From positions 1-35,487 of the forward strand of contig JAUIIQ010000009.1 in the NCBI GenBank assembly GCA_030431585.1: a stretch of 35,487 nt of DNA, given 5' to 3'. Source of the stretch: Gammaproteobacteria bacterium. Its GTDB lineage: Bacteria; Pseudomonadota; Gammaproteobacteria; Pseudomonadales; Halieaceae. Below, piece by piece: positions 1 through 35,487 of this stretch; position 1 is the first letter of the stretch, and every line of letters starts with the position of its first letter. The position numbers and the translations under genes are program-made. The notes beneath the pieces were generated by a model that saw only the letters and a program-made list of their open reading frames with translations, had not been told where the DNA came from and searched no databases.

Positions 1-1287
1 TGGATGCCCTATACGGGCAATCGCCAGTTCAAGGACGACCCGCGCATGATTGTGGGTGCCGATGGCATTTATTACCTCGATGATAAAGGTCGGCGCATCC
101 TGGACGGCCTTTCCGGCCTGTGGACCTGTGGCCTGGGCCACAATCGGGCAGAAATCACCGAGGCGGTGTCGAGGCAGATGCAGACGCTGGACTACGCGCC
201 CGCGTTTCAGTACGGCCAGCCGCGATCGTTCGAGCTGGCCAATCAGATCAAATCACTGACTCCGGAGGGGCTGGACTATGTGTTTTTCACCAACTCCGGC
301 TCGGAGAGCGCGGACACATCGTTGAAAATGGCCAGAGCCTATTGGCGGCTGAAAGGCCAGCCGAGCAAAACCCGCCTGATAGGCCGTGCCAAGGGCTACC
401 ATGGTGTCAACTTTGGCGGTATTTCCGTGGGCGGCATTGGCGCCAACCGCAAGATGTTCGGCAACGCAGTGGAGGCCGACCACCTGGCGCATACGATGTT
501 GCCTGAAAATGCCTACACGCGCGGTATGCCTGCCAGCGGCTGGCATCTGGCGGATGAGCTGAATGAGCTGATTGCCCTGCACGATGCGTCCAACATTGCC
601 GCAGTGATTGTAGAGCCGCTGGCTGGTTCTGCGGGCGTTATTCCACCGCCTGCCGGCTATTTGCAGCGCTTGCGTGACATCTGTGACGCCAATGAAATCC
701 TGCTTATTTTTGACGAGGTCATTACCGGGTTCGGCCGTATGGGTGCGATGACGGGCGCAGATGCCTTCGGCGTGGTGCCTGATATCATGAACCTTGCCAA
801 ACAGTTGACCAACGGCGCTGTCCCCATGGGCGCGGTGGTGGCCAGGGATGAAATCTACCAGACCTTTATGGCCCAGGGCGGGCCTGAGTACATGCTCGAA
901 TTCCCTCATGGCTATACCTACTCGGCACACCCGGTGGCCTGTGCTGCAGCCATCGCTGCCCTCGATGTGCTGCAGCGGGAGCAGTTGCCTCAGCGCGTGG
1001 CCTCACTGGCACCGTATTTCGAGGATGCACTGCACCAGCTGCGCGGCCGGCCACATATCACGGATATCCGCAATTATGGCTTTGCCGGGGCACTGACACT
1101 TGGCAGCTATCCCGGCGAGCCGGCGCGTCGACCCTATGAAGTGGCAATGCGAATGTGGGAAAAAGGCTTCTATGTGCGTTACGGCGGCGACACCATTCAG
1201 TTGGGTTTGCCCTTCGTGATTGAAAAGCACGAAATCGACAATCTCGTCGGTGCGCTCGGCGAATCTCTGGAAGAACTGGCACAATAG
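1..1287 (+). CDS. class III PLP aminotransferase (omega-amino acid:pyruvate type), 5' truncated by window edge
   Basis: A PLP-dependent transaminase of class III, the omega-amino acid/beta-alanine:pyruvate group, which moves an amino group from an omega-amine or amino acid to a keto acid in the cytosol. The reading frame is open from base 1: a Trp codon precedes the first Met, and WMPYTGNR matches the internal start of this family, so the true start lies outside the window. Numbering from that Met, FTNSGSESAD (about 95-104) is the phosphate-binding segment. FDEVITGFGRMG (about 236-247) carries the PLP-ring Asp, and Lys266 in NLAKQLTNG is the expected Schiff-base lysine. The following AEC permease starts 26 bases downstream on the same strand and may be co-transcribed. 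The family is certain; the substrate cannot be read from sequence. Confidence 0.93.
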   Translation, partial: WMPYTGNRQFKDDPRMIVGADGIYYLDDKGRRILDGLSGLWTCGLGHNRAEITEAVSRQMQTLDYAPAFQYGQPRSFELANQIKSLTPEGLDYVFFTNSGSESADTSLKMARAYWRLKGQPSKTRLIGRAKGYHGVNFGGISVGGIGANRKMFGNAVEADHLAHTMLPENAYTRGMPASGWHLADELNELIALHDASNIAAVIVEPLAGSAGVIPPPAGYLQRLRDICDANEILLIFDEVITGFGRMGAMTGADAFGVVPDIMNLAKQLTNGAVPMGAVVARDEIYQTFMAQGGPEYMLEFPHGYTYSAHPVACAAAIAALDVLQREQLPQRVASLAPYFEDALHQLRGRPHITDIRNYGFAGALTLGSYPGEPARRPYEVAMRMWEKGFYVRYGGDTIQLGLPFVIEKHEIDNLVGALGESLEELAQ

Positions 1288-1313
1288 GGGTTTGCAGCAG
1301 CCGAAGATGGCGC

Positions 1314-2285
1314 TTGACCACTACTGACGCGACAGAACTTTTCCTCACCTGCCTGCAGGTTTCCCTGCCGACCTTCGGCTGGGTGTTCGCCGGTGCCCTG
1401 CTGGCGCGCCTGGGTTGGTTGAGCGAATCGCTCAACGATAAAATTTCCCGCTTGTCGTTCCGCTATGGCTTGCCGCTGATGCTGTTCGCCGGCGCCGCCA
1501 GTGTGGATTACGCCAGCGTTCGCGGCGCTACCTATCTGCTTGCGGGCGTATTGGGAACGCTGCTGGTCACTGTGATTGCCTGGTTTTACAGCATCTGGCG
1601 CGCGCACCCATTACGCGAACGCGGCATTTTTGTGCAGGGCGCATTCCGCTCCAACCTGGCGATCATGGGCCTCGCCCTGTGCATTTCAGCCTATGGCGAG
1701 GAGGGTGCGCAACTGGCTGCCCTGGCAGTGGCTATCATGACCAGTCTATACAACGTGCTGGTTGTGTTCGTGCTCAATGCCACCCTGGGCGGAACGGCCT
1801 CGCTGCTTGCGGCCGTGCTCGGTATTCTGCGCAACCCCCTCATTATCGGTATCGCCGCCGGTGTTGCCCTGTCGCTGTCCGGCTTGCCCGTCCCGGACAT
1901 CGTCAAGCCCGCCGGCGCCTGGCTGAGCGCGTTTTTTCTTCCGTTGATGCTGATCTGTATAGGCGGCGCTATGAAACTCGGAGAACTGCGTTACTCAGGC
2001 ATGCTCGCCTGGGAATCCACGTTATGGCGTTTACTGGTGGGCCCGGCCATTATCGTGTCGCTGGCCCTGCTGATGGGAGTGCGCGGTGCGCCCCTGGGGG
2101 TGCTGTTCCTGCTGGTGGGCGCGCCTGCGGCGGCATCCGGTTATATCATGGTGGTGGCGGCTCGCGGCAACGGTGTGCTTGCCGCTAACATTGTGGTTCT
2201 GAGTACGCTGTTCTCTGCGCTCAGCCTCACCCTTGGACTATTTCTGCTGTCCCTCCTTTCGCTGATAGGGGCGGTTGGCGCCTAG
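1314..2285 (+). CDS. AEC (auxin efflux carrier) family permease
   Basis: An integral inner-membrane transporter of 323 residues, almost wholly hydrophobic, with about ten predicted membrane spans. It has the AEC/malonate-transporter layout: an N-terminal half ending near GIFVQGAFRSNLAIMG, a mobile central loop, and a C-terminal half containing AGAWLSAFFLPLMLICIGG. GAFRSNLAIMG and the PAAASGYIMV segment are typical of the family. Substrates in bacteria are usually small organic anions or amino-acid-like compounds; here it is unknown. The start is a TTG at 1314. The nearby ATG at 1306 is out of frame, and no strong Shine-Dalgarno is visible. The gene lies 26 bases after the aminotransferase, so it may import or export that enzyme's substrate or product (inference). 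Confidence 0.88.
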   Translation: MTTTDATELFLTCLQVSLPTFGWVFAGALLARLGWLSESLNDKISRLSFRYGLPLMLFAGAASVDYASVRGATYLLAGVLGTLLVTVIAWFYSIWRAHPLRERGIFVQGAFRSNLAIMGLALCISAYGEEGAQLAALAVAIMTSLYNVLVVFVLNATLGGTASLLAAVLGILRNPLIIGIAAGVALSLSGLPVPDIVKPAGAWLSAFFLPLMLICIGGAMKLGELRYSGMLAWESTLWRLLVGPAIIVSLALLMGVRGAPLGVLFLLVGAPAAASGYIMVVAARGNGVLAANIVVLSTLFSALSLTLGLFLLSLLSLIGAVGA

Positions 2286-2366
2286 CCCCGGAAAATCTGG
2301 AGAAATTGCCAATTCTGTGATGACGTTCCTTGTCTGCTCGTGGCAGATTGTCTGTCGGAGTCAGCG

Positions 2367-2375
2367 AAAGGAGGT
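2367..2375 (+). promoter_or_regulatory. near-perfect Shine-Dalgarno of the PilZ gene
   Basis: AAAGGAGGT is complementary to the 16S rRNA 3' end and lies 7 bases before the ATG at 2383. It fixes the PilZ start at 2383 instead of any upstream in-frame codon from 2275 on, and it suggests strong translation. Confidence 0.8.
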
Positions 2376-2382
2376 ACCACCG

Positions 2383-2769
2383 ATGACCTACGACTACACA
2401 GACAGGCGCCAGTATGAACGCATCGAGGTTGTGCAGGCCATCTTTATTGAAGTCGTGAGTCGCGGCAGTCGCAAGGAGTCGGACAACGCCATCCTGCGCT
2501 GTGAAACGGTCGATATATCCGTCGGCGGCCTCAAGCTTTTCGTGCCCGATGAGATCGCCTCGGGTACCCGTCTCAACCTGGCCGTGCCCATGGAGGGCTG
2601 GACAGAAAACCTGGAACTGGAGGGGCAGGCCAAATGGAGCCGCCCCGCTGATGACCGCCCGGGTTACTGGGTGGGCCTGGAGCTAATGGACTCCAGCCGG
2701 GAGGATATGGAGCGCTGGTTCAAGGTGGTTCACTCACTCGCTCCCAAGGTGCGCGCGGGCGAAGCCTGA
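2383..2769 (+). CDS. PilZ domain protein (c-di-GMP receptor)
   Basis: A 128-residue single-domain PilZ protein. The c-di-GMP-binding signature is complete: RRQYERIEV near residues 7-15 supplies the RxxxR arginines, and DISVGGLKL about 35 residues later supplies the D/N-x-S-x-x-G motif. This predicts real ligand binding, and such stand-alone PilZ proteins usually act as cytosolic adaptors that change motility, exopolysaccharide or regulator activity. The start at 2383 is chosen because of the strong ribosome-binding site. The frame stays open upstream to 2275, but that stretch lacks PilZ similarity and overlaps the permease. The gene ends exactly where the convergent acyl-CoA dehydrogenase gene ends, with no terminator visible between them. 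Its target is unknown. Confidence 0.92.
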   Translation: MTYDYTDRRQYERIEVVQAIFIEVVSRGSRKESDNAILRCETVDISVGGLKLFVPDEIASGTRLNLAVPMEGWTENLELEGQAKWSRPADDRPGYWVGLELMDSSREDMERWFKVVHSLAPKVRAGEA

Positions 2770-3906
2770 TCAGCGGCCCAGGATGGACCGCGCAACCAGT
2801 TCGCGCATAATTTCCGAGCTGCCACCATAGATGCGCTGAATGCGCGCATCGGTGTAGAAGCGGGAGATGGGGTATTCCGCCGTATAACCGTAGCCGCCGA
2901 ACAGCTGCAGGCATTGGTCAATGGTGCGGCATTGCATCTCTGTACTGGCATATTTCAGCATGGCCGCATTATCAGCGGTCAATTCGCCTGCCGCGTATTC
3001 GGTGGCGCACTTCTCGTAAAAAGCGCGATTGAGGCCGATTTCGGTTTTCACATCCGCCAGGCTGAAGCGCGTGTTCTGGAAGCTGGCCACCGTCTGGCCG
3101 AAGGCTTTACGCTCTTTCACGTAGTCTATGGTCAACTCCAGGGCCCCTTCTGCGGCAGCTACCGCCTGCGCGGCGATACCCAGTCTCTCGCGGGGCAGTT
3201 CGGTCATCATGATGACGAAGCCCTTGTTCAACTCGCCCAGCAGGGCGTCGCCGGGCAGGCGCATGTCCTGAAAGAACAGTTCAGCAGTGTCTGAACTGTG
3301 CTGGCCGATTTTCTCTATCTTCTTGCCACGCTCAAAACCGGGCAGGCTGGTGTCAACCAGAAACAGTGACGTGCCCTTGGCGCCTTTGCCAGGATCGGTA
3401 ATGGCGGCAACAATGACCAGGTCGGCGTGGATGCCGTTGGTAATGAATATCTTGGAGCCATTGAGTATCCACTCATCCCCGTCGCGAACCGCGTTGGTGC
3501 GGATCGCCTGCACGTCGGATCCGGCCCCCGGCTCGGTCATCGCCAGAGCGCCCACGGCTTCGCCGGTCACCATTTTGGGCAACCATTGCTGTTTTTGCTG
3601 TTCGCTACCGAAGTGCTCGATATAAGGCGCTACGATATTGCTGTGAATGCCGTAGCCGCTGCAGAAACCGCCGTAACCCATGCGTGAGAGTTCTTCTATC
3701 ATGGCAAAGCAGACTTGTGGCGAGGTGCCTGCGCCGCCATAGGCTTCTGGCATATCAGGGCAGAGCAGGCCCGCGGCGCCCAGGGTATTCCATAATTCCC
3801 GGGGCACGATATGATCGGCTTCCCACTGCTCGAAATGCGGTTCAATCTCCTGCTCGAACGCGCGGCGCGCCATGTCGCGAAACAGTGTCAGTTCTGCCTT
3901 GTCCAT
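2770..3906 (-). CDS. acyl-CoA dehydrogenase, LCAD-like
   Basis: An FAD-dependent acyl-CoA dehydrogenase of 378 residues that forms the trans-2-enoyl-CoA in beta-oxidation or branched/amino-acid-derived acyl-CoA breakdown and passes electrons to ETF. MTEPGAGSDV (about 123-132) is the acyl-CoA dehydrogenase signature, and RKAFGQTV and QLFGGYGYTAEYPISR are conserved C-terminal elements. The usual catalytic Glu of the IYEGT motif is replaced, giving IYGGSSEIM. ELPRERL at about 236-242 matches the position of the base in long-chain acyl-CoA dehydrogenase and isovaleryl-CoA dehydrogenase types, so the enzyme should be active. The ATG at 3906 is the natural family start. It is divergent from the aldehyde dehydrogenase gene across 127 bases. 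Chain-length preference is not readable. Confidence 0.93.
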   Translation of the reverse strand: MDKAELTLFRDMARRAFEQEIEPHFEQWEADHIVPRELWNTLGAAGLLCPDMPEAYGGAGTSPQVCFAMIEELSRMGYGGFCSGYGIHSNIVAPYIEHFGSEQQKQQWLPKMVTGEAVGALAMTEPGAGSDVQAIRTNAVRDGDEWILNGSKIFITNGIHADLVIVAAITDPGKGAKGTSLFLVDTSLPGFERGKKIEKIGQHSSDTAELFFQDMRLPGDALLGELNKGFVIMMTELPRERLGIAAQAVAAAEGALELTIDYVKERKAFGQTVASFQNTRFSLADVKTEIGLNRAFYEKCATEYAAGELTADNAAMLKYASTEMQCRTIDQCLQLFGGYGYTAEYPISRFYTDARIQRIYGGSSEIMRELVARSILGR

Positions 3907-3952
3907 ATCCGGCTTCTCCCTGCAAGTTGGCTAAAAAACGGTCGCGATTGTA

Positions 3953-3967
3953 CACCCCTGCGGGGTG
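3953..3967. promoter_or_regulatory. short perfect inverted repeat in a divergent intergenic region
   Basis: CACCCC and GGGGTG are separated by 3 bases, between the divergent acyl-CoA dehydrogenase (starts 3906) and aldehyde dehydrogenase (starts 4034) genes. It could be an operator or a leader hairpin. No T-tract follows, so a terminator is unlikely. Its function is not established. Confidence 0.3.
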
Positions 3968-4033
3968 ATACCCAAGACGGGCAGCGGTGCTACACTATGA
4001 CCCGATTTTTATCTCATCACTATTGGAGGCCAC

Positions 4034-5461
4034 ATGCGCGAGTACAAGCAGTTTTATATTAACGGTCAGTGGGTCGACCCGGTCACACCGAATGACTTCG
4101 ACGTTATCAATCCGGCGACGGAAGAGGTGTGTGCGGTTATTTCCCTTGGCTCCGAGGCCGATGTAGACCAGGCCGTCGCCGCCGCCAAGGCAGCGTTTGC
4201 CAGCTATGGCCGCAGTACCCGCGAGGAGCGCATCGAACTGCTGGAGTCCTGCGTGGACGTGTACAGGAAGCGTTACAACGACATCGCCGATGCTATCCGC
4301 GAGGAAATGGGCGCACCGCAGACCCTGGCAGCAGGTGGTCAGGCGCACTGCGGCCTGGGGCACCTGGAAGAGGCCTTGCGGGTGTTGCGAGATTTTCAGT
4401 TCGAGGAAGACCTTGGCGAACACCGGGTATTCAAGGAACCTATTGGCGTGTGCGGCCTGATCACTCCCTGGAACTGGCCGGTGAACCAGATTGGCTGCAA
4501 GGTGGCTCCGGCGCTGGCGGTGGGCTGTACCATGGTGCTCAAGCCCAGCGAAGTTGCACCGCTGTCAGCCTATATCTGGAGCGAAATCATGGATGAAGCC
4601 GGCGTGCCGGCCGGTGTGTACAACATGATCAATGGTGACGGTCCGGTGGTGGGCACCGCGCTGTCGCGCCACCCCGACGTGGACATGATGTCCTTTACCG
4701 GCAGTACGCGTGCTGGCACCCTGGTCGCGCAGAATGCCGCGCCTACCGTGAAGCGCGTTACCCAGGAACTGGGCGGCAAGTCACCCAATATCGTGCTCGA
4801 CGATGCTGACCTGGAAGAGGCAGTGACTCGTGGCGTACTGCACATGTACAACAACACCGGCCAGTCCTGCAACGCCCCTTCGCGGATGCTGGTGCCTGCA
4901 GACAAACTGGCCGAGGCAGAGGCCATCGCAATCAAGGTGACGGAGTCTGTAGTGGTGGGCGACCCGGCCAGCGAGGAGACCACCATGGGTCCGGTCGTGT
5001 CCGAGGTGCAGTTCAACAAGATTCAGGGCTTGATCGAGAAAGGCATAGAAGAGGGTGCCAAACTGGTAGTGGGCGGCCCCGGTCGTCCTGAGGGTATCGA
5101 CAAAGGCTATTTTATCCGGCCCACCGTTTTTTCCGGCGCTAACAACCAGATGACCATCGCCGCGGAGGAGATTTTCGGTCCGGTGCTGACCATCATTCCC
5201 TATGAAACCGAGGAAGAGGCGATCGAGATCGCCAATGACACCCCTTATGGGCTGGCAGGCTATGTCCAGAGTGGTGATATTGAGCACGCGCGCAAAGTGG
5301 CCGCTCGTATTCGTGCGGGTAACGTGCACATCAACGGCGCATCCGGTGGCTATAACGTACCTTTTGGGGGATACAAACAGTCAGGAAACGGGCGCGAGTG
5401 GGGTGCCCATGGTTTTACTGATTTCCTCGAAATAAAGGCAGTGGAAGGTTACGGAGAATAA
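4034..5461 (+). CDS. NAD(P)-dependent aldehyde dehydrogenase
   Basis: A 475-residue aldehyde dehydrogenase superfamily enzyme that oxidises an aldehyde to its carboxylic acid in the cytosol. TPWNWPVNQIGCK (about 144-156) and KPSEVAP (about 170) form the cofactor pocket. FTGSTRAG (about 221-228) is the Rossmann turn, Glu245 in TQELGGKS is the general base, and Cys279 in NTGQSCNAPSRM is the nucleophile. PFGGYKQSGNGREWG is the conserved C-terminal loop. The length is normal. The start at 4034 has GGAGG 5 bases upstream. Only 12 bases separate it from glpK, so the two are probably one transcript. Similar enzymes are often annotated as aldehyde dehydrogenases of broad range, and the substrate is unknown. 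A link to glycerol metabolism (glyceraldehyde) is possible but is only inference. Confidence 0.94.
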   Translation: MREYKQFYINGQWVDPVTPNDFDVINPATEEVCAVISLGSEADVDQAVAAAKAAFASYGRSTREERIELLESCVDVYRKRYNDIADAIREEMGAPQTLAAGGQAHCGLGHLEEALRVLRDFQFEEDLGEHRVFKEPIGVCGLITPWNWPVNQIGCKVAPALAVGCTMVLKPSEVAPLSAYIWSEIMDEAGVPAGVYNMINGDGPVVGTALSRHPDVDMMSFTGSTRAGTLVAQNAAPTVKRVTQELGGKSPNIVLDDADLEEAVTRGVLHMYNNTGQSCNAPSRMLVPADKLAEAEAIAIKVTESVVVGDPASEETTMGPVVSEVQFNKIQGLIEKGIEEGAKLVVGGPGRPEGIDKGYFIRPTVFSGANNQMTIAAEEIFGPVLTIIPYETEEEAIEIANDTPYGLAGYVQSGDIEHARKVAARIRAGNVHINGASGGYNVPFGGYKQSGNGREWGAHGFTDFLEIKAVEGYGE

Positions 5462-5473
5462 GAGGTAGCGGGC

Positions 5474-6964
5474 ATGGCGGAGTTTGTACTGGCAATCGAT
5501 CAGGGCACCACGGGCAGCACGGTTGCCCTGATGGATTCGGCGGGCAAGCTCCGCGCCAGCGTGAATCACGAGTTTCCGCAGCTTTACCCGCAGCCGGGTT
5601 GGGTGGAGCACCGCCCCGCGGACATCTGGGACTCGGTGGTGAAGGGCATTCGCGCGCTGATGCGCAAACGGCTGTGCAAAGCCGCCGATATTGTTGCCAT
5701 AGGTATTACCAACCAGCGCGAAACCGCGCTGCTCTGGGACAAGAGCAACGGTGAAGCGCTCAATAATGCGGTGGTCTGGCAGTGCAGGCGCACCACCGGG
5801 TTTTGTGAACAACTGAAATCGCAAGGGCATGAGAAAGCGGTGCGGCGCAAAACAGGGCTGCTGCTTGACCCGTACTTCTCGGCGAGTAAATTTCGCTGGT
5901 TGCTGGCCAATACCGCTGGTGTTGGCCGTCTGCACAAGGCGGGCAGGGTGGCGGCGGGCACGATCGACAGCTACCTGATCTGGCGGCTGACCGCTGGAGA
6001 GCGCCACGTTACCGATGTGTCCAACGCGTCCCGTACCTCGCTGATGAACCTGAAAACCCTGCGCTGGGATCGGCAATTGCTGGATCTGTTCAAGGTACCC
6101 CGGGATATACTGCCAGCCATTGTCCCCTCCAGTACGGTACTGGGCCATACCCGCAACGTGCCTGGCCTGCCGGACGGTATTCCTATTGCCGGCGTCGCGG
6201 GTGATCAACAGGCGGCGCTGTTTGGCCAGGCCTGCTTTTCACCGGCCGATGCCAAGTGCACCTTCGGTACCGGCTCGTTTATTGTCATGAATACCGGTGC
6301 TGAGCTGTTGCTTTCCCGGTCCGGCCTGTTGACAACGGTAGCCTGGCAGTTGGGCGACAATGCAAAACCGGTTTACGCCCTGGAAGGCGGCGCGTTTGTC
6401 TGCGGCGCTGCTGTGCAGTGGCTGCGTGACGGGCTGCAGCTTATTAAACGGGCAGCGGACGTCGAGGCTTTGGCGGGCAGTGTTGCCGACCACGGTGGCG
6501 TGGAATTTGTGCCGGCGTTAACGGGGCTGGGGGCACCGCACTGGGCGCCAGAGGCGCGGGGTACCCTGTCGGGCCTTACCCGCGGCAGCGAGCGAGGCCA
6601 TATCGCCAGGGCAACCCTGGACGCGATGGCCTTGCAGAATGCCGATATCCTGCGTGCCATGGAGGCGGATATCGGCAAGCGCATGAAGCCACTACGTGTC
6701 GACGGTGGCGCGGCCGCCAACAATTTGTTGATGCAGATTCAGGCTGACGTGCTGGGCCGTAAACTGATTCGTCCCCAGGTGATTGAGACCACCGTTGCCG
6801 GCGCCTGCTATCTGGCGGGCCTGGGAGTGGGCCTGTGGAAGACGCCCGCCGAGATCAAGCGCATCTGGCAGGCAGAGCGCGATTTCACGGTACAGATGAG
6901 TACTGTCGCACGGCGCAAACGCCTGGCTTCCTGGGAGGCTGCGCTGCAGCGCACCTTGCTCTGA
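5474..6964 (+). CDS. glpK: glycerol kinase
   Basis: An FGGY-family kinase of 496 residues that phosphorylates glycerol to sn-glycerol 3-phosphate with ATP. IDQGTTGSTVALMD (8-21) is the N-terminal phosphate-binding motif, and NQRETALLWDKSNGE, FGTGSFIVMNTG and GLGAPHWAPEARG are glycerol-kinase-type segments. VDGGAAANNLLMQIQADV is the C-terminal FGGY signature. Residue 12-13 reads TG where E. coli GlpK has TS, a common variant. The length is close to the 500 residues usual for GlpK. No glpF or glpD is adjacent, which is unusual. It follows an aldehyde dehydrogenase by 12 bases and precedes a tiny zinc-ribbon gene by 3 bases. Other FGGY sugar kinases are less likely given the GlpK-like segments. 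Confidence 0.93.
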   Translation: MAEFVLAIDQGTTGSTVALMDSAGKLRASVNHEFPQLYPQPGWVEHRPADIWDSVVKGIRALMRKRLCKAADIVAIGITNQRETALLWDKSNGEALNNAVVWQCRRTTGFCEQLKSQGHEKAVRRKTGLLLDPYFSASKFRWLLANTAGVGRLHKAGRVAAGTIDSYLIWRLTAGERHVTDVSNASRTSLMNLKTLRWDRQLLDLFKVPRDILPAIVPSSTVLGHTRNVPGLPDGIPIAGVAGDQQAALFGQACFSPADAKCTFGTGSFIVMNTGAELLLSRSGLLTTVAWQLGDNAKPVYALEGGAFVCGAAVQWLRDGLQLIKRAADVEALAGSVADHGGVEFVPALTGLGAPHWAPEARGTLSGLTRGSERGHIARATLDAMALQNADILRAMEADIGKRMKPLRVDGGAAANNLLMQIQADVLGRKLIRPQVIETTVAGACYLAGLGVGLWKTPAEIKRIWQAERDFTVQMSTVARRKRLASWEAALQRTLL

Positions 6965-6967
6965 GCC

Positions 6968-7153
6968 ATGGGAGATATTATTCCCTTTCGCAAACCGAGC
7001 CTGAAGGAGAAACACAAGGGCAACACGCTTTGTCGTCACGGGCATCACAAGTGGATAATCGACAAGGCCAAACAATTCGACGTCAAGCAGGGCAAATTGG
7101 TTACCGTGTATCGCTGCAGCCGCTGCAATAAAACCAAAGTCAGGGCTGATTGA
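6968..7153 (+). CDS. small conserved zinc-ribbon-like protein
   Basis: A 61-residue basic protein of unknown function. It opens with MGDIIPFRKPSLKEK and carries CRHGHHKW near residue 22, then YRCSRCNKTK near residue 49. The two Cys-containing knuckles are separated by about 25 residues and give a CxxxxH plus CxxC arrangement that could bind one zinc ion. Lys and Arg are abundant, so nucleic-acid or ribosome contact is possible, but no function is known to me. It begins 3 bases after the glpK stop and ends 9 bases before the methyltransferase frame, so it is translated from the same message. The clean cysteine spacing and operon position support a real gene. Confidence 0.75.
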   Translation: MGDIIPFRKPSLKEKHKGNTLCRHGHHKWIIDKAKQFDVKQGKLVTVYRCSRCNKTKVRAD

Positions 7154-7162
7154 AACAATTCA

Positions 7163-8017
7163 TTGAAACAGCGCACCGAAACCGACCCATTGATAAACTC
7201 AGCTAACAGTCACAAGGCCGAGTACGTGCCACTGGCAGTGCCCGGGCTGTCTCGTCCCCTGGGTATCTACATCCATGATGAACGGGATCGGTTTGTCTCC
7301 GCACGCCTGCGTGAGGAAGGTATATGGGAGCCCTACGAGACGGCCCTGCTGATGCAGATACTGCAGCCGGGCGATGTGTTTGTGGATGTTGGTGCCAATA
7401 TCGGCTACTTCTCTTTGCTGGCCGCCCTGCGGGTGGGTCAGGCTGGCGCGGTTTTCGCGTTCGAGCCGGATGCGGCCAACCACGAGCTGCTGCAGCGCAG
7501 CAGTCTCGCCAACGGCTTGACGCAGACTATTCATGCGGAACGGGCCGGGCTGGCTGAACAGGCGGGCGAGGCCAGACTCTACCTCAGCGAGGATAATCTC
7601 GGTGACCACCAGATTTTTCCCACTGACACGGCGCGCGCAAGTCTCAGTGTAGCGCTGCTCAGCGGTAGTGAGTTCATGCGACCGCGCAGCACGCGGCTGG
7701 ACCTGTTGAAGATCGACACCCAGGGCTCCGAGTACGGTGTGGTGAAAGGGTTGATGCCATGGTTGCTCAGTCTGGATGCTGCGCCCAGGCTTATCGTTGA
7801 GCTAACTCCTCTTTCACTGCGCCAGTGCGGCAGCAGTGGCCGTTCATTGATTGAACTACTCGCCGGGCTGGGGCAACCCATGTGGATTATTGATCATCTT
7901 GAGCATCGCCTGGTGGCGAGCTCCGCCGACGAGCTTGCCTTGTGGTGTGACCATGTGGACGAGGTGCCGGGTGATGCGGGTTTTATGAATATCCTCGTAG
8001 GTCCAGGGGTTTCCTGA
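7163..8017 (+). CDS. FkbM-family SAM-dependent methyltransferase
   Basis: A class I methyltransferase of 284 residues. DVFVDVGANIGYFSLLAA (about 71-88) is SAM motif I and FAFEPDA (about 98-104) is motif II. LLKIDTQGSEYGVVKG (about 182-197) is the FkbM-type post-IV motif. Family members O-methylate sugars, polyketides or other metabolites, and the acceptor here is unknown. The annotated TTG at 7163 has no good ribosome-binding site. The first 18 or so residues are unlike the family, so the true start may lie a little downstream. The gene follows the zinc-ribbon gene within 10 bases and is probably translationally linked to it. Confidence 0.85.
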   Translation: MKQRTETDPLINSANSHKAEYVPLAVPGLSRPLGIYIHDERDRFVSARLREEGIWEPYETALLMQILQPGDVFVDVGANIGYFSLLAALRVGQAGAVFAFEPDAANHELLQRSSLANGLTQTIHAERAGLAEQAGEARLYLSEDNLGDHQIFPTDTARASLSVALLSGSEFMRPRSTRLDLLKIDTQGSEYGVVKGLMPWLLSLDAAPRLIVELTPLSLRQCGSSGRSLIELLAGLGQPMWIIDHLEHRLVASSADELALWCDHVDEVPGDAGFMNILVGPGVS

Positions 8018-8077
8018 GGGCGCACAAACGCGGCTGCAGCTGGTATGATTGCCGCTGTTTTTCAGGTGCCTTTTGTC

Positions 8078-8635
8078 ATGAATGATGTCATCCAGTTTTT
8101 GCAGCAACGCAATTCCGCTGCACAACTCACCGACCCCGCGCCCTCTGCCGAGGAGCTTGAGCACATGTTTCTCGCCGCCATGCGCGCCCCGGATCACGCA
8201 CGGCTGCGCCCCTGGCGGTTTCTTACCGTCAGCGGTGAACGCCGCAACGACCTGGGGGCGCTGTTGAGTGAGGCTCTGGCACGGCGTGAACCGGAAGCGG
8301 ACGCGGCGAAGCTGGAGAAAGTGAAATGCTCGCCGCTGCGCGCGCCCCTGCTGGTTGTGGTCATTACGCGCTTTTTCGAACACCCCAAGGTTCCGCCTGT
8401 AGAACAGCGCATGTCTGCTGCTTGTGCCGCTCATGGCCTGCTTTTGGCAGCCGAGGCGCTGGGATACGCCGGCATGTGGCGTACTGGCAATTCAGCCTTC
8501 GACCCCTTTGTGCACGAGGGTCTCGGCCTTGAGCAGGGCGAAGAAATAGCGGGTTTTATTTATCTGGGCAGCCGCCAGTGTGCCCGCAAACCGCTGCCGG
8601 CCTTGCAGCCAGCAGACTTTGTGCAGGCCTGGTAG
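8078..8635 (+). CDS. nitroreductase family protein, YdjA-like
   Basis: A compact flavin (FMN) nitroreductase of 185 residues, the same size and layout as E. coli YdjA. RNSAAQLTDPAPSAEEL near the N-terminus matches the RRS-x-x-x-L-x-x-PAP flavin-phosphate region. AAMRAPDHARLRPWRF is the diagnostic APDH-PW segment, and GYAGMWRTG lies in the C-terminal half. These enzymes reduce nitro or quinone-like compounds with NAD(P)H, and the physiological substrate is unknown. I prefer the ATG at 8078 because YdjA-type proteins start there and AGGTG sits 9 bases upstream. An in-frame ATG at 8045 would add 11 residues. Confidence 0.9.
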   Translation: MNDVIQFLQQRNSAAQLTDPAPSAEELEHMFLAAMRAPDHARLRPWRFLTVSGERRNDLGALLSEALARREPEADAAKLEKVKCSPLRAPLLVVVITRFFEHPKVPPVEQRMSAACAAHGLLLAAEALGYAGMWRTGNSAFDPFVHEGLGLEQGEEIAGFIYLGSRQCARKPLPALQPADFVQAW

Positions 8636-8677
8636 TGCCGACCGTGATCGCGAGAACGCTGGTTTAAGGAGTTATCG

Positions 8678-9610
8678 ATGGGATTTTTGTCCAGGCTCAA
8701 CAGGCCGTGGATTCACTTTCTGCTGCTGGGGGTTCTGCTGTTCTGGGCCAAAGGCCGGTTCTTCCCCGAGCCGCCAACTGTCATTGGCCCCCTGACAGAG
8801 GCCCGGATGGAGACCCTGCAGCAGCAGTGGTTCGCTACCGTGGGCCGGGCGCCCAGTGAGGCGCAGCTGCAGCGCATACGCGATGCAGAGCTGGACCGCG
8901 ACATGTTGTTTCAGCGCGCCCTCGAGTTGGAACTGCATCTGTACGACACTGTGGTTTACCAACGCCTGCTGCGCAATATGCACTTCCTGCAGTTGGCAGA
9001 GGGCAAGAGTGACGAAGAGCTGTATGAACAGGCGCTGGAAATGCGCCTGCATCTGGGTGACGAGGTGATCAAGCGGCGTATGATCCAGGTGATGGAGCAG
9101 CTCCTGCTTGCTGGCAATCCGCCTGCGCAACCAGGCGAAGAGGAGATCCGTGCGGAGTTTGAGCAGCGGCGCGATGAACTGCGTCGGCCGCCTCGCTACT
9201 CCATCGAGCACATATATTTCAACCGTGAGCGCGAGGCGGAGGTGGATGCAGTCATTGCGCAAATACAGTCACGCCAGCTTACGCCCGGAAAAGCGCGCGA
9301 GTTCAGTTCGCCTTTCCTTCCCGGCTACCGGTTTAACCGCCAGACGCCAGATCAATTGGCGCGGCATTTTGGCGCTGCCTTCGTGCTGAACCTGGAACAA
9401 GCCGCGCCAGTGGCAGGGCAATGGGTGGGGCCAGTGCGTTCTACCTACGGTTTGCATTATGTCTATGTCAGTGAAATGGAAGCCAGCCGTGACGCCGAGC
9501 TGGAAGAAGTGCGCAAGCTGCTGGAGCGCGACCTTGCGTCGCGCGCACGCGCTGCGGCGCTCAAGGAAAGTATCGAAGCAATGCGTGAAGACTATGAGGT
9601 GAGGCGATGA
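8678..9610 (+). CDS. membrane-anchored PpiC/SurA-type peptidyl-prolyl isomerase
   Basis: A periplasmic parvulin-type foldase of 310 residues. One membrane segment at about 10-27 (WIHFLLLGVLLFWAKG) anchors it, with the rest in the periplasm. A helical chaperone-like region spans about 40-160 and is rich in Glu, Arg and Leu. The parvulin-like part covers about 165-280, with RRPPRYSIEHIYF at its start and YGLHYVYVSEME as the G-x-H-x-x-x-V element. A charged helix closes the protein. AAGGAG lies just upstream of the ATG. The stop overlaps the HupE start in ATGA, so the two are translationally coupled. This makes the foldase likely to help that permease or its partner. Catalytic activity is uncertain because the parvulin domain is divergent. 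Confidence 0.85.
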   Translation: MGFLSRLNRPWIHFLLLGVLLFWAKGRFFPEPPTVIGPLTEARMETLQQQWFATVGRAPSEAQLQRIRDAELDRDMLFQRALELELHLYDTVVYQRLLRNMHFLQLAEGKSDEELYEQALEMRLHLGDEVIKRRMIQVMEQLLLAGNPPAQPGEEEIRAEFEQRRDELRRPPRYSIEHIYFNREREAEVDAVIAQIQSRQLTPGKAREFSSPFLPGYRFNRQTPDQLARHFGAAFVLNLEQAAPVAGQWVGPVRSTYGLHYVYVSEMEASRDAELEEVRKLLERDLASRARAAALKESIEAMREDYEVRR

Positions 9611-10608
9611 ACCCGATGCGCTGTCTGCTGCTGTTACTGCTGGTTATGGGAGTCAGTCTGTCTGCCCAGGCGCACCGCTTTGCGCCCTCGCTGCTCAAGG
9701 TCAACGAAATTGGAGCCGGGCAATATCACCTGGTGTGGAAAACGCCGGCACAGGCTACCAGCAGTGTTCCATTGCAACCGGTATGGCCTGCCAGCTGTGA
9801 GATAAGTCAGGCCAGCCCTCCCCAGACTGAAGGCACCGGCCGCGTGTTTAGCTGGCAGCTGACGTGCTCAGGCCTTGGCGATGATGGCCTGGTGGGCGAG
9901 AGCCTGGGTGTTGATGGCCTTGGTGCCAACCAGGCCTCGGCGATGGTGATGATTGCCCTGCAGGATGGGCGACAGTATCAGCAGGTGCTCAACGCGGAGC
10001 AGCCCTCTTTTGTGATTCCCGCGGAACCAGGTGCCGGTGAGGTGGTCGGCGATTACACCTATCTGGGTATAGAACATATCTGGGGCGGTCCGGATCACCT
10101 GCTGTTTGTCTTCGGCCTGTTGCTGTTGGTGGGCGGTGGTGCACGCCTGCTGTGGACTATTACCGCCTTTACCGTTGGGCATAGCATCACCCTGTCCCTG
10201 GTCACGCTGGGCTTCTTTGATTATCCGGTGGCCCTGGTTGAATTCGCTATTGCCCTGAGTATCTTTGTGCTCGCGGTGGAGCTTACGCGGGTGGCTCGCC
10301 ATGACCTGCTGTGGCGCAATCCATGGTGGCTGGCAGGCGGCTTTGGCCTGTTGCATGGTATGGGCTTCGCCGGCGCCCTGGCTGAAACAGGACTGCCGCA
10401 AGACAATGTGCCGCTGGCCCTCTTGTTCTTCAACGTTGGCATTGAACTGGGGCAGGTCGCGTTTATCTTTGCCCTGCTGGCTCTGTGGTGGCTATTGCGC
10501 AAACCGCTGGCGCCCTGGCAGTCACAGCTGCGCTGGATGCCTGTGTACCTGTTGGGCGCGCTGTCGGCGTTCTGGTGTATAGAGCGCGGTCTGGAAGTGC
10601 TGGCCTAG
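9607..10608 (+). CDS. HupE/UreJ family membrane protein (probable metal permease)
   Basis: A 333-residue inner-membrane protein of the HupE/UreJ group, whose characterised members move nickel or cobalt. A signal peptide ends near AQAHRF (about 21-24). A periplasmic beta-rich domain follows to about 150, then six hydrophobic segments. The metal-motif histidines are visible in YLGIEHIWGGPDHLLFVFG and FTVGHSITLSL. LLHGMGFAGALAE and the FFNVGIELGQ segment are also family features. It overlaps the upstream PpiC-type gene by 4 bases. No hydrogenase or urease genes are nearby, so the metal and its user are unknown. The next gene is convergent, 18 bases away. Confidence 0.88.
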   Translation: MNPMRCLLLLLLVMGVSLSAQAHRFAPSLLKVNEIGAGQYHLVWKTPAQATSSVPLQPVWPASCEISQASPPQTEGTGRVFSWQLTCSGLGDDGLVGESLGVDGLGANQASAMVMIALQDGRQYQQVLNAEQPSFVIPAEPGAGEVVGDYTYLGIEHIWGGPDHLLFVFGLLLLVGGGARLLWTITAFTVGHSITLSLVTLGFFDYPVALVEFAIALSIFVLAVELTRVARHDLLWRNPWWLAGGFGLLHGMGFAGALAETGLPQDNVPLALLFFNVGIELGQVAFIFALLALWWLLRKPLAPWQSQLRWMPVYLLGALSAFWCIERGLEVLA

Positions 10609-10626
10609 GCGTATCGCAAGCGTGGG

Positions 10627-11418
10627 TCAGGGATTGCCCGGCCAGTTTTTCATGACGATCAGCGGGTGGAAGGCGAGCTCTACGCCCTCCATGATGAAGT
10701 CTTCGTTCTCCAGCATATTGCGGCGGCGGGTAAAACGACCACTCGATGAGCGCGTGTCGATAGCATCGGTAGCGTCCATGCCGCCACGGCTGAAGAAAAC
10801 GCGCTGCAGGTCGGCGTTGAATATACTGACCTGAAGGGAAGCAACGGCGGCTGGTGTGTTCCAGTCGAAATCGGCGGACACGCCAGCGCCCGGGCCCTGC
10901 AACGGCGGCTTGCGGCTAACACCGTCCCAGCGCGCAAGATGTTTCAGCCCACCTGAGAAGGGGACTTCCAGTTCCACCAGGTCGGTAAACACGAAGGCGT
11001 CCAACTGGAACTTTTCAACCATGTCATCGCGGATGCTTTCCATGATCTGGGCGAACGTTTTCATGTTCACTCGACCGGAGGTCGGGTCCACGGGGTCGCC
11101 ATAGGCACGCGTACCCGCGTTCCAGCGCTGTTTGAATTCGCGCTGGTCTATCACTTTGTAGCCGTTCGCCTTGAGATAACTGCTGACAAAGCCATCGATA
11201 CGCGGCGCTTCTTTCTGCAGGTAGTTCCGTGAAGGCATGCCCAGGTTGACGTGGGGAATGACCACCGTGCGCAGCGGTTTGGCCGCGAGCTTTTCCTCAT
11301 CCTGCTCATAGGGGAAGGTAGTTGGGTTGTAAGAGGGCGTGCTGGCACAGCCGGCGATAAACAGCCCGACGGTGAGCAGGAACAGACACTGCAGGCTCGG
11401 CAGATGAAAGATACGCAT
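10627..11418 (-). CDS. predicted lipoprotein of unknown function
   Basis: A 263-residue exported lipoprotein. The N-terminus has a basic start, a hydrophobic core and a lipobox LFIAGC ending at Cys24, so it should be lipidated and reach the inner or outer membrane. The mature part contains RTVVIPHVNLGMPSRNYL, then a mixed alpha/beta region with LKANGYKVIDQREF and KFQLDAFVFTDLVELEVPF. This resembles the general pattern of lipoproteins that carry a YgdR/TolB-like or GNA1162-like alpha/beta domain, but I cannot name a family. The ATG at 11418 is chosen because the signal peptide starts there; the frame stays open to 11514 without sense. It is divergent from the esterase across only 30 bases and convergent with HupE. 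Confidence 0.78.
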   Translation of the reverse strand: MRIFHLPSLQCLFLLTVGLFIAGCASTPSYNPTTFPYEQDEEKLAAKPLRTVVIPHVNLGMPSRNYLQKEAPRIDGFVSSYLKANGYKVIDQREFKQRWNAGTRAYGDPVDPTSGRVNMKTFAQIMESIRDDMVEKFQLDAFVFTDLVELEVPFSGGLKHLARWDGVSRKPPLQGPGAGVSADFDWNTPAAVASLQVSIFNADLQRVFFSRGGMDATDAIDTRSSSGRFTRRRNMLENEDFIMEGVELAFHPLIVMKNWPGNP

Positions 11419-11448
11419 GCTGAATTCCAATCCGTTATAGTAAAAGGC

Positions 11449-12252
11449 ATGGTAGCAAAAACTGGTATTCGGCACAGCACCGCGGGGGACGGAACACCGG
11501 TAATTCTGCTGCATGGGCTGTTTGGCGCGGGAAATAACCTTGGAGCACTGGCCCGCTCATTGAGCGATCGCTATCGTGTTTACAGCCTGGACCTGCCCAA
11601 CCACGGACGTTCCGCCTGGGTGGATGAGGCCAGCCTGCACAACATGGCCAGTGCAATATTTAGCTGGATGGACGAGCAGGGTCTGGGTAGTGCGGCTTTC
11701 GCAGGACACTCGCTGGGCGGCAAGGTGGCGATGCAGATGGCGCTGTCCGTGGCGTCACGCGTGGACGCACTGGTGGTGGCAGATATTGCCCCTGTCGAGT
11801 ACCCACCGCATCACGATGCCGTGTTCACGGCGCTGGATGCGGTGGCAGAGGCGCGTTGCGAGTCACGGGAGATGGCGGCAGATATTATGTCGCGCTACCC
11901 GCTCGAGGAAGGTGTCATACATTTCCTGTTGATGAGCCTCAAGCGCTCGGATGACGGCATTTATCGTTGGCGTTTCAATCTTGAGGGTATCAAGCGCGAC
12001 TACCGTGCAGTGCGCGCCCGGCCTGATGCAGGCCAGGCTTATGCCGGACCGGTACTGTTCGTCAAGGGAGGTGACTCGGACTACATCCTGCCGGAACACC
12101 AGTCCCGAGTGCTCAGCCTGTTTCCCTCGGCGCAGCTTAAGGTGATGCCGGGGTGCGGCCATTGGTTGCACGCGCAGCAGCCAGCGCTGTTCAACAGTAT
12201 CGTGGGGCGTTTCCTCGATCAGCATGCACGCGCTGAGAGCTCAGGGACGTAA
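11449..12252 (+). CDS. alpha/beta hydrolase, YbfF-like esterase
   Basis: A 267-residue serine hydrolase of the alpha/beta fold, closest in pattern to the YbfF esterase/thioesterase. VILLHGLFGAGNNLGALAR (about 16-34) supplies the HG oxyanion region. LDLPNHGRS is strand 4, and AGHSLGGK (about 85-92) is the nucleophile elbow with Ser88. GGDSDYILPEH holds the probable acid, and PGCGHWLHAQ near residue 240 holds the catalytic His. The start at 11449 is the best match in length to YbfF (254), but AAGG is only one base upstream. An in-frame ATG at 11404 would overlap the divergent lipoprotein gene. The 3' end overlaps the TetR gene by 12 bases on opposite strands. The natural ester is unknown. Confidence 0.9.
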   Translation: MVAKTGIRHSTAGDGTPVILLHGLFGAGNNLGALARSLSDRYRVYSLDLPNHGRSAWVDEASLHNMASAIFSWMDEQGLGSAAFAGHSLGGKVAMQMALSVASRVDALVVADIAPVEYPPHHDAVFTALDAVAEARCESREMAADIMSRYPLEEGVIHFLLMSLKRSDDGIYRWRFNLEGIKRDYRAVRARPDAGQAYAGPVLFVKGGDSDYILPEHQSRVLSLFPSAQLKVMPGCGHWLHAQQPALFNSIVGRFLDQHARAESSGT

Positions 12253-12870
12253 CAGGGCCTGTAGCAGGGCAACCTGCTCGTCGATGGCTTCGCGCGATGA
12301 CAAGTCTGTTCCCGTTGCCTGCAAGGTAGTGGGGGCGACCAGCAGGTTGTAGGTAAGCGCGCCGGAAATCAGGTGCAACAGTTGCAAGGGTGAGCCCTGG
12401 CGTATCAGCCCACGGGACTGAAATTCGCGCACGAAGTTTTCACCAATCTGGTAGTCCTGGCGCATGCAGTGTTCCAGCAGCCAGGCCTGGCGGTCGCCAC
12501 CGGCCGCTGCTTCGTGGAACATGAACCACAACCATTGGGGATGCTCCAGGCTGAACTCGATAAGTGCCACGAAGCCACTGCGCATGTTCTCCAAAGGCGA
12601 TTGCTGATTGTCCTGGCGGAGGTGGGCTGCAAGGCACGCGTTACGGTGTTGCCATACCGACAGGGCCGCTTGCCGCCATAGCTGTTGCTTGGTTGAGAAA
12701 TGGTATTGCACCAGAGCTTTCTTGACGCCGGCGCGGTTGGCTATGTCTGCGAGTGAGGCGGCATCGTAGCCGGACCGCGCGAACGCATCCACGGCTGCAG
12801 CGAGAATTTGCTGCCGGGTTTGCTCGCGCTGGCGCTGTCGGGGGCTGGTTTCAAGCTGCGCTGAGTTCAT
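12241..12870 (-). CDS. TetR/AcrR family transcriptional regulator
   Basis: A 209-residue TetR-type repressor. The N-terminal helix-turn-helix is clear: QQILAAAVDAFARSGYDAASLADIANRAGVKKALVQYHFSTKQQLW in general form, with recognition helix KALVQYHF near residues 50-57. The C-terminal ligand domain (about 70-209) holds no diagnostic motif, though ALIEFSLEHPQWLWFMFHEA is typical of regulators with a TetR C-terminal domain. It overlaps the convergent esterase tail by 12 bases and faces the DUF3301 gene across 114 bases. That gap is where its own operator would be expected. Its regulon is unknown. Confidence 0.92.
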   Translation of the reverse strand: MNSAQLETSPRQRQREQTRQQILAAAVDAFARSGYDAASLADIANRAGVKKALVQYHFSTKQQLWRQAALSVWQHRNACLAAHLRQDNQQSPLENMRSGFVALIEFSLEHPQWLWFMFHEAAAGGDRQAWLLEHCMRQDYQIGENFVREFQSRGLIRQGSPLQLLHLISGALTYNLLVAPTTLQATGTDLSSREAIDEQVALLQALLRP

Positions 12871-12984
12871 TGCTGGTGTCCGCAGAATAAGCTTTCACCA
12901 TACACTCGCATAGTGAAATTGTATACGCCGCGAGGTGGCCGCAGTAAGCTAGCACGCTGTGATGGTGCCAAATGAGGAGACGAT

Positions 12985-13311
12985 GTGTATTTGAGCCTGG
13001 GAGAGATTCTCGCCATGCTGGCCGTGGGCGCTGTTGGCCTGCACTTTTTTGCTGCCACGCGGGTGCGTGAGCTGGCCCTGCAGCAAGTGGCCAGAGCGAG
13101 CGAACGCGACGACTTCCAGTTACTGGATCAATCGGTGCACATTCAGCGCATATCACTGAGCCGCGATGCGCAGGGGCGCTGGCGGGTCTGGCGCCAGTAC
13201 CGGTTTGACTACAGCCTCGACGGAATGGAGCGTCGGCAAGGGCACGTGATTATGCTGGGCAAGCAGATGCAGGCGGTGGTAGTGAGTGAAAGGCCGCGTA
13301 TCGTGCACTGA
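12985..13311 (+). CDS. DUF3301 family membrane-anchored small protein
   Basis: A 108-residue protein with one N-terminal membrane segment (about 6-24) and a small basic C-terminal domain. LLDQSVHIQRISLSRDAQGRWRVWR and YRFDYSLDGMERRQGHVIMLG (both described here by their ends, residues about 49-100) match the DUF3301 pattern of LLDQ-V, R-YRFE/D-S-DG and G-V-x-LG. The function of the family is unknown, and it is common in Gammaproteobacteria. The start is a GTG at 12985 preceded by GAGGAG about 5 bases upstream. The ATG two bases earlier is out of frame and stops at once. It stands alone between a divergent TetR gene and a convergent LysE gene. Confidence 0.82.
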   Translation: MYLSLGEILAMLAVGAVGLHFFAATRVRELALQQVARASERDDFQLLDQSVHIQRISLSRDAQGRWRVWRQYRFDYSLDGMERRQGHVIMLGKQMQAVVVSERPRIVH

Positions 13312-13331
13312 TCGCAACGCAAGGCCAGCCC

Positions 13332-13952
13332 CTAAACAACAGCCCGGTAAGCGACGGTGGCGGCGAGCAGAATCAGAATTACCCCGAATACCCGGTCGAT
13401 GAGGACAGCGCTGCGTTGCAAGTTCCGCAGAAAGCGCGGCTGCGAGACCAGTGCCGCCATGATGCAGTACCAGCCGGCATCGGTAACCCCCACCGTCAAA
13501 GCCATGATGCCTTTTTCCACCACGTCTGCCTCTGGCCGCAGAAACTGGGCAAACAGGGCGAGCATGAACACCGCCAGTTTCGGGTTCAGAAATGCCACCA
13601 GAAAACCACTGAGCGCGGCCCCGCGATGGCTGCTTGCCAGCTCCACAGGCGGCTGTTGTGGGCCAGGATCTGCGCTGCCAAGGGCGCGCACACCCAGGTA
13701 GAAGAGGTAGGCAGCACCCGCAACCTGCAGTGAGCCAAAGACAATCGGTGAGCGCGTGACGAGCACCGCGAGCCCGCTCACTGTGAGCAGCCCATAAAGC
13801 CCGACGCCGGCACCATGAGCCAGGGCGGCGGCTACACCATGACGGCGGCCGCCGCGCAATGCAGCGTTGACGACCACGGCAAGGCTGGGCCCCGGTGACA
13901 TGGCTCCCAGGAGGCATATAGTGAACAGGGAGAGCCACTGCCCGAAGTCCAT
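13332..13952 (-). CDS. LysE/RhtB family exporter
   Basis: A 206-residue inner-membrane exporter with six predicted spans. LGAMSPGPSLAVVV (about 15-28) is the conserved LysE/RhtB N-terminal motif, followed by GGRRHGVAAALAHGAGVG. FLVAFLNPKLAVFMLALF (about 115-132) is the second family signature with the NPK turn. The family exports amino acids or small metabolites. It starts 5 bases after the aldehyde dehydrogenase stop and is the last gene of the GMC-aldehyde dehydrogenase-LysE transcript. Exporting a product or toxic intermediate of that pathway is a reasonable inference. Confidence 0.9.
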   Translation of the reverse strand: MDFGQWLSLFTICLLGAMSPGPSLAVVVNAALRGGRRHGVAAALAHGAGVGLYGLLTVSGLAVLVTRSPIVFGSLQVAGAAYLFYLGVRALGSADPGPQQPPVELASSHRGAALSGFLVAFLNPKLAVFMLALFAQFLRPEADVVEKGIMALTVGVTDAGWYCIMAALVSQPRFLRNLQRSAVLIDRVFGVILILLAATVAYRAVV

Positions 13953-13957
13953 GCTGC

Positions 13958-15406
13958 TTATTTCTTGATCTGGGATTCCAGCATCTTTTCGACCTTCTGA
14001 CCGTACGGAGGCAGAGTGCCGCCAAGCTTGGCAAGGTTCACCCAGCCTTCCTTGTAGACACCGCGAGCGTGACTGAAGGTACGGAAGCCGTCAAAGCCCC
14101 GGTAGTTGCCGGTGCCGCTGTGGCCTATCCCGCCGAAGGGCAGGTCATCGCAGGCCACGTGCATGGCCACGTTGTTGACCGACACACCACCGGAAATGGT
14201 TTCGTCCAGCACTCGCTGCATCTCTTCCTTGTCATCGCCAAAGTAGTACAGCGCGAGAGGGCGCTCGCGGGCATTGATGAAATCGAGTACCGGATCCAGC
14301 TCGTGATAGGTTTTGATGTTCAGCACAGCACCGAATATTTCGTCCTGCATGCAGGCCAGCTCGTCGTCCGGGTCGACGATCAGGTGCAGGGCGATCTTGT
14401 GTTCTTCAGGGGAAGAGAATTCTTCACCAGCAGGGCACAGCGGTACGATTCGCGTGCCTTTTTCCGCGGCTTCATCAATATAGGCTTTTACCCGCTGGAA
14501 ATGGCGCTCATTGATGCAGGCAGTGAAGTCGGGGTTGCCCTGAACGGTGGGGAACTGCTCGGCGATCACGTCGCGGCAGCGCCTGATGAATACCTCCAGC
14601 TTGCTCTGTGGCACAAAGCAGTAGTCCGGGCTGACACAGAGTTGGCCGCCGTTCATTGCCTTGCCGGTAATGATTGCTTCTGCCGCCTTGTTGATATCGA
14701 CTTTTTCAGACACGACCACGGGCGACTTGCCGCCCAGTTCCAGGGTGACTGGCACCATGTTGTCTGCAGCAGCTTTCATCACCAGGCGGCCTATGCCCGT
14801 GGCGCCGGTGAATATGATGTGATCCAGTTTCAGTGAGCTGAAAGCGGCACCCACTTCCGGTCCGCCACTCACCACGCATACCTCGGACTCCTCGAAATAT
14901 TGCGCAAACAGGCGCTGCATCAGCTCGGAGGTATGCGGTGTGAATTCGGAGGGTTTGATCATCGCGCGATTGCCGGCGCCCAGCACATCGGCCAGGGGGC
15001 TGAATATCATGTTCACCGGCACGTTCCACGGGGTCATGATGCCGACAACGCCTTTGGGCTGGTACTGCACCTGCGCTTTGGCGCCCAGGAAATTGAGTGG
15101 CACCAGTGGCGTGCGTTTTTCCGGCTTCATCCACTTTTTAAGGTGTTTCTTTACATATTTCAGGCTGCCCACGGAATTCATCACGTCCATCATCAAGGTG
15201 GCGTATTTGGAACGGCAGCCAAAATCCTCATTCAACGCTGTACAAATAGCGGCCTGATTGTCCACCAGCAGGGCAATACAGCGATCGATGCGGTCGATAC
15301 GTGTAGCCAGTGCTACCGGGCCCTCTGCCTTGAAGGCGGCGCGCTGGGTGTCGAGAATGCGGTTGAGTTCCGCTTCCGCGGCGTGTTGCAGTGCAGGTGC
15401 GTTCAT
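13958..15406 (-). CDS. coniferyl-aldehyde-dehydrogenase-type aldehyde dehydrogenase
   Basis: A 482-residue aldehyde dehydrogenase of the class that includes coniferyl aldehyde dehydrogenase and class 3 fatty/aromatic enzymes. VGIMTPWNVPVNMIFSPL (about 121-138) and FTGATGIGRLVM (about 199-210) bind the cofactor. Glu223 in TLELGGKSP is the base and Cys257 in NGGQLCVSPDY is the nucleophile. PFGGIGHSGTGNYRG is the late conserved loop. The start at 15406 is chosen because the family begins there; the open frame extends to 15559, but that would overlap the upstream GMC gene. It begins 22 bases after the GMC stop, so the GMC product aldehyde is its likely substrate. Confidence 0.92.
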   Translation of the reverse strand: MNAPALQHAAEAELNRILDTQRAAFKAEGPVALATRIDRIDRCIALLVDNQAAICTALNEDFGCRSKYATLMMDVMNSVGSLKYVKKHLKKWMKPEKRTPLVPLNFLGAKAQVQYQPKGVVGIMTPWNVPVNMIFSPLADVLGAGNRAMIKPSEFTPHTSELMQRLFAQYFEESEVCVVSGGPEVGAAFSSLKLDHIIFTGATGIGRLVMKAAADNMVPVTLELGGKSPVVVSEKVDINKAAEAIITGKAMNGGQLCVSPDYCFVPQSKLEVFIRRCRDVIAEQFPTVQGNPDFTACINERHFQRVKAYIDEAAEKGTRIVPLCPAGEEFSSPEEHKIALHLIVDPDDELACMQDEIFGAVLNIKTYHELDPVLDFINARERPLALYYFGDDKEEMQRVLDETISGGVSVNNVAMHVACDDLPFGGIGHSGTGNYRGFDGFRTFSHARGVYKEGWVNLAKLGGTLPPYGQKVEKMLESQIKK

Positions 15407-15428
15407 AGTTCCAGTCTCTGTGGTCAGT

Positions 15429-17141
15429 TCAGGCGCTGTTGGCGACGGCTTGCAGTGGGGTTGCTGTGGTGGCTGGCTGCTGTTTGTCCTGCAGGCCTTC
15501 AGGCAGGGTGACGCGAAGTCCGGCATCCTGCAGCAGCATGTCGGCGCATTTCTCGGCAATCATCACTGCCGGCGCATGGGTATTGCCAGAGGTGATGGTT
15601 GGCATGATAGACGCATCGGCCACACGCAGGCCTTCCATACCGTGTACGCGCAGGCGAGCATCCACTACGGCCAGTTCGTCGTCGCCCATCCTGCAGGTTC
15701 CCACCGGATGGTAGACCGATTCCGATTCAGCGCGAATAAACGAAAGGATTTGTTCATCTGTCTGCACGGTATCGCCGGGTGAAAATTCACGGCTGAGGCG
15801 GTCTGCCAGGGCCGGCGCGCGGAAAATTTCGCGTACTTTGCGCAGGGCGCTGACCATCACGTCCCGGTCCCGTTGGGTGCTCAGGTAGTTGGCCCGAATA
15901 ACGGGAGGGTCGTTGGGGTTGGTGCTGCGAATGTGGATACTGCCGCGGCTCTCTGGTCGCAGGTTGCAGACGGTGGCAGTTGTACCCGGCCTGGGTTTGA
16001 GGTTGCCCTTTTTGTCTGGTTCGCTGGCGGCCGGGGCGAAGTGAATTTGCGCGTTGGGGGTGCTCTCCTTTTCATCGCTGCGAAAGAAAACACCTACCTG
16101 GGACGCCGGATGGGCCAGCAACCCCTTGCCTCGGGTGAAATACTTGAACAGGTTTCCCAGCATCGCCAGGGGACGCGTCTCCTCGTGGAAGGTAGGCACG
16201 CCTTCCACTCCCTGCTGGATATTAATAGTCAGGTGGTCCTGCAGGTTTTCGCCGACTCCGGGCAATTCCCTGACCACGTCTATCCCCAGTTGCTCCAGGT
16301 GTTGCCGTTGACCGATTCCAGACAGTTCCAGCAGTTGTGGTGAATTGACCACGCCGCCGCACAGGATCACCTCGCCGGTGGTAAACGCCTGCTCGGTTGA
16401 ATCCACCTTTTTACCCTTGAGTGTGTATTGCACGCCCACAGCACGGTGCTTTTCCAACAACAGCTTCTCTGTCATCGCGCCGGTCAGTATGGTCAGGTTT
16501 GGCCGGTTCTTGCACGCATCCAGATAGGTGCGCGCACAGCTTTGCCGTTTACCTTTACGAATCTTGCGCTGGTAGTCTCCGGCGCCTTCCTGGCTTGCGC
16601 CATTGAAGTCCTCGTTGAATGGCAGGCCGGTCTGCACCGCCGCCTGTACAAACATGTCAGCCAGCTCCAGTTTGTCGTCCAGGCTGACTTCTTCCACCCA
16701 TAACGGCCCGCCCTGGCCATGGTAGGCGTTTGCGCCTTCGGCCTTGTGCTCAGCTCGTTTGAAGTAGGGCAGTACGTCCTCGTAAGACCAGCCATCATTT
16801 CCCAGTTCGGCCCAGCCGTCGTAATCCTGCTTCTGCCCGCGTATATAGACCATCCCGTTGATGCAGCTGGTGCCGCCCAGTACCTTGCCGCGGGGGCAGG
16901 CAATACGCCGATTATGCAGCTCAGGCTCGGGCTCGGTTTCGTAGCACCAGTTTACCCTCGGGTTTTTCATCATGAAGGCAAAGCCCAGCGGTATGTGAAT
17001 GGGCGGGAAAGAGTCCTTGCCCCCGGCTTCCAGCAGCAGGACTTTGCGACTGGATTCCCGCGACAAGCGGTATGCCAGCGCGCAACCGGCAGAGCCGGCT
17101 CCAACGATGATGTAATCATATGTGTTGTTTGCAGCAGGCAT
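15429..17141 (-). CDS. GMC family FAD-dependent alcohol dehydrogenase/oxidase
   Basis: A 570-residue glucose-methanol-choline oxidoreductase, the group with choline dehydrogenase and alkanol dehydrogenase AlkJ, which turns a primary alcohol into an aldehyde. DYIIVGAGSAGCALAYRLS (about 9-27) is the FAD Rossmann motif, and LLLEAGG follows. GKVLGGTSCINGMVYIRG (about 85-102) is GMC signature 1. GVVNSPQLLELSGIG (about 265-279) is signature 2. The active-site His lies in YHPVGTCRMG, with the partner Asn/His in SGNTHAPAVMIAEK near the end. The ATG at 17141 is preferred over a GTG at 17147 because GGAG sits 8 bases before it. It is the first gene of a three-gene operon facing a TetR gene. Confidence 0.94.
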   Translation of the reverse strand: MPAANNTYDYIIVGAGSAGCALAYRLSRESSRKVLLLEAGGKDSFPPIHIPLGFAFMMKNPRVNWCYETEPEPELHNRRIACPRGKVLGGTSCINGMVYIRGQKQDYDGWAELGNDGWSYEDVLPYFKRAEHKAEGANAYHGQGGPLWVEEVSLDDKLELADMFVQAAVQTGLPFNEDFNGASQEGAGDYQRKIRKGKRQSCARTYLDACKNRPNLTILTGAMTEKLLLEKHRAVGVQYTLKGKKVDSTEQAFTTGEVILCGGVVNSPQLLELSGIGQRQHLEQLGIDVVRELPGVGENLQDHLTINIQQGVEGVPTFHEETRPLAMLGNLFKYFTRGKGLLAHPASQVGVFFRSDEKESTPNAQIHFAPAASEPDKKGNLKPRPGTTATVCNLRPESRGSIHIRSTNPNDPPVIRANYLSTQRDRDVMVSALRKVREIFRAPALADRLSREFSPGDTVQTDEQILSFIRAESESVYHPVGTCRMGDDELAVVDARLRVHGMEGLRVADASIMPTITSGNTHAPAVMIAEKCADMLLQDAGLRVTLPEGLQDKQQPATTATPLQAVANSA

Positions 17142-17162
17142 CGTCACATCTCCAGTGGTGCC

Positions 17163-17168
17163 ATAATA
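17163..17168 (-). promoter_or_regulatory. candidate -10 element of the GMC operon promoter
   Basis: Reads TATTAT on the minus strand, 21 bases before the GMC start. A weak -35 (TAATCA) would lie 17 bases upstream, inside the palindrome at 17175-17198, so a bound repressor would block RNA polymerase. This is inferred from consensus only. Confidence 0.4.
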
Positions 17169-17174
17169 GACAAA

Positions 17175-17198
17175 TGAACAATTACTGATTATTGTTCA
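17175..17198. promoter_or_regulatory. perfect inverted repeat, probable TetR operator
   Basis: Half-sites TGAACAAT and ATTGTTCA are exact reverse complements with an 8-base spacer, giving a 24-base site. It sits midway between the divergent GMC gene (starts 17141) and the TetR gene (starts 17229 or 17211). That is the usual place for a TetR regulator to control itself and its target, and the symmetry is read directly. Binding by the neighbouring regulator is inferred. Confidence 0.7.
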
Positions 17199-17228
17199 GC
17201 ATTCGGCAGAGTGCAAGGGAGACTTCGT

Positions 17229-17822
17229 TTGGCACAAGGTGAGTTTACGCCAGTAGACCAGGATGACCCCATGGTGGCCCGTATCCTGGACGCGGCTGAG
17301 GACTGTATCCGCCGCTATGGCATACGCCGTACCTCGGTGGGTGAGGTGGCGCGGGTAGGCAAAATGTCCCGTGGCTCCATCTATCGTCACTTCAGTGACA
17401 AGGACAATCTTGTACAGGCGGTATTTGCGCGTTTTCAGCAGGCCTTTCTCAACCGAACCGAGGCGGCCATGGAGAGACTGCCAAGCCTCGTGGACAAAGT
17501 GACGTATGCGGTGGTGATGGGGCGCAAGGATGCGGCGGAAGGCATTTATGCCAGCCTGGCACAGACCGAGCCGGAAACAGTGGCCACACTGTATCTAACG
17601 CCTGGGTTTTATACACGTAGCATGGCGTTTTGGCCTGCGCACATTGAGCAGGCGCGCGCCGCCGGTGAAATTTCGGCAGATGTGGATGTGGCCGTCGCCA
17701 CAGATCTGGTTATGCGACTGGCTGTCTCCATGGTGTTGTTCCCCGATTTCGGGCTGAAGATGACGTCGCGATCCAGTGTCCGGGCCTATCTGCAGAGGGT
17801 GCTGGCGAAAGGCCTGGGATAG
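17229..17822 (+). CDS. TetR/AcrR family regulator, divergent to the GMC operon
   Basis: A TetR-type repressor of about 197 residues. The N-terminal DNA-binding domain includes ILDAAEDCIRRYGIRRTSVGEVA and the recognition helix MSRGSIYRHFSDKDNL, near residues 46-61. The C-terminal domain is unremarkable. I favour the TTG at 17229 because AAGGGAG lies 7 bases upstream. The GTG at 17211 is in frame, would add 6 residues and lacks a ribosome-binding site. It is divergent from the GMC-aldehyde dehydrogenase-LysE operon with a perfect palindrome between. Control of that operon, possibly induced by an alcohol or aldehyde, is a strong inference. About 430 bases without a gene follow. Confidence 0.92.
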   Translation: MAQGEFTPVDQDDPMVARILDAAEDCIRRYGIRRTSVGEVARVGKMSRGSIYRHFSDKDNLVQAVFARFQQAFLNRTEAAMERLPSLVDKVTYAVVMGRKDAAEGIYASLAQTEPETVATLYLTPGFYTRSMAFWPAHIEQARAAGEISADVDVAVATDLVMRLAVSMVLFPDFGLKMTSRSSVRAYLQRVLAKGLG

Positions 17823-18254
17823 TACTCTGCGCGGCCAGAATCCGAGTGGATTACTGCGGGATTTTCCGTAACAGGTCGATTTCGGTTGTCCACAGAATCT
17901 GTGGATAAGTCAGTGAGTAAATTGTTTAACCGGCCCGCAAATGCCCTGTTCATAACCATTGTTACAAATTGGTTAAAAATCGATCAAACGCAATTTATTC
18001 ATTTATATCAGTATGTTATAGGGCTTTATTAAAGTGGCTGGGGTGGATTGGCAGGTAACTAGGTGAAACTTTCATGACAGCAATTTGTGTGTGCATAACA
18101 TTTCCAACTGTGCTACCGACGGTAACTTCTGCATTTTTTCAGAAACAAATTGTTACCGCCGGCGTCACTACGTAGAAATACGTTTAAGGCAGATGCCTTT
18201 ATTTGTAGCACCAGCGAATTCGTCAAGTATTTTATCCAGTGTTACCGCAATTTT
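17823..18254. other. AT-rich intergenic region, no gene recognised
   Basis: 432 bases between the TetR gene and the queD stop codon. The open frames on the plus strand here have no recognisable coding signature. The left part holds an inverted pair of DnaA-box-like sequences, followed by an AT-rich run from about 17910 to 18030. A weak hairpin (AAGGC/GCCTT, 4-base loop) lies at 18186-18199 and could be a poor queD terminator on the minus strand. Nothing else is supported. Confidence 0.6.
17886..17908. promoter_or_regulatory. inverted pair of DnaA-box-like sequences
   Basis: TTGTCCACA (17886-17894, one mismatch to the consensus TTATCCACA) faces a perfect consensus box read on the other strand, TGTGGATAA (17900-17908). 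Together they contain a perfect TCCACAGA-A-TCTGTGGA palindrome (17889-17905). An AT-rich stretch follows. DnaA binding is an inference from consensus, and no replication genes are near. Confidence 0.5.
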
Positions 18255-18611
18255 TCAGTCGCCCCGGTAGATGCAACCACTGGTGCAGGTCTCGCGAATT
18301 TCAACCCTGTCCAGGGCCGGCAAAGCAGGTTTTAGCTGCCGCCATATCCACCTCGCGATGTTCTCGCTGGTGGGGTTTTCCAGGCCTGCAATATCGTTCA
18401 GGTAGTAATGATCAAGCTGCTCGTAAATGGGCTTGAAGGCCGCTTTGATGTCACCGAAATCCATGACCCAGCCACTGGGCTCCTCAGCGTCTCCCACCAC
18501 GCAAAGTCGTACTTGAAAAGAGTGCCCGTGTAAGCGAGCACATTTGTGCCCCTCGGGTACATTCGGCAGCCGGTGTGCTGCCTCAAAGTGAAACTCCTTG
18601 TAGATTTCCAT
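18255..18611 (-). CDS. queD: 6-carboxy-5,6,7,8-tetrahydropterin synthase
   Basis: QueD, 118 residues, converts 7,8-dihydroneopterin triphosphate to 6-carboxytetrahydropterin, the second step of queuosine precursor (preQ0) synthesis. It closely follows the E. coli protein (about 120 residues). His13 in FEAAHRLP plus His28 and His30 in RLHGHSF are the zinc ligands, and Cys24 in [11 protein letters not shown] is the catalytic cysteine. [32 protein letters not shown] and [11 protein letters not shown] are all diagnostic. It stands alone, with no queC or queE beside it. Upstream on its strand lie the tRNA genes, facing away. I looked for a preQ1 riboswitch before it and see none. Confidence 0.97.
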
Positions 18612-18749
18612 GCTGATTTCCTGTCGCTGAAGCCCGTGTTCCCTGCCTGTAGTGCGGAATGTTGTGCGCCAGGGAAAAGGCGAATTTTACTACTAAAATC
18701 AACGGTTTTAATATTTCCTCCAATTTGAATTAATTTTTATCCTGAAGGT

Positions 18750-18777
18750 TTGACAGCCCAAGCCAAATCTCTATAAT
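18750..18777 (+). promoter_or_regulatory. consensus sigma70 promoter of the tRNA genes
   Basis: A perfect -35 TTGACA (18750-18755) and a perfect -10 TATAAT (18772-18777) with a 16-base spacer, 17 bases before tRNA-Val. The GC-rich GCGCC right after the -10 is the discriminator type seen at stringently controlled stable-RNA promoters. Confidence 0.85.
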
Positions 18778-18794
18778 GCGCCTTCTCGGTCAGG

Positions 18795-18870
18795 GGGTGA
18801 TTAGCTCAGCTGGGAGAGCATCTGCCTTACAAGCAGAGGGTCGGCGGTTCGATCCCGTCATCACCCACCA
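18795..18870 (+). tRNA. tRNA-Val(UAC)
   Basis: 76 bases with a complete cloverleaf. Acceptor GGGTGAT pairs with ATCACCC and encoded CCA follows. The D-arm is TAGCTCAGCTGGGAGAGCA. The anticodon stem is TCTGC/GCAGA with loop CTTACAA, so the DNA anticodon is TAC (valine). The T-arm includes GGTTCGATCCC. It is transcribed from the consensus promoter just upstream together with tRNA-Asp. Confidence 0.97.
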
Positions 18871-18895
18871 CTTCCGAGATATACATCCTACCGTT

Positions 18896-18972
18896 GGACC
18901 GGTAGTTCAGTTGGTTAGAATGCCGGCCTGTCACGCCGGAGGTCGCGGGTTCGAGTCCCGTCCGGTCCGCCA
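18896..18972 (+). tRNA. tRNA-Asp(GUC)
   Basis: 77 bases. Acceptor GGACCGG pairs with CCGGTCC, followed by G and encoded CCA. The anticodon stem is CCGGC/GCCGG with loop CTGTCAC, so the anticodon is GTC (aspartate). The T-arm carries GGGTTCGAGTCCC. It lies 25 bases after tRNA-Val and is clearly in the same transcript. Confidence 0.97.
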
Positions 18973-18977
18973 TATAC

Positions 18978-18999
18978 AAAAAAGCCGGCTCTTCCGGCT
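18978..18999 (-). terminator. rho-independent terminator reading leftward toward the tRNA genes
   Basis: On the minus strand the stem AGCCGG/CCGGCT with a 5-base loop is followed by six T residues, a textbook intrinsic terminator. On the plus strand the same stem lacks a T-tract. It would stop antisense transcription just before it enters the tRNA genes. The stem is built from two units of the 9-base tandem repeat. Confidence 0.6.
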
Positions 19000-19011
19000 C
19001 TTCCGGCTCTT
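18985..19011. repeat. 9-base tandem repeat, three perfect copies
   Basis: CCGGCTCTT occurs three times head to tail directly after tRNA-Asp, followed by two degenerate copies spaced by CCCCAT (to about 19030). The repeat overlaps the minus-strand terminator. Slippage-prone sequence of this kind may vary between strains (inference). Confidence 0.8.
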
Positions 19012-19445
19012 CCCCATGGCTCTTCCCCATTAAGGGGGGATGGGCCGATATTCACTAAACCCGGTTAATAATAGCGGCGGAACGCCGCATCGCCCACCCG
19101 CAGTGGGTTAAGACGTGCAATCCGTAGTTCTCAAAACTCCTGAACCTGTTCCTGGCTAAATGCAAATCTAGGCTGCAAATGGTCACTCAAACAGACCTCG
19201 ACAATGTTTCTGCCATGTGTAGTCGCTGATGTCGGCGACCTTATCGTCTCCTGATTCCAAGCGAGTCGCACCGTCTCGCCCAGCATGTGTACGACATCCG
19301 TTTTTCATGCCGTCGGAGAGCAGTATTTGTTGGGGCAAGCAGCAACTGGCAACACTCTGATATTATCTCCAGATTAACAATTCGCCAGGGACAACCTGGA
19401 CAGGTCAAAAAAGTAATCGCTAATCCTATTCAGAGAGATATTCCC
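19012..19445. other. intergenic region after the tRNA genes, no gene recognised
   Basis: About 430 bases up to the crotonase start. A frame open from 19287 leads into the crotonase, but its first 53 residues are not family-like. A strong hairpin GCGGCG-GAA-CGCCGC lies at 19074-19088 without a T-tract. CCCC-ATTAA-GGGG near 19025-19038 may help terminate the tRNA transcript. No tRNA-end duplication, integrase or promoter consensus is seen. Confidence 0.5.
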
Positions 19446-20261
19446 ATGAGCAGAGCATCGTTTGAAACCCTGTCACTCGAGGAGCAGGGGGCCGTTGATT
19501 GGCTGACTCTCAATCGGCCGGATTCGCTGAACGCCCTCAACCCAACCATGGTTGCAGAATTAACGGGCTATTTTCGCGACCTGGCCACCCGCCCGGAGCG
19601 CCGTATAGTGGTACTCCGGGGCGCAGGACGCGCCTTCTGTGCCGGCCTGGACCTCAAGGCTGTTGGGAACGCGGAGGACGCGCTGGAATTGGGCTCCGTA
19701 CAAGAAGGCCTGATATCCCAACGGACCATCGCCGAGATTTACCTGGCCATGCGTCGCTGCCCGCAGCCAATTGTTTCCCTGATCAGCGGGGCGGCTTGCG
19801 GCGGCGGCTTTTCGCTGGCTCTGGCCTCCGATATCCGAATTGCGGACAGTACCGCGAAGATGAACTGCGCCTATATCCGCATCGGCCTGGGTGGCTGCGA
19901 TATGGGCTCGTCCTACTTCCTGCCGCGCCTGGTGGGGTCTTCCCTGGCCGCAGAATTGATTCTCACCGGCAAGTTTATCGGCGCTGAGCGTGCCCTGTCG
20001 CTGGGGCTTGTATCGCAGGTCGTTGAACCGGGCCAACTCGAATCGGCGGTAGAGGAAGACCTGCAACTGATGTTGACCAACTCACCCCTGGGCTTGCGCC
20101 TGTCCAAGGAAGCCCTGAACGTGAATATCGATACTGGCTCGCTGGAGGCGGCCATCGCACTGGAAGATCGCAACCAGATACTGTGTGCGCAGACCGCGGA
20201 CGCCCAGGAGGGTATGGCAGCCTTTGCCGAGCGACGCGCACCCAGCTATCGAGATGCCTAG
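19446..20261 (+). CDS. enoyl-CoA hydratase/isomerase (crotonase) family protein
   Basis: A 271-residue crotonase-fold enzyme. TLNRPDSLNALNPTM (about 20-34) is the N-terminal family motif. GAGRAFCAGLDLKAVG (about 60-75) forms the first oxyanion loop. SGAACGGGFSLALASDIRIA (residues about 116-135) supplies the second oxyanion Gly and the helix. The hydratase Glu positions are not clear: the segment after the second loop reads MNCAYIRIGLGGCDMGSS, so isomerase or another CoA-thioester reaction is equally possible. The start at 19446 is the natural family start, with only a weak AGAGAG upstream. It is convergent with the phosphotransferase-acyl-CoA dehydrogenase pair, 40 bases away. Confidence 0.9.
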   Translation: MSRASFETLSLEEQGAVDWLTLNRPDSLNALNPTMVAELTGYFRDLATRPERRIVVLRGAGRAFCAGLDLKAVGNAEDALELGSVQEGLISQRTIAEIYLAMRRCPQPIVSLISGAACGGGFSLALASDIRIADSTAKMNCAYIRIGLGGCDMGSSYFLPRLVGSSLAAELILTGKFIGAERALSLGLVSQVVEPGQLESAVEEDLQLMLTNSPLGLRLSKEALNVNIDTGSLEAAIALEDRNQILCAQTADAQEGMAAFAERRAPSYRDA

Positions 20262-20301
20262 CGGCACTTTACCTCTCTGGGCTTGAGGTTGGTGACATCG
20301 A

Positions 20302-21699
20302 TCACGCGGCAGGGTGCAGGGCAGAGTAGAAGGGCTGGTCTATAGCCAACTGGCCGGCCACCGTCTCTCTCAGGTGCTCGTCGAGTCCGGGTGTGTCCAG
20401 GGGGAGTTCAGCGCGCAAGGCATGCACCAGTTGCCAGCGCAGTTGTTCCAGGTCACCTTCGCCAAGCAGTTTCTGCAAACGTTCTTCCTCACGCCGCGCC
20501 AGTTCCTGACCGTGGAGGAATTCGCGCTGGGCTATGCCCAGTGAGTTAGCGGCGACCTTTGCCAGAAATGCCGAGCGTCCTTGCTGATTCGCTGCGACAT
20601 CCTCCTTGAGAAACTTGCGCACGCCCTCCAGCAGTTCAGCGGGCATGGGTAACTGTTGTCCCTGCTCCAGGGGCCGGTCTGCGAGGCGCTGGAACGTGCC
20701 GGGTATCAGCAGGTTCACACAGTCCATCTGTCCCTCGGACGAACGCCTGCCAATGACGGGGCGCTCCAGGCTTGGTGTCTCTCCTGTGCGCCAGGTCAAC
20801 GACATGCTCAAGGTGGCGATGGACCACCAGAAGGAGCCAAAGACCAGCCAGAAAGTCAGGTCGGCCGGGTCTATGTCGATGCCCGATACTGACCGGTAGC
20901 CCTCGAGCAACTCTTCAATAACGCCGAATCCGCCTACAGGTAGTTGCGCCTGACCGAAACGCCAGGAATTGACGCACAGCCAGCCCAGGTCGCGGACCGG
21001 GTCGCCGATTTGCGCCAGCTCCCAGTCCAGCACCGCGCGGATACCGGTTTCATCGATCATCAGGTTGCCGTTGCGAAAGTCACCGTGTACCAGGGTCTGC
21101 CGCGCGCCACTGGGCAGGTTTTGCAACAGCCAGCGGGCGGTGAAATCGATCATGGGTTGGGGAAGGTTCAGGGCCTTGTAGGAATCCCAGGACTCGTGAA
21201 CCAGTGCCTTTGGAGACAAGGTTGGCAGCATCTGGGTCAACGCTGCATCTACCTCAATAGCGTGGATGCGTGCGAGTGCCTCGCCGCACTGACGAGCGAG
21301 GCGGGGGCGTACTGCTGCCAGCGCCTCGGAGCCTACGATGCGATGGCCGAGGGTCTCGCCTTCCAGCCATTGCATGAGGTAGCCCTGGCCGAGTTCATCG
21401 GCGGGCGAGAGCACGTAAACCAGACCAGGGACAGGGATGCCCGCTTCATGCGCCAATTGCAGCAGGCGCGCTTCGGTAGCCAGCGGCATCTGGCCGGGAA
21501 TGAGTTCGTTGGAAGAGCTCATCGGGCTGCGACGCAGGGCGAATTGTTGTTTACCCTGCTCGGTGTCGGCCAGGACGCGGAACGTTTCCTGGCTGGCGCC
21601 AGCGGTGAGTTGGTCGCAGGCGAGTAAGGCCTTGAAGCCGGCGAGTTCCCTGGCGAGAACGGACTCCAGTTGCCGCTGCATGGCCTCGCTGCCCGGCAT
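20302..21699 (-). CDS. aminoglycoside-phosphotransferase-like kinase with C-terminal DUF6285-like domain
   Basis: A 465-residue protein of the APH/choline kinase fold that occurs next to acyl-CoA dehydrogenases in bacterial fatty-acid and steroid catabolism; animal ACAD10/ACAD11 carry the same kinase fused to a dehydrogenase. LVHGDFRNGNLMID (about 203-216) is the catalytic HGD-x4-N loop. VLDWELAQIGDPVRDLGW (about 221-238) carries the metal-binding Asp. Residues about 350-460 form a second, helical domain starting with PAELLEGVRKFLKEDV, matching DUF6285. The ATG at 21699 overlaps the upstream dehydrogenase stop by one base, so the two are translationally coupled. A role in phosphorylating a hydroxyacyl substrate is a family-based inference; antibiotic resistance is unlikely. 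Confidence 0.9.
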   Translation of the reverse strand: MPGSEAMQRQLESVLARELAGFKALLACDQLTAGASQETFRVLADTEQGKQQFALRRSPMSSSNELIPGQMPLATEARLLQLAHEAGIPVPGLVYVLSPADELGQGYLMQWLEGETLGHRIVGSEALAAVRPRLARQCGEALARIHAIEVDAALTQMLPTLSPKALVHESWDSYKALNLPQPMIDFTARWLLQNLPSGARQTLVHGDFRNGNLMIDETGIRAVLDWELAQIGDPVRDLGWLCVNSWRFGQAQLPVGGFGVIEELLEGYRSVSGIDIDPADLTFWLVFGSFWWSIATLSMSLTWRTGETPSLERPVIGRRSSEGQMDCVNLLIPGTFQRLADRPLEQGQQLPMPAELLEGVRKFLKEDVAANQQGRSAFLAKVAANSLGIAQREFLHGQELARREEERLQKLLGEGDLEQLRWQLVHALRAELPLDTPGLDEHLRETVAGQLAIDQPFYSALHPAA

Positions 21700-22964
21700 T
21701 AGCTTACGCCCTTGGGTTTTTGCTGGCTCATATAACCAAACAGGTAGCCAGCCACCCGGCGCATCTGTATCTCGTCTGCACCCTCAGTAATGCGGTAGCG
21801 GCGGTGGTGACGGTAAATATGCTCGAAAGGCTTGTAGCGGGAGTAGCCCATGCCGCCGTGCACCTGCATGGCAAAATCCGCTGCCTCACAGCACAGGCGG
21901 TTGGCCTGGTAGTTACATATAGAAACTTTGTCGGACACGGTGAACGCCCCGTCCCTGTCCATCAACCAGGCGGTCTTGTGAATCAATGCCCGTAGCATTT
22001 CACAGCGGGCCTGCAGGTCTACCAATGGAAACTGAATTCCCTGGTTGGTGGCCAGGGCCTTGCCGAAGGGTTTTCTCTCCCGGGCGTAGGCAACGGCTTC
22101 GTTGACGCAGTACTGCGCCGCACCGAGGCTGGAAGCCGCCTGGCGGATACGGTTTTCATTGAAAAAGTGCTGCACGATCTGCAGTCCGCGGCCCTCGCCA
22201 CCAAATATTGCAGTCTCCGGGACCCGCACGTCGGTAAAGCTGACGTGGGCGTGGTCTGTTGGCATATTAAAGGTCCACAGGTATTCCTCGACCTTAACGC
22301 CTGGGGCATCCATGGGAACCATGAATGCGGTAATGCCTCTTGCATCGCCGGGGTCGCCGGAGGTGCGGGCCATCACCATGTCACACTGGGCAATATGTAC
22401 CCCGGTGTTCCAGGTTTTTTCGCCGTTGATGACCCAGTGGTCACCGTCTTTCACGGCACCGGTTTCCATCCAGGTCGCATCGGAGCCATGGTCGGGTTCG
22501 GTAATGCCAAAGGCGAATCCGACGGTGGCGTTTTTCAGTCCGTCCAGCCACAGGGCTTTCTGCTCTTCGGTGCCGTACTCGAGCATCAGTAACAGGCTGA
22601 TGTTGTTGCCGACAACAGAGTGCTCGTTCTGCAGATCGTTGTGCAGCCCAAGCCCTTTGGCCGCCAGGTGCTCCCGGATGATGGCCATGCCCAGGTTACT
22701 GCCATTGCGGCCGCCGTGTTCCTCCGGGAAGGGGTAGCTGAAGATGCCTGCCTCAATGGCCAGTTGCTTGGCCTTTGCCAGCAGAGCTTCCCAGTCCTCA
22801 TTGGGCAAACCCTGGTTGTCCCAGTCGGTGCGGGCATCCTCGCGGCGGTGATCGAAAAAGCGGATGTTGTCATCCGCTTGCTCCAGCGGCTTGATCTTGG
22901 CTTCGATGAAATCGTCAACTTCCTGGATAAAATCGCTGATGTCCTGGGGGATATCGAAGTCCAT
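21699..22964 (-). CDS. acyl-CoA dehydrogenase (ACAD10/11-like partner of phosphotransferase)
   Basis: A 421-residue FAD acyl-CoA dehydrogenase. FGITEPDHGSDATWMET (about 154-170) is the acyl-CoA/FAD signature. NGEKTWNTGVH, RKPFGKAL and QVHGGMGYSRYKPFEH are conserved. The catalytic Glu is expected in RITEGADEIQMRRV near residue 396, which keeps the EG-x-x-E pattern. The long loop FFDHRREDARTDWDNQGLP (residues about 36-54) is characteristic of the ACAD10/11-like bacterial group. AGAGG precedes the ATG at 22964. One base of overlap couples it to the phosphotransferase. The pair probably handles an unusual acyl-CoA such as a hydroxy or branched chain (inference). Confidence 0.94.
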   Translation of the reverse strand: MDFDIPQDISDFIQEVDDFIEAKIKPLEQADDNIRFFDHRREDARTDWDNQGLPNEDWEALLAKAKQLAIEAGIFSYPFPEEHGGRNGSNLGMAIIREHLAAKGLGLHNDLQNEHSVVGNNISLLLMLEYGTEEQKALWLDGLKNATVGFAFGITEPDHGSDATWMETGAVKDGDHWVINGEKTWNTGVHIAQCDMVMARTSGDPGDARGITAFMVPMDAPGVKVEEYLWTFNMPTDHAHVSFTDVRVPETAIFGGEGRGLQIVQHFFNENRIRQAASSLGAAQYCVNEAVAYARERKPFGKALATNQGIQFPLVDLQARCEMLRALIHKTAWLMDRDGAFTVSDKVSICNYQANRLCCEAADFAMQVHGGMGYSRYKPFEHIYRHHRRYRITEGADEIQMRRVAGYLFGYMSQQKPKGVS

Positions 22965-23489
22965 TGTCGCTGGCCTCTTTGGTCTGGATTATGGTTCCAT
23001 CTTCATGGGGTTGCAGTATATCGCGCAATTTTCGGTTGATTCGCGTCTGCTGGCGAATCTTTTCCAATTTGGGCCAGGTACAGCATTCAACCATTTCCAG
23101 GCGGATCGTGGGGAGGCGTTTTCCTCCAAAAAGCTGGCAACACCCTCGGCAGAATGTTCTGACCTGGCGCGGCTGAAGGAGCAACGGCTGTCTATTTGTT
23201 TTGGGGCCATCGGGATGTAAGTCAATGGCTTCAAACGTTTGTGCCATATTGCGAAGGCTAGCTAGATTTCCTCGGCCTGGAGGAGTTAATTTGTCTATAC
23301 CTTCTGTACTAACAATAATGAATGTTTCTTACTGACGTAGAATATCCAGAGGGTCAACAGCTGGAGTTTTCTACTTTTGGCTGGAGCAGATATTCGGAGA
23401 GGCTCAGGCCAGGCTGACTAAAACGCCTGCCGGAAACAGGCAGATTGGCAACGAGCATCTCACGACAACATCTCACCAGGGGAGAGTCC
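22965..23489. other. intergenic region with possible gene debris
   Basis: About 525 bases between the divergent acyl-CoA dehydrogenase and prenyltransferase genes. The short frames are not gene-like, apart from a stretch on the minus strand at 23106-23171 that resembles a crotonase C-terminus. A small hairpin (GCCTG/CAGGC) lies at 23425-23441. The ribosome-binding site AGGGGAG of the next gene is at 23478-23484. Confidence 0.5.
23106..23171 (-). pseudogene. possible relic of a crotonase C-terminus
   Basis: The minus-strand frame reads RARSEHSAEGVASFLEENAS, close to the usual enoyl-CoA hydratase ending (SED-x-x-EGVAAFLEKR-x-P). Nothing crotonase-like is found upstream of it in any frame, and the frame continues past where the protein should end. 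It lies just before an acyl-CoA dehydrogenase gene on the same strand, where a hydratase would make sense. Chance similarity cannot be excluded. Confidence 0.25.
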
Positions 23490-24407
23490 GTGATCGAACG
23501 TAAATTCTGGCAAGGCTTTTGGCGGTTGGCTGACCCCAAGATCTCCCTGGCCTCATTCTCCGGTATCTGGCTTGGTGCCTGCGCGGCGGCCGCAAAGGGC
23601 CCTCTATCCTGGGCATGGCTGGCGGTGACCGTTATTGGTATTTTCTGTGTTGAGGTGGCAAAGAATGCCTCGGGGGAAGTCGTCGACTACGACAGCGGCA
23701 CGGATCTGAATATCAGTGAAAAAGAGCGCACACCTTTTTCCGGTGGTAAGCGTGTCTTGGTGGACGGGTTACTGACTCGCAAGCAAACCTGGCAGATCGC
23801 TATATTCTTTTATTGCGCATTAATAGCCGCTGGCATGACATTGGTTTTCTATGTCAGTACCAATATCTTGTTCTTTGGCCTGGCGGGTATGGCAATGGCA
23901 TGGTGCTACCACGCTGCACCACTGCAACTGTCCTATCACGGGTTTGGCGAAATTGCAGTGGCACTGGCGTATGGGCCATTGATCGTTTGCGGGACATACT
24001 TTGTGCAAACCGGAAGTGTCTCAATTCCACTCTTACACGTCTCTGTCGCCCTCGGCTTGCATATCGCAGGCTTCCTGTGGATCAATCAGTTCCCGGATTA
24101 TCGTGCAGACCTTGCGGCGGGCAAGCGAAATCTGGTGGTGAGACTGGGTCCAGAAAAAGCATCTCTGGCGTATGTCGTGATCATCGCCAGCGCTTATGGC
24201 TGGCTTGGTTTCACCGGCTTTACTTACGAGCATGCCGGTGGGTATCTCTGGGGTTTTTTCGGCCTGCCGTTGGCAGCGTTCTCTGCCTGGCGCTTACTGA
24301 AAAGCCCTGTTGATATCCCCTCACTCGTTCCGGCTCAGGCTGCATCCCTACTCGGCTTCCTGTTGATGGCTTTAGGGTCCGGCGCCGGTTATTTGGTTTT
24401 TCACTAA
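23490..24407 (+). CDS. UbiA-superfamily prenyltransferase (MenA-like)
   Basis: A 305-residue polytopic membrane protein of the UbiA superfamily with eight to nine predicted spans. The first Asp-rich motif is NASGEVVDYDSGTD (about 59-72) and the second is NQFPDYRADLAAGKRN (about 202-217). The latter is of the type seen in 1,4-dihydroxy-2-naphthoate and related prenyltransferases. The enzyme joins a prenyl diphosphate to an acceptor in the membrane. The GTG at 23490 is chosen because AGGGGAG lies 5 bases before it; an in-frame TTG at 23445 has no such site. No quinone-pathway genes are adjacent, so the acceptor is unknown. A broken HAD gene follows 21 bases downstream. This gene looks richer in A+T than the genes around it. 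Confidence 0.88.
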   Translation: MIERKFWQGFWRLADPKISLASFSGIWLGACAAAAKGPLSWAWLAVTVIGIFCVEVAKNASGEVVDYDSGTDLNISEKERTPFSGGKRVLVDGLLTRKQTWQIAIFFYCALIAAGMTLVFYVSTNILFFGLAGMAMAWCYHAAPLQLSYHGFGEIAVALAYGPLIVCGTYFVQTGSVSIPLLHVSVALGLHIAGFLWINQFPDYRADLAAGKRNLVVRLGPEKASLAYVVIIASAYGWLGFTGFTYEHAGGYLWGFFGLPLAAFSAWRLLKSPVDIPSLVPAQAASLLGFLLMALGSGAGYLVFH

Positions 24408-24428
24408 GGCAACGCAAGGGAAACAGGC

Positions 24429-24506
24429 CTGAAAGCAGTGTTATTCGATTTTGGCGGGGTGTTTATCGACTCACCTGGTCTGTACCGGAGCCAGTTATTG
24501 CTTTAG
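24429..24506 (+). pseudogene. truncated 5' fragment of a HAD-superfamily hydrolase
   Basis: A 25-codon frame begins at a CTG placed 7 bases after a good Shine-Dalgarno (AAGGGA, 24416-24421). It reads LKAVLFDFGGVFIDSP, the first 16 residues of a typical HAD phosphatase with the catalytic DFGGV-x-x-D motif I. It then leaves the family sequence and stops. The stop overlaps the stop codon of the convergent MDR gene, so the remaining 200 or so codons were lost at this junction. The start codon is CTG instead of ATG/GTG/TTG, consistent with decay. It probably once formed an operon with the prenyltransferase. Confidence 0.6.
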
Positions 24507-25603
24507 TCCGCAGCGATAATGATTTTGCCGCGAGCGCGGCCGGTTTCTGAATAGGCTATTGCCTGCGCAGTCTCCGCCAGAGCAAAGCGCCGATCGATCT
24601 GCGAAGTCATTTTTCCTTCCGACATCAGTTTGGCTAAATTGGTGAGGTCATCACCGTCAAGCTGCGCCATTATGGAGGTCACTTCCTGCTCCATCAAAGG
24701 CGCTGTCAGCAGTGCTTCGATCATCCCCCGAAAGGGCCCCACCCAATCCCCCGCGGGGCCTCCTACCTGCACCAGGCGGCCAGTCGGTTTCATGACCTTG
24801 CTGTTGTCCAGCAACGAGTGGTTACCCACCATATCGAGAATCAGGTCGTAGCGCTCATCGCTCTCGGTATAATTCTCCTTCTTGTAGTCGAAAACATGAT
24901 CGGCTCCGAGGCCCAGCACCATCTCGACATTTCTGGTGCTGTTCACGCCGTGCACCTCGGCGCCCAAGGACTTGGCTATTTGCACCGCGTAGGTGCCCAC
25001 GCCGCCCGAAGAACCGTTGATGAGGACTTTCTGCCCGGCCTGTAACTGGCCGCTGTCACGCAGGGCCTGCAGTGCAGTAATTGCTGCCACGGGCACGGCG
25101 GCGGCCTGCTCGAAGCTGACGTTATCCGGCACGAGAGCAATGGAGCCCGTTTCCCCGCGCACAAGGTATTCGGCGAAAGCACCATTGGCACCGCCAAATA
25201 CCCGGTCGCCGGGTTTAAAGCGGGTGACCTTTTCTCCGATGGCTTGTACCTCGCCGGCAAAATCCCTGCCCATGGACGCATCCCCGGGGGCGCCGATGCC
25301 CGTCATCAGTCGCATCACGAATGGGGAGCCGCGCATAAAGTGCCAGTCCAGCGGGTTAACACCGGCGGCATGCACCTTTACCAGCACTTCGTCTTCCTTC
25401 GGCACTGGCATTGGCACATCAACATATGCCAACACTTCTGGTCCACCGTAGCAGCCATAGGTAACTGCTTTCATAGTGGGCCCGGATACGGCCTCGGCAG
25501 CGGGGGGGCAGTCGGCTGTGTAGCCGATCAAAAGTGCCAGCGTGGAGGTAAGCAGAAAGAACACGGCAAGGATGCCGCTGGCAATTTTGTACCGAAGCTT
25601 CAT
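24503..25603 (-). CDS. MDR-family NAD(P)-dependent oxidoreductase with N-terminal membrane anchor
   Basis: A 366-residue medium-chain reductase of the zinc-free quinone oxidoreductase type. The catalytic part begins at about residue 44 with MKAVTYGCYGGPEVLAYVDV. AAGVNPLDWHFMRG and GRDFAGEVQAIGEKVTRFKPGDRVFG follow (described by their ends, about 80-140), then the NADPH motif NGSSGGVGTYAVQIAKSLGA near residue 192. No zinc-ligand cysteines are present. Oddly, the first 43 residues form a hydrophobic segment (ILAVFFLLTSTLALLIGY) plus a short linker, so the enzyme should be membrane-anchored. The ATG at 25603 starts the segment; an in-frame TTG at 25630 lies further out. Its 3' end abuts a broken HAD gene. 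The substrate is unknown, and alkenal or quinone reduction is typical. Confidence 0.88.
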   Translation of the reverse strand: MKLRYKIASGILAVFFLLTSTLALLIGYTADCPPAAEAVSGPTMKAVTYGCYGGPEVLAYVDVPMPVPKEDEVLVKVHAAGVNPLDWHFMRGSPFVMRLMTGIGAPGDASMGRDFAGEVQAIGEKVTRFKPGDRVFGGANGAFAEYLVRGETGSIALVPDNVSFEQAAAVPVAAITALQALRDSGQLQAGQKVLINGSSGGVGTYAVQIAKSLGAEVHGVNSTRNVEMVLGLGADHVFDYKKENYTESDERYDLILDMVGNHSLLDNSKVMKPTGRLVQVGGPAGDWVGPFRGMIEALLTAPLMEQEVTSIMAQLDGDDLTNLAKLMSEGKMTSQIDRRFALAETAQAIAYSETGRARGKIIIAAD

Positions 25604-26011
25604 GAACTGTTTTCCCGAGTGCGAGCGCAATAAAAGTAATGATGATAGATGGAGTCGGCGCCCTGGTCACCTCTGGAATGGTTCACCAGCCTGGTGCCGA
25701 CCCACTGCCGCTGATTCTGGCCGGATAGACCTGCTTGGCCGATAATGTCAAATACTGGCCGTTAGGGGCATAACATTCCACGCTGAGCCTCGTTACTCTG
25801 GGTTCTTCTGAGTCTGGTGGTGGCGCAGCTTCGCAGATTGACACATAGTGGGGTCACGGATACTTGACAGGTCTGGCCCTGCCTCCAGTGGAGGATCGGT
25901 GGCTGCGGAATCGGCCGGAAACTCTGGTAATGCGGAAACCTGGCCAAGGGGTGCTTAAAATAGCGCACCAGTTTTAGAATTTGTTTATAACATCTCGCTC
26001 AGGAGAAAAGT
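25604..26011. other. intergenic region before the monooxygenase, no gene recognised
   Basis: About 400 bases between divergent genes. Short frames on both strands show no recognisable protein. A possible leader feature is GGTGC...GCACC around 25950-25970. TATAAC at about 25987 could be a -10 for the monooxygenase. CAGGAG lies upstream of the ATG at 26012. Confidence 0.45.
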
Positions 26012-27544
26012 ATGGGTACACCAGAATCTGTAGCATCGCACTCAAGCGACAATCATTTCGATGTAGTCATTGTCGGCGCTGGCATCTCCGGTATCGGTTC
26101 GGCCTATCACCTGCAAAAAAATTGTGCGGACAAGCACTTTACTATTCTGGAGATGAAAGACACCTTTGGTGGCACCTGGGAAACCCACAAGTACCCCGGA
26201 GTGCGCTCTGATTCGGACCTGTACACGTTTGGCTATGAGTTCAAGCCCTGGGTGGGGCACCCTATCGCGACAGGGGAAGAGATACTCAAGTACATGGGCG
26301 AGGTTATCGAGGAAAACGACCTGGCGCGCCATATACGTTATGGCCATCGCATTACCGCCTGTCGCTGGTCCAGTGCCGAAAACCTCTGGCACCTCGACGT
26401 CACTCGCCTTGCTGATGGGGAGCAACTGCAATTTACCTGTGGTTTCCTGTGGATGTGCCAGGGCTACTACGATCATGAAAATCCCTATATTCCCGACTGG
26501 CCGGGTATGGACCAGTATCAAGGGCAGCTGGTTCATGCACAGCAATGGGATCCGGAGACGGACTACGCAGGCAAGCGTGTACTGGTTATTGGTTCAGGGG
26601 CGACGGCTGCGACCGTGATACCGGAGTTCGCAAAAACCGCGAAGCACGTGACCATGCTGCAACGCTCTCCCACCTATTTTTACTGTGATGAAAACCGCAA
26701 TGAGCTGGCGGATCGCCTGCGTCTGATCGGCATAGATGAGGCAACGGTTCATCGTATCGTGCGAGCTGACATCATTTACCAGCAGTTTGAGATGACGCAC
26801 CTGTCAGAATCTGATCCCGAGGCGATGATTGAAATGTTGCGAGACCAGATCCGCAGTTATGTGGGCGACGACTTCGAGTTCGAGCCCCACTTCGTACCCA
26901 GGTATCGACCCTGGCAACAGAGGCTCGCGTTCTGTCCGCAAGCCGATATATTCAAAGCCGCAGTCGATGGCAAATTGACCGTGGTAACGGATACTCTGGA
27001 GACCTTTACCGAAAACGGGGTGCGCACCTCTTCCGGAGAAGAAATAGAAGCGGACATTATCGTTGCCGCCACGGGTTTCAATTTGCTGGTCATGGGCGGC
27101 ATCCCTTTCGAGGTCGATGGCGAGCCGGTGAACTGGCACGACACAGTCAATTACCGCGGTATGATGTTTACCGGTGTGCCCAACATGGTGTGGGTGTTTG
27201 GCTATTTCCGCGCCAGCTGGACCCTGCGTGTTGACATGCTGGGTGAGCTGGTATGCCGGCTGTTAAAGAATATGGACGAGCGTGGCGCAAAGCGCGTGGA
27301 AGTATCCTTGCGCGACGAAGACCGGGATATGGAAATTTTGCCCTGGATCAGTGAAGATGAGTTCAATCCCAATTACCTGATGCGCGACCTGGATCAGCTT
27401 CCCTCTCGAGGCAGTAAGCCCGAGTGGCGGCACAATCAGGATTATTGGGTGGAGCGTCATCAGATCCCTGCAACCGATCTGAATGCTGCTGAGTTTGTCT
27501 ATGATGGCCAGCAAGGCGCGGGTGTTCAGAGTAATTCTGGCTGA
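26012..27544 (+). CDS. Baeyer-Villiger-type flavin monooxygenase
   Basis: A 510-residue FAD/NADPH class B monooxygenase that inserts oxygen next to a ketone or hydroxylates a soft nucleophile. VVIVGAGISGIGSAYHL (about 18-34) binds FAD. FGGTWETHKYPGVRSD (about 52-67) is the region typical of Baeyer-Villiger enzymes. YQGQLVHAQQWD at about 169-180 matches the fingerprint F/Y-x-G-x3-H-x3-W-P/D. VLVIGSGATAATVIPE (about 187-202) binds NADPH, and IIVAATGFN closes the flavin domain. The length is near the usual 500-540. The start has CAGGAG upstream. It runs in the same direction as the PQQ dehydrogenase 94 bases on, and faces the MDR gene. The substrate is unknown. Confidence 0.93.
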   Translation: MGTPESVASHSSDNHFDVVIVGAGISGIGSAYHLQKNCADKHFTILEMKDTFGGTWETHKYPGVRSDSDLYTFGYEFKPWVGHPIATGEEILKYMGEVIEENDLARHIRYGHRITACRWSSAENLWHLDVTRLADGEQLQFTCGFLWMCQGYYDHENPYIPDWPGMDQYQGQLVHAQQWDPETDYAGKRVLVIGSGATAATVIPEFAKTAKHVTMLQRSPTYFYCDENRNELADRLRLIGIDEATVHRIVRADIIYQQFEMTHLSESDPEAMIEMLRDQIRSYVGDDFEFEPHFVPRYRPWQQRLAFCPQADIFKAAVDGKLTVVTDTLETFTENGVRTSSGEEIEADIIVAATGFNLLVMGGIPFEVDGEPVNWHDTVNYRGMMFTGVPNMVWVFGYFRASWTLRVDMLGELVCRLLKNMDERGAKRVEVSLRDEDRDMEILPWISEDEFNPNYLMRDLDQLPSRGSKPEWRHNQDYWVERHQIPATDLNAAEFVYDGQQGAGVQSNSG

Positions 27545-27638
27545 GCCCGGTGTCTGCGAATATCGGGACAGGCGGTTCCTCTGCTCAACCCATACGAAAA
27601 CAATCAATATAAATGTCGTTCACATGAGAGCTTACAAC

Positions 27639-29813
27639 ATGTTGAAAATTCATTGGCGCAGCGTAGTGCTGCTTGCACTGATGCCCTTGTTTGTCGCCTG
27701 CCAGCAAAAGGCAGCTGAAGAATCCACCCAGGGCGCCGGCGAACAGCCCGCGGCCGTCGCAGCAGCCGCAGCTGTAGCCGTCGCCGCTGTGGACAGTGAG
27801 CGCCTGGTGGCTGCCGACAGCGAGCCCGGTAACTGGATGTCCTATGGCCGCACCTACAGCGAACAACGCTACAGTAGACTCAAGCAGGTGAGCGACACCA
27901 GCGTCGAGAACCTCGGCCTGGCCTGGCACTTCGACCTGGATACCGAACGCGGTATCGAGGCCACCTCCATCGTGGTCGACGGGGTGATGTACCTGACTTC
28001 CGCCTGGAGTAAGGTTTACGCGCTGGACGCTGCCAGCGGCGCACCGTTGTGGAGTTACGATCCCGGCGTCAAGAAGGACGTCACCCGCCACGCCTGTTGC
28101 GATGCCGTCAATCGGGGCGTGGCCGTTTGGGAGGGGCAGGTGTTTGTGGGCGTGCTCGACGGCCGTCTGGTGGCGCTGGATGCCGCCACTGGCGCAGTCA
28201 ACTGGGAAGTGGTCACGGTGGATCAGAGCAAGCCTTACACCATCACTGGTGCGCCCAGGGTGGTTAAGGGCAAGGTACTGATTGGCAACGGTGGCGCCGA
28301 GTTTGGCGTACGCGGTTACCTCAGCGCCTATGACGCAAAAAGTGGAGCAATGGTGTGGCGCTTCTATACCGTTCCCGGCAACCCGGAGCTGGGCTTCGAA
28401 AATGCCGCGATGGAAATGGCGGCGAAGACCTGGAACGGCAAGTGGTGGGAACTCGGTGGAGGAGGGGGTACCGTCTGGGACGCCATGGCCTATGACCCCG
28501 AGCTGGATCTGCTTTATTTCGGTGTCGGCAACGGTACGCCCTGGAACCGGGAAATTCGCTCACCCGGGGGTGGCGACAACCTGTTCCTGTCCTCGATCGT
28601 CGCGGTGCGTCCCGACACTGGCGAGTACGTCTGGCACTACCAGACCACGCCCGGGGAAACCTGGGATTACACCGCGACCCAACACATTATCCTGGCCGAT
28701 ATAGAGCTGGAGGGGAAAACCCGCAAGGTGTTAATGCAGGCACCCAAGAACGGTTTTTTCTACCTTATCGACCGCACCGATGGCACCCTGCTCAGCGCCA
28801 ACAACTATATCGATATCACCTGGGCAACCCATGTGGATATAGCAACCGGCCGACCGGTTGAGGTCGAGGGCGCGCGCTATACGGAGGGGCCGTTTACGGT
28901 GTACCCCTCCTACCTGGGTGGGCACAACTGGCATCCCATGTCTTACAACCCCGATACCGGGCTGGTGTATATCCCGGTGCTGGATTTCCCCGCCGCCTAT
29001 GGCCAGCCGGAAGAGTTTATCTACCGTCCCGGCATCAGCAATACCGGCACCGACGGCGTTATTGGCAGCCTGCCCGACGCGCAGGCCGAGCGGGATGCCA
29101 TACGCCCCCTCATGAAGGGACGGCTGCTGGCCTGGGACCCGGTAACGCAGCGCGAGGCCTGGCGGGTGGAACACGACGGCCCCTGGAACGGCGGGACGCT
29201 GACCACTGCCGGCAACCTCGTGTTCCAGGGTACGGCGGACGGCAAGTTCGTAGCCTACCGTGCTGACAACGGCGAGCGGCTGTGGGACTTCGCCACCCAG
29301 ACGGGCGTGGTTGCTCCGCCGATCACCTATGCCATTGACGGTGAACAGTATATCTCTGTCAACGTCGGCTGGGGTGGCGCCTATGCACTGGTGTTCGGGG
29401 AGTTCGTCACGCCCGAGAGCCTGCCGAACGTCAGCCGGACGCTGACCTTCAAGCTGGGCGCCGATGGCAAACTGCCGGAGCTGGATTGGCAGCCGCGGGT
29501 CGTATTCAACCCCCCTGCGCAAACCGGCAGCGAGGAAAGCATCCGCGAAGGCTTCGCCCTGTACCAGGATATCTGCATGGGCTGCCACGGGCTCAACGCC
29601 GTCTCGGGCCTGTTGATACCGGACCTGCGAGGCTCGGCTTACCTGTACGACCCCGCCGGCTGGAACGCGGTGGTTCTGGGCGGGGCACTGAAGGCAAACG
29701 GGATGGCGGCGTTCGACCAGTGGCTGGACGAGGCACAGGCAGCGGCGATCCGGGATTACATCATCCAGCAGGCCTGGCGTGGCCAGAACCTGCAGGCGCC
29801 GAAAGGGAAATAA
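27639..29813 (+). CDS. PQQ-dependent quinohemoprotein alcohol dehydrogenase, lipoprotein-like
   Basis: A 724-residue periplasmic type II quinohemoprotein that oxidises alcohols with PQQ and passes electrons to its own haem. The N-terminus has a signal peptide ending LFVAC with Cys21, so it may be a lipoprotein. An Ala-rich linker (about 32-50) follows. The eight-bladed propeller spans about 60-600 with tryptophan-docking motifs such as ALDAASGAPLW. Vicinal Cys153-Cys154 in RHACCDAVNRG is the PQQ-contacting disulfide, and the Asp of GETWDYTATQ is the likely base. CMGCH (646-650) binds haem c, with Met689 a probable axial ligand. The ATG at 27639 follows GAGAG; an ATG at 27624 is an alternative. 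PQQ synthesis genes are not in the window. Confidence 0.94.
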   Translation: MLKIHWRSVVLLALMPLFVACQQKAAEESTQGAGEQPAAVAAAAAVAVAAVDSERLVAADSEPGNWMSYGRTYSEQRYSRLKQVSDTSVENLGLAWHFDLDTERGIEATSIVVDGVMYLTSAWSKVYALDAASGAPLWSYDPGVKKDVTRHACCDAVNRGVAVWEGQVFVGVLDGRLVALDAATGAVNWEVVTVDQSKPYTITGAPRVVKGKVLIGNGGAEFGVRGYLSAYDAKSGAMVWRFYTVPGNPELGFENAAMEMAAKTWNGKWWELGGGGGTVWDAMAYDPELDLLYFGVGNGTPWNREIRSPGGGDNLFLSSIVAVRPDTGEYVWHYQTTPGETWDYTATQHIILADIELEGKTRKVLMQAPKNGFFYLIDRTDGTLLSANNYIDITWATHVDIATGRPVEVEGARYTEGPFTVYPSYLGGHNWHPMSYNPDTGLVYIPVLDFPAAYGQPEEFIYRPGISNTGTDGVIGSLPDAQAERDAIRPLMKGRLLAWDPVTQREAWRVEHDGPWNGGTLTTAGNLVFQGTADGKFVAYRADNGERLWDFATQTGVVAPPITYAIDGEQYISVNVGWGGAYALVFGEFVTPESLPNVSRTLTFKLGADGKLPELDWQPRVVFNPPAQTGSEESIREGFALYQDICMGCHGLNAVSGLLIPDLRGSAYLYDPAGWNAVVLGGALKANGMAAFDQWLDEAQAAAIRDYIIQQAWRGQNLQAPKGK

Positions 29814-29834
29814 AAATCAGGGGGGTGGGAAACG

Positions 29835-29967
29835 ATGAAGCAATACCAGCTCACCACCCCCGGAGGACTTGCCGACCTGGCCGTGATAGGCCCGGAGGTC
29901 CCATAGCCAGCGGCAGGGTAGGTACCGGTGCACGGGCAGTGAGTGCTGCTGTCCAAAATGCAGAAGG
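29835..29967 (+). pseudogene. broken 5' fragment of an MDR (quinone reductase-like) gene
   Basis: An ATG with a G-rich ribosome-binding site (GGGTGGGA, 5 bases before) starts a frame reading MKQYQLTTPGGLADLAVIG. This is a typical first strand of a zinc-free MDR oxidoreductase. A stop at 29904-29906 interrupts it. In another frame the next stretch reads ARAVSAAV, which fits the following MDR segment (V-x-V-R-A-x-S-L-N), so a frameshift and later substitutions are likely. The sequence then runs into the xth stop, and the rest of the gene is missing. It is not the same gene as the intact MDR at 24503-25603. Confidence 0.5.
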
Positions 29968-30732
29968 CTAGCGAAATTCCACGCTGACCGGGCAGTGATC
30001 GGAACCAATGATGTCGTTGTGGATCGCCGCGCCGTCGATACGCGATGTGACCAGGTCTGACGTTCCCAGAAAATAGTCAATGCGCCAGCCCACGTTCTTC
30101 GCCCGTGCCCCGGCGCGGTAGCTCCACCAACTGTACTTCACCGTGTCGGGATAAAAATGCCTGAAGGTATCGATGAAGCCTGCGGCGATAATATTGTCCA
30201 TGCCGTCTATCTCTTTCTGGGTGAAACCGGCGCTCTTGTTGTAGTTGGGTTTGGGCCGGGCAAGATCGATGTCCCGGTGGGCGACGTTGAAGTCCCCGCA
30301 CATCAATACCGGTTTGTGTTGTTCCAGATTGCGGACGAAGGCGAGAAAGTCACGGTCCCAGGTTTCCCGGTAGGGCAGGCGCACCAGCGCATTTCCTGAG
30401 TTCGGGGTATAGACGGTGATCAGGTAATGGTCAGCGAACTCCGCGGTGAGTACCCTGCCTTCCTGGTCGTGCTCCTCAATGCCGATATCGGCTCGTACCG
30501 CCAATGGCCGCTCCCGCGCCAGAATCGCCACCCCGGAATAGCCCTTGCGCACAGCCGAGTTGCTGTAGACATGGTAGCCGTCTACACCTTCCAGTGCGGC
30601 CACCACCTGGTCGTCCTGCGCCTTGGTCTCCTGCAGGCAGACAATGTCGCTCTGCAGCGCATGCAGGGAGTCGGCGAAACCTTTTTTCATCACGGCGCGC
30701 AGACCGTTGACGTTCCAGGAAGTGATTCTCAT
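29968..30732 (-). CDS. xth: exodeoxyribonuclease III
   Basis: A 254-residue Mg-dependent AP endonuclease/3'-5' exonuclease of the ExoIII/ExoA family, used in base excision repair. SWNVNGLRA (5-13) and CLQETKAQ (about 32-39) hold the metal-binding Asn and Glu. VYTPNSG has the catalytic Tyr, and [12 protein letters not shown] (about 146-157) has the Asp/Asn pair. [20 protein letters not shown] supports the DNA-binding loop, and [10 protein letters not shown] ends with the catalytic Asp-His. The length is normal, and the motifs are closer to ExoA than to E. coli XthA (268). It is convergent with the MDR fragment. No strong ribosome-binding site is seen. Confidence 0.96.
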
Positions 30733-31227
30733 TTTGGCTGGGCGCCTTCATCAGTTGGTGAGGTGCGTACTTTAGCGCATAGGCGGGGCGTTTATAAATG
30801 TCTCATCCATGAACTGGGCGCTGCAGGAACAGGGAGGCTACCTCAGCTGGGACAAGTCGCAGAGCTTTTGTCAATGAATTGTCGCCCTGGACGCCATGGA
30901 TCAGCGCGGCTATCACTATCAACCCGAGGCTCCGAGCGTGACCTGCATTCATCGCATAATAGGGATCAATCTACTCGCGTGTTTTCTGGAGTTTGGCTCG
31001 GGGTGCCAACAGGCGAAGCATCGGTAAACAGGGTACAGCCTCGCACTGGATACGCCTCAAGTGTCAATTCCACGACAGTTCCCGCGGATCCGCCAGGCTA
31101 TCCTTGTCAGTTAGAGAGGAGGCATCGGCCTGCGATGGGTTACCCGGTGCAAGCGACCACCCGATAAACCAAAACCCGTTGACCAGAACGGTGACACGGT
31201 TTTAACAGTAAATCAGGAGTCCAGCAG
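30733..31227. other. intergenic region, no gene recognised
   Basis: About 495 bases between xth and the DUF1330 gene. Plus-strand frames stay open over part of it but show no family-like sequence. One short frame from 30809 (MNWALQEQGGYLSWDKSQ) starts and stops within 23 codons and is unrecognised. A weak promoter candidate, TTGACC (31179-31184) with TTTAAC or TTAACA 16-17 bases on, lies before the DUF1330 gene. Confidence 0.5.
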
Positions 31228-31572
31228 ATGAGCCAAGACACTACACCAGACACGACACATCAAAACACGCCGCCCAAGGGCTATGTGATATTTGATGTAA
31301 AGATCACCGACATGGCGCGATACCAGGATTTTATGCAGTGTATAAAGCCCACCATTGAAGCTGCGGGTGGCCGTTATCTTGTCCGCGGAGGTGAACACAA
31401 GGTTCTGGAGGGTGACTGGGAGCCTGACAGGTTAGTCATATTTGAGTTTCCGTCAGTGGAGCAAGCCGAGGCATTTTACTTCAGTGAAAACTACCAGGGC
31501 GGCGCCAAGAAAATCAGGGACGAATGCAGTACGGGCAAAGTGGTTGTTGTGGAAGGGCTTGCTGGCGCCTGA
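31228..31572 (+). CDS. DUF1330 domain protein
   Basis: A 114-residue protein with a ferredoxin-like (dimeric alpha-beta barrel) DUF1330 domain. GYVIFDVKITDMARYQDF opens the domain at about residue 18. GGRYLVRGGEHKVLEGDW (about 47-64) and RLVIFEFPSVEQAEAFY (about 68-84) are strongly family-like, with SENYQGGAKKIRDECSTG after them. The first 17 residues, rich in Thr, Asp and Pro, are an extra tail. The function is not established for the family; small-molecule or monooxygenase-like roles are proposed from the fold. AGGAG lies 9 bases before the ATG. It stands alone between a gene-free region and the minus-strand exported proteins. Confidence 0.92.
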   Translation: MSQDTTPDTTHQNTPPKGYVIFDVKITDMARYQDFMQCIKPTIEAAGGRYLVRGGEHKVLEGDWEPDRLVIFEFPSVEQAEAFYFSENYQGGAKKIRDECSTGKVVVVEGLAGA

Positions 31573-31639
31573 CCACTCAAGGGTATTTAGCCGTGCAAGC
31601 TGTAGTCCGCATCATGCCTCTCGTACTTCCAGATCACCT

Positions 31640-32779
31640 TTACTGAAACGGAAAACGCACGATCTCTTCTGTCAAGGCAGAGTCGTAGTAAAACGTCAGC
31701 GTTTTACCTGTCGGTTTTACGTGTGTGGTTGTTTTAAGCAAGGTCGGGTTACCCATCGCTGCCCGATCCACTTCGTCGAAAGCAAGCACGCCGTCCAGAC
31801 GTGTATAAACCTGGTTGATTTTGCGGCGCTGCACCTCATTGCGGAAGGCTTCTGCAGTGTCTCGCGATAACTTCCACTTGAGAGCCGGTATTGTTACCTC
31901 ACCGCTGGCGTTCTCGTAGAACTGTATGTCGACGTCAGATGTTGACACGTTCTGCAAACCACCTGGTAGCGCCTTCATGCGCGCGCCGCCCACGTTCCGG
32001 AACAAATACACACCTTCCTTGAAGTCGTAGCGTGGGATGGAAATCTGCCCGACTACTGTAACCTCACGCGAAATACTATTTGCGTAGGCCAGCAGTTTGT
32101 CGAAATATTTGTCGAGAAAGACCTGATAGGCTGCGCGAAAACGGAACTCGTTGTAGCCTGCGCCCCATACCGGGGTAAGCCCGGCGATATCAAACGGGCG
32201 GGCACCGTGGAAACGGTCCAGCGGGCAGGACGCTTCGGCGACACAAAACACTTCACGGTATGGCCCATCCGCCAGCGCGCCTCGCGCCGCCCTTTCCACC
32301 AACGGTGCCCAGGGGCGCATGAACGCATTGATTTTGTAAGGCCGCTTACCCGACTCATAGACTTTTTGCATGTTCTCTTTGGTGAAGATGTCGCTGTTCT
32401 CGGCGAGCGTCTGCATATCCATCCATTGCTGATGACCGATGCGTTGCACATGCATGCCGCGCATGCGGCGGTTTCGCTCAGTGATGCCCAACTGATTAAC
32501 AATGACCGGGTCCATCAAGTTTTGCTGAATGCCCATGCGGTATCGTCCGTCGATGCCGGTGACCGGGAAGCTGCGCATGGTGGCGCTGTCAGCTGGCACA
32601 ATGGTCATCATGCTGCCTTCGGGCAAATACGGCTCTACATTGGATGAACTCACGCGAGCGTTCTGGGCAAACACGGTAGTGGTTACGAGAGACAAGGCTG
32701 CCACTGCAGCAAGCGCTCCACTGCACAGGCAGCTGGCACGTTTAATTGGCAAGAAATGGGTTCGTGTGAGCGATTCCAT
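31640..32779 (-). CDS. exported protein of unknown function, paralogue of the upstream gene
   Basis: A 379-residue secreted protein that I do not recognise. A Sec signal peptide with a long basic n-region ends at VFAQNA, about residue 39. The mature part is mixed alpha/beta. FCVAEASC holds a cysteine pair 7 residues apart that could form a periplasmic disulfide. LLAYANSISREVTVV (about 234-248) and RYDFKEGVYLF (about 255-265) recur in modified form in the next gene upstream. The C-terminus ends FYYDSALTEEIVRF. GAGGA lies 7 bases before the ATG at 32779. It follows its paralogue by about 90 bases on the same strand, so co-transcription is likely. No transmembrane segment other than the signal is seen. 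Confidence 0.78.
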   Translation of the reverse strand: MESLTRTHFLPIKRASCLCSGALAAVAALSLVTTTVFAQNARVSSSNVEPYLPEGSMMTIVPADSATMRSFPVTGIDGRYRMGIQQNLMDPVIVNQLGITERNRRMRGMHVQRIGHQQWMDMQTLAENSDIFTKENMQKVYESGKRPYKINAFMRPWAPLVERAARGALADGPYREVFCVAEASCPLDRFHGARPFDIAGLTPVWGAGYNEFRFRAAYQVFLDKYFDKLLAYANSISREVTVVGQISIPRYDFKEGVYLFRNVGGARMKALPGGLQNVSTSDVDIQFYENASGEVTIPALKWKLSRDTAEAFRNEVQRRKINQVYTRLDGVLAFDEVDRAAMGNPTLLKTTTHVKPTGKTLTFYYDSALTEEIVRFPFQ

Positions 32780-32872
32780 GGGATTTTCCTCAATTACTTA
32801 TGCTTTTGCCAGGTTGCCTACGAGCTGGAGAATGACGCTCGCTACCAAACACTCTGGCTCAGAGTAAACCGA

Positions 32873-34009
32873 TCACGGTGTCAAGGTGACGGTTCCCAGG
32901 GGTTTTGTCAGTGCCAGATCCCTATAAAATACAACGTCCGGGCTTTGCAGTTCATAGAGCATGAAATACCGGCTCTGCCGCAGGCTGGGTTCAGCCCACG
33001 CCATGTTGTACAACCTGGCTTGCAAGGTGAAGTACAGCAGGTCGTTGCCGCGCTCTTCTTTCAAGTCATTGACAAGCTTCTCGGCGTCGCCAGGTGACAT
33101 TTTAAGTACTACCCGTTCCGTTGTTAGACCCTCGCCGGGAATTTTCACGGCTGCACCAGGGCGCTGGTGATAAAAGTAGCCCACGTCGTTACCCAGGCGG
33201 CCGCCGGCGGAGTGCTGCGGCATGGCAAGGTCAAACGGAAAACCACCCAGCGAAAAGTCGTACTCTGTCAGCAGTACCCGGTCGACCAGTACAACTTCCG
33301 GCGACAAGGATTTTGACCACGCAAGCAAGGGCTGTAGATCCTTTGCTATATACGTCTCTATTGCTTCACGCACGGCGAACTCATCTTTATTGCGCTTCCA
33401 TTTTTTTGCCGCCGCACCGGTGGGGGAAACGCCGAAACGCATTACCTGACGATACTTTGGATCCCAGCACGAAGCATTGTCAGTACAGAAATAATCCTTG
33501 AAGATCGGCGTCGTCGCGACGCTATAAGCTATAGCTGATGCATAGCCAAGCGGTTGAAAGTACTGCAGCGCAGGTTCTTTTCTCACCGCATCCGGGTCCG
33601 GGTCCAACATCCATTCTTCTGTATAGAAGGGTTCGCCCCACTGAAATGCAAGCAAGCCCAAATACAACTCTTCTTCATCCAGCAGGCGCTTGGCGACCTG
33701 CAACTTGGCCTGGCGCCGATCACCTGGTTGCGGTCGAGTAGCCGAGTCGTAGTCGTCGAGCAAGCCCACACGTACTTTTCCCTGGTGGGTAGCAACGGTC
33801 AGGTCACGATAGCGATCGCTGTTCGGGGACTGGACAGTCGCCAGTGGCCCAACATCAAAAGAGACACTGGAATAGTGGTCGGCAAGATTGAAGTATTCGG
33901 AGAAATTCGCCGCTGTCGTATCGTCAGCGCCGGCAGCCCCAGAAACCGCCATTAAAAGGCCGGCGCACAACCCCGGAACTGACTGCACAAAGCGCTTATT
34001 GGTGAACAA
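32873..34009 (-). CDS. exported protein of unknown function, paralogue of the downstream gene
   Basis: A 378-residue secreted protein that I do not recognise. A signal peptide (LCAGLLMAVSGAAGADD) is cut near residue 29. FCTDNASC, LLAWSKSLSPEVVLV and EYDFSLGGFPF occur in the same order as in the neighbouring gene, with similar spacing and a shared ending (FYRDLALT). The middle part has LLDEEELYLGLLAFQWGEPFY. I place the start at a TTG (34009) because GAGGAG is 8 bases before it; an in-frame TTG at 34033 would add 8 residues. It heads the two-gene transcript. The region before it is short and AT-rich and leads to the divergent ArsR gene. Confidence 0.75.
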   Translation of the reverse strand: MFTNKRFVQSVPGLCAGLLMAVSGAAGADDTTAANFSEYFNLADHYSSVSFDVGPLATVQSPNSDRYRDLTVATHQGKVRVGLLDDYDSATRPQPGDRRQAKLQVAKRLLDEEELYLGLLAFQWGEPFYTEEWMLDPDPDAVRKEPALQYFQPLGYASAIAYSVATTPIFKDYFCTDNASCWDPKYRQVMRFGVSPTGAAAKKWKRNKDEFAVREAIETYIAKDLQPLLAWSKSLSPEVVLVDRVLLTEYDFSLGGFPFDLAMPQHSAGGRLGNDVGYFYHQRPGAAVKIPGEGLTTERVVLKMSPGDAEKLVNDLKEERGNDLLYFTLQARLYNMAWAEPSLRQSRYFMLYELQSPDVVFYRDLALTKPLGTVTLTP

Positions 34010-34010
34010 A

Positions 34011-34023
34011 AACCTGTCTCCTC
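34011..34023 (-). promoter_or_regulatory. ribosome-binding site deciding the start of the exported protein gene
   Basis: On the minus strand GAGGAG (34018-34023) lies 8 bases before the TTG at 34009. The other in-frame TTG (34033) has no such site, so initiation at 34009 is favoured. Confidence 0.45.
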
Positions 34024-34231
34024 TCCCAGACAACTCAACGCATTCAGCATAGTTGGCGAATCGGAGCCTAGCAATGGTATACCCAGGTTAATTTCTACCA
34101 TGGGTGGAGACTGTTCATGAAGTCATGCAAGCACCATGCGGGGTACTTAGGCGATGGCAGCTACTTACCAGCCAACAATGAACGTTTGACGTAAAAGATT
34201 CGCCGCTTTGTAACTTGAATAATACGGAAAA

Positions 34232-34262
34232 CCATATATATTAAATAACGCATATATTAACC
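34232..34262. promoter_or_regulatory. AT-rich repeat, candidate ArsR operator
   Basis: Two copies of a CATATAT(AT)TAA motif (34233-34244 and 34251-34260) lie 7 bases apart, just upstream of the arsR GTG. Each core ATATAT is self-complementary, so the pair is also an imperfect palindrome. ArsR/SmtB repressors bind AT-rich dyads at this position. Autoregulation is inferred. Confidence 0.45.
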
Positions 34263-34282
34263 AGAAGCATGGGGTCATCAAC

Positions 34283-34627
34283 GTGAATCCTGTCCAGTTT
34301 TACAAATGCCTGGCCGATGAAACCCGCCTGCGCTGTGTGTTGCTGATCGAGCATGAACAGGAACTGTGCGTCTGTGAGTTGACCGAAGCCATCGATGAAA
34401 TCCAGCCCAAGGTATCGCGTCACCTCGCGCAGTTGCGTAAGTGCGGCCTGTTGGTGGATCGACGCCAGGGTCAGTGGGTGTTCTACCGGGTGAGTCCCGA
34501 ACTGCCTGAATGGGCAAGAACTGTTCTGACAGACACGCTAGTGAGCAATCAACGTTTTGTGGCCGACAATCTGAAGCGCCTGGCGCGGATGGGAGACCGG
34601 CCCGCCCGTAACGCGGCCTGTTGTTGA
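34283..34627 (+). CDS. arsR: ArsR/SmtB family arsenic-responsive repressor
   Basis: A 114-residue winged-helix metalloregulator. FYKCLADETRLRCVLLI (6-22) is the first helix pair. ELCVCELTEA (27-36) carries the CVC arsenite-binding cysteines (Cys29, Cys31) of classical ArsR. QPKVSRHLAQLRKCGLLVDRRQGQWVFYRV (given by its ends, about 42-72) covers the recognition helix and the wing. The C-terminus adds a CC pair (113-114) that may also bind metal. The start is a GTG at 34283 with GGGG about 8 bases upstream. It leaves DNA when As(III) binds. It is followed 18 bases later by a GAPDH of the ArsJ-associated kind. Confidence 0.94.
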   Translation: MNPVQFYKCLADETRLRCVLLIEHEQELCVCELTEAIDEIQPKVSRHLAQLRKCGLLVDRRQGQWVFYRVSPELPEWARTVLTDTLVSNQRFVADNLKRLARMGDRPARNAACC

Positions 34628-34645
34628 GATGAAAAGGAGTGAGGC

Positions 34646-35487
34646 ATGACGGTAAGAGTGGGAGTTAACGGCTTTGGTCGTATGGGGCGCCTGATTTTGC
34701 GGGCTGCCTGGGGTGCTGACGATATTGAGTTCGTGCAGATTAACGACCCTGCAGGGGATGCCGCGACACTGGCGCACTTGCTCACGTTTGATTCGGTCCA
34801 CGGAAAATGGGCCCTGGATGCACGGAGTGAGGGCAGTGAGATTGTGATCGATGGCTGCCGACTTGCCTGCACCGGCAACACCAGTATTGCCGATACCGAC
34901 TGGTCTGGCTGTGATGTGGTGATCGAGGCGTCGGGAAAGTTCAAGAAACAGGCTGTGCTGCAAGACTATCTCGCACAGGGCGTAAAACGCGTCGTGGTCA
35001 CAGCACCTGTTAAAGAAGAGGGCGTGTTGGACGTGGTGATGGGCGTGAACCACCACCTCTACGATCCTGCCATGCATGGTATTGTCAGCGCAGCCTCGTG
35101 CACCACCAATTGTCTGGCGCCGGTGGTGAAAGTGATACACGAGGGCCTCGGAATAAAACACGGATCGATGACCACCGTGCACAGTATTACCAATACGCAG
35201 ACGATTCTCGATGCGCCGCACAAAGACCTGCGACGGGCCCGAGCCTGTGGCATGAGTCTGATCCCCACGACGACGGGGTCGGCCACGGCGATTACCCATA
35301 TTTTTCCGGAGCTGCAGGGCAAGTTGAATGGGCATGCCATCCGTGTTCCGTTGGCGAATGCGTCGCTGACGGATTGCGTGTTCGAGGTTGAGCGTGAAAC
35401 CAGCGTTGAGGAAGTGAATGCTCTGCTCAGGGCGGCGTCGGAGTCTGGCCTTAAGGGGATACTGGGCTACGAGGAGAGGCCCCTGGT
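34646..35487 (+). CDS. ArsJ-associated glyceraldehyde-3-phosphate dehydrogenase, 3' cut by window edge
   Basis: The first 280 residues of a [23 protein letters not shown] (5-22) binds [18 protein letters not shown] replaces the usual glycolytic text and matches the ars-operon GAPDH group. [12 protein letters not shown] has the nucleophile Cys152, and [14 protein letters not shown] has the catalytic His. In characterised systems this enzyme uses arsenate to make 1-arseno-3-phosphoglycerate, which ArsJ exports and which then breaks down outside the cell. AAAGGAG lies 9 bases before the ATG. The frame has no stop before the window ends, and arsJ is expected immediately to the right. The arsR context makes a housekeeping glycolytic role unlikely. 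Confidence 0.93.

Follow-up and report, generated by a model that had tools for sequence, protein, structure and literature searches.

The two adjacent minus-strand genes at 31640-34009 of the window, by which we mean the whole stretch of 35,487 nucleotides that was analysed, encode a pair of paralogous proteins that arose by an ancient and not a recent duplication. The reading we prefer, tentatively and with a little less than even confidence, is that the products of this old duplication are soluble and exported, belong to a single unrecognised family and have linked roles, and that they plausibly associate as a 1:1 complex of a basic and an acidic partner. Both open reading frames were confirmed at the positions given in an earlier note on this DNA, 31640-32779 and 32873-34009 on the minus strand, with 379 and 378 codons' worth of protein. 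The features to which we refer are the following.

32873..34009, minus strand: P0002, the upstream gene of the pair, TTG start, 378 aa
31640..32779, minus strand: P0001, the downstream gene of the pair, ATG start, 379 aa
32780..32872, minus strand: intergenic gap between P0002 and P0001, 93 nt, with a Shine-Dalgarno-like TGAGGAAAA before the ATG of P0001
34010..34282, no strand assigned: intergenic region separating the pair from arsR
33234..33328, minus strand: gap-free conserved block of P0002, LLAWSKSLSPEV...EYDFSLGGFPF
32001..32095, minus strand: gap-free conserved block of P0001, LLAYANSISREV...RYDFKEGVYLF

For P0002, the listing of open reading frames also holds a longer version of 386 aa with a TTG start at 34033; the start at 34009 is favoured because it is preceded by a Shine-Dalgarno-like AGGAGACAGG. 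A single transcript carrying P0002 and P0001 is plausible, given a 93-nt gap in which neither a promoter-like nor a terminator-like site was found on the minus strand. The one promoter-like site of the gap is on the plus strand.

That the two proteins are distant paralogues, as the earlier note had proposed, is borne out by several comparisons. BLASTP aligns P0001 and P0002 co-linearly over nearly their whole length (390 columns, 22% identity, E=2e-12), and when each was used as the query against the entire genome of the window, it recovered its partner (E=3.2e-9 and 7.5e-9). Aligned by the Smith-Waterman method, the mature parts, for which the cleavage sites were picked by eye, reach a score of 129 against a mean of 34.5 (sd 5.1) and a maximum of 67 among 2000 shuffles, which puts them 18.5 sd above the shuffles. 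The homology is co-linear across the mature proteins, strong in the middle and weak at either end taken alone. Most of the signal comes from the middle part, whose score of 112 (z=20) was reached by 0 of 1000 shuffles. The score of the N-terminal part alone was reached by 47 of 1000 shuffles (z=2.1) and that of the C-terminal part by 12 of 1000 (z=2.8); on these figures the two ends would seem barely more alike than shuffled sequences. The common ending described previously is indeed present in both proteins, but it is weakly significant alone, and is believable mainly because it is co-linear with the rest of the alignment. The age of the duplication can be read from the codons. With Met and Trp left out, the same codon is used at 25 of the 83 aligned identical residues, compared with 30.3 expected from codon usage; synonymous sites are therefore saturated and the duplication is old, as had been supposed.

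The middle part has the same layout in both proteins, an FCx3ASC motif followed by the gap-free block of the form LLA...SxSxEV...YDFxxG. All of the motif pairs quoted in the earlier note are present, but the spacing of the cysteines is FC-x3-ASC (C-x5-C) and not FC-x4-ASC. Mature P0001 (341 aa, pI 9.2) and mature P0002 (350 aa, pI 5.1) contain exactly two cysteines each, both within FCx3ASC, a placement which suggests that these cysteines may form one disulphide common to both proteins; the pattern holds for both full-length proteins, while the fragmentary third copy on contig C30, described below, does not cover the motif. The export signals claimed for both proteins are supported as far as they can be judged by eye: each N-terminus is signal-peptide-like, with cleavage at about VFA-QN in P0001 and at about AGA-DD in P0002, so that both would probably be exported by the Sec route. 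The lipobox motif of lipoproteins is [LVI][ASTVI][GAS]C, and none was seen by eye where the two signal regions end.

There is, in our estimate, an even chance that P0001 and P0002 belong, as far-diverged members, to a known superfamily lying beyond the reach of profiles built from a two-row alignment, a reading that is compatible with the others considered here. Single-sequence searches are weak, and there are two full-length sequences alone to search with; moreover, at 22% identity the family itself is old, and relatives are to be expected. The searches speak against it as far as they go. Neither protein reached the curated cut-off of any Pfam-A or NCBIfam family. The whole proteins had no match in Pfam at E<=1 or at E<=10, and 8 overlapping pieces searched at E<=10 gave PF11649 only (E=0.097-0.17, 28 residues, below its cut-off). 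Nor was there a match among the PDB sequences at E<=10, in NCBIfam for whole proteins and pieces, or in the PADLOC models of anti-phage defence, and the PHROGs gave only non-significant matches (E=0.15-0.27). With no significant match in any of these collections, the family is as unrecognised as it was before. The structure prediction that the earlier note had called for was carried out for each protein and gave no usable fold: the AlphaFold models, built on 3-row alignments, have a mean pLDDT of 33.0 and 33.6. One lead, DUF4852, was dropped, since it had no Pfam match and nothing came up for it in a literature search. A search of paper listings for orphan periplasmic paralogues likewise turned up nothing relevant.

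What the two proteins do together, if anything, is the part of the preferred reading where the evidence has to be weighed most carefully. According to this reading, a duplication long ago would have left two genes of one family side by side on the same strand, and both products would be exported and soluble, which in a Gram-negative host would place them in the periplasm; a single disulphide, in the FCx3ASC motif common to both, would stabilise each of them. With less confidence, basic P0001 and acidic P0002 may bind each other 1:1 and may act as a periplasmic unit for binding or assembly, which is proposed because both copies stayed adjacent through a very old divergence. The heterodimer is a guess resting on charge and retention: the pI values and the adjacency would fit it without proving it. 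Opposite pI values arise by chance in many protein pairs, and this counts against a complex; the linkage of a P0001 type with a P0002 type was seen once in everything searched. A comparable layout is offered by VtrA/VtrC, reported as a periplasmic heterodimer from one operon (PMC9214523). As there, two exported partners appear to be encoded side by side; unlike VtrA/VtrC, our pair has no visible membrane anchor or cytoplasmic regulator domain, and the two systems are likened by gene layout, not by sequence.

That the two proteins took on independent functions after the duplication has almost the same probability as a linked pair. Tandem duplicates often diverge into separate functions, and P0001 and P0002 may have been split in this way into two exported activities, for example two binding specificities, that form no complex, their adjacency being a relic of the duplication. 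This would agree with strong conservation of the middle part only, both ends barely exceeding shuffles, and with the presence of a P0001-like copy elsewhere in the assembly, but it does not sit easily with genes that stayed adjacent despite the saturation of their synonymous sites. The further copy is a fragment (G000:C30:3-140, locus L003) of 47 C-terminal residues, 48% identical to residues 333-378 of P0001. Contig C30, of 4237 bases and from the same assembly, opens with the last 47 codons of this P0001-like gene, which is cut by the contig edge. A survey of co-occurrence found neither gene in any other genome of the sets searched, and the cut by the edge of C30 would hide a partner of the third copy. 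The fragment adjoins AstE/AspA-, AbgT- and YcgR-like genes. A second AstE homologue, of the type of the genus, is on contig C320, and the AstE of C30 is about 71% identical to it and to the AstE of the congener G004 alike; C30 may come from a second locus in the same organism, or from a relative whose contig was mis-binned. At positions 1-1749 of C30 (locus L044), the cut third copy stands beside this second, divergent AstE/AspA-type gene.

The distribution seen for the family is narrow. No copy of the pair was detectable in any of the 7 congeners searched, and no relative was accepted in the 139 other genomes among the 140 of the family. Counting the window's own genome, and in sets which overlap, those of the order, class and phylum being draws from larger groups and those of the family and genus comprising every genome in the collection, P0001 and P0002 were each found in 1 of 58 genomes of the relatives set and P0001 in 1 of 390 of the order set (E<=0.001 throughout), and a two-row profile matched 2 of 369 genomes of the class set and 2 of 140 of the family set (both E<=0.01), and 1 of 398 of the phylum set (E<=0.001). 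The same profile matched 0 of 78 and 0 of 48 genomes in two other classes (E<=0.01). Outside the own genome, the matches are G735 (E=0.006) and G835 (E=0.0046) only. The former is antisense to a plus-strand ORF (1370-1972 of locus L006) that we take to be YbeY-like; the latter contains two internal stops and is antisense to an ORF of locus L008 which is presumably DinG-like. A profile search of 3585 frames from 79 records returned G735 at E=0.0004 and G835 at 0.011, together with L034 at 0.29 and L060 at 0.70. As a judgement call, G735 and G835 were rejected as chance on the strength of their loci, being the best picks of 369 and 140 genomes.

Mobile and viral sequences gave a similar picture. 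No relative of P0001 or P0002 was found among plasmids, and none in the phages or IMG/VR. In viral contigs, 12 stretches picked with P0001, 15 with P0002 and 152 with the pair alignment included none that could be confirmed, and the motif pattern picked 0 stretches. In the genome-contig collection, where the scans detect close or motif-identical relatives only and distant ones may exist, 80 stretches carried exact 8-residue patterns of P0001, none of them confirmed. A further 22 stretches fitted the motif pattern and were all rejected as chance with the two-row profile, which listed 19 of them at E<=100 (best E=0.17) and 3 not at all. The collections scanned may lack entries from the genome of the window itself and from close ones.

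Set against named protein families, the two proteins have no significant match, and besides each other their only relative is the 47-aa fragment of C30. Lineage-restricted (orphan) families with exported proteins duplicated in tandem are a general kind, which the pair resembles in being adjacent and on the same strand, in its export-signal-like starts, in having no recognised domain and in its patchy presence. Unlike such duplicates, however, it diverged (to 22% identity) far earlier than one would gather from its narrow distribution, and relatives should therefore exist outside the collections searched. The identity and the saturated synonymous sites mean that the family must be old; an old family with no relative outside the assembly in these collections would be found mostly in unsampled lineages or evolve too fast for detection by these searches, and if neither holds, P0001 and P0002 are an ordinary uncharacterised pair. 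The evidence takes us as far as an orphan pair in an unrecognised family and no further.

The surroundings of the pair bear on how it may have come to its present place. The ADH-type gene (24504-25654) and xthA (29940-30804) have 91-92% DNA identity to G004, where they are 53 nt apart; in the window, FMO-type and PQQ-type dehydrogenase genes lie between them. Aligning pieces of the locus on C320 are only 68-76% identical to G004, and in the stretches of G001 and G006 that were compared, xthA alone matched, at 78%. Past 30804 the window's DNA has no match in the 18-kb stretch of G004 around xthA, and arsR and GAPDH of G004 are on a contig other than that of xthA, which supports the view that the pair probably lies in a variable genomic segment. 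This segment was presumably gained. In repeat, tRNA and Rfam searches, nothing close to the pair was recognised as the border of a mobile element; the window has tRNAs at 18795-18972 only. The G+C content around the pair is lower (0.53-0.54); it was not used as evidence because other stretches of the window share it. As for the PQQ-type dehydrogenase (27483-29813), it has a C-terminal cytochrome c domain, and the listed ORF begins before the FMO-type ORF ahead of it has ended, which makes a true start further in probable. We regard as unlikely a bolder account in which the pair would form a new fold family and an obligate acidic/basic periplasmic heterodimer, having been duplicated anciently in unsampled lineages and moved into this genus with the variable segment.

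The divergent arsenic genes that the earlier note placed beside the pair are there, with arsR (HTH_5, E=1.3e-11) and GAPDH confirmed by Pfam; the contig ends within GAPDH. The divergent arrangement, together with the known arsenate efflux route that GAPDH forms with the permease ArsJ (PMC5930303), might suggest that the pair belongs functionally to this arsenic operon, its exported products dealing with arsenicals or the stress these cause, and the pair sharing a regulatory region with arsR. We consider this very improbable. G004 and G005 both carry the GAPDH, sharing 81% and 80% identity with that of the window, but the pair is not detectable in either; on the 4.2-kb contig C30, the third copy is accompanied by no ars gene; and a pair of cysteines that probably form a disulphide would make a poor arsenic site. 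By eye, the DNA that window and G004 clearly share upstream of arsR is an AT-rich stretch at about 34213-34258, limited to the arsR-proximal part of the intergenic region, so that there is no support for ArsR controlling the pair as well, though it may do so. No evidence linking the pair with arsenic was found beyond its position, and the neighbourhood looks incidental. At 34283-35487 of the window, arsR is followed directly by GAPDH, near to the GAPDH of the G004 arsR locus. At that locus, the one examined for arsR beside GAPDH, a gene for an SBF-family transporter stands between the two and an MFS gene comes after.

That the two frames are chance openings on the minus strand and no genes has next to no probability left, for although the plus strand holds two antisense ORFs (146 and 133 aa) and GC by codon position is not decisive, a conserved protein alignment at E=2e-12 without synonymous similarity refutes it and means that both frames are coding, and both also have ribosome-binding-like sites and signal-peptide-like starts.

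A last, minor observation concerns a short piece of the window on the plus strand. The 23 nt at 31124-31146 are 87% identical to coding positions 1013-1035 of P0001 (E=0.003 in a local blastn comparison) and are read in the same frame, with the translation HRPAMGYP against DRAAMGNP in P0001; this is possibly a scrap of another copy, or chance.
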